Source: Pseudomonas sp. (GTDB lineage: Bacteria; Pseudomonadota; Gammaproteobacteria; Pseudomonadales; Pseudomonadaceae). Taken from it: DNA of 64,000 nucleotides. The number at the start of each line of letters is the position of its first letter. The first letter of the stretch is position 1. The notes under the pieces were generated by a model, which saw only the letters and a program-made list of their open reading frames with translations, did no database searches and had not been told where the DNA came from. The translations under genes and the position numbers were made by a program. The stretch spans positions 1 through 64,000 of the forward strand of contig NZ_JAUXXP010000058.1 in NCBI RefSeq assembly GCF_030684895.1, written 5' to 3'. Below, one piece after another: positions 1 through 64,000 of this stretch.

Positions 1-71
1 AGCGGACGGGACTCGAACCCGCGACCCCCGGCGTGACAGGCCGGTATTCTAACCGACTGAACTACCGCTGC
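1..71 (-). tRNA. tRNA-Asp (anticodon GTC), 3' end cut by window edge
   Basis: Read on the minus strand the segment folds as a tRNA with anticodon GTC, a D arm GTTCAGTCGG and the T loop TTCGAGT. The 5' acceptor strand GCAGCGG ends at position 71; its partner strand is truncated by the window start, with about two acceptor bases, the discriminator base and CCA missing. It follows tRNA-Val in the direction of transcription by 33 bases and probably shares its promoter. Confidence 0.95.
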
Positions 72-104
72 GCGTCGGTGGACTTTCGTCCGGTTTCACA
101 AGAG

Positions 105-180
105 TGGTGGGTGATGACGGGATCGAACCGCCGACCCTCTGCTTGTAAGGCAGATGCTCTCCCAGCTGAGCTAATCACCC
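105..180 (-). tRNA. tRNA-Val (anticodon TAC)
   Basis: A 76-base cloverleaf on the minus strand: acceptor GGGTGAT pairs with ATCACCC, the anticodon loop carries TAC, the T loop is TTCGATC and the 3' CCA is encoded. It is the promoter-proximal gene of a Val-Asp tRNA pair. The 98-aa ORF drawn across it on the plus strand is an artefact. Confidence 0.97.
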
Positions 181-198
181 GCTGCTTGCGAGGCGCGA

Positions 199-227
199 AA
201 TTTACGCAAGGGCCGCACCTAAGTCAA
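199..227 (-). promoter_or_regulatory. sigma70 promoter of the Val-Asp tRNA operon
   Basis: On the minus strand TTGACT (222-227) and TAAATT (199-204) are separated by 17 bases and followed by a GC-rich discriminator (TCGCGCC) just ahead of tRNA-Val. Such discriminators are typical of stringently controlled stable-RNA promoters. It was identified by eye, and no transcript start is known. Confidence 0.7.
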
Positions 228-258
228 CACCCTGCTTCAAGTTTTTCTAAAAAAATGC

Positions 259-294
259 AAAAAACGCTGCCCTCGCCAGGTGCTATCACAGGGC
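259..294 (-). terminator. intrinsic terminator after gspM
   Basis: On the minus strand a hairpin with GCCCT/AGGGC at its base (269-294) is followed by GCGTTTTTTG. It lies 12 bases past the gspM stop, so it closes the long gspE-M transcript and insulates the tRNA promoter. Confidence 0.7.
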
Positions 295-305
295 ACGCCG
301 CACCA

Positions 306-827
306 TTACTGCGCCACCCGCAGGCTTAACCGAGCGGCCACCTTATTGTCTTCGGCACGATCCAGCCCGGCTTCGGCGATTTGCACACCCTGTTCCTGCA
401 GCACAGTGAACCAACGCAGCAACTGGGCAAAAGGCGCCGGCTGCAAATTGAGCTGCACGGCGCCGTCGCCAGCGTTGTCCAAACGCTCGATGGTCAGGCC
501 CTGGGTCGCAGCCGTGGCCGTGACCATGCCTTGCAGTCGCGCCGGATCAATCGCCTGTTGCGGGGTGCTGGCCACATTGCGCGCTGCGGGCGCCTGGCTA
601 TGCAGGTAGGCATTCAACTCGCGCTGCGTTTCAAACGCACTGCGCGCTGCGGCCAGACGCTCCTGCGCAGGCTGCCAAAGCGTCAAGTAAAGCAGCACCA
701 ACAGCAGAAACGCCCCCAGACTGCCGAGCGAGAACTGCTCACGCGGCGCCAGGGCACGCCAGCGTTGCAGCAACAGCGAATTATCCAGCTGCGCGGTAAA
801 ACCTTTGCCTTGCGAGACCATACTCAT
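306..827 (-). CDS. gspM: type II secretion system protein M (XcpZ-like)
   Basis: This 173-aa inner-membrane protein of the type II secretion assembly platform has a short cytoplasmic N-terminus (about 1-38), a single membrane helix (FLLLVLLYLTLW, about 40-55) and a periplasmic ferredoxin-like domain. GspM dimerises with GspL and helps place the pseudopilus assembly site. The length matches the family. It is the last gene of the leftward gsp operon and overlaps gspL by four bases (ATGA), so the two are probably translationally coupled. It is assigned from size, topology and position, because sequence conservation in this family is low. Confidence 0.93.
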   Translation of the reverse strand: MSMVSQGKGFTAQLDNSLLLQRWRALAPREQFSLGSLGAFLLLVLLYLTLWQPAQERLAAARSAFETQRELNAYLHSQAPAARNVASTPQQAIDPARLQGMVTATAATQGLTIERLDNAGDGAVQLNLQPAPFAQLLRWFTVLQEQGVQIAEAGLDRAEDNKVAARLSLRVAQ

Positions 828-1960
828 CCTCCGATCACCACGCGCGCGCTGACGCCTGCACCTTCCCGGCTGGCCGAGCCCAGTTGCACCGCCAAGCCAC
901 TTTCCTGCAAGCGCTCACGCAGGCGCTCCAACTCGGCAAAACCTGCAGCCTGTACCTGCATGGCCAGATCGCCACGCACCTCGCTGAAATCCACCTGACT
1001 GATCTGCACCTGACCGCCCTCGGCAGCTAGCGCGCCGCTGACCTGGGCGAGCAAGCCGAGCAAACGAGCTTGCCCGCTGCCCGTTCCGGCCTGCAGATGC
1101 TGATCAAACTGCGCACGCAGGTTGACCAGCTTGCTGTCCTGCGGAAACAGCTCCTTGTACAACGCGGCGCTGGCAGCGGCGTATTCATCGGCCTGCCGCT
1201 GCAGGTGCCAGCCCTGCGCCAGATTGAAGCCCCACTGCAGCACCAGCCACATGCCTACCAGCCCCAGCAAGGGCCGCCAGCGTTGCCATTGGCCATTACT
1301 GCTCTGCACAGCGAACTCGCCTTGGGCCAGGTTATTGCGCAGCGGCTGCTGGGCCAGCCAAACAAAGGGCTCGGCCACCGCCATGCTTTCATCCATGGGT
1401 TGCGGCGCTGGGTGCTGCGGGTCACACCAGGCAACCTGCGGCTGCACACACAAGGGGCTCAGCTGCGGCCAGTCCTGGGCCTGCAAGGCCATCCGCGTGA
1501 CATTCTCGCCGCCCAACAACCAGCGGCCGTGCAGCGGCAAGAGCGCAGTGCCCTGCCCTGGCAGCAGATCGGCATCCACGGCAATCGCCTGCGGCGCTGT
1601 GGGGCACAACGCCAGCCAGCCGGCCAGCCAGCTGCGGCGCACGGCAAACACCCGGTGACGGCCATCGGCCAATTGCTCGCCCAACGCCAGATGCATCAGC
1701 TCGACCTCTTCGGCGAGCAGCTCTTCCACCGCAAACGGCAGCGCCTGACGCAACCAGCGGGCTTTGCGCGTCGGCAGATTGACCGCGCAGGAGGTCACCG
1801 CCTCAACGGGCAGGACCAGGGTCCAGCTGCCGCCCACCTGCGCCTGCACTTCGCTGAACGCCAGGGATTCACTGCCCCCATCGACCACCCACTGTACGGG
1901 TAGCTCCGCCTGCGCACCGGCACAAGCCGCGGGCGGCAGAAATACATAGGTCTGACTCAT
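824..1960 (-). CDS. gspL: type II secretion system protein L (XcpY-like)
   Basis: A 378-aa bitopic inner-membrane protein. The N-terminal 225 or so residues form the actin-like cytoplasmic domain that binds the GspE ATPase; a membrane helix (LLGLVGMWLVLQWGFNLA, about 232-249) follows, and the C-terminal 110 residues are the periplasmic ferredoxin-like domain that pairs with GspM. In established models it transmits ATP hydrolysis by GspE to the platform. It overlaps gspK and gspM by ATGA at both ends. The small minus-strand ORFs inside it are frame shadows. Confidence 0.95.
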   Translation of the reverse strand: MSQTYVFLPPAACAGAQAELPVQWVVDGGSESLAFSEVQAQVGGSWTLVLPVEAVTSCAVNLPTRKARWLRQALPFAVEELLAEEVELMHLALGEQLADGRHRVFAVRRSWLAGWLALCPTAPQAIAVDADLLPGQGTALLPLHGRWLLGGENVTRMALQAQDWPQLSPLCVQPQVAWCDPQHPAPQPMDESMAVAEPFVWLAQQPLRNNLAQGEFAVQSSNGQWQRWRPLLGLVGMWLVLQWGFNLAQGWHLQRQADEYAAASAALYKELFPQDSKLVNLRAQFDQHLQAGTGSGQARLLGLLAQVSGALAAEGGQVQISQVDFSEVRGDLAMQVQAAGFAELERLRERLQESGLAVQLGSASREGAGVSARVVIGG

Positions 1961-2922
1961 GGTTCGACTTCCTCAACGGGCGTGGGCGGCATACCGCCCT
2001 GCCCCAAATCACGGGCTAGAACATACAGCTGACCATCGCTGGCGCGCTGCAAGGTGCTGCGTAAAACCTGACGGCGCTCGCCAACAGTCACTTCACTGAG
2101 CACCTGAAAATACTGACTGCCGACCGCCAAGCCCTGGCTCTGCACCTGCAAGCCACTGAGCTGCGCGGTAAAGCTCGGGAGATCACGATAGCCCTCACTG
2201 CCCCGTGCGGCGACCAGGCCCTGAGCGGTGCTCAGCGGCAACCCTTCGGCCACGCTGGCCAACACCCGCGCGCTGGCGGTATTAACGTTAAGCGTGGCAT
2301 CCGCCGGCAAAGCACTGACATAGGGCGACAGACGCTGGTAATCCGCTTCGGTCATTTCCAGCAACAGGCGCAGCTCGGAGACGTCCTTTAACTCGCGGTT
2401 GCCCGCGCGATAAGGCGGCTGCGCCAGCAGGTATTGATTGTCTTCCGCGCCGTAACCGCCGCTGGGCTGATCATCGGCATCCAACCAATCAAGCAGACGC
2501 TCGGCGTAGGGTGCTTCGATTTGCAGCCCCAGCAGCAGACGACGAAATTGCGCCACGGCGGCTTCGTTGGGCTGGCCCTGGCGCAGCAAGCTGTTGAGGT
2601 TGAAACGCGCGGTCAGATCGGTGATCTGTACACGCAAGGCGCCGCCTTCATCCAGGGCAAAGGGTGCACGGGCTTTGGCCCAGGCCTCGCCTGGATGATC
2701 CACCGGCGCACGCGGGTCACCCTCGCGCAAGTCGCGCTGCAGAATGGCCTTGGCCAGCGTCTCGCCGCCTAGGGCGTAATGCCAGGCCTGGCGCACATGC
2801 AGCTGATTGGCGCTGCTGCGGATCGACAGTTGCTGACGGGCGATAATCCCGGCGCTGACCACCGTCACCACCGCCACCACCAGCAACACGGTGATCAGCG
2901 CCATGCCGCGCTGCCGACTCAT
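1957..2922 (-). CDS. gspK: type II secretion minor pseudopilin K (XcpX-like)
   Basis: A 321-aa minor pseudopilin. The N-terminus MSRQRGMALITVLLVVAVV is a prepilin leader with cleavage expected after the glycine, followed by the hydrophobic stem. GspK is unusually large for a pseudopilin; the insert (about 60-200) is the alpha-helical domain that caps the GspI-J-K tip. Unlike the other pseudopilins it lacks Glu at mature position +5, which is typical of GspK. Both ends overlap neighbouring genes by ATGA. Confidence 0.95.
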   Translation of the reverse strand: MSRQRGMALITVLLVVAVVTVVSAGIIARQQLSIRSSANQLHVRQAWHYALGGETLAKAILQRDLREGDPRAPVDHPGEAWAKARAPFALDEGGALRVQITDLTARFNLNSLLRQGQPNEAAVAQFRRLLLGLQIEAPYAERLLDWLDADDQPSGGYGAEDNQYLLAQPPYRAGNRELKDVSELRLLLEMTEADYQRLSPYVSALPADATLNVNTASARVLASVAEGLPLSTAQGLVAARGSEGYRDLPSFTAQLSGLQVQSQGLAVGSQYFQVLSEVTVGERRQVLRSTLQRASDGQLYVLARDLGQGGMPPTPVEEVEP

Positions 2923-3605
2923 GAGCGCGGCTCCTCAGGAATATCTTCACCGGGATCATCCGGACTCGGCTCAGGTGCTTGCTGCAGGCGCTCTGGCAGA
3001 CCTTCAGGCAGGCGCAGCACACGGCGCAGCTCACCAAAACGGCGATGTTCCAGCACCAGTTCAACGGCCTGCGGCAACAGTTTGAGCGCATCGTCCGGCT
3101 TATTGCCCAGCGGCGGCCAACTGGTCTGCCAGCTGCCCTGCTGATCCAGATAACGCAATTGCAGTCGGGTCACCCCATCAAGCGCCTGTTGCACCTGCGG
3201 CTGGCTGTCCTGCGCCTGATCCAGCACCGTCCAGTAGTGGCGCTGCCACTGCTCGCCACTGAGCTGCCAGCGCACCCGCTGCAAGCCGGAGCGTGACTGT
3301 CCCAAGGGATTGCGCCAACCGCTGCGGGTCAGTTCCAGGGTTGGGTTATCCAGGTCTTCACCAACCAAGGCGGCACGCGGATCACCAAAGGGATCGCGCG
3401 TGGGCCGGGCCTGTACCTGCAACACATCGCGCTCGAATGCGGCCATGGCGCGCACCAGCTCGCGCAGCTGCATTTCATGGGCACGGGTGACCTTATCGGT
3501 TTGCAGCACGCTGTCGAGCATGCGGTAGGTGCCCAGCCCCAGCAGCGCAAAGATGGCGATGGCGATCAGCAATTCGAGCAGGGTAAAGCCGCGCGCCGTC
3601 CTCAT
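2919..3605 (-). CDS. gspJ: type II secretion minor pseudopilin J (XcpW-like)
   Basis: A 228-aa minor pseudopilin with a type IV prepilin leader (ARGFTLLELLIAIAIFALLG), Glu at mature +5 and one N-terminal helix. In other bacteria GspJ joins GspI and GspK at the pseudopilus tip. The C-terminus is rich in Pro, Glu and Asp (PEPSPDDPGEDIPEEPRS), a flexible acidic tail. The gene overlaps gspI and gspK by four bases each. Confidence 0.95.
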   Translation of the reverse strand: MRTARGFTLLELLIAIAIFALLGLGTYRMLDSVLQTDKVTRAHEMQLRELVRAMAAFERDVLQVQARPTRDPFGDPRAALVGEDLDNPTLELTRSGWRNPLGQSRSGLQRVRWQLSGEQWQRHYWTVLDQAQDSQPQVQQALDGVTRLQLRYLDQQGSWQTSWPPLGNKPDDALKLLPQAVELVLEHRRFGELRRVLRLPEGLPERLQQAPEPSPDDPGEDIPEEPRS

Positions 3606-3991
3606 TGCATCACCCCGAGAAAACCATTCAGGCTGACCACCGCGCGCTCACGCACATCACCGCCCGAACGCCCCTGCTCTGCCGGCGCGACCCACAGGGT
3701 GACGCGGCGCATATCCGCCTCGCTGGTGGCCAGCACCTCGCTTTGCCACTGCCAACGCCGCCCCGCGAATTCCACCTCGCCCTGCTCACGACCATCGGCG
3801 ACCGGACTCTTCGACAGTTGCAGTTCAGCCAGGCGATTGTCGGCGACCCACATGGCCAAGGTCTTTTCTTCCAAACGCGAAGCGGTCTGCAGGCTGCGCG
3901 CAGTGGCGGTGAGCACACTGGCGGCAACCATGGCAAAAATCGTCAAGGCGATGAGCACCTCAAGCAGGGTAAAACCGCCCGCGCGCCTCAT
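3602..3991 (-). CDS. gspI: type II secretion minor pseudopilin I (XcpV-like)
   Basis: A 129-aa minor pseudopilin. The leader and stem MRRAGGFTLLEVLIALTIFA show the prepilin peptidase site (G before F) and Glu at +5. GspI is thought to nucleate the tip complex with GspJ and GspK. Size and position match XcpV. ATGA overlaps join it to gspH and gspJ. Confidence 0.95.
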   Translation of the reverse strand: MRRAGGFTLLEVLIALTIFAMVAASVLTATARSLQTASRLEEKTLAMWVADNRLAELQLSKSPVADGREQGEVEFAGRRWQWQSEVLATSEADMRRVTLWVAPAEQGRSGGDVRERAVVSLNGFLGVMQ

Positions 3992-4530
3992 CGTTTGTGT
4001 CCTGCCGGCTGCTCGCTCTCGACCTTGGGTAACTGAAAACCATCGCTGACCAACTGCAGGCGCAACCCATCGGCGCGGCGCTCGGCCAGGCGAAGACGAA
4101 ACGGACTGATTTCCCCGCTCGACAGCAACAACAACTGCGGCGTCAGTGCGCCTTTGCTCGGTTCTTTGCCCTCAGGCGGCGTCAGTTCCAGCGCCGCGCC
4201 TTCCAGCTCGACACTTAGCTCGGCCCAGTCGGGCAGTTTATGAGGTTTGGCCGACAAGGCCTGCCAGCTCTGCTTGGCCGAGTCGTAGCGCAGCACCTGA
4301 TAGGCCTCACGACTGAGCAGCAGGCCGTATTCCTGGTTATCCAACACCGCTTCCTCGGCCAGCACGCCAATCAATCCGGCCAGCCGCTCGGCTTCGTTAT
4401 GCAGCTCGCGGCCAGGACCGGCGATGCCCACGCTGAGCACCGCGATACCGATCAGGCTGCCGAGAATCACCAGCACCACCAGCAGTTCGATCAGGGTAAA
4501 GCCCCCAGCCTGGCTCGGTTGCTGGCGCAT
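3988..4530 (-). CDS. gspH: type II secretion minor pseudopilin H (XcpU-like)
   Basis: A 180-aa minor pseudopilin with leader GGFTLIELLVVLVILGSLIG. The C-terminal domain (about 45-175) fits the GspH beta-sandwich found beneath the tip complex. It lies 5 bases after gspG and overlaps gspI by ATGA. No prepilin peptidase gene (gspO/pilD) occurs in the window, so processing must rely on one elsewhere, as in P. aeruginosa. Confidence 0.94.
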   Translation of the reverse strand: MRQQPSQAGGFTLIELLVVLVILGSLIGIAVLSVGIAGPGRELHNEAERLAGLIGVLAEEAVLDNQEYGLLLSREAYQVLRYDSAKQSWQALSAKPHKLPDWAELSVELEGAALELTPPEGKEPSKGALTPQLLLLSSGEISPFRLRLAERRADGLRLQLVSDGFQLPKVESEQPAGHKR

Positions 4531-4535
4531 GGGAA

Positions 4536-4961
4536 TCAGAGGTCCCAGTTACCGATGTCGGCAGCCTGATCGCTGCCGCCTTCCTTGCCATCGGCGCCCA
4601 GCGAATACAGGTCGAAAGCTCCCTTGGTGCCCGGAGCCAGGTATTGGTAGACATTGCCCCACGGATCGACCGGCATACGTTTGAGGTAGCCGTCGCGGTT
4701 CCAATTCTTCGGCTGCGGGTTACCGGAAGGCTTCTTCACCAGCGCCTCCAGGCCCTGCTGGGTGCTCGGGTAGGCGTGGTTGTCCAGCTTGTACATATCC
4801 AGCGCGGCGGCCACGGCCTTGATATCACCCTTGGCAACGGTGACCTTGGCCTGATCGGGGCGGCTCATTACCTGTGGCACCACCAACGCGGCGAGGATGC
4901 CGAGGATCACCACCACCACCATGATTTCGATCAGCGTAAAACCTGATTGACGCTTGTTCAC
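4536..4961 (-). CDS. gspG: type II secretion major pseudopilin G (XcpT-like)
   Basis: A 141-aa major pseudopilin that polymerises into the periplasmic pseudopilus pushing substrates through the secretin. It has leader QSGFTLIEIMVVVVILGILA, the conserved YPSTQQGLEAL segment and the C-terminal region with Asp residues (DLYSLGADGKEGG) that binds calcium in homologs. It is the most conserved pseudopilin, and the identification is firm. It sits 3 bases downstream of gspF. Confidence 0.97.
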   Translation of the reverse strand: MNKRQSGFTLIEIMVVVVILGILAALVVPQVMSRPDQAKVTVAKGDIKAVAAALDMYKLDNHAYPSTQQGLEALVKKPSGNPQPKNWNRDGYLKRMPVDPWGNVYQYLAPGTKGAFDLYSLGADGKEGGSDQAADIGNWDL

Positions 4962-4964
4962 TGC

Positions 4965-6182
4965 TTACCCCACCAACTGATTGAGAGACAGAATCGGCAG
5001 CAGAATGGCCAGTACGATCACCAGTACCACCGCCCCCATAAAGACCAGCATAAAGGGCTCAAACAGCCCCACCAGCAGCGCCACCTGGGCACCCAAATCG
5101 TTTTCCTGATTGCGCGCGGTGCGTGCCAGCATCTGGTCCAGCTCGCCCGAGCGCTCACCGCTGGCGATCATGTGCAGCATCATCGGCGGAAACTGGCCGC
5201 TGGCTTCCAGCGCACGGGTCAGGCTGCCGCCCTCGCGCACCTTCTGTGCGGCGATTACCACATCGGCGCGAATCACCCGATTGGCAATCACCTGTGCGCC
5301 GATGCCTAGAGCCTCCACCAACGGCACACCGCTGCGGGTCAGAATCGCCAGGGTCGAGGCAAACCGCGCGCAGTCGGTGGCGCGAATCAAACGCCCCACC
5401 AGCGGGATGCGCAGCAGAAAGCCGTGCCAGCGCGCTTTGACGGCATCATCGCGCAACGCCCAGCGCAGGGCGAACACGCCCAGGATCGCGATAATCACCG
5501 CCAGCCAACCCCACCCCTTGACCCAGTCACTCAGGGCAATCAAACCGCGTGTTAGCGCCGGCAGGGTTTGCCCGGAGTCGACAAACACCCGCACCACGTC
5601 CGGCACCACATAACCAAGCAGAAAGCCGACGATCAGTAGCGAGGCGCACATCAGAATCAGCGGATAGAGCAGTGCCAGCTGGATTTTCTGCCGTGACTGC
5701 TGGCGTTGCTCGGTGTAGTCGGCCAATTGTTCCAGCACCGGACCAAGATGGCCGGCATGCTCGCCCGCTGCGACCGTGGCGCGGTACAGCTCAGGGAAAG
5801 CCGAGGGAAATTCTTTCAGGCTACTGGCCAGGTCATGGCCTTCCAGCACCCGCGCGCGCACAGCCAGCAACATGCTTTGAATACGCGGCGAACTGGCTTG
5901 CGCGGCCGCCGCGCGCAAAGACTCTTCAATAGGTAAGGCAGCCTGCACCAACGTCGCCAACTGCCGGGTGATCAGTGCCAGATCGCGGGCGGAAATGCCC
6001 CGGGCAAAACTGAAATGTGAGCCTGCGCCAGCATTTTCACGGGTGCGAGTGGCTTTCACATCCAGCGGCGCCAGTTGCCGCTCACGCAGAATCTGCCGCA
6101 CCTGGCGCGCGCTGTCAGCCTCCAGCACGCCTTTCTGCTGGCGGCCTTTGCCATCGAGGGCGAGGTATTCGAAGGCGGCCAT
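4965..6182 (-). CDS. gspF: type II secretion inner-membrane platform protein F (XcpS-like)
   Basis: A 405-aa polytopic platform protein with two repeated GspF domains (about 70-195 and 272-395) and three membrane helices (about 170-192, 222-243, 375-398). GspF is the membrane core on which the GspE motor acts during pseudopilus assembly. MAAFEYLALDGKGRQQKGVL is the usual family start. It lies 13 bases after gspE and 3 before gspG. Confidence 0.96.
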   Translation of the reverse strand: MAAFEYLALDGKGRQQKGVLEADSARQVRQILRERQLAPLDVKATRTRENAGAGSHFSFARGISARDLALITRQLATLVQAALPIEESLRAAAAQASSPRIQSMLLAVRARVLEGHDLASSLKEFPSAFPELYRATVAAGEHAGHLGPVLEQLADYTEQRQQSRQKIQLALLYPLILMCASLLIVGFLLGYVVPDVVRVFVDSGQTLPALTRGLIALSDWVKGWGWLAVIIAILGVFALRWALRDDAVKARWHGFLLRIPLVGRLIRATDCARFASTLAILTRSGVPLVEALGIGAQVIANRVIRADVVIAAQKVREGGSLTRALEASGQFPPMMLHMIASGERSGELDQMLARTARNQENDLGAQVALLVGLFEPFMLVFMGAVVLVIVLAILLPILSLNQLVG

Positions 6183-6195
6183 TATTCTTCCCTGC

Positions 6196-7683
6196 TCATT
6201 CTTCGCGAGTCACGCGCAGTACTTCCTCGACCGTGGTCGCCCCTTCCAGCACCTTGCGCCGGCCATCCTCGCGGATGCTCGGGCCTAGGGTGCGGGCGTG
6301 GCGGGTCATGTCCTGCTCGGAGGCGGCGTTATGAATCAGGGTGCGCAGGTGGTCATCGAACACCACCAGCTCGTAGATACCGGTACGGCCGCGGTAGCCC
6401 TGCTGATGGCACTCAGCGCAGCCGCGAGCGTGGTACAGGGTCGGCGGCTGGGCGAACGGTACGCCGAGCAATTTGCACTCAGCCTCGTCGGCCTGGTAGG
6501 CCTCTTTGCAATGCGGACAGAGCACCCGCACCAGGCGCTGAGCCAGCACGCCAAGCAAGGACGAGGACAACAGAAACGGCTCGATGCCCATGTCCACCAG
6601 ACGAGTAATCGCGCCGATGGCACTGTTGGTGTGCAAGGTCGAAAGCACCAAGTGACCGGTCAACGAGGCCTGCACGGCGATTTCGGCGGTTTCCTTGTCG
6701 CGAATCTCGCCAACCATCACCACGTCCGGGTCCTGACGCAGGATCGCGCGCAGACCGCGGGCGAAGGTCATATCGACCTTGGAATTGACCTGAGTCTGGC
6801 CAATGCCCTCAAGGTGATACTCGATCGGGTCTTCGACGGTCAGGATATTGCGCGTGCGGTCATTCAAGCTGACCAGGCTGGCGTACAGCGTGGTGGTCTT
6901 ACCCGAACCGGTAGGTCCGGTGACCAGCAGAATGCCGTGGGGCTTGCGCACGGTGGCTTCCATCTGATCGCGATCGCGCGCGCTCATGCCCAGATGCTGC
7001 AGGTTGAGGCGCCCGGCTTGTTTATCCAGCAAGCGCAGCACCACCCGTTCGCCATTGGCCGACGGCAGGGTCGAAACCCGTACATCCACTTCGCGACCGC
7101 CGACTTTCAGAGATATTCGTCCATCCTGAGGAATACGTTTTTCGGCAATATCCAGACGCGCCATCACCTTGATCCGCGACACCAGCAGAGCCGCCAGTTC
7201 GCGTTTGGGCTCCAGCACTTCACGCAGAATACCGTCCACCCGGAAGCGTACAACTAAACGTTTCTCGAAGGTTTCCAGGTGAATATCCGAGGCGTTTTCC
7301 TTGATCGCCTCACCGAGGATGGCGTTGATCAGGCGAATGATCGGCGCGTCGTCTTCCTGCTCAAGCAGGTCTTCGGTTTCCGGTACCTGCTCGGCCAGGG
7401 CAGCCAGATCGAGGCTGCCGCCGATGTCCTCGGCCAACTGCATAGACGCAGAATCATGCTGATAGGCCTTGGCCAGGGCCTGTTCGAAGGCCTCCACCGA
7501 CAGCGCCTGCAACGGCAGCTGCGCACCGACAAAGCGCTGCGCCTCGCTCAGCGCCACCAGCTCAACGCCGACACGGTAAACCAGACAAGGCAAGCCGCCC
7601 TCCACGACGAGGACCACACCATGACGCCTGGCAAAGCTGAAGGGTAAACGCCGTGATGGCACTTCTGTAAGCAACGCATTCAT
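6196..7683 (-). CDS. gspE: type II secretion ATPase E (XcpR-like)
   Basis: A 495-aa hexameric cytoplasmic ATPase that powers the secretion machine. Visible motifs are Walker A ([10 protein letters not shown], about 256-265), aspartate boxes, Walker B ([15 protein letters not shown]), the histidine box ([11 protein letters not shown]) and a C4 zinc module (CPHC, then CAEC, about 394-430). The N-terminal N1E region binds GspL. It is the first gene of the leftward gsp operon and diverges from gspC across a 238-bp control region. The length agrees with XcpR. Confidence 0.97.
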
Positions 7684-7855
7684 CCGTAATATGCCTTAAG
7701 CACAGAAAGCTGATGATGAACCCGAGAATATCAAGCAAGGGCTCAAAAACTGGGGTTTTGCAACATAGTTGTTGTAAGTTAGCCGCAATAGAGCGAAAAA
7801 CAGCGCGCTATCTTTAGCACATTGAACTGGTCTATACACTACCCCAACCAGGGGC

Positions 7856-7883
7856 TGCCAAATGCTTGGCAAATGTCTATGAT
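7856..7883 (+). promoter_or_regulatory. putative gspCD promoter overlapped by a palindrome
   Basis: The 238-bp gap between gspE and gspC holds CTGCCA (7855-7860), a 17-base spacer and TATGAT (7878-7883), a plausible sigma70 promoter for gspCD. The perfect palindrome TGCCAA-ATGC-TTGGCA (7856-7871) covers the -35 region, where a repressor or activator could bind. A second imperfect palindrome, TTGCAACATAGTTGTTGTAA, lies near 7757-7776. Quorum sensing controls xcp in P. aeruginosa, but neither element fits the las/rhl box pattern. The regulator is unknown. Confidence 0.45.
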
Positions 7884-7921
7884 CAGCGCGCGAACCACAC
7901 CACATAATAATAAGTTACGGA

Positions 7922-8578
7922 GTGACGCCCCCCTTGCAGCTTAAGGCTCCCCAACGCTGGCTACAGCACCAGGCCACTTCCCTTGCTGGCATCGTGCTGA
8001 TTCTTGTTATGAGCGTCAGCCTGGCCTGGCAGAGCGCCGACTGGCTGCGCTTGCTACGCACGCCGGTGGCAGCCAGCAACAACAGTTCAAACGAAGCGCC
8101 CATGGCGGCAGTCAACCCCGAGATCGGTCAACTGTTCGGCACCAGCAGCGCCGCCAACGATGGCCCCGCCCCCAGCACCAACCTGCGCCTGACCCTGCTC
8201 GGCAGCTTTGTGCATGCTGACCCGCAGCGCTCCACTGCCATCATCCTCAGCGAAGGCAGCACGGCCCAGCGCTACAGCGTCAACAGCGAAATCAGCAGCG
8301 GCGTGCGCCTGCATTCGGTGGCTCCCGACCGCGTCGAACTGCTGCGCAATGGCCGCCGTGAAAGCCTCAGTTTCCCGCTCAACAGCTCGACCACCAGTAG
8401 CCTACAAAGCAACACCCAGGAGGTTATGGTCGACCCGCTTGAGCAGCTCAGCGAGATGGAGTCCGATGACCTGAGCCAACTGCGTGAACGTATGGATGCT
8501 TTACGCCAGCAGATGCAAGCCTCGGACAGCGTGCCTAGCGACGCAGAACCCACCGAACAGCCCACGGAAGAAAACTGA
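7922..8578 (+). CDS. gspC: type II secretion inner-membrane protein C (XcpP-like)
   Basis: A 218-aa bitopic protein linking the inner-membrane platform to the secretin. A membrane helix (about 21-38) precedes the periplasmic homology region (about 75-145), which binds GspD N-domains. The C-terminus (LEQLSEMESDDLSQLRERMD) is a predicted coiled coil rather than a PDZ domain, as in XcpP. The start is uncertain: GTG at 7922 sits directly on ACGGAG, so TTG at 7934 would be better spaced from that ribosome binding site. gspD starts 4 bases after the stop. Confidence 0.92.
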   Translation: MTPPLQLKAPQRWLQHQATSLAGIVLILVMSVSLAWQSADWLRLLRTPVAASNNSSNEAPMAAVNPEIGQLFGTSSAANDGPAPSTNLRLTLLGSFVHADPQRSTAIILSEGSTAQRYSVNSEISSGVRLHSVAPDRVELLRNGRRESLSFPLNSSTTSSLQSNTQEVMVDPLEQLSEMESDDLSQLRERMDALRQQMQASDSVPSDAEPTEQPTEEN

Positions 8579-8582
8579 CACG

Positions 8583-10532
8583 ATGACCCCCACTCTCTCG
8601 CGCCTTACCTTTGCCCTACTGGCCGCTGGCCTGGCCTGCAGTTCGCTGCCACTGAGCGCTGCTGTTACCGCCGTCGCACCGAGCGCCAGCCAGCAGGAAG
8701 AAAGCTGGACCATCAACCTCAAGGGAGCCGATATACGTGAGTTTATCGATCAGGTCGCGCAGATTAGTGGGCAGACCTTTGTTGTCGATCCACGGGTCAA
8801 GGGCCAGGTCAGCGTGGTGTCCAACAGCCCGTTGACACTAACTGAGGTGTATCAACTGTTTCTCTCGGTGATGGCCACCCACGGTTTCAGTGTGATTACC
8901 CAGGGCGACCAGGCGCGCATCGTACCCAATGCCGAGGCCAAGTCCGACGCGGATGCTGGGCGCAGCGCGCCAGACCGCCTGGAAACCCGCTTGATTCAGG
9001 TGCAGCACGGCTCGGCCACCGAGCTGATTCCGCTGATTCGTCCACTGGTGCCACAGTACGGCCATCTGGCAGCGATCAGCAGCGCCAATGCGATCATCAT
9101 CAGCGACCGCACGGCCAATATCGAACGCATCGAAGACCTGCTGCGCCAGCTCGACCAGAAAGGCCAGAATGACTACAGCGTGCTCAACCTGCAGCATGCC
9201 TGGGTCATGGACACCGCCGAAGTGCTACGCAGCGCCGTGGATCGCGGCCAGGCCAAGGGCGCGTCCGGCACCCAGGTGATTGCCGACGGCCGTACCAATC
9301 GCCTGATTCTGCTCGGCCCACCGGCAGCGCGGGCCAAGCTGGTGGCCCTGGCGCAGTCGCTGGACACCCCCACCAGCCGCTCGGCCAATACCCGAGTCAT
9401 CCGCCTGCGCCATAGCGACGCCAAGAGCCTGGCGGAAACCCTCGGCGAGATTTCCGAAAAACTCAAACCGGAAGCCGGCGGCGAAACCACCGGTAAACCG
9501 CAGACCGTGCTGATTCGTGCTGACGAAAGTCTCAACGCTCTGGTGCTGCTGGCTGAACCGGATGTGGTGGCAACCTTGGAAGACATCGTGCGCCAGCTCG
9601 ATGTACCACGCGCGCAGGTGATGGTAGAGGCAGCGATTGTCGAAGTGTCCGGCGATATCAGCGATGCACTGGGCGTGCAGTGGGCCGTGGATGCCCGCGG
9701 CGGCAGCGGTGGCCTGGGCGGCACCAATTTCAGCGGCACCGGGCTGTCGATTGGCCGGGTGCTGCAGGCGATTCAGGACAGGGACAACGGCACCGACAAC
9801 AACACCCTGAACAACCTGCCGGACGGCGCAATCATCGGCCTGGGCACCGACAGCTTTGGTGTGCTGATCACCGCGCTATCGGCCAACAGCAAAAGCAACC
9901 TGCTGTCGACGCCGAGTCTGCTGACCCTCGATCACCAGAAGGCGGAAATCCTGGTCGGGCAGAACGTGCCATTCCAAACCGGCTCCTTTACCACCAGCGG
10001 TTCAGGTGCCGACAACCCCTTCACCACCATCGAGCGTCAGGACATCGGCGTGACCCTGAAGGTCACCCCGCATATCAACGATGGCGCCAGCCTGCGCCTG
10101 GAAATCGAGCAGGAAATTTCCTCCATCGCCCCCACCAGCCAGGGCGTAAATGCCGTCGACCTGATCACCAACAAGCGCTCGATCAAAAGCACCATCCTCG
10201 CTGAAAACGGCCAGGTTATCGTACTCGGCGGGCTGATTCAGGATGACGTGACCCAGGCTGACTCCAAGGTACCGCTGCTCGGTGATATCCCGCTGCTCGG
10301 CCGGCTGTTCCGCTCAACCAAGGAAACCCGGATCAAACGCAACCTGATGGTCTTCCTGCGCCCGACGGTGATCCGCGACGCGGCCGGTATGGCGGCGTTG
10401 TCCGGGAAGAAATACAGCGACATCCGCGTGCTTGGCGATATCCGCGAGAACTACCGCCCCGGCATCCTGCCGCGTAACCCGGTACAGCTGTTCGACCAGG
10501 CCGCGCCTGAGGCTATCGATCTGCGCGAATAA
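8583..10532 (+). CDS. gspD: type II secretion outer-membrane secretin D (XcpQ-like)
   Basis: A secretin of 649 aa when started at ATG 8583, 33 codons inside the ORF-track start. This start gives a clear signal peptide (MTPTLSRLTFALLAAGLACS, likely cleaved near LSA). Domains in order are N0 (about 40-115), N1 to N3 (about 120-345) and the secretin barrel (about 365-610) with VPLLGDIPLLGRLF. It forms the outer-membrane exit channel of the Xcp machine. The longer track start would put 33 residues encoded within gspC before the signal peptide and is rejected. A strong terminator follows. Confidence 0.97.
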   Translation: MTPTLSRLTFALLAAGLACSSLPLSAAVTAVAPSASQQEESWTINLKGADIREFIDQVAQISGQTFVVDPRVKGQVSVVSNSPLTLTEVYQLFLSVMATHGFSVITQGDQARIVPNAEAKSDADAGRSAPDRLETRLIQVQHGSATELIPLIRPLVPQYGHLAAISSANAIIISDRTANIERIEDLLRQLDQKGQNDYSVLNLQHAWVMDTAEVLRSAVDRGQAKGASGTQVIADGRTNRLILLGPPAARAKLVALAQSLDTPTSRSANTRVIRLRHSDAKSLAETLGEISEKLKPEAGGETTGKPQTVLIRADESLNALVLLAEPDVVATLEDIVRQLDVPRAQVMVEAAIVEVSGDISDALGVQWAVDARGGSGGLGGTNFSGTGLSIGRVLQAIQDRDNGTDNNTLNNLPDGAIIGLGTDSFGVLITALSANSKSNLLSTPSLLTLDHQKAEILVGQNVPFQTGSFTTSGSGADNPFTTIERQDIGVTLKVTPHINDGASLRLEIEQEISSIAPTSQGVNAVDLITNKRSIKSTILAENGQVIVLGGLIQDDVTQADSKVPLLGDIPLLGRLFRSTKETRIKRNLMVFLRPTVIRDAAGMAALSGKKYSDIRVLGDIRENYRPGILPRNPVQLFDQAAPEAIDLRE

Positions 10533-10544
10533 CTCACAGTAATA

Positions 10545-10578
10545 AAAAGGCCCTGCTTAATTAAAAGCAGGGCCTTTT
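10545..10578. terminator. bidirectional intrinsic terminator between gspD and metZ
   Basis: AAAAGGCCCTGCTT and AAGCAGGGCCTTTT form a perfect 14-bp stem with a 6-base AATTAA loop. A-rich and T-rich flanks allow termination in both directions, which suits the convergent gspD (ends 10532) and metZ (ends 10610). Confidence 0.93.
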
Positions 10579-10609
10579 CTTTAACGCTGACAATATCGCC
10601 TCAGAGCGC

Positions 10610-11821
10610 TTAGAGCGCCGCCAGGCCGCGCGCCAAATCCGCTTGCAGGTCAGCCAAGTCTTCCAGGCCCACCGCGACGCGGATCAAATTGTCGCGAATA
10701 CCGGCGTTAGCACGCTCGGCCGGGCTTAAACGACCGTGAGAGGTGGTCGCAGGATGAGCGATGGTGGTCTTGGTGTCACCGAGGTTGGTGGTGATCGAGA
10801 TCACCCGCGTGGCATCGATAAAACGCCAGGCCGCCTCTTTACCGCCCGTGACCTCAAAGCTGACCACCGCACCGAAGGCGCTCTGCTGACGCGTGGCCAG
10901 CTCATGCTGCGGGTGGCTGGGCAAACCGGCGTAGTACACATGCTCGATGCCCGGCTGCTGCTGCAGCCACTGCGCCAATTGCAGCGCGCTGGCGCAATGC
11001 GCCTGCATACGAATGCGCAGGGTTTCCAGGCCTTTGAGAAAGATCCAGGCATTAAACGGGCTAAGCGTCGGCCCGGCGGTACGCAGAAAACCCACCACTT
11101 CGGTCATCAGCTTGGCACTGCCAGCCACTACGCCGCCCATGCTGCGGCCCTGACCGTCGATATATTTGGTCGCCGAGTGCATCACCACATCAGCACCGAG
11201 CTTGAGCGGTTGCTGCAGCGCCGGGGTGCAGAAGCAGTTGTCCACCGCCAATAGCGCGCCTTTGCTGTGGGCGATGTCCGCTAGTGCAGCGATATCCACC
11301 AGCTCAGCCAACGGGTTGGACGGCGACTCGACAAACAGCAGCTTGGTATTGGGCTTGAACGCTGCGGCCCAGCCATCAAGATCCGCCAGCGGCACGTAAT
11401 CAACCTGCACACCAAAGCGCTTGAGGTACTTCTCAAACAGGCTGATGGTCGAACCGAATACGCTGCGCGACACCAGCACATGATCGCCGGCACTGCACAG
11501 GCTCATGACAATGGCCAGGATCGCCGACATCCCGGACGAGGTAGCAACCGCCTGCTCGGCCCCTTCCAGAGCCGCGATACGCTCCTCGAAAGCACGCACA
11601 GTCGGGTTGGTGTAACGCGAGTAGACGTTGCCTGGCACTTCGCCGGCAAAGCGCGCCGCAGCATCAGCTGCAGTGCGGAATACGTAGCTGGAGGTTGGGT
11701 AGATCGCCTCGCTGTGCTCGCCTTCCGGCGAGCGGTGTTGACCAGCGCGCACCGCCAGGGTATCGAAGCCGACGCCATCGAGATCGCTGTCCAGACGCCC
11801 GGCTTGCCATTCTTGACTCAT
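10610..11821 (-). CDS. metZ: O-succinylhomoserine sulfhydrylase
   Basis: A 403-aa PLP enzyme of the Cys/Met metabolism family. It makes homocysteine from O-succinylhomoserine and sulfide, the direct sulfhydrylation route of methionine synthesis in pseudomonads. Visible motifs are YSRYTNPT near residue 65 and the PLP lysine in HSATKYIDGQG. The start is placed at ATG 11821 (MSQEWQAGRLDSDLDGVGFD), 15 codons inside the ORF-track start, because the extra residues come from a repeat between purF and metZ. It is the last gene of the leftward accD-purF string. Confidence 0.95.
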   Translation of the reverse strand: MSQEWQAGRLDSDLDGVGFDTLAVRAGQHRSPEGEHSEAIYPTSSYVFRTAADAAARFAGEVPGNVYSRYTNPTVRAFEERIAALEGAEQAVATSSGMSAILAIVMSLCSAGDHVLVSRSVFGSTISLFEKYLKRFGVQVDYVPLADLDGWAAAFKPNTKLLFVESPSNPLAELVDIAALADIAHSKGALLAVDNCFCTPALQQPLKLGADVVMHSATKYIDGQGRSMGGVVAGSAKLMTEVVGFLRTAGPTLSPFNAWIFLKGLETLRIRMQAHCASALQLAQWLQQQPGIEHVYYAGLPSHPQHELATRQQSAFGAVVSFEVTGGKEAAWRFIDATRVISITTNLGDTKTTIAHPATTSHGRLSPAERANAGIRDNLIRVAVGLEDLADLQADLARGLAAL

Positions 11822-11838
11822 ACCTACCTCATCACAGC

Positions 11839-11862
11839 TGTAGCCCGGATGAAATCCGGGTT
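11839..11862. repeat. short extragenic hairpin repeat (TGTAGCCCGG type)
   Basis: TGTAGCCCGGAT-GAA-ATCCGGG forms a perfect 7-bp stem (CCCGGAT/ATCCGGG) in the space between purF and metZ. The same TGTAGCCCG/CCGGGCTACA vocabulary recurs at 33086-33171, so it is a dispersed repeat rather than a metZ-specific site. Confidence 0.6.
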
Positions 11863-11868
11863 GCACGC

Positions 11869-13377
11869 TTAGTTGTTGTACAGATCGATAATCGCGCTGA
11901 CGGCCTGGGACTTGACCTTGGAGGCATCGTTGCGTGCCTGCTCAATCTTATCCAGGTAAGCCTCGTCGATATCGCCGGTCACGTATTTACCGTCAAACAC
12001 CGCGCAGTCGAAATTGTCGATCTTGATCTTCTTGCTACCACTGACCGCTTCGATCAGATCCGGCAGATCCTGGTAGATCAACCAGTCGGCGCCAATCAGC
12101 TCGCAGACTTCTTCCGTGGTACGGCCGTGCGCAATCAGCTCATGGGCGCTGGGCATGTCGATGCCGTACACGTTCGGATAACGCACTGCCGGCGCGGCCG
12201 AACAGAAATACACGCTCTTCGCCCCCGCTTCGCGGGCCATCTGAATGATCTGCTTGCAGGTGGTGCCACGGACGATGGAGTCATCCACCAGCATCACGTT
12301 CTTGCCGCGGAACTCCAGCTCAATGGCGTTGAGCTTCTGTCGTACGGATTTCTTGCGCGCTGCCTGGCCCGGCATGATGAAGGTACGGCCGATATAACGA
12401 TTCTTGACGAAGCCTTCGCGGAACTTCACGCCCAGATGGTTGGCCAGTTCCAGCGCCGCGGTACGGCTGGTATCCGGAATCGGGATAACCACATCGATAT
12501 CATGCTGCGGACGTTCACGGAGGATCTTGTCGGCGAGCTTCTCGCCCATGCGCAGGCGTGCCTTGTACACCGAGATGCCATCCATGATCGAATCCGGGCG
12601 CGCCAGATAGACGTGCTCAAAGATGCACGGCGCGTACTTCGGATTCGCCGCGCATTGGCGGGTGAACAGTTTGCCTTCCTCGGTGATGTACACCGCTTCG
12701 CCCGGCGCGAGGTCGCGAATCAGGGTGAAGCCAAGCACGTCGAGGGAGACGCTTTCCGAGGCGATCATGTATTCCACGCCTTCGTCGGTATGGCGCTGGC
12801 CGAAGACGATCGGGCGGATACCGTTGGGGTCGCGGAAACCGACGATGCCGTAACCGGTGATCATCGCGACTACCGCGTAACCACCCAGGCAGCGCTCGTG
12901 CACGTCAGTCACAGCGGCGAACACGTCTTCTTCAGTGGGCTGCAGCTTGCCGCGCTGGGCCAGCTCGTGAGCGAACACGTTGAGCAGCACTTCCGAATCA
13001 GAATTGGTGTTGACGTGGCGCAGGTCGGACTCGTAAATTTCCTTGGCCAGCTGCTCGACGTTGGTCAAATTGCCGTTGTGCGCCAGGGTGATGCCGTAGG
13101 GCGAGTTGACGTAGAACGGCTGCGCTTCGGCCGAGCTGGAGCTGCCCGCCGTCGGGTAGCGCACGTGGCCAATGCCCATATGACCGACCAGGCGCTGCAT
13201 GTGGCGCTGTTGGAACACGTCACGCACCAGGCCGTTGTCCTTACGCAGGAACAGGCGGCCATCATGGCTGGTGACAATACCGGCAGCATCCTGGCCGCGG
13301 TGCTGGAGGACGGTGAGCCCGTCATACAGCGCCTGATTGACGTTCGATTTACCGACGATACCGACAATGCCGCACAT
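11869..13377 (-). CDS. purF: amidophosphoribosyltransferase
   Basis: A 502-aa enzyme that commits PRPP to purine synthesis by transferring the glutamine amide to form phosphoribosylamine. The start is placed at ATG 13377 so that the protein begins MCGIVGIVG; removal of Met exposes the catalytic N-terminal cysteine of the class II glutaminase domain (1-230). The phosphoribosyltransferase domain (about 270-460) carries [13 protein letters not shown], the PRPP-binding signature. It lies directly downstream of cvpA, the usual cvpA-purF pairing. The 571-aa plus-strand ORF over it is a shadow. Confidence 0.97.
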
Positions 13378-13422
13378 GTGACGCAACCCCTACTCAATGA
13401 AACACGATAATTCGCAATGCAC

Positions 13423-13977
13423 TTACGGCAGTTTAGGCTGCTGCAGCGCCTCTTTGAACGGTAACTCCACCGGCGCACTAACGCCGCTGGCCAGCCACTC
13501 ACTGGACAGACCCAGGATCAGGTTTTTCGACCAGTCAGCAACCATCAAAAAATGCGGTACAAGTGCCGACTCCTGCCACCAGCTGTCTTGCTGCACTGGG
13601 GCCAGGCTGATCAGACCAACCAGCACCACGACTAGCAGGCCGCCGCGCGCCGCGCCGAAGACCATGCCGAGAAAACGATCGGTACCTGACAGCCCGGTCA
13701 CCCGAATCAACTCACCAATCAGGTAATTGACCAGGGCACCGACCAGCAAGGTGACCACAAATAGAATCGCGCAACCTGCAATCACGCGCGCCGAGGGCGT
13801 CTCGATAAAATCCACCAGGTGCTGCGACAGTGCGCCGCCGAACATCCAGGCGACCACACCAGCAATGATCCAGGTAAGCAATGACAGGGCTTCCTTAACG
13901 AAGCCTCGGCTCAGACTGATCAGACTTGAAACGGCGACAACGGCGATAATCGCCCAATCGACCCAGGTGAATGCCAC
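13423..13977 (-). CDS. cvpA: CvpA family membrane protein
   Basis: A 184-aa inner-membrane protein with four hydrophobic segments (about 5-22, 28-48, 65-88, 102-122). It is homologous to E. coli CvpA, needed for colicin V production; its general role is unclear. It is placed between dedD and purF, as in many gammaproteobacteria. It starts MAFTWVDWAIIAVVAVSSLI, typical of the family. Confidence 0.93.
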   Translation of the reverse strand: MAFTWVDWAIIAVVAVSSLISLSRGFVKEALSLLTWIIAGVVAWMFGGALSQHLVDFIETPSARVIAGCAILFVVTLLVGALVNYLIGELIRVTGLSGTDRFLGMVFGAARGGLLVVVLVGLISLAPVQQDSWWQESALVPHFLMVADWSKNLILGLSSEWLASGVSAPVELPFKEALQQPKLP

Positions 13978-14067
13978 GATGCAGGTTACCGACGGGAAAG
14001 GCGCTGCATTTTAGCAGAGCACCTGCGTGAGGCGTAAGCAAAGGATTCGCCAACCGCTGAAATGCCC

Positions 14068-14120
14068 GGCCCGCCTAGTGACGGGCCAGGCAGCTCGGCT
14101 TGGCGAGGCACACCAAGCCG
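14068..14120. repeat. two GC-rich hairpins between dedD and cvpA
   Basis: GGCCCG/CGGGCC (14068-14087) and CGGCTTGG/CCAAGCCG (14096-14120) are two stems just past the dedD stop. No T-run follows on either strand, so they are not obvious intrinsic terminators; they may act as mRNA processing or stability elements. The rest of the 148-bp gap shows nothing else. Confidence 0.4.
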
Positions 14121-14125
14121 CTTGC

Positions 14126-14734
14126 TCAGCGCGCTTCGGGCTGAAAACGCACCACAAAACCATTGAGTTTGTGCTGACGATTGAGCTGATCACGCAGGCG
14201 ATCCGCCTCGGCACGCTCGATCAGCGGCCCGACAAACACCCGGTTCATGCCATCGACGCTGCGGATATAGGCGTTGTAGCCTTGGCTGCGCAGGGTTTTC
14301 TGCAGTTTCTGCGCACCATCGCTGCTGGACAGACTGGCCAACTGCACCGACCAACTGATTGGCAGGCTGTTGGCATCCAGCTTACTCGGCGCGGTCTGAG
14401 CTGGCTTTGGGGAAGACTCAGGCGCTGCAGTCGGCGTTGCCGGAGTGATTGGCGCTGTCGGCGACTCACTCATAACAGGCTCACTTGGCTCCAGACTCTG
14501 CGCAGCGTCGGCACCGATAGGCTCATCAGGTAGCAGCTGTGGCTCAGGCACCACTACCGGCTGTAATTCGACCTCAGGGGCCTCGGGCGCTGCCGGCATT
14601 GCCGGTGCATCAACCTGAACCCGCTGCGACTCATCTTCACGCGACAGCAACATCGGCAGGAAAATCACTGCCAGCGCCAGCAACACCAACGCACCGACCA
14701 TGCGCTGTTTCAATCCCTTATCCAGCAAAGCCAT
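14126..14734 (-). CDS. dedD: SPOR-domain cell-division protein DedD-like
   Basis: A 202-aa bitopic protein that starts at ATG 14734 ([20 protein letters not shown]), 46 codons inside the ORF-track start. A membrane helix (about 13-30) is followed by a Pro/Ala/Glu/Ser-rich linker (about 38-115) and a C-terminal SPOR domain (about 122-198, SWSVQLASLSSSDGAQKLQK). SPOR domains bind denuded septal peptidoglycan, and DedD assists constriction in E. coli. It overlaps folC by 17 bases. Confidence 0.92.
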   Translation of the reverse strand: MALLDKGLKQRMVGALVLLALAVIFLPMLLSREDESQRVQVDAPAMPAAPEAPEVELQPVVVPEPQLLPDEPIGADAAQSLEPSEPVMSESPTAPITPATPTAAPESSPKPAQTAPSKLDANSLPISWSVQLASLSSSDGAQKLQKTLRSQGYNAYIRSVDGMNRVFVGPLIERAEADRLRDQLNRQHKLNGFVVRFQPEAR

Positions 14735-16025
14735 CCTGCACGCCCCCATTGGCTTGGCGGGCCAGCCAATCCAGGGCCTCGGCCACGCAGTAGAAAGATC
14801 CAAACAGCAGCACTTCATCCCCAGCCGAAGCTTGCTCACACTGAGCCTCGAGCGCTGCCTGCACACTGGCATAAGCGGTCACTTGCGCCCCACTGTTCTG
14901 CAGATGCGCCTGCAACTCGGCAGCAGCACGCGTGCGACTGGTCGGCAAAGCCGCCACCGCCCAACCGTCCACTTCACTCAACAAAGGCGCCACCACACCG
15001 GGCAGATCCTTATCAGCCAGCAAACCAAACACGGCCAGGCGCTTGCCTGACAACGCCCGACTGGCCAAACGCTGTGCGAGGTACTCGGCAGCATGGGGAT
15101 TATGCCCAACATCGAGCAGCAGCGTGAGTGACTTGCCCTGCGAATTAATCATTCGGCGGTCCAATCGCCCGGTCACCCGCGTTTGCTGCAATGCCTGACT
15201 GATCGCCTCGGGGTGCCAGGGCAATTGCATCACCGCGTATGCCTGTAAGGCCAATGCAGCGTTTTCCATGGGCAGGTCGAGCAACGGCAAGTGCGTCAGA
15301 CTCAGCACTTCGCCCTGATGGTTGAGGCCGTACCAGGACCAATCCTGCGCAGTGATGCTCAGGTCATAGTCACGACCACGCAGGAAGAACGGAGCGTCGA
15401 GCAGCGCGATCTGATCAAGCAAGGGCTGCGGCGGCTCAAGATCGCCACACAGGGCAGGCTTACCCGCGCGAAAGATACCGGCCTTCTCGAAGGCCACCGA
15501 CTCACGGGTATCACCCAGCCAGTCGGCGTGATCGATACCGATACTGGTGACAAGGGCGATGTCGGCATCCAGCAGATTAACCGCATCCAGCCGACCACCG
15601 AGGCCGACTTCCAGCACCAGCGCATCCAGACCGGCCTGCTGAAACAGCCAGAACGCTGCCAGGGTGCCCATCTCGAAATAGGTCAGCGAGGTGTCGCCAC
15701 GCGCGGCCTCGACCACGGCGAAGGCTTCGCAGAGCATGGCATCCGTGGCTTCGACGCCCGCAATCCGCACCCGCTCGTTGTAGCGCAGCAGGTGCGGCGA
15801 GCTGTAAACACCGACCTTAAGCCTCTGCCCTTGCAGCAGCGAGGCAATAAATGCGCAGGTCGAGCCCTTACCATTGGTTCCGGTGACGGTAATCACCCGC
15901 GGCGCCTGCTTGGTCAAGCCAAGACGCTGCAGCACTATCCGGGAGCGCTCCAGCCCCATATCAATGGCGCTCGGATGCAGCTGCTCCAGATAGCTCAGCC
16001 AATCGGCAAGGGAGCGCTCGGTCAT
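14718..16025 (-). CDS. folC: bifunctional folylpolyglutamate synthase / dihydrofolate synthase
   Basis: A 435-aa Mur-ligase family enzyme that adds glutamate to dihydropteroate and then to tetrahydrofolate. Motifs are [13 protein letters not shown] (P-loop, about 45-57), [13 protein letters not shown] in the central domain and [15 protein letters not shown] in the C-terminal domain. Length and start are normal. The start overlaps the accD stop (ATGA) and the 3' end overlaps dedD, so accD-folC-dedD look translationally coupled. Confidence 0.96.
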
Positions 16026-16906
16026 GCAGTCGCCGGCAAGGCTACAGGCGACGGCAGCCCCATAAACTGAGCCAGTAGACGCGCCAGACGCGGACGCAAT
16101 TCGGCACGGTGAATGATCATATCGATGGCACCGTGCTCCAGCAGGAACTCGCTGCGCTGGAAGCCTTCCGGCAGTTTCTCGCGCACGGTCTGCTCGATCA
16201 CGCGCGGGCCGGCAAAACCGATCAGCGCGCGAGGTTCGGCAACAATCACATCACCGAGCATGGCCAGGCTGGCAGATACGCCGCCATACACTGGATCAGT
16301 CAGCACGGAAATAAACGGAATACCTTCTTCACGCAGACGCGCCAGCACAGCCGACGTCTTGGCCATTTGCATCAGCGAGATCAGCGCTTCCTGCATACGT
16401 GCGCCGCCGGATGCGGAGAAACACACCAACGGGCATCGCTGCTCCAGGGCTGCGTTGGCCGCGCGGACAAAACGCTCACCAACGATGGCGCCCATCGAAC
16501 CGCCCATAAAAGAGAATTCGAACGCGCAGGTCACAATCGGCATGCCTTCCAGGGTGCCACGTATGGCCACCAGGGCATCTTTCTCGCCGGTCTGCTTCTG
16601 CGCACCAGCGAGGCGATCCTTGTACTTCTTGCTGTCGCGAAACTTCAGGCGATCGACCGGCTCAAGGTCGGCCCCCAGTTCTTCACGACCTTCGGCATCC
16701 AGGAAGATATCCAGGCGCGCGCGTGCATCGATGCGCATGTGGTGATTGCACTTGGGGCAAACATCCAGGGTCTTTTCCAGCTCGGGCTTGTACAGCACCG
16801 AATCACAGGACGGGCACTTGTGCCACAGGCCTTCGGGTACCGAACTCTTTTTGACCTCAGAACGCATGATCGATGGGATCAGTTTATCTACCAACCAGTT
16901 GCTCAT
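16022..16906 (-). CDS. accD: acetyl-CoA carboxylase carboxyltransferase subunit beta
   Basis: A 294-aa carboxyltransferase beta subunit that works with AccA, AccB and AccC to make malonyl-CoA for fatty acid synthesis. An N-terminal C4 zinc ribbon (CPSCDSVLY, then CPKCNHHM, about 31-56) precedes the crotonase-fold domain with SGGARMQEA and [10 protein letters not shown]. It leads the folC-dedD-cvpA-purF string; a 217-bp gap separates it from trpF and may hold its promoter, though none stands out. Confidence 0.97.
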
Positions 16907-17123
16907 GCTCTTGACTCTCCAAAGCTGTTAACCGGACGGGCTGCGCTAAATGCGACCAGGCCTAACCGGGAAAATTCATGGGTACAGTCGTTTCAGGGGC
17001 CGGTGCCTGCCATCAGCATTTACGCACCCGCCGCCTCGAACGACCGCCTGCAGCGCTTATCCAACCTGCAACAGGGTTATGGACGGCCAAGCCCGCAGCG
17101 TCGTCACATCAACCCGGCACACC

Positions 17124-17744
17124 TCAAGCAGCCTTCACCGCCTGCATAAAAGCACGAATCTTCTCGGCGTCCTTGATGCCCTTGGCTATTTCTACGCCAC
17201 CACTGACATCCACGGCATAGGGACGCACCTGAGCGATGGCCTGTGCAACGTTCTCAGCCGTCAGGCCACCCGCCAGAATAATCGGCTTGCTCAAGTTTGG
17301 TGGCACCAGCGACCAATCGAATGCTTCGCCTGTGCCGCCAGGAACACCTGGCACATAGGTGTCCAGCAGTACGCCACTGGCATTTCTGTACAGCGCCACC
17401 TGCGCAGCAATGTCATCACCCGGCTTGACCCGCAGCGCCTTGATATAGGGCCGGCGGTAGCCATCACAGTCTTCCGGGCGCTCATCACCATGAAACTGCA
17501 GTAGATCAAGTGGCACTGCGTCGAGAATTTCGCCCAGCTCGCAGCGGCTGGCATCGACAAACAGGCCCACCGTGGTCACAAAAGGTGGCAAGGCGGCAAT
17601 GATCGAGCGCGCCTGCTGCGGCGTGACGGCTCGCGGGCTCTTGGCATAAAACACCAGGCCAATCGCATCCGCACCCGCCTCGACAGCCGACAATGCATCC
17701 TCTATGCGGGTAATGCCACAAATCTTGCTGCGAACGGCTGACAA
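17124..17744 (-). CDS. trpF: phosphoribosylanthranilate isomerase
   Basis: A 206-aa TIM-barrel enzyme of tryptophan synthesis that converts N-(5-phosphoribosyl)anthranilate to CdRP. The catalytic cysteine is in SKICGITR (about residue 8) and the general-acid Asp in VGLFVDAS; phosphate-binding loops ([17 protein letters not shown]) are present. It sits between truA and accD, the usual Pseudomonas order. The 51-bp gap after truA suggests cotranscription. Confidence 0.96.
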
Positions 17745-17795
17745 CAGGATTACCTCGATAAATTCAGTGAAAGCCGGATGCTAGCAAATAGCCTT

Positions 17796-18662
17796 TCAGG
17801 CGTCAGCCGCCACATCCGGCAAGCCAGAAAGAAAGTGCGGACCCAGATAGCGCTTGGGCAAGTCGAACTCCTCGGGGTAATCAACCTGCACCAGGTACAA
17901 GCCATAGGGATGCGCAGTCACTCCACCGGTACGCCGCACGCGGGTTTCCAGCACTTCCTGCGCCCACTCAACCGGCCGCTCGCCCGTGCCAATGGTCATC
18001 AGTACCCCGGCGATATTGCGCACCATATGATGCAGAAAGGCATTGGCGCGGATATCCAGCACGATAAAGCGCCCGTACTGCAGCAACTCCAGGTGGTGCA
18101 CGGTCTTGATCGGCGACTTGGCCTGACACTGCCGCGCGCGGAAGGCGCTGAAATCATGGGTGCCGATAAATGCGCGGGAAGCCTGACGCATGCGCTCGAC
18201 ATCCAGCGGCCGATGATTCCAGGTGACTTCTTCAGCCATATGCGCCGGGCGAATCTGGTCGTTATAAATCACATAACGGTAGCGCCGTGCCTGGGCGCAG
18301 AAGCGCGCATCAAAGTGCGCCGGCATCGACTTGGCCCAGGTCACACTGATATCACCGGGCAGATTCATATTCGCACCCATAACCCAGGCATGCATGGAGC
18401 GCTCGACCGGGGTATTGAAATGCACCACCTGGGCACTGGCATGCACCAGTGCATCGGTACGCCCGGCGCAGCTCAGGGTCACGGGAACACCACCAGCTAC
18501 TTTCGCCAGGGCTTTTTCCAGCGATTCCTGAATTGAAGGCACACCAGCGCGCTGGCGCTGAAAGCCGCGATAACGCGAACCTTTGTACTCGACACCCAGG
18601 GCTATCTTGAAAACGCCAACGGCAGCCGAATCGGCTGCCGTTGTAGTAAGACCATCAGACAT
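17796..18662 (-). CDS. truA: tRNA pseudouridine(38-40) synthase
   Basis: A 288-aa pseudouridine synthase acting at positions 38-40 of the tRNA anticodon stem-loop. The catalytic Asp is in CAGRTDALVHAS (about residue 72), followed by QVVHF. The sequence reads RTDALVH where E. coli TruA has RTDAGVH, a Leu in place of a normally invariant Gly (CTG codon, clear in the DNA). The remaining conserved blocks (RRYRYVIYN, NAFLHHMVRNI, GLYLVQVDYP) are intact, so the gene is probably functional. The first 16 residues are a variable extension. It starts 3 bases after the fimV stop. Confidence 0.95.
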   Translation of the reverse strand: MSDGLTTTAADSAAVGVFKIALGVEYKGSRYRGFQRQRAGVPSIQESLEKALAKVAGGVPVTLSCAGRTDALVHASAQVVHFNTPVERSMHAWVMGANMNLPGDISVTWAKSMPAHFDARFCAQARRYRYVIYNDQIRPAHMAEEVTWNHRPLDVERMRQASRAFIGTHDFSAFRARQCQAKSPIKTVHHLELLQYGRFIVLDIRANAFLHHMVRNIAGVLMTIGTGERPVEWAQEVLETRVRRTGGVTAHPYGLYLVQVDYPEEFDLPKRYLGPHFLSGLPDVAADA

Positions 18663-18665
18663 GTA

Positions 18666-21491
18666 TCAGACCAATTTAGCGATCAGCTCACGCGCTTCAT
18701 TTTGCTGACCTTCGTTACCTTCGGTGATGACTTCATCGAGGATATCGCGAGCACCTTCGGTATCGCCCATGTCGATGTAGGCGCGAGCCAGATCGAGCTT
18801 GGTTGCCGTCTCGTCGGTACCCGAGAGGAAGTCGAAGTCATCGTCATTATCCATGCCGGACGAGGCAGTACTTGCCGGCATACCCAGATCAGCAGGCTGA
18901 TCCAGATCATCAGACAGCAGATCCAGTTCGGCGCTGACTTCATCCAACTGAGCTGCGAAGCTGTCGCTGGATGGCTGCGCAGGCGCCTCATCATTCAGCG
19001 ACAGATCGAAATCAGCCGACAGGTCGAAATCACCGCCCGCCTGCTCACTCGGCAGATCAAAACCTGGCTCAGCCGCTACCGGCGATGCACTTGGCTCGTC
19101 ATCCAGACTCAGCAGGAAGTCATCTTCAGCAGCCGCAGCTGGCTTGGCCGGGGCATCCAGATCCAGGCTGAAATCAGCCAGATCACCACTCAGATCCAGA
19201 CCGCTATCGCCGCTATCAGCCAGACTCAGGTCAAAACCCAGGTCGTCGTCTTTGTTATCGGCTTGCTCAACTGGCGAGCTGAAATCCAGATCGCTATCGA
19301 GCGACAGGCTGTCCAGATCATCAAGGGACGCATTGTTACCGGCAGCTTGCAGATCGCGATCCAGCTCGGACTCAAGATCATCCAGGCTCAGATCGAATGC
19401 ATCGTCCTGATCGCCAGCAACGGCTTTCGGGCTCGGCTCGTCCAGGGCCAGATCGTCCAGACTGAAGCTGTCCAGATTTTCTTCAGCTGCCGCCGCGGCA
19501 AAACCGGCGCCAGCAGCAACGGCCATGGCTGGGTAGCGGGCCTTGATCTGATCAAGCTCAGCGGCACTGCCACCGATCTCACGCAGCTCGTTGTCCTGAC
19601 GGGCGAAACCATTGCGGTCGCCCATCTCGGCATAGACTTCCATCAATTTCAGGCGCAGATCACTGCGCTGCGGCTCATCATTGATAGCGCCTTGCAGCAG
19701 CTCAGCAGCCTGAGGGAAACGGCCATAGGCGATGTAGATATCCGCCTCGCCCAGCGCATCACCGGTTTGTGCGGTCACACGTTCTTCGCTCGGCAGATCG
19801 CTTTGCTGACCACCCAAGTCATCAGCCACACCGGCAAAGCTGTCATCCGGCATATCCAGGCCAGCGCCCAGATCGGACGAGCCATCATCAGCCGCCAGAC
19901 TCTCCTGCAACTCGGCTTCTTTCAACGCATTGCGGCGCGACAGCATCATCAGCGCAATCAGCAATATCAGCAGCGCACCACCACCTGCAGCGCCCAGCAA
20001 CATCGGGTTGGCCAGCAGATCATCAATAGTGCTGCTTTCAGCTTGCGGCTCGGCCACTACCGGTGCTTCGACAACTGGGGCAACGGGGGTTACCGGCGCT
20101 GGCTCGGGAGCAGCAACCGGGGCTGGCTCAGGCACCGCTACTGGCGCAACGGCTTCCGGCTGAGCAGCAGGCTCTTCACTGTAATTAAAATCCGTCTCGC
20201 CAGTTGCGGCAGGCACTACGGGAGTAGCAGCAGCTGGATCTTGTGGCGCGGATTGTGGGGCAGACTCAACTGGAGCAACCGGTGTTGCTTCTGGAGCGAC
20301 AGGGACAGCAGGGGCAACAGCCGGAGCCTGACCTTGCGCAGCAAGATCAGCCTGCAGCTTGGCCATCTGGTCGTCTTTTAACTGGATCAGACGCTGCAGT
20401 TTGTCGAGTTGGCTCTGCAGATCCGTCATGCGGCCTTTCAGCTCAGCGTTTTCACGACGGCTGGAGTCCAGGCTTTCCTGGGTTACGGCTAATTTGTCGG
20501 TCAGTGCTTTGCTGTCGGCGGCACCCTTGTCGCTGCCAGCAGTGGCTTTACCGCTATCAGCAGCAACCAGTTTCAGGCTATCGCCGGCTTCAACCTTGGC
20601 TGGAGTCGCGGCGGCGCTGGTGCGTTTGGTGGCATCCAGCTGACGAGCGCTGGCGGCAACACTGCGCCCTTCACGCCAGGCGGCATTCTGTTCGGTAACC
20701 TGAGCCAGGGCTTCGCCCTGAGCACGGCTCTTGACCTGCTGCTCATCCGGCAGGCGCAGTACCTGGCCGCTTTTCAGGCGGTTGATATTGCCGCCGATAA
20801 AGGCATCCGGGTTCAGATCCTGGATCGCCAGCATGGCCTGATGCACACTACCGCCAGCACGCGCACGCTGGGCAATTTCCCAGAGAGTGTCGTTGGCAGT
20901 GGTTTTGTATTCATTGCCTTGCAGCGGTTTGACCGCTGGCGCAGCAGGTGCTGCGGGAGCCGCAGGCGCTGCTGGCTGGGCCGCAGCAGTCGCTGGGCGC
21001 GGCGCAGGGGCTGGGGCTGGGGCTTGTACACGTGGTACCGGCGCGGCTACAGGCATCTGCGCGGCTGCAGGAATAACGCTTTGCGGGGTATACAGCGGCG
21101 GATCAAGCAACAGGGTGTATTCACGCAGCAAACGGCCATTCGGCCAGAGCACTTCAACCAGGAAGTTCAGGTAAGGCTCACGCATAGGTTTGCTGGAGGT
21201 CACCCGAATGACGCTTTTGCCATTGGGCTTGAGTACCGGGGTGAATTTCAGGTCAGTCAGGAAGAACTGACGATCAACGCCGGCTTTATTGAATGCTTCT
21301 GGGGACGCCAAGGTCGGTATAACTTCATTGGAAGCCAGGTCACGCACCTCCAGCAACTCAATTTCAGCCACCAACGGCTGATTGAGCGCCGATTGCAGGG
21401 TCACTTCACCCAGCCCCAGCGCGTGCGCCATACCGGATGACAGCGCCGAAGCAGCTGCGATTGCCAGCACCAGTTTGCGAACCCGAACCAT
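18666..21491 (-). CDS. fimV: FimV-like polar hub and pilus assembly protein
   Basis: A 941-aa protein that starts at ATG 21491 (MVRVRKLVLAIAAASALSSG), 45 codons inside the ORF-track start, giving a Sec signal peptide (cleavage near AHA). Domains in order are the periplasmic FimV N-terminal region (about 25-140), a Pro/Ala linker, a LysM peptidoglycan-binding module (about 190-245), a coiled coil (about 330-385), a Pro/Val linker, one membrane helix (about 495-517), a very acidic cytoplasmic region with TPR-like helices and a C-terminal FimV motif (last 48 residues). In P. aeruginosa FimV supports type IV pili, type II secretion and cAMP signalling. The 559-aa plus-strand ORF is a shadow. Confidence 0.95.
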   Translation of the reverse strand: MVRVRKLVLAIAAASALSSGMAHALGLGEVTLQSALNQPLVAEIELLEVRDLASNEVIPTLASPEAFNKAGVDRQFFLTDLKFTPVLKPNGKSVIRVTSSKPMREPYLNFLVEVLWPNGRLLREYTLLLDPPLYTPQSVIPAAAQMPVAAPVPRVQAPAPAPAPRPATAAAQPAAPAAPAAPAAPAVKPLQGNEYKTTANDTLWEIAQRARAGGSVHQAMLAIQDLNPDAFIGGNINRLKSGQVLRLPDEQQVKSRAQGEALAQVTEQNAAWREGRSVAASARQLDATKRTSAAATPAKVEAGDSLKLVAADSGKATAGSDKGAADSKALTDKLAVTQESLDSSRRENAELKGRMTDLQSQLDKLQRLIQLKDDQMAKLQADLAAQGQAPAVAPAVPVAPEATPVAPVESAPQSAPQDPAAATPVVPAATGETDFNYSEEPAAQPEAVAPVAVPEPAPVAAPEPAPVTPVAPVVEAPVVAEPQAESSTIDDLLANPMLLGAAGGGALLILLIALMMLSRRNALKEAELQESLAADDGSSDLGAGLDMPDDSFAGVADDLGGQQSDLPSEERVTAQTGDALGEADIYIAYGRFPQAAELLQGAINDEPQRSDLRLKLMEVYAEMGDRNGFARQDNELREIGGSAAELDQIKARYPAMAVAAGAGFAAAAAEENLDSFSLDDLALDEPSPKAVAGDQDDAFDLSLDDLESELDRDLQAAGNNASLDDLDSLSLDSDLDFSSPVEQADNKDDDLGFDLSLADSGDSGLDLSGDLADFSLDLDAPAKPAAAAEDDFLLSLDDEPSASPVAAEPGFDLPSEQAGGDFDLSADFDLSLNDEAPAQPSSDSFAAQLDEVSAELDLLSDDLDQPADLGMPASTASSGMDNDDDFDFLSGTDETATKLDLARAYIDMGDTEGARDILDEVITEGNEGQQNEARELIAKLV

Positions 21492-21645
21492 AGCGTTATC
21501 CCTTGTTTTATCTTTTTTTCTCGACCAGCGAGAGGATGTTGAACATTGCTGCCTGCCACGTCCGAAAACGCAACCCCATTCAGCAATCAACTCAGCCAGT
21601 ATTGCCAAGCTCGAAAGATTCTTCAAATTTCTAGGTAAGTATCTT

Positions 21646-22656
21646 TTACAGATAGTGTTTTATCAACAACTCGGCTAATTGCACAGCATTTAGCGCTGCG
21701 CCTTTTCTCACGTTATCAGACGCAATCCACAAATTGAGTTCGGCTGGATCAGCCAAACCGGCACGCACCCGGCCAACATAGACCACATCCTGGCCGACGG
21801 CGTCGCCGACGGCGGTTGGATAATCATCCAATTCCACCAATTCCAGAGCCGGCGCGGCGTCCAGAGCGGCGTACACCTGCTTCAGGTCGATGGCCGACTC
21901 GGCCTGCAGTGAAACGCTCAGGCTGTCGCCAAAAAACACCGGAACCTGAATACAGGTCACTGCAACCTGCAAATCGGGCAATGCCAGTAACTCCTTGAGC
22001 TCGCCGGCAATCTGCCGTTCCAGCGCTGCGTGCCCTGCGCTATCGGTCTGCTCGACCTGCGCCAGCAGATTGAAGGCCATTTGCCGATCAAACAGCTGCG
22101 GCTCGAATGCTCGCCCATTGAGCAGCTCGGCGGTTTGCCGCGCCAACTCGGACACCCCTTCCCGCCCGCGACTGGAGACAGCCAGGCAGGCCGTCACGCT
22201 CACCCGCTGAATGCGGACTTTTTCAGGCAAAGCCGCCAGCACGGCGGCCAGCGCAATACCCGGGGCACTTGGACTGGTCAGCAGATAGGGCGCGGACAGA
22301 CTCGCTAATACGGCAGGATTTACCTCGGGAATCACTCGTGGCGCCTGCGCAGCGGGCAAACCACTGGCCAGATCAATTACCGCGCAGCCCGCCGCAGCGG
22401 CCTGGGCCGCGTACTTCTGGGTCACCTTGCTACCGGCAGCCAAGAACACCAGTCGCACACTGGCAAAGTCGAAGGTTTCCAGATCACGTACGCGCAGGTT
22501 CTTGCCCTTATAGGACAAGGAGCGCCCGGCCGACTCACCGCTGGCCACCAGATGCAGATTGGCCACCGGGAACTCGCGCTCTTCCAGCAGCTGCACCAGG
22601 GTTTCGCCAACGCTGCCGGTGGCGCCAATAACGGCAATATCGAAGGTACGGGTCAT
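21646..22656 (-). CDS. Asd paralog lacking the catalytic cysteine
   Basis: A 336-aa semialdehyde dehydrogenase-fold protein that starts at ATG 22656 (MTRTFDIAVIGATGSVGETL). It has the Rossmann GxxGxxG motif and a dimerisation domain like USG-1/Asd2 proteins. Where true Asd enzymes carry the catalytic Cys after a conserved Asn, this one reads YLLTSPSAPG, with no Cys. It may be non-catalytic or have another role. It is the middle gene of asd, paralog, fimV. A 154-bp gap precedes fimV and a likely terminator lies between it and asd. Confidence 0.85.
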   Translation of the reverse strand: MTRTFDIAVIGATGSVGETLVQLLEEREFPVANLHLVASGESAGRSLSYKGKNLRVRDLETFDFASVRLVFLAAGSKVTQKYAAQAAAAGCAVIDLASGLPAAQAPRVIPEVNPAVLASLSAPYLLTSPSAPGIALAAVLAALPEKVRIQRVSVTACLAVSSRGREGVSELARQTAELLNGRAFEPQLFDRQMAFNLLAQVEQTDSAGHAALERQIAGELKELLALPDLQVAVTCIQVPVFFGDSLSVSLQAESAIDLKQVYAALDAAPALELVELDDYPTAVGDAVGQDVVYVGRVRAGLADPAELNLWIASDNVRKGAALNAVQLAELLIKHYL

Positions 22657-22710
22657 GACAAGGCTCGAACAAATAAGCCCAGCACTGTATAGACGCACCA
22701 GACAAATGCA

Positions 22711-22766
22711 AAGGAGCGGACTGCTGAACGCTCGATTTGATTCGAACACCCAGCAGTCCGCCCCTC
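22711..22766 (-). terminator. probable terminator downstream of asd
   Basis: GCGGACTGCTG (22716-22726) and CAGCAGTCCGC (22751-22761) form a perfect 11-bp stem with a 24-base loop between asd and its paralog. Read leftward the stem is followed by CTCCTTTGCATTTGT, a weak T tract, so termination may be partial. Confidence 0.6.
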
Positions 22767-22800
22767 TTGGACAGTTTGCTTACCTATCAGCGCAGCGCGA

Positions 22801-23913
22801 TCAACGCTCCAGCAGGATGCGCAGCATACGCCGCAGCGGCTCAGCCGCGCCCCACAACAGCTGATCGCCGACGGTGAACGCGCCGAGGTACTGCGAGCCC
22901 ATATTGAGTTTGCGCAGACGACCAACCGGCACACTCAGGGTGCCCGTCACAGCAGTCGGGCCCAGCTCGCGAATACTTGCTTCACGCTGGTTCGGCACCA
23001 GCTTGACCCAAGGGTTGTGCTGGCTGATCAGGCCTTCGATGTCCGACAGTGGCACATCCTTGTTCAGCTTGATGGTCAGCGCCTGACTGTGGCAACGCAT
23101 CGCGCCGATACGCACGCACAGACCATCGACCGGAATCGGGTTCTTGAAGCGACCGAGGATCTTGTTGGTTTCCGCCTGGCCCTTCCACTCTTCACGGCTC
23201 TGGCCGTTCGGCAGTTCCTTGTCGATATAGGGGATCAGGCTACCGGCCAGCGGCACGCCAAAGTTGTCGACCGGGAACGATTCACCACGCATGGCTTCGG
23301 CCACTTTGCGGTCGATATCCAGAATGGCGCTTGCTGGGTCAGCCAGCTCATCAGCCACAGAAGCATTGATCGCGCCCATCTGCTTGATCAGCTCACGCAT
23401 ATTCTGCGCGCCGGCGCCGGATGCCGCCTGGTAGGTCATGGCGCTCATCCACTCGACTAGGCCGGCTTCATACAGACCGCCCAGGGCCATCAGCATCAGG
23501 CTGACGGTGCAGTTGCCACCGATGTAGTTCTTGGTGCCGGCATCCAGCTGCTGATCGATCACCTTGCGGTTGACCGGGTCGAGCACGATAACCGAGCTGT
23601 CGTCCATGCGCAGGCTGGAGGCAGCATCAATCCAGTAACCCTGCCAACCGGCTTCACGCAGCTTGGGGAAGACTTCGCTGGTGTAGTCGCCACCTTGGCA
23701 GGTGAGAATCACGTCCAGGCTTTTCAGCTCGTCAATGCTGTAGGCGTCCTTCAAAGGCGCCGTCTCCTTGCCAATCGCCGGGCCTTGGCCGCCGACATTG
23801 GAGGTGGTGAAGAACACCGGCTCGATCAAGTCGAAATCCTGTTCTTCCAGCATGCGTTGCATCAGCACGGAACCGACCATGCCGCGCCAACCGATCAGAC
23901 CTACACGTTTCAT
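22801..23913 (-). CDS. asd: aspartate-semialdehyde dehydrogenase
   Basis: A 370-aa NADPH-dependent enzyme that reduces aspartyl phosphate to aspartate semialdehyde, the branch point to lysine/diaminopimelate, threonine and methionine. It starts at ATG 23913 ([20 protein letters not shown]), two codons inside the track start. The catalytic Cys is in [11 protein letters not shown] and the GxxGMVG cofactor loop is intact. The length equals the P. aeruginosa enzyme. It lies 54 bp downstream of leuB, probably in the same transcript. Confidence 0.97.
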
Positions 23914-23967
23914 AACCACTACACCTATATAAGCTGACCACCGGAGTCCTCCGGCGGGCCAGGAAGA

Positions 23968-25050
23968 TTACAGACTACGCAGCGCTTCGACTACCGCGTC
24001 ACCCATCGCCGCGGTGCCGACCTTGGTTGTACCCGCGCTGTAGATATCGCCGGTGCGCAGGCCCTGATCGAGCACCTTGCTCACGGCCAGTTCGATGGCA
24101 TCAGCTGCAGCCGTTTGATTGAAGCTGTAACGCAGCATCATCGACACCGACAGAATGGTCGCCAATGGGTTGGCAATGCCCTGCCCGGCGATATCCGGCG
24201 CGCTGCCGTGGCACGGCTCATACATGCCTTTGTTGTTGGCATCCAGCGACGCCGACGGCAGCATGCCGATGGAGCCAGTGAGCATCGAGGCTTCATCCGA
24301 GAGGATGTCGCCGAACATATTGTCGGTCACCATCACGTCGAACTGCTTCGGCGCACGTACCAGCTGCATCGCAGCGTTGTCGACGTACATGTGGCTGAGT
24401 TCGACGTCCGGATAATCCTTGGCCACTTCAATCACTACGGCGCGCCACAACTGGCTGGAGGCCAGTACGTTGGCTTTGTCCACCGAGCAGAGCTTCTTGC
24501 CACGCACGCGGGCCATGTCGAAGCCGACGCGGGCGATACGACGGATTTCGCTCTCGCTGTACGGCAGGGTGTCGTAGGCCATGCGCTCGCCGTTTTCCAG
24601 CACCTTGCTCTCGCGCGGCTGACCGAAATAGATGCCGCCGGTCAGCTCACGCACGATGAGGATATCCAGGCCAGCAACGATTTCGCGCTTGAGGCTGGAA
24701 GCATCGGCCAGCTGCGGGTAGAGAATCGCCGGACGCAGGTTGCCGAACAGGCCCAGCTGCGAACGAATTTTCAACAGACCACGCTCCGGACGAATCGCCG
24801 GATCAATAGCGTCCCACTTCGGGCCGCCTACGGCGCCGAGCAGAATGGCATCGGCCGCCTTGGCGCGCGCCAGGGTTTCGTCAGCCAGCGGCACGCCGTA
24901 ACGGTCGATGGCCGCGCCACCGAGGTCATCGAAACTCAGTTCGAAACCCAGGTTGTACTTATCGTTGGCCAGTTCCAGCACCTTGACCGCTTCGGCCATG
25001 ATTTCCGGGCCGATACCGTCGCCGGGGAGAATCAGAATCTGCTTGGACAT
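23968..25050 (-). CDS. leuB: 3-isopropylmalate dehydrogenase
   Basis: A 360-aa NAD-dependent enzyme that converts 3-isopropylmalate to the 2-oxo acid that decarboxylates to 2-oxoisocaproate, the third leucine step. Motifs are the GDGIGPEI start, [11 protein letters not shown] and [13 protein letters not shown]-type metal and substrate residues, and the [11 protein letters not shown] signature. It lies 50 bp after leuD. I recall a methyltransferase gene between leuD and leuB in P. aeruginosa; none is present here. Confidence 0.97.
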
Positions 25051-25100
25051 ACTTTTCTCAACTCATTGATCGGCGAGTGACGCATGCACTCGCCCACTGA

Positions 25101-25748
25101 TTACTTGATTGCGCCGAACAGCCAAGGGCTGCGCTGCTGATAGGTGGTTTCAAAGGTCTTGATCGCGTCACTGTCCTGCAGGGTCAGGCCGATATCGTCC
25201 AGACCATTGAGCAGGCAATGCTTGCGGAAGGCATCGACCTCAAAGCTGTACTGCACGCCATCCGGACGGGTCACGGTTTGCGCGGCCAGGTCGACGGTCA
25301 GCTGATAGCCGACCGTGGCTTCCGCCTGCTGGAACAGCGCGTCGACCTCGTCTTCCTTAAGGATGATCGGCAGCAGGCCGTTCTTGAAGCTGTTGTTGAA
25401 GAAGATATCGGCAAAGCTCGGCGCGATGATGGTGCGGAAACCATATTCCTCAAGCGCCCAAGGCGCGTGCTCGCGGGATGAACCGCAACCGAAGTTCTCC
25501 CGCGCCAGCAGCACGCTGGCACCCTGGTAACGCGCAAAGTTCAGTACGAACTCCTGATTCACCGGGCGCTTGGAGTTGTCTTGGTTCGGCTGGCCAACAT
25601 CGTGGTAACGCCACTCATCGAACAGGTTCGGGCCGAAGCCTGAGCGCTTGATCGACTTCAAGAACTGCTTGGGGATGATCTGGTCGGTGTCGACGTTGGC
25701 ACGATCCAGTGGAGCGACCAGGCCGGTGTGTTGAGTAAAGGCTTTCAT
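25101..25748 (-). CDS. leuD: 3-isopropylmalate dehydratase small subunit
   Basis: A 215-aa swivel-domain subunit of isopropylmalate isomerase. Family features are [15 protein letters not shown] near the N-terminus and [15 protein letters not shown] (about 70-84), the substrate-binding serine/arginine segment. It pairs with LeuC to interconvert 2- and 3-isopropylmalate. It lies 10 bp downstream of leuC. Confidence 0.97.
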
Positions 25749-25758
25749 CGTCAGCTCC

Positions 25759-27186
25759 TTAGGCCTGGATCAATTCGCGGACATCGATAAAGCGGCCGGT
25801 CACTGCCGCCGCCGCCGCCATGGCAGGGCTGACCAGGTGCGTACGCCCACCGGCACCCTGACGGCCTTCGAAGTTGCGGTTGGAGGTGGACGCGCAATGC
25901 TCGCCACTGCCGAGTTTGTCCGGGTTCATCGCCAGGCACATGGAGCAGCCCGGCTCGCGCCATTCAAAACCGGCTTCGATAAAGATGTGGTGCAACCCTT
26001 CCTGTTCCGCCTGGGCTTTGACCAAGCCGGAGCCCGGCACCACCATCGCCTGTTTGATGGTGCTGGCGACCTTGCGGCCCTTGGCCACTTCAGCAGCAGC
26101 GCGCAGGTCTTCAATCCGCGAATTGGTGCAGGAGCCGATAAATACGCGATCCAGCTGGATATCAGTGATCGCCTGATTGGCCTGCAAACCCATGTATTTC
26201 AGGGCGCGGGTAATCGAGTCCTTCTTCACCGGATCGTTTTCGGCGGCCGGGTCCGGCACGTTCTGATCGACAGCCAGCACCATTTCCGGCGAAGTACCCC
26301 AGCTCACTTGCGGCTTGATGTCTTCGGCACGTAATTCGACCACAGTGTCGAAATGCGCATCAGCGTCGGACACCAGGTCCTGCCACTGCGCCACGGCGGC
26401 GGCCCAATCGGCGCCTTTCGGGGCAAACGGACGGCCTTCGACGTAGGCGATGGTCTTCTCATCTACCGCCACCAAGCCGACGCGGGCACCGGCTTCGATG
26501 GACATATTGCAGATGGTCATGCGCCCTTCCAGCGACAGGTCGCGGATTGCGCTACCGGTGAACTCCAGGGCATGGCCATTGCCGCCAGCGGTGCCGATCT
26601 TGCCGATTACCGCGAGGACGATGTCTTTGGCGGTCACGCCAAACGGCAGCTTGCCTTCGACCGCAACCTTCATGTTCTTCATCTTCTTGGCCACCAGACA
26701 CTGGGTCGCCAACACATGCTCGACCTCGGAGGTGCCGATGCCGTGAGCCAGCGCGCCGAATGCGCCGTGGGTCGAGGTGTGCGAGTCGCCGCAGACCACG
26801 GTCATGCCCGGCAAGGTGGCACCCTGCTCCGGGCCGACCACGTGGACGATGCCCTGGCGGATGTCGTTCATCTTGAACTCGAGGATGCCGAAGTCATCGC
26901 AGTTCTCATCCAGGGTTTGCACCTGAATGCGCGACACTTCATCAGCAATGGCTTCCAGACCGCCCTGACGCTCGGCCTTAGTGGTCGGCACGTTGTGGTC
27001 CGGGGTGGCGATGTTGGCGTCGATGCGCCACGGTTTGCGGTTGGCCAGACGCAAGCCCTCAAAGGCCTGGGGCGAGGTCACTTCGTGGAGGATATGCCGG
27101 TCGATGTAGATCAGCGACGAACCATCGTCGCGGCGCTTCACTTCGTGCATTTCCCAGAGCTTGTCGTACAGCGTTTTGCCAGCCAT
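25759..27186 (-). CDS. leuC: 3-isopropylmalate dehydratase large subunit
   Basis: A 475-aa aconitase-family subunit that holds the 4Fe-4S cluster. Cluster ligands are seen in [12 protein letters not shown] and in [10 protein letters not shown]. It starts [20 protein letters not shown], as in E. coli. It is the first gene of the leuC-leuD-leuB(-asd) string, transcribed leftward from a promoter that faces the divergent LysR gene. Confidence 0.97.
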
Positions 27187-27247
27187 CCGCTTTCCCTCAT
27201 CAACCTGTTTCTATGCCTGGGCAAATAGCCCTTTGGCTTATGGGGTA

Positions 27248-27276
27248 ATCCTATGGGCTTGAATTAAATTACTCAA
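27248..27276 (-). promoter_or_regulatory. putative leuC promoter
   Basis: On the minus strand TTGAGT (27271-27276) and TAGGAT (27248-27253) are separated by 17 bases, each matching consensus at four of six positions. The predicted start near 27241 would give a leader of about 55 bases before leuC. The weak hexamers fit a promoter that needs an activator. Confidence 0.5.
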
Positions 27277-27298
27277 ATTCATATTTTTCATCCAAAGG

Positions 27299-27313
27299 AT
27301 TCCTAACTGGAAT
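27299..27313. promoter_or_regulatory. LysR-type operator (T-N11-A) between leuC and the LysR gene
   Basis: ATTCC-TAACT-GGAAT is a perfect inverted repeat with the T-N11-A form of LysR-family recognition sites. Its centre (27306) is about 65 bases upstream of the predicted leuC start, the classic LysR recognition position, and 62 bases before the regulator's own ATG, which would allow autoregulation. Confidence 0.55.
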
Positions 27314-27367
27314 ACAAGTAAGCTTGAGCAGCGCCTATTGCACTCACCCACTGCCAGGAACAGCCGC

Positions 27368-28261
27368 ATGGATCTCGCCACCCTCAATGCCTTTATTGCC
27401 ATCGCCGAGCTGGGCAGCTTCTCCGAGGCAGCGGAACGCCTGCACCTGACCCAACCGGCGGTGAGCAAACGCATCGCCAGCCTGGAGCAGCAGCTGAGTG
27501 TGCGCCTGTTTGATCGCCTGGGCCGCGAGGTGAGCCTGACCGAGGCCGGCCGCGCCCTGCTGCCGCGGGCCTACCAGATTCTCAATGTGCTCGATGATAC
27601 GCGCCGCGCGCTGACCAACCTGAATGGCGAGATCAGCGGTCGCCTGACCCTCGCCACCAGCCACCATATCGGCCTGCATCGCCTGCCGCCGCTGCTGCGC
27701 GCCTTTACCCGGGCGCACCCGCAGGTGGCGCTGGATATTCAGTTCCTCGATTCAGAGGTGGCCTATGAAGAAGTCCTGCATGGCCGCGCTGAGCTGGCAG
27801 TCATCACCCTGGCCCCGGAAACCCGTGAGCCGGTGCATGCGGTGGCCGTGTGGGACGATCCGCTGGACTTCGTCGCCGCTCCCGAGCATCCGCTGGCACG
27901 CAGCCAGCTCATCAGCCTGGCCGATGTGGCGCATCACCCGGCGGTCTTTCCCGGCGGCAACACCTTTACCCACTATATTGTGCGGCGCCTGTTCGAGGCC
28001 CAGGGGCTGACGCCGAATATCGCCATGAGCACCAACTACCTGGAAACCATCAAGATGATGGTGTCCATCGGCCTGGCCTGGAGCGTACTACCGCGTACCA
28101 TGCTCGACGATCAGGTCGCACGCCTGCCGTTGCCGGGCATCCAGTTGACCCGCCAACTGGGCTATATCAGCCACACCGAACGCACCCTTTCCAACGCCGC
28201 GCGGGCCTTTATGAACCTGCTGGATGCCCAGCGTGATGGCCTTGCAATGGCCAGCGACTAA
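27368..28261 (+). CDS. LysR family transcriptional regulator, probable leu regulator
   Basis: A 297-aa regulator that starts at ATG 27368 (MDLATLNAFIAIAELGSFSE), 10 codons inside the track start. The winged helix-turn-helix covers about 1-60 (LHLTQPAVSKRIASLEQQL) and the periplasmic-binding-protein-like effector domain about 90-295. It is divergent from leuC, with a T-N11-A palindrome between, so it probably controls leuCDB; the effector may be a leucine-pathway intermediate, by analogy with other LysR leucine regulators. That target is inferred from position. Confidence 0.9.
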   Translation: MDLATLNAFIAIAELGSFSEAAERLHLTQPAVSKRIASLEQQLSVRLFDRLGREVSLTEAGRALLPRAYQILNVLDDTRRALTNLNGEISGRLTLATSHHIGLHRLPPLLRAFTRAHPQVALDIQFLDSEVAYEEVLHGRAELAVITLAPETREPVHAVAVWDDPLDFVAAPEHPLARSQLISLADVAHHPAVFPGGNTFTHYIVRRLFEAQGLTPNIAMSTNYLETIKMMVSIGLAWSVLPRTMLDDQVARLPLPGIQLTRQLGYISHTERTLSNAARAFMNLLDAQRDGLAMASD

Positions 28262-28364
28262 GGGCTAACGTGGGCTTATAACGATAAGAAAGGTTTCTGC
28301 ATGACTCAGCCCCGTTGCTCAGCCAAAGGCCAGGAAACCCACGCATGCAAAGGAAGCGTTGGTC

Positions 28365-31300
28365 GTGGCTAAATCCAGTGATCGCCGTCCGCCACTGCCG
28401 TTTATCCCGGCACTGGACCCTGCCGAATTCGAAAGCACCTGGAACGATGCCCCACGCCTGTTGCGTGCCCTCAACGGCGCCAAACTGGGCACCTGGTACT
28501 GGGACATCGAAAGCGGCCGGGTCAGCTGGTCACGCGGCGCCCAGGCCTTGTTCGGCCTCGACCCCAAGCAGCCGCTGGAAAAACGCATCGACTACATCGA
28601 GCTGATTCCCGAGGAAGACCGCCCCGATGTACTGCGCCTGTTCGAGCAACTGCTCGCCGGCAACCCGAGCAACCGCGCCTTTCGCCACCGTATTCGCTGG
28701 CCAGATGGCAGCCTGCATTGGCTGGAAATCAGTGGCAGCCTGCAGTTGGATGCCGATGGCAAGCAGCGAGTTATTGGCGTCATCCGCGACATCAGCAACC
28801 AGCAAGCCCGCGAGCAGGCGCTGCGCAGCAGCGAGGAAAAATTCGCCCAGGCCTTCAACTACAGTCCCGACGCGGTGGTCATCACCGAGAAATCCAGCGG
28901 ACGCTTTATCGAGATCAATGCCGGCTTCGAGCGACAATTTGGCTGGACCAGCGAACAGACCCTGGGCCGCACCTCGCTGGAAATGGGTATCTGGGCCTGC
29001 CTGAAAGACCGCCAGCGGATGATGGATGCGGTCAAAAGCAACACCCTCAACGGCCTGGAAGTACCGCTTTACCACCGCGATGGCAGCATCCGCAGAAACC
29101 TGCTGTTTGGCGGCGAAATACTTCTGGAAGGTATCCCCTGCCTGGTCCTGTCGCTGCGTGATATCACCCAACAGCGCCAGCAGGAACAGGACCTGCACGA
29201 CAGCCAGGAGCGCCTGAATCTGGCCCTGGACTCGGCCGACCTCGGCACCTGGGACTGGCACATCCCCAGCAATATGCTGTTTGGCTCGGCCCGCGCCTCA
29301 AAGCTGCACGGTCTGGCGGACGAGCCCTTTCATGACGACTTCCGCAAGTTCTTCAGCTTTGTTCCGCTGGAAGACCGCCACGCCATGCGCAAGCACTTTA
29401 ACAACCTGGCGCTGGGCCTGACCGAGGAATACCAGGTCACCTACCGCGCGGTGTACGGCAACCAGGACGTGCATTACCTGGAAAGCACCGCCAAGCTCTA
29501 CCGCGATGCCGATGGCAAGCCCGAGCGCATGGCCGGCATTCTTATCGACATCAGCGAGCGGGTGCGCCGCGAACAGAGCCTGGCCGCCTCCGAAGCCAAA
29601 TTCGCCAACCTGTTCCAGGCCAGCCCCGACCCCGTCGCCCTGACCACCCTGCCGGACGGCGTGGGCATGGAAATCAACGCAAGCTTCAGTCAGACCTTCG
29701 GCTGGCAGCCCGAGGAAGTGATTGGGCACACAATGACTGAGCTGAACTTCTGGGCTGACCTTAAGGTGCGGGCCGCGCTGTACGACAAGCTCGAACGCGA
29801 CAAAAGCCTGCACAACGAAGTAGCGGATTACCTCGATAAACAGGGCCGAGTGATCACCTGCGTGGTTTCATCCAGGCCCATGCTGCTGAACAACCAGCGC
29901 TGCATCCTCACCACCTTCCGCGACATCAGCGAGCGGCAGAAAGCCCAGGCTGCACTGCAGGCCAGCCAGGAAAAGTTTGCCCTGGCGTTCCACTCCAGCC
30001 CCGACGCCATCACCATTACCGAACGCGACAGCGGCCGCTATATCGAAGTCAACGAAGGCTTCGGCCGCCTGACCGGTTACACCCCCGACGAGGTGATCGG
30101 CCGCAGCGCCATGGAGCTCAATGTCTGGGCAGACCTGGCTGAGCGTGATGCGATGGTGCAGAAGCTGCAGCGCGACGGCCATGTCTACCACATGGAAATG
30201 CACGGCAAGCACCGCGATGGCACGGTCAAGCTGGTCGAGGTGTCGGTTGAACCCATCGAGCTCAACAAAACCCCCTGCCTGCTGCTCACCGCACGCGACA
30301 TCAGCGAGCTCAAGGCAGCCCAGGCCCAGGTGCAGCACCTGGCCTACCACGACTCGCTGACCAACCTGCCCAACCGCGCCCTGCTGCTCGACCGCCTGAC
30401 CCAGCAGATATCCCTGCTCAAGCGCCACGAACTGCGCGGCGCCCTGCTGTTTATCGACCTCGATCACTTCAAGCACATCAATGACTCACTCGGCCATCCG
30501 GTCGGTGATGCCGTGCTCAAGCTGGTCACCGCACGCCTGGAAGCCAGCGTGCGCCAGGAAGACACCGTGGCGCGCCTGGGCGGTGACGAATTTGTCGTGC
30601 TGATCTCCGGCCTGGAAGGCAAACGCTCGAAAGTAGTCCAGCAGGTCCGCGCTCTGGCAGAAAAACTGCGCCACCTGCTGGCCGAACCGATGCTGCTCGA
30701 CGGCCATCAACTGCAAGTCACCCCGAGCATCGGCATCGCCTTGATTCCCGACCATGGCGACACCCCCTCGGATCTGCTCAAGCGCGCCGATATCGCCCTC
30801 TACCGGGCCAAGGATTCCGGGCGCAACTGCATCCAGCTGTTTCGCAACACCATGCAGAAAGCCGCCAGCGAACGCCTGCGCCTGGAAAACGACCTGCGCC
30901 TGGCGCTCGCCCGAGGTGAGTTCGAGCTGCACTTTCAGCCCCAGGTGGATGCGCGCAACAACCAGATCATTGGCGCCGAAGCCCTGCTGCGCTGGATGCA
31001 CCCGACCCTGGGCGCGCAGTCACCGGCGCTGTTTATCCATGTGCTCGAAGAAAGCGGGCTGATTCTCGAAGTCGGCGGCTGGGTGCTCGCCGAAGCCTGC
31101 CACGCCTGCGCCCAACTGCTTGAGCAGGGCATGGTCAGCGCCGCGCAGTTCAGCCTGTGCGTGAATATCAGCCCTCGGCAATTTCGCCAGAATGATTTTG
31201 TCGAACGGGTGGAAAGCAGCCTGACCAGCAGCCACCTGCCGCCGCACATGCTCAAGCTGGAAATCACCGAAGGCATCGTGATCCAGAATATCGACGACAC

Positions 31301-31664
31301 CATCGCCAAGATGAACCGCCTCAAGCGCCTCGGCGTGACCTTTGCCATGGACGATTTCGGCACCGGCTACAGCTCGCTGACCTACCTCAAGCGACTGCCG
31401 GTGGATGTGCTGAAGATCGACCAGTCCTTCGTGCGCGACGCCACCCTGGATGCCAACGACGCGGAAATCATCCGCGCCATCGTCGCCATGGCCCGCAGCC
31501 TGGGCCTGGACATGATTGCCGAAGGCGTCGAGCAAACCGACCAGCTGGAATTCCTCCAGCAACAGGGCTGCCATCACTACCAGGGCTACCTGTTCAGCCG
31601 GCCAGTGCCGCTGCCGCAGTTCCGCCAGCTGTTGCACGACAACCGCATACCGGCGCCCCTGTAA
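28365..31664 (+). CDS. multi-PAS GGDEF-EAL cyclic-di-GMP protein
   Basis: 1099 aa from GTG 28365, chosen because AAAGGAAG lies 8 bases upstream; the TTG at 28359 in the track is too close to it. There are five PAS domains (about 38-140, 160-270, 283-400, 412-525, 535-650), then GGDEF (about 665-825) and EAL (about 840-1085). The cyclase motif GGDEF is intact with an RxxD inhibitory site (RQED) five residues before it. The phosphodiesterase motif EALLRW and DDFGTGYSSLTYLK are intact, so both activities are possible. No membrane helix or signal peptide is seen, so it is cytosolic. PAS ligands (haem, flavin or none) cannot be told from sequence alone. Confidence 0.93.
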   Translation: MAKSSDRRPPLPFIPALDPAEFESTWNDAPRLLRALNGAKLGTWYWDIESGRVSWSRGAQALFGLDPKQPLEKRIDYIELIPEEDRPDVLRLFEQLLAGNPSNRAFRHRIRWPDGSLHWLEISGSLQLDADGKQRVIGVIRDISNQQAREQALRSSEEKFAQAFNYSPDAVVITEKSSGRFIEINAGFERQFGWTSEQTLGRTSLEMGIWACLKDRQRMMDAVKSNTLNGLEVPLYHRDGSIRRNLLFGGEILLEGIPCLVLSLRDITQQRQQEQDLHDSQERLNLALDSADLGTWDWHIPSNMLFGSARASKLHGLADEPFHDDFRKFFSFVPLEDRHAMRKHFNNLALGLTEEYQVTYRAVYGNQDVHYLESTAKLYRDADGKPERMAGILIDISERVRREQSLAASEAKFANLFQASPDPVALTTLPDGVGMEINASFSQTFGWQPEEVIGHTMTELNFWADLKVRAALYDKLERDKSLHNEVADYLDKQGRVITCVVSSRPMLLNNQRCILTTFRDISERQKAQAALQASQEKFALAFHSSPDAITITERDSGRYIEVNEGFGRLTGYTPDEVIGRSAMELNVWADLAERDAMVQKLQRDGHVYHMEMHGKHRDGTVKLVEVSVEPIELNKTPCLLLTARDISELKAAQAQVQHLAYHDSLTNLPNRALLLDRLTQQISLLKRHELRGALLFIDLDHFKHINDSLGHPVGDAVLKLVTARLEASVRQEDTVARLGGDEFVVLISGLEGKRSKVVQQVRALAEKLRHLLAEPMLLDGHQLQVTPSIGIALIPDHGDTPSDLLKRADIALYRAKDSGRNCIQLFRNTMQKAASERLRLENDLRLALARGEFELHFQPQVDARNNQIIGAEALLRWMHPTLGAQSPALFIHVLEESGLILEVGGWVLAEACHACAQLLEQGMVSAAQFSLCVNISPRQFRQNDFVERVESSLTSSHLPPHMLKLEITEGIVIQNIDDTIAKMNRLKRLGVTFAMDDFGTGYSSLTYLKRLPVDVLKIDQSFVRDATLDANDAEIIRAIVAMARSLGLDMIAEGVEQTDQLEFLQQQGCHHYQGYLFSRPVPLPQFRQLLHDNRIPAPL

Positions 31665-31698
31665 AACAACAAGGGCACCCGTAGGTGCCCTTGTTGTT
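31665..31698. terminator. bidirectional terminator between the GGDEF-EAL gene and ibpA
   Basis: AACAACAAGGGCACC-CGTA-GGTGCCCTTGTTGTT is a perfect 15-bp stem with a 4-base loop. The genes on either side converge, so it can end both transcripts. Confidence 0.9.
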
Positions 31699-31712
31699 AA
31701 AGGCGTGGCAGC

Positions 31713-32159
31713 TTAACTCTGCAGCACGGTGCGGCTGCCCCCAATCGGAATGCGCTTGGCTTTGGCCTCTTCCGGCACGATGCGTACCAGGTCGATATTC
31801 AGCAGGCCGTTGACCAGGCTGGCGGCCTTGACCTCGATATGGTCGGCCAGGCGGAACGACAGCTTGAACGCACGCTGGGCGATGCCTTGGTACAGATAGG
31901 TGACGTTCTCGGCACTGGTGTCGCGCTTGCCGCCGGTAACGGTCAGCACCCCGCGCTCGACCTGCAGCTCCAGGTCATCTTCCTGGAAGCCCGCCGCGGC
32001 GACCACGATGCGGTATTGATCGTCGGCATACTTCTCGACGTTGTAGGGTGGGTAGCTGCTGCCCGCCTCGTTGCGCATGGCCGACTCGAACAAATCATTG
32101 AAACGGTCGAAGCCAACGGACTGACGGAACAGCGGGGTCATGGAAAATGCAGTGCTCAT
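31713..32159 (-). CDS. ibpA: small heat-shock protein IbpA
   Basis: A 148-aa Hsp20 chaperone that holds unfolded proteins in a refoldable state. The N-terminal region MSTAFSMTPLFRQSVGFDRF resembles enterobacterial and Pseudomonas IbpA; the alpha-crystallin domain (about 38-128) ends with RIVPEEAKAKRIPIGG, with an IPI motif in the C-terminal extension. The gene sits behind a sigma32 promoter and an RNA-thermometer leader, both listed separately. Ribosome binding site AGGAG lies 8 bases before ATG. Confidence 0.96.
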   Translation of the reverse strand: MSTAFSMTPLFRQSVGFDRFNDLFESAMRNEAGSSYPPYNVEKYADDQYRIVVAAAGFQEDDLELQVERGVLTVTGGKRDTSAENVTYLYQGIAQRAFKLSFRLADHIEVKAASLVNGLLNIDLVRIVPEEAKAKRIPIGGSRTVLQS

Positions 32160-32167
32160 AATTAAAT

Positions 32168-32219
32168 CTCCTGAAAATCAGCGAGTGGTTAATCGCGAGA
32201 CCCGACTTCGGCATCCCGC
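32168..32219 (-). promoter_or_regulatory. ROSE-type RNA thermometer in the ibpA 5' leader
   Basis: In the ibpA transcript CUC(G)CUGA pairs with UCAGGAG across a UUU loop (32168-32185), hiding the Shine-Dalgarno AGGAG with one unpaired G opposite it, the hallmark of ROSE elements (UYGCU pairing). An upstream hairpin, GCGGGA/UCUCGC with inner CCGA/UCGG (32195-32219), begins close to the predicted transcript start. ROSE-like thermometers are known for Pseudomonas ibpA. Melting at heat-shock temperature would free the ribosome site. Confidence 0.85.
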
Positions 32220-32227
32220 ATGACTAA

Positions 32228-32255
32228 AAATGTGGCTATTCAGGTAGATTTCAAG
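32228..32255 (-). promoter_or_regulatory. sigma32 heat-shock promoter of ibpA
   Basis: On the minus strand CTTGAAA (32249-32255) is a perfect -35, followed after 13 bases by CCACATTT (32228-32235), seven of eight matches to CCCCATNT. The expected start near 32220 coincides with the first ROSE hairpin. Confidence 0.85.
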
Positions 32256-32288
32256 CCTCTGCAAAATTTTCTTACAGGGAGCAATTCG

Positions 32289-33035
32289 ATGAGCAAGGTC
32301 ATGCTGATCACCGGCGCCAGTCGCGGCATTGGCGCCGCCACCGCCAGGCTGGCGGCCGCTCAGGGCTACGCGCTGTGCCTGAATTACCACCGGCAACAGG
32401 CAGCGGCCGAGGCGCTGGTGGGCGAGATCACCCAGGCGGGCGGTCAAGCCATCGCCGTACAGGCCGATGTGGCCGATGAAGGCCAGGTAATGCAACTGTT
32501 CACCCGCCTCGATCAGCACTTTGGCCGCCTCGATGTACTGGTCAACAACGCCGGCATACTGGAAACCCAAATGCGTTTGCAGCAGATGGCGCTGGCGCGC
32601 TGGCAACGGGTATTCGCCACCAATGTGTTCGGCAGTTTTCTCTGCTGCCGTGAGGCGATCAAACGCATGTCGACGCGCCAGGGCGGCAACGGCGGCGCCA
32701 TCGTTAATCTGTCCTCGGCGGCCGCGCGGCTCGGCGCACCCGGCGAGTACATTGACTACGCAGCCGCCAAAGGCGCGATCGACAGCATGACCCTGGGCCT
32801 GGCCAAGGAAGTTGCGGCCGAGGGTATTCGCGTCAATGCGGTGCGCCCAGGGGTGATTGAGACTGAGATTCACGCCAGCGGCGGTGAGCCGGCGCGGGTC
32901 GCGCGGGTCAGCCAGAGTGTACCCATGGGCCGTGGCGGTTTGGCCAGTGAAGTGGCTGAAGCGATTCTCTGGTTGGCCAGCGAGCAGGCGTCCTACACCA
33001 GCGGCGCGCTGCTGGATGTTAGCGGCGGGCGCTAA
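32289..33035 (+). CDS. SDR family oxidoreductase
   Basis: A 248-aa classical short-chain dehydrogenase. It starts at ATG 32289 (MSKVMLITGASRGIGAATAR) after AGGGAG, 23 codons inside the track start, whose extra codons run through the ibpA promoter. The NAD(P)-binding TGASRGIG (about 8-15), VNNAGIL and the catalytic Ser with YAAAK (about 160) are present. The substrate is unknown; it resembles 3-oxoacyl-ACP reductase and glucose-dehydrogenase-like members such as YgfF. It is divergent from ibpA with a compact shared upstream region. Confidence 0.9.
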   Translation: MSKVMLITGASRGIGAATARLAAAQGYALCLNYHRQQAAAEALVGEITQAGGQAIAVQADVADEGQVMQLFTRLDQHFGRLDVLVNNAGILETQMRLQQMALARWQRVFATNVFGSFLCCREAIKRMSTRQGGNGGAIVNLSSAAARLGAPGEYIDYAAAKGAIDSMTLGLAKEVAAEGIRVNAVRPGVIETEIHASGGEPARVARVSQSVPMGRGGLASEVAEAILWLASEQASYTSGALLDVSGGR

Positions 33036-33085
33036 CCGCGACGATGGCGTGCGCCGCACTGAATACCGTTTTCGGTCTGGCACTA

Positions 33086-33171
33086 TGTAGCCCGCCTAAA
33101 TTCATAGAGCAGGCCCTGGTGCAATCCGGGTTAGCGAACTCCCGGATTGCGCTGCGCTTATCCGGGCTACA
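33086..33171. repeat. composite extragenic inverted repeat
   Basis: The outer arms TGTAGCCCG (33086-33094) and CGGGCTACA (33163-33171) enclose a perfect inner hairpin, GCAATCCGGG-(10)-CCCGGATTGC (33121-33150). It shares its core with the smaller repeat at 11839. It lies between the convergent SDR and dusC genes and is probably a dispersed Pseudomonas extragenic repeat. Confidence 0.7.
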
Positions 33172-33191
33172 GGCTCAGGCTCGATAAAGAG

Positions 33192-34172
33192 TCAGGCGCT
33201 CGCCTGCTCGGCACGCTCAGGCTCGATAAAGTCGATACCGAGCAGACCATCGATACGCAGGCAGTCGCTTTCACGGCGCAGCAGGTTGAACAGCTCGGTG
33301 GCTTCGGGGTAGCTGCGGGTCAGCATGGCCAGCCATTGCTTGAGCCGCCCCGGTGCGTAGCGTGGCGACATCTTGCGCCGCGCCTGCAGCCAGAAATCCG
33401 CCAGCAGCGGCTGCAGTTCGGCCCAACTCATGGGCACAACATCCTGCCCGGCCTTGGCGGCAGCGATCTGCCGGGCCAGGTCCGGGCGCGCGACCAGGCC
33501 ACGGCCAAGCATGATGTCCTCAACCCCGCTGACCTCACGGCAACGCCGCCAGTCACCCAGGGTCCAGATCTCGCCATTGGCAAATACCGGCACCTTCACC
33601 GCTTCCTGCACCCGCGCCACCCACTCCCAATGCGCCGGCGGCTTGTAGCCTTCGACCTTGGTCCGCGCGTGCACCACGATCTGCGCTGCGCCGCCATCGG
33701 CCAGCGCCTGGGCGCACTCCAGGGCGTAATCCTTGTGATCAAAACCCAGGCGCATCTTCGCCGTGACTGGAATCGCTGCCGGCACCGCACGGCGCACCTC
33801 GCGGACGATGGCATGCAGCAGTTCGGGCTCTTTCAGCAGTACAGCGCCACCACGGGATTTGTTCACGGTCTTGGCGGGACAACCGAAATTGAGGTCAATC
33901 ACCGGCGCGCCCAGGGTGCAGGCAAAGGCGGCGTTATCGGCCAGGCAGGCCGGATCGGAGCCGAGGAACTGCACGCGCAGCGGCGTGCCAGCGGCCGTTT
34001 GCGCGCCGCTGAACAATTCCGGTGCGAGCTTCTCGTAGCTACTGACCGGCAACACCCGCTCGGTGACCCGAATAAATTCTGTCACGCACCAGTCGATGCC
34101 GCCGACCTGGGTCAGCACATCGCGAAGGATTTCGTCGACCAACCCCTCCATCGGGGCCAGGGCGATTTGCAT
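33192..34172 (-). CDS. dusC: tRNA-dihydrouridine(16) synthase DusC
   Basis: A 326-aa FMN enzyme that reduces a uridine in the tRNA D loop. The start is ATG 34172 ([20 protein letters not shown]), five codons inside the track start, which is TTG. The catalytic Cys is in [23 protein letters not shown] and phosphate contacts are seen in [16 protein letters not shown] and IMLGRGLV. Length and N-terminus favour DusC over DusA or DusB. Uridine 16 specificity is taken from the E. coli homolog. Confidence 0.92.
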
Positions 34173-34318
34173 AGGACACACTCTCAAGAAAAACGCGCGA
34201 CAGTTTAAGCTCAGTTACATCCGCTGGCACGCTACAGGCTGATAACAGCCTACAAATGGGGAACATCCAAGCGTTGTTGACGTCCACCAAAGGGTCAGTC
34301 AGCCAAAGGAGAGTTCTG

Positions 34319-34705
34319 ATGCATCGCTTTGCCCTACCCGTCGCCCTCTATCTGAGTATGGCCATCGCCCATGCAGAAACCCAGGACGGCAGTCCATCGC
34401 AAAGGACCGAAAATAAACGCGCAGAGGTGACGCTCAGCCGGGATGACAGCGTGCCTCAAGGCTGCACAGCGGTGCTGAGCATCGACGAGGATGAAGTAGC
34501 CACCTTGAACAATGGCGACTCGGCCAGCCTTAGCCTGCCCGCTGGCAGTCCCTATCTGCGCGCCACCCTGAAAGAAGACCCAGCCTGTTCCTTGCAAGGC
34601 CTGGGCAGTGGTCAATCATTGCTGTTGGAACCTGGCAAGCAACTCAGCTTTACCCTGATGTATGGCAATGGTGCCTTGTTCTTTGCCCCGCAGCACGACC
34701 AGTGA
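34319..34705 (+). CDS. hypothetical small exported protein
   Basis: 128 aa from ATG 34319, with AAAGGAGAG just upstream; the track start is 21 codons too early. The N-terminus MHRFALPVALYLSMAIAHA is a Sec signal peptide with AHA cleavage. The mature part has two cysteines (DDSVPQGCTAVL and DPACSLQG) that could form a disulfide. I do not recognise a family. It is monocistronic, between dusC and a convergent thioesterase gene that ends 4 bases later. Confidence 0.75.
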   Translation: MHRFALPVALYLSMAIAHAETQDGSPSQRTENKRAEVTLSRDDSVPQGCTAVLSIDEDEVATLNNGDSASLSLPAGSPYLRATLKEDPACSLQGLGSGQSLLLEPGKQLSFTLMYGNGALFFAPQHDQ

Positions 34706-34708
34706 ATC

Positions 34709-35158
34709 TCAGAGCTGCATAGGGAAAGGCAGCTGCAGCGCCGCGCCATAACCCTCAACAAACTCTGGCGGCATGCGCTTGGGTTTACCGCTGGACAGCT
34801 CGATGCAGACAAAGGTGGTTTTCGCCCGTAACAGGGTCACGCCGTCTTCCGGGCGAATCAGCTGGAAGCGCCGGTCCATCTTCAGGCGCTGATCCGACTC
34901 GACAATCCAGGTGGCCATCTGCAGTTGCTGGTCTTCGTAGGCGCTGGCCAGGTAGTCGATCTCATGGCGCAGCACGGCCATGGCGCGGTCGAGGCGGCGG
35001 TACTCGGCCAGATCCAGCCCGAGAAACTGCGAATGGCGCCAGGCGCAGCGCTCCAGCCAACTGACGTAGACGGCGTTGTTGGCATGACCGAGGCCATCGA
35101 TATCCTCCGCCGTGACCTGGATATCGATGACAAACGGATTGCTCAGCTCCCAGCTCAT
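34709..35158 (-). CDS. 4-hydroxybenzoyl-CoA thioesterase-type acyl-CoA thioesterase
   Basis: A 149-aa hotdog-fold protein. The motif DIDGLGHANNAVYVSWLE matches the catalytic Asp/HxNN segment of YbgC/FadM-type thioesterases. It is translationally coupled to eda (ATGA overlap), so it is coexpressed with the Entner-Doudoroff genes although no metabolic link is evident. The actual acyl-CoA substrate is unknown. Confidence 0.88.
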   Translation of the reverse strand: MSWELSNPFVIDIQVTAEDIDGLGHANNAVYVSWLERCAWRHSQFLGLDLAEYRRLDRAMAVLRHEIDYLASAYEDQQLQMATWIVESDQRLKMDRRFQLIRPEDGVTLLRAKTTFVCIELSSGKPKRMPPEFVEGYGAALQLPFPMQL

Positions 35159-35805
35159 GCCGGCTGCTCCAGGCTACCGGCCAGGGCGCGGGCCTCGGCC
35201 GCCAATTGAGTGATCTGGTCCCAGGCGCGGGCGCGTACCAGGTTGCTTGGCGCGATCCAGGTGCCGCCAACGCAGGCCACGTTGGGCAGACGTAGGAAGC
35301 TCAGCAGGTTATCCGGGGTGACCCCACCGGTTGGGCAAAAACGAATGCCGGTGAACGGCCCTTTGAAGCTCTTGAGCATCTTGATGCTGGTGGCGCCATT
35401 GGCCGGGAACAATTTCAGCGAACGATAGCCGTACTCCAACGCCAGCAGCACTTCGGAGGGCGTCATCACCCCCGGCAAATAGGGCAAGCCGGAGTCTTCC
35501 GCCGCAGCGGCCAGGCGCTCGGTGCAGCCAGGGCTGACAGCGAACTGCGCCCCGGCGTCGCGGGCTTCGCTGAACTGCTCGGCATGAATCAGGGTGCCGG
35601 CGCCCACTAGCAGGTCCGGTAATTCCTTGCGCATCGCCGCCAGGGCATCCAGCGCGCCGGGGGTGCGCAGGGTTACTTCCAGCACGCGAATACCGCCGGC
35701 GTGCAGCGCACGGGCCAGGTCCACCGCCAGGCTGATATCGTCGATCACCAACACCGGCAACACCGGGCGGGCCTGTTGCAGCACCACATCCATCGTCAGG
35801 CTCAT
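35155..35805 (-). CDS. eda: 2-dehydro-3-deoxy-phosphogluconate (KDPG) aldolase
   Basis: A 216-aa class I aldolase that cleaves KDPG to pyruvate and glyceraldehyde 3-phosphate. It starts at ATG 35805 (MSLTMDVVLQQARPVLPVLV) behind GGGAG; ATG 35793 is an alternative. VLEVTLRTPGALDAL contains the conserved Glu and Arg, and SLKLFPANG the Schiff-base lysine. It lies 36 bp after edd and overlaps the thioesterase gene by four bases. Confidence 0.96.
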   Translation of the reverse strand: MSLTMDVVLQQARPVLPVLVIDDISLAVDLARALHAGGIRVLEVTLRTPGALDALAAMRKELPDLLVGAGTLIHAEQFSEARDAGAQFAVSPGCTERLAAAAEDSGLPYLPGVMTPSEVLLALEYGYRSLKLFPANGATSIKMLKSFKGPFTGIRFCPTGGVTPDNLLSFLRLPNVACVGGTWIAPSNLVRARAWDQITQLAAEARALAGSLEQPA

Positions 35806-35841
35806 GCCTTGCTCCCCGCTCTCAAGATTCAATCGTCGCGT

Positions 35842-37653
35842 TCAGTCTTCAAACAGGCTGCTGGCGCCCTGCTCAGCCGAGCTAACCAGACGCCGCTGCG
35901 CGGCGAACATTTCCAGACCATAGCCCAACTCCAGCTCAGTACTGGCACAGGCCAGTGGCCGCGCGGCCAGTTGCTGCGCGCTCAACTCCACCTGCAGCAG
36001 CCCGTTTTGCGCATCCAGCACCAGCCAATCACCGTCCTGCAACCGCGCAAGGGCACCGCCTGCCGCCGCCTCCGGGGTGACGTGCAGGGCAGTGGAAACC
36101 TGCCCGGATGCGCCGGACATGCGCCCATCGGTAATCAGCGCGACACGCTGGCCGGCTTGCTGCAGATTGGCCAACAGCGGCATCAGTTTGTGCAGCTCAG
36201 GCATGCCATTGGCTTGTGGGCCTTGGAAGCGCACCACCAGCACCAGGTCACCTTGCAGCTCGCCAGCGCTGTAGGCGGCCTGCACGGCCGCTTCCGAATC
36301 GAAAATGCGCGCCTGGGCGCGGATTTGCCAGAACGCCGGGTCCACCGCCGAGGTTTTCAGGATGGCGCGGCCCAGGTTGCCGGTCAGCAGCACCAGCCCG
36401 CCCTCCTCGGCAAACGGCTCGGCGACCGGCCGGACAATATCGGGCGCAGGGCTCTGCGCCGGCAGCTCGCGCCAGGCCAAGCACTCGCCTTCCAGCCAGG
36501 GCTCGCGGGTATAAGCGTGTAAACCATGCCCGGCGGCGGTGGCGACATCGTTATGCAACAAGCCGGCGCCGAGCAGCTCACGCAGCAACCAGGCCGGCCC
36601 ACCGGCGGCCTGAAACTGATTCACATCCGCCGCACCATTGGGGTAGACGCGCGCCAGCAGCGGTACGACCTTGGACAGTTCGGCGAAATCATCCCAGCTC
36701 AATTCATAACCAGCCGCCCGGGCAATGGCCGGCAGGTGCAGGGTGTGGTTGGTCGAACCGCCGCTGGCGAGCAAGGCCACCACCGCATTGATCAGCGCCC
36801 GCGCATCAATCTGTTGACCGACCGGTAAGTAACGTTCGCCCTGGCGGCTGTTGTGCGCCACCAGCCGCGCGGCTTCATCGGTCAGCGCATCACGCAGCGG
36901 CGTGTAGGGATGGATAAAGGCGCTGCCCGGTACGTGCAGGCCCATGGCTTCCATCAGCAGCTGATTGGTATTGGCGGTGCCGTAAAAGGTGCAGGTGCCG
37001 GCCTGGTGATAAGCAGCCAACTCGGCAGCCAGCAGCTCATCACGGCTGGCTTCGCCACGGGCGTAACGTTGGCGGACGGCGGCTTTTTCCTTGTTCGGCA
37101 GGCCCGACTGCATGGGCCCGGCCGGGACGAACACCGCCGGCAGGTGACCGAAATGCAGCGCGCCGATCAGCAAGCCGGGGACGATCTTGTCGCACACGCC
37201 GAGATACAGCGCGCCGTCAAAAATGCCGTGGGTCAAACCGATGGCAGCGGCCTGGGCAATCAGGTCACGGGAGAACAGCGACAGCTGCATGCCAGCCTCA
37301 CCCTGGGTGATGCCATCACACATCGCCGGCACCCCGGCGGCGAACTGCGAGGTCGCGCCTGCCTTGGCCAGCGCCACTTTCAGGCGCTCGGGATACTCCC
37401 TGAGCGGTGAATGGGCCGAAAGCAGATCGTTATAGCTGGAGATGATCGCGACATGCGGTGAGCCGCCCTGCTTCATGATCAGCCGCGCATCCTCAGGCTG
37501 CGCGGCCAGGGCATGGGCCAGGTTGGAGCAACCCAGCGCCTGATGCGCGGTGCGCCCGGCGGCCAGGGCCAGGCGCTGCAAATAACGCTCGCGGCGTTTG
37601 GCCGAACGCGTTTCCAGTGCGGCGGTAACCTGCTCAACAACCGGATGCAACAT
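35842..37653 (-). CDS. edd: phosphogluconate dehydratase
   Basis: A 603-aa IlvD/Edd dehydratase that converts 6-phosphogluconate to KDPG, the first committed Entner-Doudoroff step. Cluster-ligand cysteines are visible in PAMCDGITQGEAGM and CTFYGTANTNQ; SGGSTNHTLHL and ITDGRMSGASGQVS are family signatures. The length is as expected. It lies between pgl and eda; the 98-bp gap upstream shows no obvious HexR-type TTGT/ACAA site. Confidence 0.97.
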   Translation of the reverse strand: MLHPVVEQVTAALETRSAKRRERYLQRLALAAGRTAHQALGCSNLAHALAAQPEDARLIMKQGGSPHVAIISSYNDLLSAHSPLREYPERLKVALAKAGATSQFAAGVPAMCDGITQGEAGMQLSLFSRDLIAQAAAIGLTHGIFDGALYLGVCDKIVPGLLIGALHFGHLPAVFVPAGPMQSGLPNKEKAAVRQRYARGEASRDELLAAELAAYHQAGTCTFYGTANTNQLLMEAMGLHVPGSAFIHPYTPLRDALTDEAARLVAHNSRQGERYLPVGQQIDARALINAVVALLASGGSTNHTLHLPAIARAAGYELSWDDFAELSKVVPLLARVYPNGAADVNQFQAAGGPAWLLRELLGAGLLHNDVATAAGHGLHAYTREPWLEGECLAWRELPAQSPAPDIVRPVAEPFAEEGGLVLLTGNLGRAILKTSAVDPAFWQIRAQARIFDSEAAVQAAYSAGELQGDLVLVVRFQGPQANGMPELHKLMPLLANLQQAGQRVALITDGRMSGASGQVSTALHVTPEAAAGGALARLQDGDWLVLDAQNGLLQVELSAQQLAARPLACASTELELGYGLEMFAAQRRLVSSAEQGASSLFED

Positions 37654-37751
37654 GACGATTCCCTTTATCGGCGAGGTACAAGCTTGCAGTGTAACGGCTT
37701 AGCGCCTGCTTTAACGCAGCCGACCTACATGCAGCTGACCTTAATATCCGC

Positions 37752-38432
37752 TCAGGGTGCCCAGTAAATATTGACCGGCAACGGGCTGCGCTGCAGCCAG
37801 GCATACAGCGGTAACTCACGCGACGCGGGCTGATCGGCCAGCACCGCATCAATCAGCTCGCGCTTGCGCTCGCCGAACGCCAGCAAACCCAGCCACTGGC
37901 CACGCTGCAGCATGGCCAGATTTAGCGACAGTCGTTCTCGCGGTTCCTGCGGCGCCAGGGCTGGCAAGGCTGCAGGTTTAGCCAGCGGATCAAGCGCGCC
38001 CGCCAGGTCAGGCATAGCGGGAAACAGCGAGGCGATATGGCCGTCTTCACCCATACCCAGCAGCACCGCGCTAAACGGCGGCCACTGCGCCAGTTGCTCA
38101 CCCCAGGTCAACGCCGCCTGCGCCAGCGTTTCGCCCTGGCGTGGGTCCAGGCAATTAGCGTTCGGTAGCCCCTGATGCAACAGCAGCCAATTACTCTCGG
38201 CTGCCTGCGCCGCCACCCAGCGTTCATCACTGGGGCTGAGGTCGATGCGTTGACTCTCCAGTTGCTGCGCCAGCAAAGGCAACAAGGCTTGCGGACTGCT
38301 GCCGCCGGGCAGGATCAGCCCGGCGCGGGGCTGTTGCGCCAGCGTGGCCTGAATCTGCGCCAGCAGGTCGGCGGCCAGCGCATGCAGACAAGCGTCGCGC
38401 TGAGCATGGCAATGCAGCAAATTTTGGCTCAT
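37752..38432 (-). CDS. pgl: 6-phosphogluconolactonase
   Basis: A 226-aa DevB-type lactonase that hydrolyses 6-phosphogluconolactone. It starts at ATG 38432 (MSQNLLHCHAQRDACLHALA), two codons inside the track TTG. Family motifs are ILPGGSSPQALL, LSPSDERWVAAQAAESN and GMGEDGHIASLFP. It heads pgl-edd-eda-thioesterase; zwf, glk and hexR, often nearby in pseudomonads, are absent from the window. It is divergent from a diguanylate cyclase gene across 46 bp. Confidence 0.94.
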   Translation of the reverse strand: MSQNLLHCHAQRDACLHALAADLLAQIQATLAQQPRAGLILPGGSSPQALLPLLAQQLESQRIDLSPSDERWVAAQAAESNWLLLHQGLPNANCLDPRQGETLAQAALTWGEQLAQWPPFSAVLLGMGEDGHIASLFPAMPDLAGALDPLAKPAALPALAPQEPRERLSLNLAMLQRGQWLGLLAFGERKRELIDAVLADQPASRELPLYAWLQRSPLPVNIYWAP

Positions 38433-38478
38433 AAGCAACCCCGGCTAAGCTATCGGTATGTCATAAGGCCGCGCAATA

Positions 38479-40389
38479 ATGCACCTTTGTCGTGTCCGCC
38501 AACATCCTTGCCATGGAATGCCTCTTTTGATTGTGTTGCTGCGCGTACTTCTACTGCTGTTGCTGCCGGCACTGGCGCAGGCCACCAGCCTGCCGCTGCT
38601 GGCCAGCGACACGCCGCTGCTGCCTGGCCCAGTTATGCAGGTGTGGGCCGACCCCGAAGGCCTGGCGGACATCCACAGCGTTCGCCAGTTACCTGAATCG
38701 GCCTGGCAGCCGGTGGCCCGTCGCGATGCCAGTTTCGGCTACAGCACACACGCCTACTGGCTACGTTTCAGCCTGCACAACCCGGCGGATAACGCCATCA
38801 ACTGGGTGCTGTTGATCGGTAATCCACTGCTCGACACCCTGGACGCCTACGGCCTGGACGACGGCCGGGTGTATCAGGCCGGCGACCAGCGGCCATTCCA
38901 CCAGCGCTGGGTCAATCACCGCCAACTGGTGCTGCCATTCAGCCTGGCAGCCGGAGAAGAACGCGAGCTGATCCTGCGCATGCAGACCGACGGCTCGGCC
39001 AACCTCAGCGCCAGCCTGATGAGCGCGCAAGCGTTCAACCAGCACGAACAACGCATGCTGCTGTTACAGGGCCTGTTTTTCGGCGCGCTGCTGGTGATGA
39101 TGATCTACAACCTGTCGATCTTTATCATCACCCGCGACCGTAATTACCTGTGGTACAGCCTGTTTGTCGCCAGCTTTAGCCTCTACCAGTTCATCCAGCT
39201 GGGTTTTGCCCTGCAGTGGTTCTGGCCCGAGTCACTGGCCTGGCAGCAGATGAGTTTCCCGTTCAGCTCGGCGCTGGCGACGCTGTTCGGCGTGTTGTTC
39301 GCCTATGGCGTACTCGACCTCAAGAACCAGCACCCGGCTTACAGCAGGATCTGCCGCGGCCTGATTGGCAGCAGCCTGCTGGTAATGGCGCTGGCGTTGG
39401 TTGCGCCTTATCTCGTGGCTCTGATCGGCAGTTTCGTACTGCTGCTGGTCTGCGCGATTTTCGGCTGCATCTTCACGGTGCTGCGCTGGCGCGACGGCTA
39501 CCCGCCGGCCAAGTTGTTCGCCCTTGGCTGGTCTGCCCTGATTATCGCCAGCCTGTTCAGCGTGCTCAGCGGCACCGGCCTGATCGCCAACTCCCTGCTG
39601 ACCCTGCACGCCCAACAAATCGGCAGTCTGATTGAGCTGGTGATCTTCTCGATTGCCCTCGGTTCACGCATCCGCCTGGCGCAACACGCCCAGCAACGGG
39701 CTCAAGAGCAGCTATACGCCAATGAGCACCAACTGCGACTGGAACAGGCCAAGAGCCTGGATCTGCAGCAACAGATCAATGAAGGCCTGGAAGCCCGCGT
39801 AGAGGAGCGCACCGCGTCCTTGCAGCAGGCCCTGCAAGAGCTTTCTACCGCCAACCGCCAACTGGCCGAACTCAGCCGTCGTGACAGCCTGACTGGCCTG
39901 TTCAACCGCCAGGTGCTCAACGAAGAACTGGAGCGCATGCTCGCCCAGGCCAAACGCAGCCAGCGACCGCTCGCCATGCTGATGATGGACCTGGACCACT
40001 TCAAGAAGGTCAACGACCAGCACGGCCACCTGGTCGGCGACGCCTGCCTGCAGCACGCTGCCCTGCGCATGCAGCAGCGCATGCGCAGTAACGATCTGCT
40101 GGTGCGTTTTGGTGGTGAAGAGTTTGCCGCCGTGCTCTGCGACACCGAGCAAACTGGCGCGATGGACCTGGCCGAGCAGCTGCGTGCAGACCTGGCCAGC
40201 CACCCTTGCATGCACCAGGGCCTGAGTATCGACCTGAGCCTGAGCATCGGCGTCTATGCGCTGATTCCGGATGCAGGCAGCGACCGCGAACAGCTGCTAC
40301 GCCACGCCGACCAGGCGCTGTATCAAGCCAAGGCCGCCGGGCGTAACAAGGTCATTGGTTACGAAACCAGCGCCTTGGACGATGCCTGA
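38479..40389 (+). CDS. 7TM-DISM membrane diguanylate cyclase
   Basis: A 636-aa protein with a signal sequence (about 14-36), a periplasmic 7TMR-DISMED2 carbohydrate-binding-like domain (about 45-185), seven membrane helices (about 195-405), a coiled coil (about 410-475) and GGDEF (about 480-630). The active-site motif is GGEEF (about 545) with an RxxD inhibitory site (RSND) before it, so active cyclic-di-GMP synthesis under feedback control is likely. ATG 38518 is an alternative start that removes 13 residues. The 3' end overlaps the convergent hydrolase gene by 31 bp. Confidence 0.93.
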   Translation: MHLCRVRQHPCHGMPLLIVLLRVLLLLLLPALAQATSLPLLASDTPLLPGPVMQVWADPEGLADIHSVRQLPESAWQPVARRDASFGYSTHAYWLRFSLHNPADNAINWVLLIGNPLLDTLDAYGLDDGRVYQAGDQRPFHQRWVNHRQLVLPFSLAAGEERELILRMQTDGSANLSASLMSAQAFNQHEQRMLLLQGLFFGALLVMMIYNLSIFIITRDRNYLWYSLFVASFSLYQFIQLGFALQWFWPESLAWQQMSFPFSSALATLFGVLFAYGVLDLKNQHPAYSRICRGLIGSSLLVMALALVAPYLVALIGSFVLLLVCAIFGCIFTVLRWRDGYPPAKLFALGWSALIIASLFSVLSGTGLIANSLLTLHAQQIGSLIELVIFSIALGSRIRLAQHAQQRAQEQLYANEHQLRLEQAKSLDLQQQINEGLEARVEERTASLQQALQELSTANRQLAELSRRDSLTGLFNRQVLNEELERMLAQAKRSQRPLAMLMMDLDHFKKVNDQHGHLVGDACLQHAALRMQQRMRSNDLLVRFGGEEFAAVLCDTEQTGAMDLAEQLRADLASHPCMHQGLSIDLSLSIGVYALIPDAGSDREQLLRHADQALYQAKAAGRNKVIGYETSALDDA

Positions 40390-41198
40390 CTCAGCGAGCC
40401 CAACAGCTCCAGCACCGCCTGCACCACCCGCGGATCAGCCAAGACACGCTGATGTCCACCGTTTTCCAGGCGCAGCAAGCGACTGTCAAACCAGCTCTGA
40501 TGAATCGCCTCCGCCTCGCTGAACGGCACCATCGGATCGTCCACTGCATGCACGATCAAGCCGGGAAAATCCAGTTGGTAATGCGCGCTATCAAGCTGCC
40601 CAGCAGGAATCCCGGCCTTCTCCTCGACCAGCCGGACAAAGTGCGCGCGCGCCTGACGCGGCAGGCCCATATAGCGCGAGAAGCGCCGCAGCATGGTCAG
40701 AATCCGGCTGGGCGCGGCAATGCTCACCAACGCCTCGGTACGCAAGCCCAACTGGGTGGCCAGCAAGGCACTGGCGCCGCCCATGGAATGGCCAATCACC
40801 GCTTTCAGCGGTGGCAGCTCGCTGGCGGCCTCCAGCAAGGCGCGTGCAAACAGCACCACATTAGCTTCACGCCCAGGCGAACGACCGTGGGCCGGGGCAT
40901 CCAGCGCCACCACACCGTAGCCGGCATTGACCAAGGCCTTGATCAGCTCGGCGAACTGCGTCGGCCGCCCTTCCCAACCATGCATCAGCAACACGGCCGG
41001 TCCGCTGCCCCAACGCAGCGCTGACAAACCGAAGCGCAGGGTGATGCGCTCGGCCTGCGCCAGCAATGGCAACTCCCAATCCCGCGGCGGCGAGGTGTGC
41101 GGCGTCATAAACTCCCGGCGCAACTTGCTGGCCAGGGCATGCGGTGCCAGCAGACCAATCGACGTATTGAAACCACGAACCCAGCTCATGCTATTCAT
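40359..41198 (-). CDS. alpha/beta hydrolase
   Basis: A 279-aa hydrolase that starts at ATG 41198 (MNSMSWVRGF) because GAGG lies 8 bases upstream; ATG 41204 is possible. The oxyanion motif LMHGWEGRPTQ (about 72), nucleophile elbow GHSMGGASAL, acid Asp in HAVDDPMVPF and His in ENGGHQRVL form a complete catalytic set. The substrate is unknown. It lies 10 bases downstream of the TetR gene and is probably under its control. Confidence 0.88.
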   Translation of the reverse strand: MNSMSWVRGFNTSIGLLAPHALASKLRREFMTPHTSPPRDWELPLLAQAERITLRFGLSALRWGSGPAVLLMHGWEGRPTQFAELIKALVNAGYGVVALDAPAHGRSPGREANVVLFARALLEAASELPPLKAVIGHSMGGASALLATQLGLRTEALVSIAAPSRILTMLRRFSRYMGLPRQARAHFVRLVEEKAGIPAGQLDSAHYQLDFPGLIVHAVDDPMVPFSEAEAIHQSWFDSRLLRLENGGHQRVLADPRVVQAVLELLGSLSQASSKALVS

Positions 41199-41208
41199 TG
41201 CCATACCC

Positions 41209-41748
41209 TCAGACGATTGCCGATTTAGCAGCACGCAAGACTCGATCAGACAACTCACCGGAGCCCAGCGCGCGTGCCAGCGCCAGCCCTCCGACCATCA
41301 AGGCGATATCGGCCAGCGCCTGCTCAGCCTCCTCAGGGCTGCCCGCCAGCAGCGCCGTCATCAGCTCGATATGCTCCGCCAGCACCGCACGAAAACCATC
41401 CGGCATCCGCGCCAGCTCGCCTAACGAGCTGGGCAGCGGGCAGCCCTGCTCGCGGGCATCGCGGTGCTTGCGAGACAGATAGAAAGCAGCCAACAGCACG
41501 CGGCGGTCTTGGCCAGTCAGCGCCAGATCAAGCTGCGCGACCCGCTCCCGACGCTGGCAGAGCATCTGCTGAAATACTTCCAGCATCAGCGCTTCCTTGT
41601 TCTCAAAATGCGCGTAGAAGCCGCCTACCGTCAGGCCCGCAGCACCCATCACCTCGCCCACACCGGGTTCGACCAGGCCACGCTGCAGCAGCGCCTCACC
41701 GGCAGCGGCCAGAATGCGTTCGCGGGTTTGCGCCTTCTTCTCGCTCAT
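41209..41748 (-). CDS. TetR/AcrR family transcriptional regulator
   Basis: A 179-aa repressor. The helix-turn-helix spans about 8-55 (VGEVMGAAGLTVGGFYAHFE) and the ligand domain follows. Cotranscription with the hydrolase implies autoregulation of a two-gene unit, with the hydrolase acting on or near the inducer; this is inferred. An AT-rich palindrome upstream may be its operator. Confidence 0.9.
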   Translation of the reverse strand: MSEKKAQTRERILAAAGEALLQRGLVEPGVGEVMGAAGLTVGGFYAHFENKEALMLEVFQQMLCQRRERVAQLDLALTGQDRRVLLAAFYLSRKHRDAREQGCPLPSSLGELARMPDGFRAVLAEHIELMTALLAGSPEEAEQALADIALMVGGLALARALGSGELSDRVLRAAKSAIV

Positions 41749-41772
41749 GTTCGCCTCCTTAAGATTACGATA

Positions 41773-41783
41773 ATAATATTATA
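41773..41783. promoter_or_regulatory. AT-rich palindrome upstream of the TetR gene
   Basis: ATAATATTAT (41773-41782) is a perfect 10-base palindrome 25 bases before the TetR start, and on the minus strand TATAAT overlaps it at 41778-41783. A repressor bound there would block a -10 element. No convincing -35 is seen at the right distance, so confidence is low. Confidence 0.35.
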
Positions 41784-41854
41784 AGCGAAATATAATTAGG
41801 CAAGCCTGCGCGGCAACCGCTGATCGGCTGGAGAAATAATGTTCAGGAGGTAGA

Positions 41855-41877
41855 AAAAATTGCCTGGAGCAATTTTT
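41855..41877 (-). terminator. AT-rich hairpin, second terminator after the tRNA operon
   Basis: AAAAATTGC-CTGGA-GCAATTTTT is a perfect 9-bp stem with a T-run on the leftward strand. It lies behind the main tRNA terminator and ahead of the TetR promoter. The bases between the two hairpins (about 41878-41924) hold nothing I can assign. Confidence 0.5.
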
Positions 41878-41924
41878 AACGTCGCGTAGTGACGGCCCGC
41901 AGGGTGGCGCCAGGGATGACAGGC

Positions 41925-41963
41925 CATAAAAACAAAAGGGCCATTCAATAATGAATGACCCTT
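41925..41963 (-). terminator. terminator of the Ala-Glu tRNA operon
   Basis: Leftward the sequence AAGGGTCATTCA-TTAT-TGAATGGCCCTT forms a 12-bp stem with one G-T pair, followed by TTGTTTTTA. It begins 26 bases past the last tRNA-Glu. Confidence 0.85.
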
Positions 41964-41988
41964 CAAAATCCCGCAGAGCGGGCAAAAA

Positions 41989-42064
41989 TGGCGTCCCCTA
42001 GGGGACTCGAACCCCTGTTACCGCCGTGAAAGGGCGGTGTCCTAGGCCACTAGACGAAGGGGAC
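41989..42064 (-). tRNA. tRNA-Glu (anticodon TTC), distal copy
   Basis: A 76-base cloverleaf with acceptor GTCCCCT, anticodon TTC, T loop TTCGAGT and encoded CCA. It is identical to the copy at 42256-42331. It is the last gene of a four-tRNA operon. Confidence 0.97.
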
Positions 42065-42128
42065 AAAACCTTCGAAGAACAAGGCCAGCTTTACGCTGGC
42101 CCCGTGGCAGTTGCTACTACTGCAAAAT

Positions 42129-42204
<76 letters not shown>

Positions 42205-42255
42205 GGATTTATCGCCTCTCGGCTCACAGCCCAAACTAGCACTGCTTTTTGAAAC

Positions 42256-42331
42256 TGGCGTCCCCTAGGGGACTCGAACCCCTGTTACCGCCGTGAAAGG
42301 GCGGTGTCCTAGGCCACTAGACGAAGGGGAC
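42256..42331 (-). tRNA. tRNA-Glu (anticodon TTC), proximal copy
   Basis: A 76-base sequence identical to the distal tRNA-Glu. The alternation Ala-Glu-Ala-Glu shows a tandem duplication of an Ala-Glu pair. Confidence 0.97.
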
Positions 42332-42394
42332 GTAACCCTTCTACAACCAACCAGCTACAAGAGCTGATTGTGGCAAGCCTTGCGGCTTTGAAGA

Positions 42395-42470
<76 letters not shown>

Positions 42471-42488
42471 ATCTCAAGGACGGGGCGC

Positions 42489-42517
42489 ATGTTAAGAGCA
42501 CGCCCCACACCTGTCAA
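42489..42517 (-). promoter_or_regulatory. strong sigma70 promoter of the Ala-Glu tRNA operon
   Basis: On the minus strand a perfect TTGACA (42512-42517) is followed after 17 bases by TAACAT (42489-42494) and a GCGCCCCG discriminator. This arrangement is typical of growth-rate-controlled tRNA promoters. Nothing else is evident between here and gltX. Confidence 0.8.
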
Positions 42518-42616
42518 CAAAATTTTTACCGGCACCAGCATTCTTTATGCTGACAGAACAACCACTTACCCCATCCCGGCACGCCAAAACGACGGCCGGA
42601 CGGGGCATTCAGCTGC

Positions 42617-44098
42617 TTAGGCAATAGCTGCCAGCAGCTTCTCCCACTCTTTGTTTTCTTTCTTCGACACGCCGCCGAGCAGTTCGATGGCCTGACGCAG
42701 ACGGAAGCGCGTCAGGTCCGGGCCGAGAATTTCCATGGCATCCAGCACCGACACCGAGCTGGCCTGCCCGGTGACAGCGGCAAACATCAGCGGCATGGCG
42801 TCGCGCAGTTTCAGCTCCAGGTGCTCGACCACCGCCTGGATGCAGCCGGTGATCTGGTCCTTTTCCCACTGACGCAGCGCTTCGAGCTTCCACAGAATCA
42901 ACTGCATCAGCTGACGCACCTGCTCGGCCGAGAGTTTCTTGTGCTCGAACAACGCGGCATCCGGAGCTACCCCGCCGGCGAAGAAGAAGCTGGCCAATGG
43001 CGCGATCTGGCTAAAGGTTTCCACCCGCCCCTGCACGTGCGGCGCAATCTGCATCAGGTAGTTGCTGTTGAACGCCCATTTCTGCGCACCGGCGGCGAAC
43101 TCTTCGACGCTCAGCTCGCGCATCCACTGACCGTTGAGCCAGGACAGTTTCTCCAGATCGAAGATCGGTCCACCGAGGGAAACTCGGTTGATATCGAAGT
43201 GCTCAACCATCTCGTCGAGGCTGAACTTCTCGCGCTCGTCCGGCATCGACCAGCCCATACGGCCGAGGTAATTGAGCATGGCCTGCGGCAGGAAGCCCAT
43301 GCGCTCGTAGAAGGTGATCGAAGTCGGATTTTTGCGCTTGGACAGCTTGCTCTTGTCCGGGTTGCGCAGCAGCGGCATGTAGCACAGCTGCGGCTTGTCC
43401 CAGCCGAAGTACTCGTAGAGCAGAATCAACTTGGGCGCCGACGGCAGCCATTCTTCGCCGCGCAGCACGTGGGTGATGCCCATCAGATGGTCATCGACCA
43501 CGTTGGCCAGGAAGTAGGTCGGCAGACCATCGGTCTTCATCAGCACCTGCATGTCCATGCGATCCCAGGGGATCTCCACTTCGCCGCGCAGCATATCCGG
43601 TACCACGCACACGCCTTCAGTCGGCACCTTCATGCGCACCACATTCGGCTCGCCGGCAGCCAGGCGCTGTTGCACCTCTTCAGCAGAGAGGTGCATGCAG
43701 TGGCCGTCATAACGCGGCGTCTGCTTGGCTTCCATCTGCTCGGCGCGCAGCTTGTCCAGGCGCTCGGCACTGCAGAAGCAGTGGAAGGCATGACCCTTCT
43801 CCACCAGCTCGGCACTGTATTTCTGGTAGATATGCCCGCGCTCGCTCTGCCGATACGGGCCGTGCGGGCCGCCGACGTCCGGGCCTTCGCTCCACTCGAT
43901 ACCCAGCCAGCGCAGGGCATCGTAAATCTGTTGTTCCGACTCGCGGGTCGAGCGCACTTGATCGGTATCTTCGATACGCAGGATAAATTCGCCACCGTGC
44001 TGACGGGCAAAGCACAGGTTGAACAGGGCGATATAGGCAGTGCCTACGTGCGGATCACCAGTGGGCGACGGCGCGATACGGGTACGAACGGTGGTCAT
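42617..44098 (-). CDS. gltX: glutamyl-tRNA synthetase
   Basis: A 493-aa class I synthetase that charges tRNA-Glu. It starts at ATG 44098 ([20 protein letters not shown]), ten codons inside the track start. HVGT (HIGH type) and KLSKRK (KMSKS type, about 240) mark the active site. It lies just upstream of a tRNA operon that includes its own substrate, though the two have separate promoters. Confidence 0.97.
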
Positions 44099-44342
44099 GG
44101 CGGCTCTCAGAGAATGTGCAACGGGCAATCTTTCAAGCCCGCGATATTAACAGGCTGGCCGCCGCCGGCTCCAGCCAGCGCGGTTATTTCAGCTGCGTCA
44201 GCGCCCGCAGCGGGTCAACGCTTTGTCTTGTAGTGCGTAGCAGGCTGGACAACAACGCCAGCCCGCTTAGACTGACGCCCTCTACTGCGGGCCTTGCCGC
44301 TTTTTCCAGGCGCCCGCCCTGCCCTCGTCAACTCAGATCGCC

Positions 44343-45239
44343 ATGCCTACCCCATCACGCACCCGCAGCCTGCTGCTGATCGTCGCCTTTGCCACTATTT
44401 ATATCGGCTGGGGCACCACCTACCTGGCCAACCACTTCCTCCTGCTGGAGCTGCCGCCGTTCGTCATCGGCAGCCTGCGCTTCTCGATTGCCGGCCTGCT
44501 CGCCCTGGCCTGGGTGGTGCTCAGCGGCCAACTGCGCATGCAGCGCAGCGACTGGGGCGGCGTGCTGATCGGCAGCCTGGCGCTGATTGCGGTCGGCCAG
44601 GGCGCGCTGATCTACGCCAACCAGTATTTGCCGACCGGCATGCTGGCGATGCTCTACACCACCCTGCCGCTGTGGAGCGTGGCGCTGGAATGGCTGCTCG
44701 GCGAGCGACCGCCACTATGGGTGATGTGTGGGCTGGCGCTGGCCTGCAGCGGGATTGTGCTGCTGATGAACAACGGCCTGGATCACAGCGCCTCTATCGA
44801 ACAGTGGTTCGCCGGCCTGCTGGTGGTGTTCGCCACCCTGCTCTGGGCCGGCGGCGCCTGGCTGATGCGTCAGCGCCCACCGTTTCGCTCCAGCTGGCTG
44901 GGGCTGAGCCTGCAGATGTTGATCGGTGCATTGCTGCTGGCACTGTTCGGCCTGTGGCACGGCGACTGGCAAGCACTCGACCTGCGCGCGATGAGCGCTA
45001 ATGCCTGGCTGTGGCTGGCCTACCTGGTGCTACCGGTCAGCCTCGGCGTGTATCCGGCGTATTTCTGGCTGCTGCGCGAAGTGCGGCCGAGCCTGGTATC
45101 GACCTTCGCTTTCGTCAACCCGGTGGTGGCACTGCTACTGGGCTACCTGCTGCTGGGTGAACGCCTCAGCCTGATGGCCATGCTGGCCTGCGGCATTACT
45201 CTGGGCGGCGTGGTGTTGATTATCTTCGGCCGACGTTAA
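44343..45239 (+). CDS. EamA/DMT family transporter
   Basis: A 298-aa membrane protein with ten predicted helices in two EamA repeats (about 10-140 and 155-290), typical of RhtA/YedA-type metabolite exporters. The motif PVVALLLGYLLLGERLS, near the end of the second repeat, is characteristic. The exported compound is unknown. The 244-bp gap upstream separates it from the divergent gltX, and I see no convincing promoter there. Confidence 0.9.
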   Translation: MPTPSRTRSLLLIVAFATIYIGWGTTYLANHFLLLELPPFVIGSLRFSIAGLLALAWVVLSGQLRMQRSDWGGVLIGSLALIAVGQGALIYANQYLPTGMLAMLYTTLPLWSVALEWLLGERPPLWVMCGLALACSGIVLLMNNGLDHSASIEQWFAGLLVVFATLLWAGGAWLMRQRPPFRSSWLGLSLQMLIGALLLALFGLWHGDWQALDLRAMSANAWLWLAYLVLPVSLGVYPAYFWLLREVRPSLVSTFAFVNPVVALLLGYLLLGERLSLMAMLACGITLGGVVLIIFGRR

Positions 45240-45248
45240 GCGCAAACC

Positions 45249-45341
45249 TGTGGAAGGGGCTGGGCGGCACTCCGCTTTAGCCGCGAACAAGTAGTCCCCC
45301 TGTCGCGGCTAAAGCCCCTCATACGCGATGCCCCTCCCACA
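45249..45341. repeat. REP-like inverted extragenic repeat (BIME)
   Basis: Two arms of about 38 bases face each other: TGTGGAAGGGGC...CTTTAGCCGCGA (45249-45286) and the complement of TGTGGGAGGGGC...CTTTAGCCGCGA (45303-45341), separated by 16 bases. The arms match at both ends and differ in the middle. It sits in the 111-bp space between the convergent DMT transporter and uvrB. The TGTGGGAGGGGC...TTTAGCCGCGA unit is, from memory, a common Pseudomonas REP type. Confidence 0.8.
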
Positions 45342-45350
45342 TTTACCTAA

Positions 45351-47366
<2,016 letters not shown>

Positions 47367-47543
47367 GACGGACCTCGACAAGCGGCTGTGACGCGGCCTG
47401 AAAGCCTACGTCAAAACCGGTGAAAAGCGTGTGCCTGCTGTCGCAGCACAGGTTATGCGTCGGTATACTACCGGCCCACTTACGCAACCCCTAGCCGGGT
47501 GTTGCCCGACACTCAACTTCTCCTCTTCAGAGCTGCCGCATCC

Positions 47544-48740
47544 ATGAGTCTGTTCTCTGCCGTCGAAATGGCTCCGCGCGATCCCATCCTGGGCCTCAAT
47601 GAAGCATTCAACGCCGATACCCGTGCGACCAAGGTCAACTTGGGCGTGGGCGTTTACTACAACGAGGAAGGCCGCATCCCATTGCTGCGCGCCGTAGCCG
47701 AAGCCGAGAAAGCCCGCATTGAAGCCCACGCCCCGCGTGGTTACCTGCCGATTGAAGGCATTGCCGCCTATGACAGCGCCGTGCAGAAACTGTTGCTGGG
47801 CGCCGACTCCGAGCTGATTGCCGCTGGCCGGGTAATCACCACTCAGGCCGTGGGCGGCACGGGCGCACTGAAAACCGGCGCCGACTTTCTCAAGCGCCTG
47901 CTGCCCAACACCGTGGTGGCGATCAGCGACCCGAGCTGGGAAAACCACCGCGCGCTGTTCGAGTCCGCCGGCTTCGCGGTGCACAACTACCGCTATTACG
48001 ACGCAGCCAGCCACGGCATCAACCGCGCCGGCATGCTCGAAGACCTGAAGAACCTGCCAGCGCGCTCGGTTGTCGTGCTGCACGCCTGCTGCCACAACCC
48101 AACTGGCGTCGACCTGTCGCTGGACGACTGGAAAGCCGTACTGGACGTGCTGCGCGAACGCGAGCACGTGCCCTTCCTCGACATCGCCTACCAGGGCTTT
48201 GGCGACGGTATCGAGCAGGACGCCTTTGCCGTGCGCCTGTTCGCCGCCTCCGGCATCCCGTTCTTCGTCTCCAGCTCGTTCTCCAAATCCTTCTCGCTGT
48301 ACGGCGAGCGCGTCGGCGCGCTGTCGATCGTCACTGGCAGCCAGGAAGAGGCCGGCCGCGTGCTGTCGCAAGCCAAGCGCGTGATCCGCACCAACTACTC
48401 CAACCCGCCAACCCACGGCGCCACCGTGGTGGCCAGCGTGCTGAACAGCCCTGAACTGCGCGCCCTGTGGGAAGAAGAACTGGCCGGCATGCGCGAGCGT
48501 ATTCGCGGCATGCGCATGGCCATGGTCGAGCAGCTGGCGGCGCTCAATTGCAAACGCGATTTCGGCTTCGTCGCCCAGCAGCGCGGCATGTTCTCCTACT
48601 CGGGCCTGACCGCCGAGCAGGTCGAGCGCCTGAAAACCGAGTTCGGCATCTACGCCGTCAGCACCGGACGCATCTGCGTCGCCGCGCTGAACCAGCGCAA
48701 CCTGCCTGCCGTTACTCAGGCGATTGCGGCGGTTCTCTGA
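47544..48740 (+). CDS. aromatic amino acid / aspartate aminotransferase
   Basis: A 398-aa class I PLP aminotransferase of the AspC/TyrB type. It starts at ATG 47544 (MSLFSAVEMAPRDPILGLNE), 15 codons inside the track start. It has CCHNPTGVDLS, SSSFSKSFSLYGERVG with the PLP lysine, and a C-terminal GRICVAALN arginine. TyrB/PhhC and AspC are hard to separate without comparison, so no symbol is given. A possible -10 TATACT (47464-47469) lies upstream. It is divergent from uvrB. Confidence 0.93.
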   Translation: MSLFSAVEMAPRDPILGLNEAFNADTRATKVNLGVGVYYNEEGRIPLLRAVAEAEKARIEAHAPRGYLPIEGIAAYDSAVQKLLLGADSELIAAGRVITTQAVGGTGALKTGADFLKRLLPNTVVAISDPSWENHRALFESAGFAVHNYRYYDAASHGINRAGMLEDLKNLPARSVVVLHACCHNPTGVDLSLDDWKAVLDVLREREHVPFLDIAYQGFGDGIEQDAFAVRLFAASGIPFFVSSSFSKSFSLYGERVGALSIVTGSQEEAGRVLSQAKRVIRTNYSNPPTHGATVVASVLNSPELRALWEEELAGMRERIRGMRMAMVEQLAALNCKRDFGFVAQQRGMFSYSGLTAEQVERLKTEFGIYAVSTGRICVAALNQRNLPAVTQAIAAVL

Positions 48741-48745
48741 ATCAC

Positions 48746-48779
48746 AGGGGAAGTCGATCAGGTATTGACTTCCCCTTTC
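48746..48779 (+). terminator. terminator after the aminotransferase gene
   Basis: AGGGGAAGTC and GACTTCCCCT form a 10-bp stem with an 11-base loop, followed by TTCT. The 3' arm overlaps the -35 of the following tRNA promoter. Confidence 0.85.
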
Positions 48780-48792
48780 TAATCAGTAGGAT
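48765..48792 (+). promoter_or_regulatory. promoter of the Asn-Pro tRNA operon
   Basis: TTGACT (48765-48770), 16 bases, TAGGAT (48787-48792), then a GCGCC discriminator and tRNA-Asn at 48805. The -35 is embedded in the 3' arm of the upstream terminator. Confidence 0.65.
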
Positions 48793-48804
48793 ACGCGCCA
48801 TTGT

Positions 48805-48880
48805 TCCGCGATAGCTCAGTCGGTAGAGCAAATGACTGTTAATCATTGGGTCCCTGGTTCGAGTCCAGGTCGCGGAGCCA
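48805..48880 (+). tRNA. tRNA-Asn (anticodon GTT)
   Basis: A 76-base cloverleaf: acceptor TCCGCGA/TCGCGGA, anticodon GTT, T loop TTCGAGT, CCA encoded. It is the first gene of the Asn-Pro-(Lys relic) cluster. Confidence 0.97.
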
Positions 48881-48889
48881 GTAGTACAT

Positions 48890-48966
48890 CGGGGTATAGC
48901 GCAGTCCGGTAGCGCGCCTGCTTTGGGAGCAGGATGTCGGGAGTTCGAATCCCCCTACCCCGACCA
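48890..48966 (+). tRNA. tRNA-Pro (anticodon TGG)
   Basis: 77 bases with acceptor CGGGGTA/TACCCCG, anticodon TGG, T loop TTCGAAT and encoded CCA. It is nine bases after tRNA-Asn. Confidence 0.97.
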
Positions 48967-48970
48967 TTTT

Positions 48971-49045
48971 TGGTCGTTGGCTCAGTTGATAGAGCAGTTG
49001 GTGTTTAACCGATTACTCATGGGCCAGAAAGCCACATGCACCACC
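48971..49045 (+). pseudogene. decayed tRNA-Lys (TTT) pseudogene
   Basis: The segment keeps every canonical tRNA spacing (7-2-4-8-4-1-5-7-5-5-5-7-5-7, then ACC), the D stem GCTC/GAGC, a paired anticodon stem GTTGG/CCGAT and anticodon TTT, and resembles tRNA-Lys along its length. However, base 33 is G instead of U, the T loop reads CCAGAAA rather than TTCGAAT, the T stem pairs at only 3 of 5 and the acceptor at about 4 of 7 positions. It is a relic rather than a working tRNA. Confidence 0.8.
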
Positions 49046-49065
49046 CTTTCAAGCCTGCTTGAAAG
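49046..49065. repeat. perfect palindrome after the tRNA-Lys relic
   Basis: CTTTCAAGC-CT-GCTTGAAAG has 9-base arms and a 2-base centre. It immediately precedes the operon terminator and may be an RNA processing hairpin or a remnant of a lost element. Confidence 0.5.
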
Positions 49066-49067
49066 TA

Positions 49068-49092
49068 AAAACCCGCCTAGTGCGGGTTTTTT
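49068..49092 (+). terminator. terminator of the Asn-Pro tRNA operon
   Basis: AACCCGC-CTAGT-GCGGGTT followed by TTTTATT is a compact intrinsic terminator. The tRNA-Lys relic lies upstream of it, so it is still transcribed. Confidence 0.9.
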
Positions 49093-49201
49093 ATTGCCCA
49101 TCAACTGGGCGAGCATCGCGAAAAAAAATCACCAAAAACTATTAGATCCATTCAATCCAAACATTTCACCAATCACACTTTCACCACTAGGCTGCACCTC
49201 A

Positions 49202-49220
49202 ATAAAGAATAATTCTCACT
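49202..49220. promoter_or_regulatory. Fur-box-like palindrome upstream of the DUF2061 gene
   Basis: The region centred on AGAATAATTCT (49206-49216, perfect palindrome), continued by CAC, resembles Fur sites with the core TGAGAATAATTCTCA, matching 13 of 15 there. It lies 12 bases before the start codon, where binding would block expression. Identified by eye only. Confidence 0.4.
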
Positions 49221-49231
49221 CGAGGTGCGTC

Positions 49232-49456
49232 ATGCTCAAGACTGTAACCTTCACCCTGATGCACTTCTGCATCGCCTTCGGCGTCACTTACGCGTTGACC
49301 GGCAGTATTGCGGCGAGCGGCCTGGTGGCGGCTATCGAACCGCTGTGCAACTCGGTGGGTTTCTATTTCCATGAGAAAGTCTGGCGGCGCATCGAAGGTC
49401 GCTCGACAACTGCCGCCGCGCGCGCCAAGCATGCCTGGCTGCATCACCAGGCATAA
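49232..49456 (+). CDS. DUF2061 family small membrane protein
   Basis: 74 aa from ATG 49232 (MLKTVTFTLMHFCIAFGVTY) with CGAGGTG upstream. The track ORF of 177 aa begins inside tRNA-Pro and is not real over its first 103 codons. Two helices (about 5-25 and 27-48) and the VGFYFHEKVWRRI motif match DUF2061, a family of unknown function. A Fur-like site precedes it. Confidence 0.85.
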   Translation: MLKTVTFTLMHFCIAFGVTYALTGSIAASGLVAAIEPLCNSVGFYFHEKVWRRIEGRSTTAAARAKHAWLHHQA

Positions 49457-49552
49457 GACTTGAGGCCAGTTGCGTAGGACGTAGAAACAGCCCGCGCGGT
49501 GCCGAGCCAATCCGCTACTATGCGCGGCTCAGCCAACCATACGCGCCCGATC

Positions 49553-51112
49553 ATGCCTGCTACTTCTCGCTTCCCTGCTGCGCCTTACCTATTTGCCTGC
49601 CTGCTTGGCCTGCTGGCGCTTTTCGGCCTGTGGTTTGGTATTGGCCAACCGGTCGAACTGGCAGATGCCGCAACGCCCACGCACAAGCTGCAGTGCGCTT
49701 CATACACGCCGTTCGACAAAGACCAGTCGCCCTTCGATCAACCGATGCAGCTGCGCCCCGAGCGCATGGACGCCGACCTCGCGCTGCTCGCCGAACGCTT
49801 CGAGTGCCTGCGCACCTACTCGGTGACCGGTCTGGAAGAGCTGCCAAACATGGCGCGCAAACATGGCCTGAAACTGATCGTCGGCGCCTGGGTTAGCCGT
49901 AACCCGGCCGACACCGCGGTTGAGATTGCCGGTTTGGTGAAAATCGCCAACGCCCACCCGGATGTGGTGCAAGCGGTGATCGTTGGTAACGAGGCGCTGC
50001 TGCGCAAAGAAGTCACCCCGCAGCAACTGGTGGCGTTGATTGAGCAGGTCAAGGCGCAGATCAAGCAGCCGGTGACCTATGCCGATGTCTGGGAGTTCTG
50101 GCTCAAGCACCCGGAAGTCGCCCCGGTAGTCGACTTCATCACCATCCACCTGCTGCCCTACTGGGAAGACAACCCCGCCGGCATCGAAAGCGCGCTGCAT
50201 GAAGTCGCCGAGGTGCGCCAGACCTTTGCCAACGCTTACGCGCCTAAAGACATCCTGATTGGCGAAACCGGCTGGCCCAGCGAAGGCCGCCAGCGTGAAA
50301 CAGCAGTGCCAAGCCTGGTCAACCAGGCCAAGTTTATCCGTGGCTTTGTCGCCATGGCCGAGCAGAACGGCTGGCGCTACAACCTGATCGAGGCGTTTGA
50401 TCAGCCATGGAAGCGCGTCAGCGAAGGCGCCGTGGGCGGTTACTGGGGCCTGTATGACGCTGATCGCCAGGACAAGTCGATCCTCGCCGGCGCCGTATCC
50501 AACCTGCCGCACTGGCCGACCTGGCTGAGCTTCAGCTTGGTCATTGCAGCGGCCACCCTGCTGCTGGCCGGCCGCCCGCACTCGCCCCGTGCCGCGCTGC
50601 TGTTGCCGCTGCTGGCGGCGCTGGGCGCCGGTTGTATCGGTCTGTTTGCAGAGTTGACGCTGATCACCAGCCGCTATCTCGGCGAATGGCTCTGGGCCGG
50701 TGTGCTGATTGTGTTGAATCTGCTGGTGTTGAGCCATGCCGCGTTGTTACTCAGCAGCCGCAATGGCTGGCGCGCACGCGCGTTCAACATGCTGCACAGC
50801 AAGGGCGCACTGTGGCTGGCGCTAAGCGGCTTTGCCGGGGCGGTGATGATGCTCGCGCTGGTGGTGGACGCACGCTACCGCAGCTTCCCCAGCGCCGCGC
50901 TATTGCTGCCAGCACTGGTTTACCTGTGCCGTCCGGTGGGCGGCTACCGCCGTGAGGTCGCCCTGCTCGCCCTGCTGATCGGCGCCTGTATTGCGCCGCA
51001 GCTGTACCAGGAAACCCTGAGCAACTGGCAGGCCCTGGGTTGGGCGCTGACCTGCGTGCTACTGGTGGCGGCGCTGTGGCGCAGCCTGCGGGTTAACGCG
51101 CAAACCACCTGA
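49553..51112 (+). CDS. membrane-anchored GH17 beta-glucan enzyme
   Basis: 519 aa from ATG 49553. A membrane anchor (about 11-30) precedes a glycoside hydrolase family 17 barrel (about 45-330) and about six C-terminal membrane helices (about 345-510). The catalytic acid/base is Glu147 in VIVGNEALLR and the nucleophile Glu238 in ILIGETGWPSEG. In Pseudomonas such proteins are annotated as beta-(1-6)-glucan synthases; the GH17 fold suggests transglycosylation or branching of periplasmic beta-glucans. No GT2 glycosyltransferase domain is fused or adjacent, unlike NdvB-type proteins. Confidence 0.9.
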   Translation: MPATSRFPAAPYLFACLLGLLALFGLWFGIGQPVELADAATPTHKLQCASYTPFDKDQSPFDQPMQLRPERMDADLALLAERFECLRTYSVTGLEELPNMARKHGLKLIVGAWVSRNPADTAVEIAGLVKIANAHPDVVQAVIVGNEALLRKEVTPQQLVALIEQVKAQIKQPVTYADVWEFWLKHPEVAPVVDFITIHLLPYWEDNPAGIESALHEVAEVRQTFANAYAPKDILIGETGWPSEGRQRETAVPSLVNQAKFIRGFVAMAEQNGWRYNLIEAFDQPWKRVSEGAVGGYWGLYDADRQDKSILAGAVSNLPHWPTWLSFSLVIAAATLLLAGRPHSPRAALLLPLLAALGAGCIGLFAELTLITSRYLGEWLWAGVLIVLNLLVLSHAALLLSSRNGWRARAFNMLHSKGALWLALSGFAGAVMMLALVVDARYRSFPSAALLLPALVYLCRPVGGYRREVALLALLIGACIAPQLYQETLSNWQALGWALTCVLLVAALWRSLRVNAQTT

Positions 51113-51481
51113 TCAGGCGGTTTGCGGCGCGCGCACCCAGCGCAGCAGTGCCAGCACCACGGCAAATACCGCGAGGCTGGCGCTGTACAGCACCAGCGCC
51201 GGCAGGCCGAGCAACAGTGCCGGCACCGCCAGGCGCTTGCCCCAGGCACCCGGCAGCACAAAAGCCAGCACAGCAATAATCAGCGCAGCCCAGGCCAAGA
51301 TGCGGAAGTGGATCAACCAACCAAGGCTCGCACGCACCTGGCAGGCCAACTGCTGCGGGGCGTCGACACACAGGCCGACCCATTGCGCGCCTTCCATCAG
51401 CTGGTAACGCAGCGCAAAGCTCAGCGCCAGACACAGGGCTGCAGCGCTCAGCAGAGCAGTCAGAGGTAGATAACGGGACAT
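51113..51481 (-). CDS. hypothetical four-helix membrane protein
   Basis: 122 aa from ATG 51481 (MSRYLPLTALLSAAALCLAL); the longer track ORF adds 46 unlikely codons. It has four hydrophobic segments (about 5-25, 48-64, 66-84, 89-112) and two Cys in GLCVDAPQQLACQ (about 34-43) in the first loop, possibly a disulfide. No family is recognised. It converges on the GH17 gene with no intergenic space. Other minus-strand ORFs here are shadows. Confidence 0.65.
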   Translation of the reverse strand: MSRYLPLTALLSAAALCLALSFALRYQLMEGAQWVGLCVDAPQQLACQVRASLGWLIHFRILAWAALIIAVLAFVLPGAWGKRLAVPALLLGLPALVLYSASLAVFAVVLALLRWVRAPQTA

Positions 51482-51585
51482 GGGCAACTCAGGCAGATAA
51501 ACAGGCTGCGCAGGATAAGCCACCGCGTCACGGATAACACCCTCCAGTGATCGCCCCTTGCAGCCTCCCCAGCTAGAATCCAGCC

Positions 51586-52158
51586 ATGCTGATACGTCGC
51601 CTGATACTGATCGCCGCAAGCCTGCTCGGCCTCTGGATGCTGTGGGTCATACTGTTGCCCGCGCCCAGCGGCCTGCCGCCCACTACGCCGCTGTCCAGCG
51701 GCAGCTGGCGCGTGGCGGAGCACACGGTCAGCAGGTTGGAGAGCTTCCAACTCGAAGCACGTATTCTCGGCCGTGAAGACTACTACCTCGACCGCGGCGC
51801 CAAACTCTCGCCGACCGACCTGGCGCTCGGCTGGGGGCCGATGGCTGATCCCGAGGTGCTGCGCCATATCAGCATCAGCCAACGCAACCGCTGGTATTTC
51901 TGGCGCGCCGAACAACTGCCGATCGAGCGCCGGCAGATAGAGATCCACAGCGCCAATATGCACCTGATACCTGCCACCCCTGAAGTAGCCAGCACCCTGG
52001 CCGGGCTCAAAGCAGGTCAGCAGATTCGCCTGAGCGGGCAACTGGTACGAATCGACGGTGACGATGGCTATCGCTGGGTCAGCTCACTCAGCCGCGAAGA
52101 CACCGGCGACGGTGCCTGCGAGCTGATCTGGGTCGAGCAACTGCAGGTGCTGCCCTAA
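51586..52158 (+). CDS. hypothetical membrane-anchored protein
   Basis: 190 aa with one N-terminal membrane helix (about 5-25, LILIAASLLGLWMLWVILL), then a soluble periplasmic or extracellular domain. GREDYYLDRGAKLSPTDLALGWG is a striking segment and the C-terminus (RLSGQLVRIDGDDGYRWVSS) looks like a small beta-barrel. I recognise no family. It is divergent from the four-helix protein with overlapping upstream regions. Confidence 0.75.
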   Translation: MLIRRLILIAASLLGLWMLWVILLPAPSGLPPTTPLSSGSWRVAEHTVSRLESFQLEARILGREDYYLDRGAKLSPTDLALGWGPMADPEVLRHISISQRNRWYFWRAEQLPIERRQIEIHSANMHLIPATPEVASTLAGLKAGQQIRLSGQLVRIDGDDGYRWVSSLSREDTGDGACELIWVEQLQVLP

Positions 52159-52301
52159 GTCAGCTCATACACCACATGGCACTTTTGCTTGAAAAACTGC
52201 AGGTCTATAACTAAACGGCACTTAACCTGACTTATGTGGTCAAATCGTTCCGCATCTGACCCGCTCCAGCAGCATCAGTCCTAGCTCTCAGAGATTTCGC
52301 C

Positions 52302-53600
52302 ATGTCGCATGTCCCTCGTCTGCTTGCCCTTCTCAGTTGCCTAGCCCTGATTGCACCCGTCAGCGCGGCCGATATTGATGCCAGCAGTTATGGCTACCCC
52401 ATCAGCAATGCATTCGAAGCCACCCTGGCGACTACGCCGCCGGAGCTGCGCCCTACGCTTCCGGCCGACGCCGACATCAACCAGAGTGACTACCAGATCA
52501 AATTGCGCCCTGAGCGCGAGTTTGAGCTACCGGACAACTTCTGGCCGGTCACCAAGATGCGCTACCGCCTGGCCAAACAGTCCGGTGAAGCGCCGCTGAT
52601 CTTTATCATCGCCGGCACGGGCGCGCATTACGCCAGCAGTACCCCGGAATACCTGAAGAAGCTGTTCTACGGCGCCGGTTATCACGTGGTGCAACTGTCG
52701 TCGCCGACCAGTTATGACTTTATGACCTCAGCCTCGCGCTTTGCCACGCCCGGCATTACCCGCGAAGACGCCGACGACCTGTACCGCGCCATGCAAGCCG
52801 TGCGTGCGCAGCATCCGCGCCTGAAAGTCAGCGAATACCACCTCACCGGCTACAGCCTGGGCGCGCTGCAGGCGGCCTTTGTCAGCGAGCTGGATGAAAC
52901 CCGGCGCAGCTTCAACTTCAAGCGCGTGCTGCTACTCAACCCGCCGGTCAACCTCTACACCTCAATCACCAACCTCGACCGCATGGTGCAAACCAAGGTT
53001 GAGGGCATCGACAACAGCACCACCTTCTATGAGCTGGTACTGGGCAAGCTGACCCGCTACTTCCAGAACAAGGGCTACGTCGATATCAACGACGCCCTGC
53101 TCTATGACTTCCAGAACTCCGGCGAACAGCTCAGCGACGAGCAGATGGCCATGTTGATCGGCGCGGCGTTCCGCTTCTCTTCCGCCGATATCGCCTTTAC
53201 CTCGGACCTGATCAACCGCCGTGGCCTGATCACCCCAATCAACTACCCAATCAGCGAAGGCACCAGCCTTACGCCGTTCTTCAGGCGCGCCCTGCAGTGC
53301 GATTTCGACTGCTACCTGACCGAACAGTTGATTCCCATGTGGCGCGCACGCACAGACGGCGGCAGCATTGCGCAGCTGATCGATCAGGTCAGCCTATATG
53401 GCGTGGCCGATTACCTGAAAAACAGCAGCAAGATCGCCGTTATGCACAACGCCGATGATGTCATCCTCGGCCCCGGTGACCTGGGCTTTTTGCGCCGCAC
53501 TCTGGGTGATCGCCTGACCGTTTACCCGCTGGGTGGCCATTGCGGCAACCTCAACTACCGCGTCAATAGCGACGCCATGCTGGAGTTCTTCCGTGGCTAA
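52302..53600 (+). CDS. exported alpha/beta hydrolase coupled to mlaA
   Basis: 432 aa with a Sec signal peptide (MSHVPRLLALLSCLALIAPV, cleavage near VSA). Mature residues contain IIAGTGAHY (oxyanion region), LTGYSLGALQ with nucleophile Ser185, HNADDVI (acid) and GGHCGNL (His), a complete catalytic triad in order. The stop overlaps the GTG start of mlaA, so the two proteins are made together. A role in handling phospholipid or acyl chains at the outer membrane is inferred from that neighbour only; I do not recognise a characterised homolog. The upstream 143 bp show no clear promoter. Confidence 0.8.
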   Translation: MSHVPRLLALLSCLALIAPVSAADIDASSYGYPISNAFEATLATTPPELRPTLPADADINQSDYQIKLRPEREFELPDNFWPVTKMRYRLAKQSGEAPLIFIIAGTGAHYASSTPEYLKKLFYGAGYHVVQLSSPTSYDFMTSASRFATPGITREDADDLYRAMQAVRAQHPRLKVSEYHLTGYSLGALQAAFVSELDETRRSFNFKRVLLLNPPVNLYTSITNLDRMVQTKVEGIDNSTTFYELVLGKLTRYFQNKGYVDINDALLYDFQNSGEQLSDEQMAMLIGAAFRFSSADIAFTSDLINRRGLITPINYPISEGTSLTPFFRRALQCDFDCYLTEQLIPMWRARTDGGSIAQLIDQVSLYGVADYLKNSSKIAVMHNADDVILGPGDLGFLRRTLGDRLTVYPLGGHCGNLNYRVNSDAMLEFFRG

Positions 53601-54369
53601 GCCCATTTCCCTTGCCGTGTTTTTCGCCCTGTTGCTCGGTAGCAGCCTGGCGCATGCCCAGCACGCCGTTGATGACGACGGTTTCAAGCAGCCGTTGCAG
53701 CACCTGCAGTTCAACCCGGGGCTGGATCAGCGCGAGTTCGAGCGCTCGACCCTCAGCGCGCTGCAAGTCTATGACCCGCTGGAGTCGTGGAACCGCCGCG
53801 TCTATCACTTCAACTACCGCTTCGATGAGTGGGTGTTCTTGCCGATTGTCGACGGCTACCGCTATATCACCCCCAACCTGGTGCAAACCGGCGTCAGCAA
53901 CTTCTTCAGCAACCTGGGTGATGTGCCCAGCCTGCTCAACAGCGCGCTGCAGCTCAAGGGCAAGCGCGCCATGCAGACAACCGGGCGCCTGCTGCTCAAC
54001 ACCACCCTGGGGGTCGCCGGTCTGTGGGACCCGGCCACGCGCATGGGCCTGTCCAAGCAGCGCGAAGACTTCGGCCAAACCCTCGGCTATTACGGCACAC
54101 CGGCCGGGCCTTACCTGATCCTGCCGCTGCTGGGGCCGTCGAACGTGCGTGATACCGGCGGTCTGGTGGCGGATTTTGCGGCGAAAAGCCAGGTCAACTG
54201 GCTGAATGTCGCCGAAGCCAGCGTTAGCCACCCGGAAATCACCCTGCTGGAAGTGGTCGACCAGCGCTCCACGGTGAACTTCCGTTACGGCCAGCTCAAC
54301 TCACCGTTCGAGTACGAGAAAATTCGCTTCTTCTACCACGAGGCGCGCAAGCTGCAGATCGCCGAATAA
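53593..54369 (+). CDS. mlaA: outer-membrane lipid asymmetry protein MlaA (VacJ)
   Basis: 258 aa from GTG 53593, which overlaps the previous stop, has GGAG 8 bases upstream and gives a signal peptide (AKPISLAVFFALLLGSSLAHA). The YDPLESWNRRVYHFNYRFDE and DPATRMGLSKQREDFGQTLG segments are MlaA signatures. MlaA sits in the outer membrane with a porin and passes mislocalised phospholipids to MlaC. No lipobox cysteine is present near the cleavage site, so this protein is probably not acylated, unlike E. coli MlaA. The mlaBCDEF genes are elsewhere. Confidence 0.94.
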   Translation: MAKPISLAVFFALLLGSSLAHAQHAVDDDGFKQPLQHLQFNPGLDQREFERSTLSALQVYDPLESWNRRVYHFNYRFDEWVFLPIVDGYRYITPNLVQTGVSNFFSNLGDVPSLLNSALQLKGKRAMQTTGRLLLNTTLGVAGLWDPATRMGLSKQREDFGQTLGYYGTPAGPYLILPLLGPSNVRDTGGLVADFAAKSQVNWLNVAEASVSHPEITLLEVVDQRSTVNFRYGQLNSPFEYEKIRFFYHEARKLQIAE

Positions 54370-54386
54370 ACCTGCGAGCTTGACCC

Positions 54387-54430
54387 AAGGGCCGCCCCCA
54401 GGTTTTAACCTGGCGCGGCCTTTGTCTTTT
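54387..54430 (+). terminator. terminator after mlaA
   Basis: AAGGGCCGC...CAGG-TTTTAA-CCTG...GCGGCCTTT forms a long interrupted stem, followed by TGTCTTTT. The MerR gene starts 16 bases later, so it must use read-through or a promoter inside this hairpin. Confidence 0.75.
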
Positions 54431-54445
54431 CCGGAGTCTTTATCT

Positions 54446-54889
54446 ATGCGCGTAGCCCAACTGGCCAAAGCCGCCGCAGTCAGCAGTGAGACCGTGCGCC
54501 ACTACACCGATCTTGGCCTGCTCCGGCCCACGCGCAACCCGGATAACGGCTATCAGACGTATTCCAGCGTCGATCTGCAACGCCTGCGCTTTATCGCCCG
54601 CGCGCGCCGTTTGGGCTTTAGCCTGAAAGACAGCCAGCAAATACTCGCCAGCGCCGATAACGGCCACGCCCCCTGCTCTGAAGTGCGCGACCTGCTGAGT
54701 GAGCGCCTGGCGGCGCTACAGGCGCATATCGAGGAGTGCCAGCGCCTGGCGCTGGTGATGCAGAACGCCTTCGACGACTGGGCCGACAAGGGCGAATGCG
54801 CCCCCGATGGTCAGGCCATCTGCCGCTTGATCGAAGATTTTGAGCCTGATATCGAGCGCCGCCCAGCGACGCCCTGCCCCGCGCACTAA
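54446..54889 (+). CDS. MerR family metal-responsive regulator (divalent type)
   Basis: 147 aa from ATG 54446 (MRVAQLAKAAAVSSETVRHY), after GGAG. The winged helix (1-70) is followed by the dimerisation helix and a CX7C loop (C118-APDGQAI-C126). Cys77 occupies the position that is Ser in Cu(I) sensors such as CueR and Cys in Zn, Cd, Pb and Hg sensors, so a divalent metal is favoured. No cognate efflux gene lies adjacent; its target is elsewhere or lost. Confidence 0.85.
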   Translation: MRVAQLAKAAAVSSETVRHYTDLGLLRPTRNPDNGYQTYSSVDLQRLRFIARARRLGFSLKDSQQILASADNGHAPCSEVRDLLSERLAALQAHIEECQRLALVMQNAFDDWADKGECAPDGQAICRLIEDFEPDIERRPATPCPAH

Positions 54890-54896
54890 AAACTGC

Positions 54897-55223
54897 TTAC
54901 TGCGCGTAGCGACGATTCAGGCCGGGCGGCACGCCGCTGCTGTCGGTCGGCAACCAGGGACCCTGCGGGTTACTGGCCCAGCTCCAACCAGAATTCCAGC
55001 GGTAATAGGTGCGCTCGCGGTAGTACAGGTGAGGCGCGCCACCGACCACATACACCCCTAATTGCCCATTCCACTGGCTGTCCACCCCAGGTGGTGGGGC
55101 AAAGCGTGGATGGTTGCTGCTGCCACTCGGGCTGGTAACCGGCGCCGTGGCAAGCGGGGCCTGCACGCAGGCACCGAGCCCCAGCAGGCCAACCAGCAGC
55201 GCACCACGCAGTAACGGCCTCAT
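54897..55223 (-). CDS. hypothetical small lipoprotein at the end of the ccm operon
   Basis: 108 aa from ATG 55223, which overlaps the ccmI stop (ATGA); the longer track ORF is rejected. [20 protein letters not shown] carries a lipobox (LGAC) for lipidation. The mature part is rich in Tyr and Trp ([16 protein letters not shown]), seen in several small Pseudomonas lipoproteins. Its coupling to ccmI indicates cotranscription, but a role in cytochrome maturation is not shown. Confidence 0.8.
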
Positions 55224-56422
55224 GGTGCTTTGCTGTCGGCGCTGTCGATCAGTAGTTGCTGCAGCTCGGTGGTCTTGCTGGCCAGCGGCTGGCTGCTGCC
55301 AATCCACTCGCCGGCCGTGGCGTTGCCGCTGCGCGAAATCCGCGCGACCAGTTGCACCTGCTCGAAGCCGGAGATCTTCAGCTGCGGCATCATCGCATCG
55401 CTGTCCGACAGGCTGACTTTGGCCGGCAAATCCGCCACGGTGAGGCGCTTGACCGCCAGCGGCATCGGCGGCCCGGAGACGGCGCGGGCAAAGATAAATA
55501 CCGCATCGCCCGGCTGCACCTTGGCCTGCAGTTCGGTGGCCAATGCGACCCGTACGGTCAGGCCCTGATTGGTTGCAGGCGCAGCATCGGCCGCAGGCGC
55601 GCCAAGCTGCTCACGGGCGCGATCAATACCGCCCTGAATCGCCATACGCGAAGGGTCTTCCGCCGGCAGCACTGCCACCAGCTGTTGCCAGCGCTCAATC
55701 GCCTGCTGGAACTGCCCGGCTTCATAGGCGGCAATACCGAGCAGGCCGAGGCTGGTGACTTCCGCCGGGTCGGCTTTCAGTGCTTCATCGGTGAGCGCCT
55801 GCAGTTGTTCAGTCCATTGTTTGTCGCCGGAAAAATACAGCGCCTGCGCCCACTGCCCGAGCAGCTCCGGCTCACGTCCGGCTACGTCGATAGCGCGCTC
55901 GAAGGCCACGGCAGCGTCAGTGGCACGCTCCTGAGCCATATAGGTACGGCCGAGGAAGTACCAGCTTTCGGCGGACTTGGGATCGTTCTTCACCGCCGCT
56001 TCCAGGCGTGCAGTCATTTCCTCGATGGTCTTCGGCTGCTGGGCAAAAGCGTGCGCGCGCTCGACATCATCGATGGCGCCCCACTGCTGATACAGGCCAT
56101 AGCCCAGCAGCGGCATCAGCAGTGCAGCAATCAGCGGAATCTTGCTGCCCAACGTGCGCTGGGTCCGCTGCGCCTGCGCGCCTTCGGTATCGGCGAGCAG
56201 CTCGCGGGCTGCCTCATCACGGCCATTGGCCAATTGCTCGGCATTCAGCGCACCCGCGTCGTGCTGGCCTTGCAGATCCAGCAAACGTTCCTGATACAGG
56301 GTCACGTTAAGGGCGGTACGGTCTTCTTCGGCCTGCACCTTGCGCGCACGCAGCACCGGGATCAGCAGAAACGCCAGGGCCGTCAGCAACAGCAGGCCGG
56401 CACATAACCAGAATTCAATCAT
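55220..56422 (-). CDS. ccmI: cytochrome c maturation protein CcmI
   Basis: A 400-aa apocytochrome chaperone. Two N-terminal membrane helices (about 1-20 and 95-113) flank a cytoplasmic loop with a leucine-zipper-like stretch; a periplasmic TPR region (about 130-260) and a C-terminal beta domain (about 290-385) follow. CcmI presents apocytochrome c to the CcmF-CcmH haem ligation complex. It overlaps the ccmH stop by one base (TGATG). Confidence 0.94.
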
Positions 56423-57048
56423 CAGTCTTTCTTATCCACAGGCGTTTGATTAAGCAGAGCAGCCAGACGCTGCTGTTCATCAGCAGTCAGGCCACTGGCG
56501 ACGGCACCCGGCTTGCGGCGACGACGCAACAGAATGCCCCCAAGCAGGACGAAACCACCGACCAGCAAACCGCCCGGGCCATACCACAGCAGCACAGTGC
56601 GCGGCGTTACCGGCGGTTTGTAGAGGACGAAATCGCCATAGCGGCTGACCAGAAAATCAATGATCTGCTCATTGCTCTGGCCTTCCTCCAGCATGCGGAA
56701 GATCTGCGCACGCAGGTCCATGGCAATCGGCGCATCGGAGTCGGCAATGTTCTGGTTCTGGCACTTGGGGCAGCGCAGCTCTTCCACCAGATTACGGTAG
56801 CGCTGGCGCTCGGCCTCAGTGGCAAACTCGTAGGTGTCGATGGCTGCTTGGGCAGTGCCAAGCAAGGCCAGGCCCAATACCGCAGCAACCAGCAAGCGCT
56901 TGAACAAGCCGCTTGAGAGCGTAGCGAGCGAAGGATAGGCAAGGCGAAAGCAGGCGAGGAAGCGGAGTTTACGGGTTGTAAATGAGCATTCCGAGCCTGC
57001 TTTCAACGCAGCATGGCCGAGCGCAGTAGCTCTCATGCGACTTGTCAT
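56422..57048 (-). CDS. ccmH: cytochrome c maturation thiol oxidoreductase CcmH, with unusual N-terminal extension
   Basis: The conserved part (AAIDTYEF...[14 protein letters not shown], about 68-145, then a membrane helix near 155-175) is standard CcmH, whose LRCxxC reduces apocytochrome thiols. The ATG at 57048 overlaps the ccmG stop, as expected, but 47 extra residues ([20 protein letters not shown]...) precede the signal-like [20 protein letters not shown]. The extension is encoded by a block that looks like an inserted repeat kept in frame. A TTG at 56907 could restart translation just before the signal peptide, though no good ribosome site precedes it. Confidence 0.9.
56911..57036 (-). 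repeat. repeat-like block inserted in frame at the 5' end of ccmH
   Basis: This segment, containing GAGCGTAGCGAGCGAAGGAT and CAACGCAGCATGGCCGAGCG as read on the plus strand, has no counterpart in CcmH proteins as I know them. Its translation ([13 protein letters not shown]...[15 protein letters not shown]) is one I recall as a recurring spurious peptide in Pseudomonas, suggesting a dispersed repeat. No second copy was seen in this window. Boundaries are approximate. Confidence 0.6.
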
Positions 57049-57581
57049 GGCTGCACCTCATCGACCAACTCCTGATACAGCGGCGCCAGCTGTTCGCGCC
57101 AGACGCGCTCATCGATCACCCCGACAAACTTGTGCCGGATGATGCCGGCCTTGTCGATCAGGAAGGTCTCTGGCGCGCCGTATACCCCCAGGTCCAGACC
57201 CAGAGTGCCGCGCGCATCGTTAATGTTCAGCTGATAGGGGTCATGGAATTCCACTAACCACTTCTGCGCGGCGCCGTTGTCATCCTTGTAGTTGACCCCA
57301 TAAATGGTCACGCCCAGCTTGGCCAGCTTGTTCAGCACCGGGTGCTCAACGCGGCAAGCCACACACCAGGTGGCCCAGACGTTGACCAGCGCCGGCTTGC
57401 CCTTGAGGTCGGCCTCGGTGAGCGTCTTACCGTCCTGCACCGATGGCAGGGAGAACGCCGGCAACGGTTTGCCGATCAGCGCCGAAGGCAACTCGGTAGG
57501 ATCGAGGAACAGCCCACGATAGAGAAACACCGCCACGCCAAGAAAGACCAACAGCGGTAACAGCAGCAGTAAACGCTTCAT
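57045..57581 (-). CDS. ccmG: cytochrome c maturation thioredoxin-like protein CcmG (DsbE)
   Basis: A 178-aa membrane-anchored periplasmic thioredoxin. The anchor (about 4-20) is followed by the fold with WATWCVACRVEHP (active-site WCVAC, about 72-76) and the cis-proline region GAPETFLID. It keeps CcmH and apocytochrome cysteines reduced. ATGA overlaps join it to ccmF and ccmH. Confidence 0.96.
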   Translation of the reverse strand: MKRLLLLLPLLVFLGVAVFLYRGLFLDPTELPSALIGKPLPAFSLPSVQDGKTLTEADLKGKPALVNVWATWCVACRVEHPVLNKLAKLGVTIYGVNYKDDNGAAQKWLVEFHDPYQLNINDARGTLGLDLGVYGAPETFLIDKAGIIRHKFVGVIDERVWREQLAPLYQELVDEVQP

Positions 57582-59551
57582 GCCTGCGCCCCTGCCATGC
57601 CCAGTGCATCACGCACGCGGGTGCGCACCTTCATGCGGTAGCGCTTATCACTGGCAGCCAGAAAGCCACCGAAGCCCATCAGCAACGCGCCGAACCAGAT
57701 CCAGCGCACGAAGGGTTTGATATGCACGCGCACTGCCCAGGCGCCATCTTCCAGTGGCTCACCGAGGGCGACGAACAGGTCGCGGGTGATCCCGGCATCG
57801 ATACCGGCCTCGGTCATCACCGACTGCTGCACGGTATACAGACGCTTCTCCGGGTGTAGCACGGCAATCTGCTTGCCGTCTTCGAGGATGCGCACCGTGC
57901 CTTTGTCGGAGGTAAAGTTCGGCCCCTCGAAGTGCTCGGCGCCCTCGAAGATAAACTGATAGCCACCAATATCCACCGACTCACCCGGCGCCATACGCAT
58001 ATCGCGCTCGAAGCTGCCCATGCTGGTCAGCACCACGCCCAGGGCGCATACCGCCATGCCCAGGTGCGCGGTCTGCATGCCCCAGTAGCTGCGGGTCAGG
58101 CTCGGAAGACCACGGAAAAAGCCCTTGTGGCGGTTTTTTTCGACGATGTCGCGCAGCCCGGCCAGTACCACCCAGGCAGACAGCAGGCACACGCCGAGCA
58201 CCGCCCAGTTGAAGTCGCCGACCAGGAAGGTGGCGATCACTGCCAACACCACGCTGCCAATCAGCACCGGGGCGAGCATGCTCAGCAGCCACTGCAGCGG
58301 CGTGTCTTTCCAGCGCACCAGCACGCCGACCGCGATCATCGCCATCAGCAGGCCCATCAGCGGCACAAACAAGGCGTTGAAGTACGGCGGGCCGACCGAC
58401 AGCTTGGCCCCGGTCATGGCGTCCAGCACCAGCGGGTAGAGGGTACCGAGCAGAATCATCGCCGCGGCCACCACCAGAATCAGGTTATTGACCAGCAGCA
58501 GGGTTTCCCGCGACCACAGAGCAAAGCCGACCTGGCTCTTGACCACCGGCGCACGCACGGCGAACAGCGCCAAGGAGCTGCCCACCACCAACAACAGGAA
58601 GGCCAGGATAAACACGCCGCGCTCAGGGTCGCTGGCGAAGGCATGCACCGAAGTCAGCACGCCAGAGCGCACCAGGAAAGTCCCCAACAGGCTGAGGGAG
58701 AATGCGGCAATCGCCAGCAGCACGGTCCAGATTTTGTACCCGCCGCGTTTTTCCGTCACGGCCAGGGTGTGGATCAGCGCAGTGCCGACCAGCCAGGGCA
58801 TAAAGGAAGCGTTTTCCACCGGGTCCCAGAACCACCAGCCGCCCCAGCCAAGTTCGTAGTAGGCCCACCAGGAGCCCAGGGCGATACCGATACCAAGGAA
58901 GGCCCAGGCGACGATGGTCCACGGCCGCGACCAGCGCGCCCAGGCAGCGTCCAGCTTACCGCCGAGCAAGGCGGCAATGGCAAAAGCGAAGGCCACAGAA
59001 AAGCCGACATAGCCCATATAGAGCATCGGCGGATGGATGATCAGGCCGAAGTCCTGCAGCAGCGGATTGAGGTCGCGGCCATCAACCGGGGTATTGAACA
59101 GCAGGCGCTCGAACGGGTTGGAGGTGATGATCAAAAACAGCAGAAAACCGATGCTGATAATGCCCATCACCGCCAGCACGCGGGCGAGCATCTCTTCCGG
59201 CAGTTGGCGCGAGAAGATCGATACGGCAAAGGTCCAGCCCGCGAGGATCAGGCCCCAGAGCAGCAGCGAACCTTCGTGGGCACCCCACACAGCGCTGAAT
59301 TTGTAGTACCAGGGCAGTGCGCTGTTGGAGTTGTTGGCCACGTAGGCGACGCTGAAATCGTCGACCATAAAGGCGTAGGTCAGGCAGATAAAGGCAAACA
59401 GCATAAAGCTGAACTGCCCCCAGGCGGCAGGCTGGGCCAGGCTCATCCATTGCCGATCACCACGCCAGGCACCGATCAGCGGCAGTGTTGCCTGCACCAG
59501 CGCCATGCACAGCGCAAGAATCATCGCCAGATGGCCAAGTTCGGGGATCAT
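57578..59551 (-). CDS. ccmF: haem lyase subunit CcmF
   Basis: A 657-aa polytopic inner-membrane protein with about 15 helices. The tryptophan-rich WWD motif is seen as [19 protein letters not shown] (about 233-251). It takes haem from CcmE and attaches it to the CXXCH of apocytochromes with CcmH and CcmI. Length is as in homologs. The 574-aa plus-strand ORF across it is a shadow. Confidence 0.97.
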
Positions 59552-60036
59552 TGTGCGTACTCCGATGGGGACGCCTGCTTGGCCGCTTTGGCCGCGTCGT
59601 GTTTCTGCTGCATACCGCTCTGCTCCAGGGCCTGCATGACTTCCGGCGGCATATAGTTCTCATCGTGTTTGGCCAGCACCTCATCGGCGATCAGCACACC
59701 ATTGGCGTCGAGCTTGCCCATGGCGACGATGCCCTGCCCTTCGCGGAACAGGTCCGGGAGGATGCCGGTAAAGCGAATGGTCACGCTCTTGGCGCCGTCG
59801 GTGACGACAAAGTCGGTTTCCAGCGAATCGCTTGAGCGCGTCACCGAGCCCTCTTCGACCAGGCCACCCGCGCGGATACGGGTGTCCTGTGGGGCTTCGC
59901 CGTTGGCGATCTGCGTGGGGGTGTAGAACAGGTTGATATTCTGCTGCAGCGCACTGAGGGCCAGGGCCACGGCAATGCCGACACCGGCAATGATGGCCAG
60001 GACGATATACAGGCGTTTTTTACGCACGGGGTTCAC
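59548..60036 (-). CDS. ccmE: haem chaperone CcmE
   Basis: A 162-aa single-span periplasmic OB-fold protein. His124 in [13 protein letters not shown] binds haem covalently, with the tyrosine of that motif as ligand. The anchor covers about 9-29. It accepts haem from CcmC and hands it to CcmF. ATGA overlaps at both ends. Confidence 0.97.
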
Positions 60037-60209
60037 TTCGACTCCTCCCGGCGCAAACGACGCGCCTCGTCTTGCAGAAAACGGCGACGCGCCAGGATTG
60101 GCAGCGCCACATTCAGCCCCAGCACGGCCAGGCTGATGGCATAACAGGACCAGACATAAGGCCCGTGGGTGCCCATGGCGAGAAACTCGCTAAAGCTGGC
60201 GAAACTCAT
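60033..60209 (-). CDS. ccmD: haem exporter small subunit CcmD
   Basis: 58 aa from ATG 60209 ([20 protein letters not shown]), 14 codons inside the track start and overlapping the ccmC stop. One membrane helix (about 18-38) and a basic C-terminal tail ([18 protein letters not shown]). It is needed to release holo-CcmE from the CcmABC complex. Confidence 0.93.
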
Positions 60210-60973
60210 TGGCCTTTCTCCACCAGCGCCTTGACCTCGGCTTTGGCCCAACTGCTGCGCGCCTCACGTTTGAGCACTTCCAGGCGCATGCGCAGCAGCA
60301 GCACCGCGCCAAAGAAGCAGTAGAACCCCAGCACCATGATCAGCAACGGCATCCACATCTCGAACGGCATGGCCGGTTTGGACACCACGCTGAAGGTGGC
60401 GGGCTGGTGCAGGGTATTCCACCACTCCACCGAGTATTTGATGATCGGGATATTCACCACGCCAACAATCGCCAGCACCGCACAGGCCTTGGCCGCGCTG
60501 TCGCGGTTGGTGATGGCATTGCCCAGGGCAATTACACCGAAATACAGGAACAGCAGAATCAGCATCGAGGTCAGGCGTGCATCCCAGACCCAGTAGGTAC
60601 CCCAGGTCGGCTTGCCCCACACGGCACCCGTTATCAGCGCAATCACGGTCATCCAGGCACCGATGGGCGCCGCCTGCTGCAGAGCGACGTCAGCCAGTTT
60701 CATCTTCCACACCAGGCCGACTATGCCGGCCACCGCCAGCATCACGTAGATCGACTGAGCGAGAAAGGCTGCCGGCACATGGATATAGATGATGCGAAAG
60801 CTATTGCCCTGCTGGTAATCCGGCGGCGCAAAGGCCAGCCCCCAAACCAGGCCAACCACCAGCAGCAAGGCAGCGGCCAGGGCTAACCAGGGCAGCCAGC
60901 GGCGGCTGATTTCATAGAACCACTTGGGCGAGCCGAGCTTGTGAAACCACGTCCAGTTCATCAGGTTACTCAT
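60206..60973 (-). CDS. ccmC: haem transfer protein CcmC
   Basis: A 255-aa protein with six membrane helices and the tryptophan-rich motif [19 protein letters not shown] (about 129-147), which with flanking histidines presents haem to CcmE. It starts [20 protein letters not shown], typical of the family. A 64-bp gap separates it from ccmB upstream. Confidence 0.96.
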
Positions 60974-61037
60974 CAGTGCTAGGGCTGATCAGGGTGCAGG
61001 CAGGCACCCGGTTCAACCGGCCATTCAGGCTTATTGT

Positions 61038-61709
61038 CTACTCAGCGACACTGATCGTCAGACCAGCGGCGATGGCAAAAGGTGTCAAGGTCACCGCCAG
61101 TGCGGTGAGGCTGGCCAACCACAACAGGTGGCCGACCGCCGGCAGTCCTTGCAGGCTGGCTTGTAACGCACCGCTGCCGAGAATCAGCACCGGGATGTAC
61201 AACGGCAAAATCAGCAGCGCGAGCAGCAGGCCGCCGCGCTTGAGGCCCACGGTCAGCGCCGCGCCGACCGCGCCCAACAGGCTCAGCACTGGCGTGCCGA
61301 GTAGCAGGGAGATCAGCAGCACCGGCAGGCAGCGCCCCGGCAAACCGAGCATTAGCGCCAGCAATGGCGCCAACAGTACCAGCGCCAGGCCGGAGAACAG
61401 CCAGTGTGCCAGTACCTTGGCCAGAACCAGAAGAGCCAGGGGGTGCGGCGAAAGGACCCACTGCTCCAGCGAGCCATCCTCAAAATCACTGCGAAACAGC
61501 CCGTCCAGCGAGAGCAGCACGGCCAATAGGGCCGCTACCCACACCAGCCCAGGCGAAAGGCTTTGTAACAACTGCGTCTGTGGCCCCACCGCCAGCGGGA
61601 ACAGGGCAATCACAATGGCAAAAAACACCAGTGGGTTGGCCAGCTCGGCCGGACGACGAAACAACAGACGCGCCTCACGGGCCAGCAATAGGCTAAAGAC
61701 ATTGCTCAT
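61038..61709 (-). CDS. ccmB: haem exporter permease CcmB
   Basis: A 223-aa ABC permease with six helices. The [20 protein letters not shown] segment (about 71-90) is a CcmB signature. With CcmA it forms the ATPase complex that frees CcmE-haem from CcmC. It overlaps ccmA by ATGA. Confidence 0.95.
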
Positions 61710-62341
61710 AACGGACGCTGCCCCAGATCAAGCTCGCGGTAGCCGGCCGGCTTGACCGTCAATTCATGGTGCGTGGTCAGCACCACCAGGCCGCCCTGCT
61801 GACAATGCGCGGTCAGATGGTTCTCCAACTGCGCAACCGCCGCTTTATCCAGCGCGGTAAATGGCTCATCCAGCACCCACAGCGGTGGCCCAGGCAGGTA
61901 CAGACGCGCCAGCGCGACACGGCGCTGCTGCCCAGCGGACAGCGTGTGGCAAGGCACATCTTCAAATCCACGCAGCCCCACCGCTGCCAGCGCCTGCCAG
62001 ATGGCCTCGCGCTCGGCGGGCTGATGCAGGGCGCAGAGCCAGGCGAGATTCTCCTCGGCAGTGAGCAAGCCTTTGATGCCCGCGGCATGGCCGATCCACA
62101 ACAGATTGCGCGCCAGCTCAGCGCGCTGCGCCGCCAACGGTCGGCCGTTCAGGCGAATCTCACCGGCAGTCGGTTGCATCAACCCGGCCAACAAGCGCAG
62201 CAGACTGGTCTTGCCACTGCCGTTGGGGCCAGCCACCTGCAGCATCTCACCAGGAACCAGACGCAGCTCCAGCCGCTCGAAGAGCATGCGCCAGTCTCGC
62301 TCACAGGCGAGCGCCACGGCTTCGAGAAGAGGACTGGTCAA
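61706..62341 (-). CDS. ccmA: haem exporter ATP-binding protein CcmA
   Basis: A 211-aa ABC ATPase that starts at TTG 62341 (TTG-ACC, protein [20 protein letters not shown]), as other CcmA proteins begin MTSPLL from memory; AGGT lies about 9 bases upstream. The track start is another TTG with no ribosome site. Walker A is [10 protein letters not shown] (about 38-47), signature [14 protein letters not shown], Walker [13 protein letters not shown]. It is the first gene of the ccm operon. Confidence 0.95.
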
Positions 62342-62506
62342 GGCATCGGTACCTAAGATGGATGGCAAAAGCTGTTCAAGTCGGCAGAGTCTTGGCCGCT
62401 ATACTGTGACGCAAGTGGAATGCGCAGCCGAACCAGACGGGGCGCGATTATACATGCCCAACCTCGCCTCCCGCAGTGGGCATTTTCGACAGGGTGTAAC
62501 CCGCCA

Positions 62507-64000
62507 ATGAGCGAAATCAGCAGCCCGCGGCCTATTGCGCCAACGCCCCCCAGCACTCGCCCCAACGCCGTAGCGGCTGATCTGGCGGTGAAACTGCTGC
62601 AGCCCATGCAAGGCCTGCTGGCCAGCGGTGAAACCGCCAAGGCCGAAGTCATTGCCCTCAAGGAAGTGGCGCAGAGCTTTCAGATACTGCTCAAGCTGAC
62701 CCTGAATAACGGCAGCCAGACCACCCTGGAAGCCAGTAGCCCGCGCCCGCTTGCCCAGGGCACATCCCTGGCCGTAACCGCCCTGTCGGAAACTCGCCTG
62801 GCCCTGTCCGTACTGATGGGCGGTGAAAAACCCCTGACTAGCCTGGACCTTGATCAGTTACCGGTTGGCACCCTGCTACAGGGCAAGGTGGTGGCGCGCG
62901 AGCAACTGCTGCAAACCCGCTCGCAGCAAGTGATCTACAAGGTGCTGGTCAGCCTGCTCAACACGCCGCTGGCTGGCAGCAAGCTGTCTCTGGAAACCCC
63001 CTTGGCACTCCCTTTGGGCAGCCTGCTCAGCGCTCAGGTACAAGGCAGCCAGGCGTTGAACTTCTTGCCGCTAAGCGGCCGCCTGGATCAGCTCGCGCTG
63101 AGCCAGCAACTGGGCAGCCAAAGCAACCGCCAAGGCTCCCTGGAGGGCTTGTTTAGCGCTCTGCAAGGGCTGCGCGGCAATGCCGAGATGAGTGAAGGCC
63201 TGCGCACCAGCATCGATAAACTCTTCGGCGCCCTGCCCGACGCCGCTCAATTGAGCACCGCCAAAGGCCTGGCCACTGCCCTGGAAAACAGCGGCATCCT
63301 GCTGGAAAGCAAATTGCTCGGTGGCCAGGGCCAGGCGCTGCCAAGCGACCTGAAAGCCAACCTGCTGCGCCTGATCACCCAATTGCTGCCCAACCTGTCA
63401 GCCGGCACACCACTGGCCGCGGCCAATGCCGGCTCAGCCCTGGCCCAGGCGATGCCAGCACTGGCCCGCGACCTGCTCGGCAGCCTGGGCAAAGCCACCA
63501 GCCGCCAGCAAGCGTTGAACTTCCCCCTGCCCTCACGCCTGCTGCAGGCGATGGAAGGTGAAGCCGATCTGGAAACCCTGCTGAAGCTCGCCGCTGCAGC
63601 CATCTCACGCCTGCAGACCCACCAGCTCTCCAGCCTGGCGCAGAGTCAGGTCGGCCCGGACGGCAACCTGTTGACCACCTGGCAACTGGAGCTGCCCATG
63701 CGCAACCAACAGGAGCTAGTGCCACTGCAGGTAAAAATCCAGCGCGATGAAAGTAACCCGCAAGGCAAGCCCGAGAAAAAGGAAACCCTGTGGAAAGTCG
63801 AGTTGGCCTTCGACCTTGATCCGCTGGGGCCCCTACAAGTGCAGGCGCAACTGGCCCACGGTCGCCTTTCGAGCCAGCTATGGGCCGAACGCAGCAGCAC
63901 CGTCAGCCTGATCGATGCGGAACTGGACAACCTACGCCAGCGCCTGAACGCCGCCGGTGTGCAGGTTGGCGAATTGGCCTGCAGCCAGGGCACGCCGCCA
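62507..64000 (+). CDS. FliK-like flagellar hook-length control protein, 5' part
   Basis: Frame 62507 to the window end is open for 498 codons without a stop, so it is missing from the ORF track. It starts ATG (MSEISSPRPIAPTPPSTRPN) with AGGGTG upstream. The protein is rich in Leu, Gln, Ala and Ser, without cysteine until the end, and the distal region (LLTTWQLELPMRNQQELVPL, then LSSQLWAERSSTVSLIDAEL) fits the globular C-terminal domain of FliK-type hook-length proteins. I recall a fliK-like gene next to ccmA in Pseudomonas. A -10-like TATACT lies at 62400. It is divergent from ccmA. Confidence 0.8.
   Translation, partial: MSEISSPRPIAPTPPSTRPNAVAADLAVKLLQPMQGLLASGETAKAEVIALKEVAQSFQILLKLTLNNGSQTTLEASSPRPLAQGTSLAVTALSETRLALSVLMGGEKPLTSLDLDQLPVGTLLQGKVVAREQLLQTRSQQVIYKVLVSLLNTPLAGSKLSLETPLALPLGSLLSAQVQGSQALNFLPLSGRLDQLALSQQLGSQSNRQGSLEGLFSALQGLRGNAEMSEGLRTSIDKLFGALPDAAQLSTAKGLATALENSGILLESKLLGGQGQALPSDLKANLLRLITQLLPNLSAGTPLAAANAGSALAQAMPALARDLLGSLGKATSRQQALNFPLPSRLLQAMEGEADLETLLKLAAAAISRLQTHQLSSLAQSQVGPDGNLLTTWQLELPMRNQQELVPLQVKIQRDESNPQGKPEKKETLWKVELAFDLDPLGPLQVQAQLAHGRLSSQLWAERSSTVSLIDAELDNLRQRLNAAGVQVGELACSQGTPP

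Follow-up and report, generated by a model that had tools for sequence, protein, structure and literature searches.

The locus analysed here lies in a 64,000-nucleotide stretch of DNA from a Pseudomonas species (the window) and consists of an exported hydrolase gene followed by a gene of the MlaA family, designated mlaY and mlaZ for reasons given below (Table 1). The earlier note on this DNA had stated that the stop codon of the hydrolase gene overlaps the GTG start of its neighbor, and this is the case. Translation of mlaZ may thus be coupled to that of mlaY through the overlap. Short overlaps between genes on the same strand are commonplace in bacteria, and a single overlap therefore carries little weight. 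The promoter scan gave no match, and the terminator-like matches all fall within genes.

Table 1. Positions of the mlaYZ features, numbered from the first base of the window
Feature	Position	Strand	Basis
probable mlaY orthologue: exported alpha/beta hydrolase (predicted phospholipase), 432 aa; ATG start at 52302, TAA stop at 53598-53600	52302..53600	+	triad S185/D386/H413
probable mlaZ orthologue: MlaA-family (PF04333) outer-membrane protein, 258 aa; GTG start at 53593	53593..54369	+	Pfam, tree
8-base overlap, mlaZ GTG start with mlaY TAA stop (GTGGCTAA)	53593..53600	+	sequence

Two other genes were seen upstream. An ORF of 190 aa (window 51586-52158) belongs to no Pfam family, and a similar ORF, recognizable by a LSPTDLALGWGPM motif, is found upstream of mlaY at locus L045, with one other gene between. 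The second (window 49499-51112) encodes a glycosyl hydrolase family 17 protein; of 80 Pseudomonas loci examined for it, 60 have a match in the vicinity of mlaY.

Sequence and predicted fold of MlaY

The mlaY product begins with a signal peptide (MSHVPRLLALLSCLALIAPVSA-AD), assigned by eye from the sequence, and essentially all of the relatives read have an N-terminal signal sequence by the same criterion. The window signal peptide contains LLSC, and MlaY was considered as a lipoprotein on this account. This possibility was rejected, since the lipobox cysteine is not conserved among the relatives read. One commentary terms MlaY an outer-membrane lipoprotein (PMC10474453). S185 lies in the nucleophile elbow GYSLG, D386 in NADD, and H413 in GGHCGN. 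Across 35 relatives, with identity down to 30%, S185 and H413 are invariant, and the position of D386 is occupied by aspartate in 33 and by glutamate in two. Both the signal peptide and the full catalytic triad that the earlier note had ascribed to the hydrolase are borne out.

The window hydrolase has no match in Pfam or NCBIfam; Pfam Abhydrolase_1 matches 15 of the 35 relatives. A sequence search of the PDB with the window protein found no match, and a profile search gave weak matches only. The AlphaFold2 model of MlaY (mean pLDDT 90.7, pTM 0.89) was compared to the PDB with Foldseek, and the best matches were esterases, lipases, and thioesterases of the alpha/beta-hydrolase fold. The TM-scores to these entries were moderate (about 0.4 by query length), which is probably due to a large helical insertion predicted at residues about 218-374.

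Distribution of the pair and identity of MlaZ

MlaY is encoded in 238 of 249 genomes of the Pseudomonadaceae, nearly always in one copy. An MlaA-family gene lies directly downstream of mlaY in all 77 Pseudomonadaceae loci with enough sequence. Eight bases are shared in 67 of these 77 loci, the rest ranging from a 4-base overlap to a 4-base gap, as scored by a script that chooses the start codon nearest an 8-base overlap and is slightly biased towards eight. Whether the pair is conserved across Pseudomonas was a question raised by the earlier note. All 80 named Pseudomonas genomes have the two genes linked, every one with a GTG start and the 8-base overlap. The refuting outcome named in the earlier note, a pair unlinked in most relatives, was therefore not observed. 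Based on these counts, the gene order is tightly conserved, and the conservation of the pairing is beyond chance. The overlap is not essential to MlaYZ, since genomes of the L045 type have a gap of 3-4 bases between mlaY and mlaZ instead.

Two irregular loci were encountered. The genome G132 contains an extra MlaY-like gene (L185; G132:C1:4200400-4203700), 62% identical, which has no MlaA-family gene beside it and adjoins an apparent amino-acid permease gene. At L065 (G121:C1:3591316-3592550), mlaY is split between two frames, with mlaZ intact, due to a frameshift or a sequencing error.

The second protein of the window matches the MlaA family (PF04333) at 6.9e-67. Its signal peptide is type I-like (MAKPISLAVFFALLLGSSLAHA-QH), and no lipobox was seen in the window protein; both assignments were made by eye. 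Another PF04333 protein, the canonical MlaA, is encoded on a different contig (C64) of the same genome. Canonical MlaA, represented by PA2800 and E. coli MlaA/VacJ, has the PF04333 domain in common with window MlaZ but belongs to a separate clade. In a tree of 42 MlaA-family proteins, a branch with 100/99 support separates all 27 that are linked to the hydrolase from the canonical proteins, and the window protein is among the 27. The earlier note had taken the window gene for mlaA; judged by its place in the tree and by the separate canonical mlaA of this genome, it is the paralogue mlaZ. A third gene of the MlaA family occurs in some Pseudomonas genomes (L186-L189) and forms a clade of its own. 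These genes were considered as further MlaYZ pairs and rejected, because no mlaY adjoins them. At L186, the encoded signal is lipobox-like (LAGC), and a neighboring gene codes for a response regulator.

The 11 genomes of the family without MlaY each contain exactly one MlaA match. The proteins from eight of the 11 were placed on the tree, and all eight are canonical. Completeness is only 70-90% for some of these assemblies, and a few of the absences may therefore be gaps. What is added here to existing knowledge is the near-universal presence of the pair in the sampled family and the joint absence of both members from the few genomes without it.

The pair is also found outside the Pseudomonadaceae. 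Among 369 genomes sampled from the class, ten that do not belong to this family match the hydrolase at E <= 0.001, and in most of these an MlaA-family gene adjoins the hydrolase gene where the contig permits. MlaZ from several other gammaproteobacterial families (L093, L094, L096, L097, L099, L100) has a lipobox-like signal, such as LAGC or LTGC, whereas the Pseudomonadaceae versions do not. These linked pairs with a lipoprotein-type MlaZ may be a modest addition to what is known of the system. It is possible, though somewhat less likely than not, that MlaYZ is an old co-inherited module across several gammaproteobacterial families in which MlaZ is a lipoprotein, that the MlaZ of Pseudomonadaceae lost its lipid anchor, and that MlaY and MlaZ may form a complex of fixed ratio by way of translational coupling.

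Relation to MlaYZ of P. aeruginosa and proposed function

PA3238 and PA3239 of P. aeruginosa were reportedly named MlaY and MlaZ by Guest et al. (PNAS, 2023). Several lines connect the window genes to these two. S185, D386, and H413 of the window protein align with S187, D388, and H415 of relatives that belong to a single genus of the family (L045), in which the triad lies at exactly 187/388/415, the numbering published for PA3238 (Ser187, His415, Asp388; PMC11977310). Gene order, the annotation of PA3239 as VacJ, and family-wide orthology provide the remaining links. PA2800/PA2801 was considered as the counterpart locus and rejected: PA2800 is canonical mlaA, and the matching tags are PA3238/PA3239.

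According to a 2024 review of MlaA (PMC11131202, citing Guest et al. 2023) and two further papers (PMC11977310, PMC12569750), P. aeruginosa MlaZ takes mislocalized glycerophospholipids from the outer leaflet and delivers them to the lipase MlaY for degradation. Rescue of SDS/EDTA sensitivity and an MlaZ-dependent phospholipase activity have been reported for the P. aeruginosa genes (PMC11131202, PMC11977310). Co-expression of mlaY and mlaZ lowers CtpA activity and neither gene alone does so (PMC12569750), which is consistent with MlaY and MlaZ acting together. Further literature on MlaYZ is available (PMC10925693, PMC10474453). The proposal in the earlier note of a periplasmic lipid hydrolase that works with an MlaA-type protein was thus right in substance. 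The accompanying suggestion, that such an enzymatic arm might be undescribed, does not stand, since one has reportedly been published for P. aeruginosa MlaYZ (Guest et al. 2023, PNAS e2302546120). The pair is already known, and the observation made from the window is real but ordinary, because the very probably orthologous system was described in 2023.

Two other explanations of the locus were weighed. In one, MlaY is a periplasmic esterase or thioesterase of general function, which has an MlaA-family gene in its operon and receives no lipids from the MlaA-family protein, as might be suggested by the generic esterases and thioesterases that are its closest solved folds and by the additional solo MlaY-like gene of G132, which has no MlaA gene nearby. 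This is highly improbable. The two genes stay linked throughout the family and in several distant families of Gammaproteobacteria, the genomes that lack MlaY carry a single MlaA match, and P. aeruginosa MlaY is tied to loss of phospholipid and cardiolipin, with the effect on CtpA seen only for mlaYZ together (PMC11977310, PMC12569750).

The version favored by the earlier note makes the pair an accessory of canonical Mla, with the MlaA-family gene as the true mlaA and the hydrolase editing lipids before transport by MlaC. It can be given hardly any credence: the strength of the MlaA family match and the presence of MlaD-family proteins in this genome would suit it, but a distinct canonical MlaA in another clade is encoded on another contig, and canonical MlaA is the copy that remains where MlaY has been lost, in the eight cases placed on the tree.

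With phospholipids in the outer leaflet, the barrier to detergents and drugs is weaker. The partners of canonical MlaA are MlaC and MlaFEDB. PldA/OMPLA (PF02253) has an analogous function to MlaYZ, degrading misplaced outer-leaflet phospholipids, but it is an outer-membrane beta-barrel with a fold unrelated to that of MlaY, and a search for PF02253 found none in this genome. The locus is almost certainly a Pseudomonas MlaYZ system, in which MlaZ would pass misplaced outer-leaflet phospholipids to an acyl-ester-cleaving MlaY, alongside canonical Mla. By analogy, the window orthologue would play the same role as P. aeruginosa MlaYZ. MlaZ, as an MlaA-like outer-membrane protein, would extract the misplaced phospholipids and may hand them directly to MlaY, a periplasmic serine hydrolase predicted to cleave their acyl esters, and the products would be recycled. 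This route would run beside MlaA-MlaC-MlaFEDB in a genome without detectable PldA. A destructive second route beside retrograde transport would explain how bacteria that lack PldA cope, a point made in 2023.

The window pair resembles P. aeruginosa MlaYZ in the order of the genes, hydrolase then MlaA-like, in the Ser-Asp-His triad at corresponding positions, in export of the hydrolase, and in coexistence with canonical MlaA and no PldA. It differs from the genomes whose MlaY has the triad at the published positions in having the overlap rather than the short gap, and the window MlaY lacks a C-terminal tail, about 15 residues long, that is present in those genomes.
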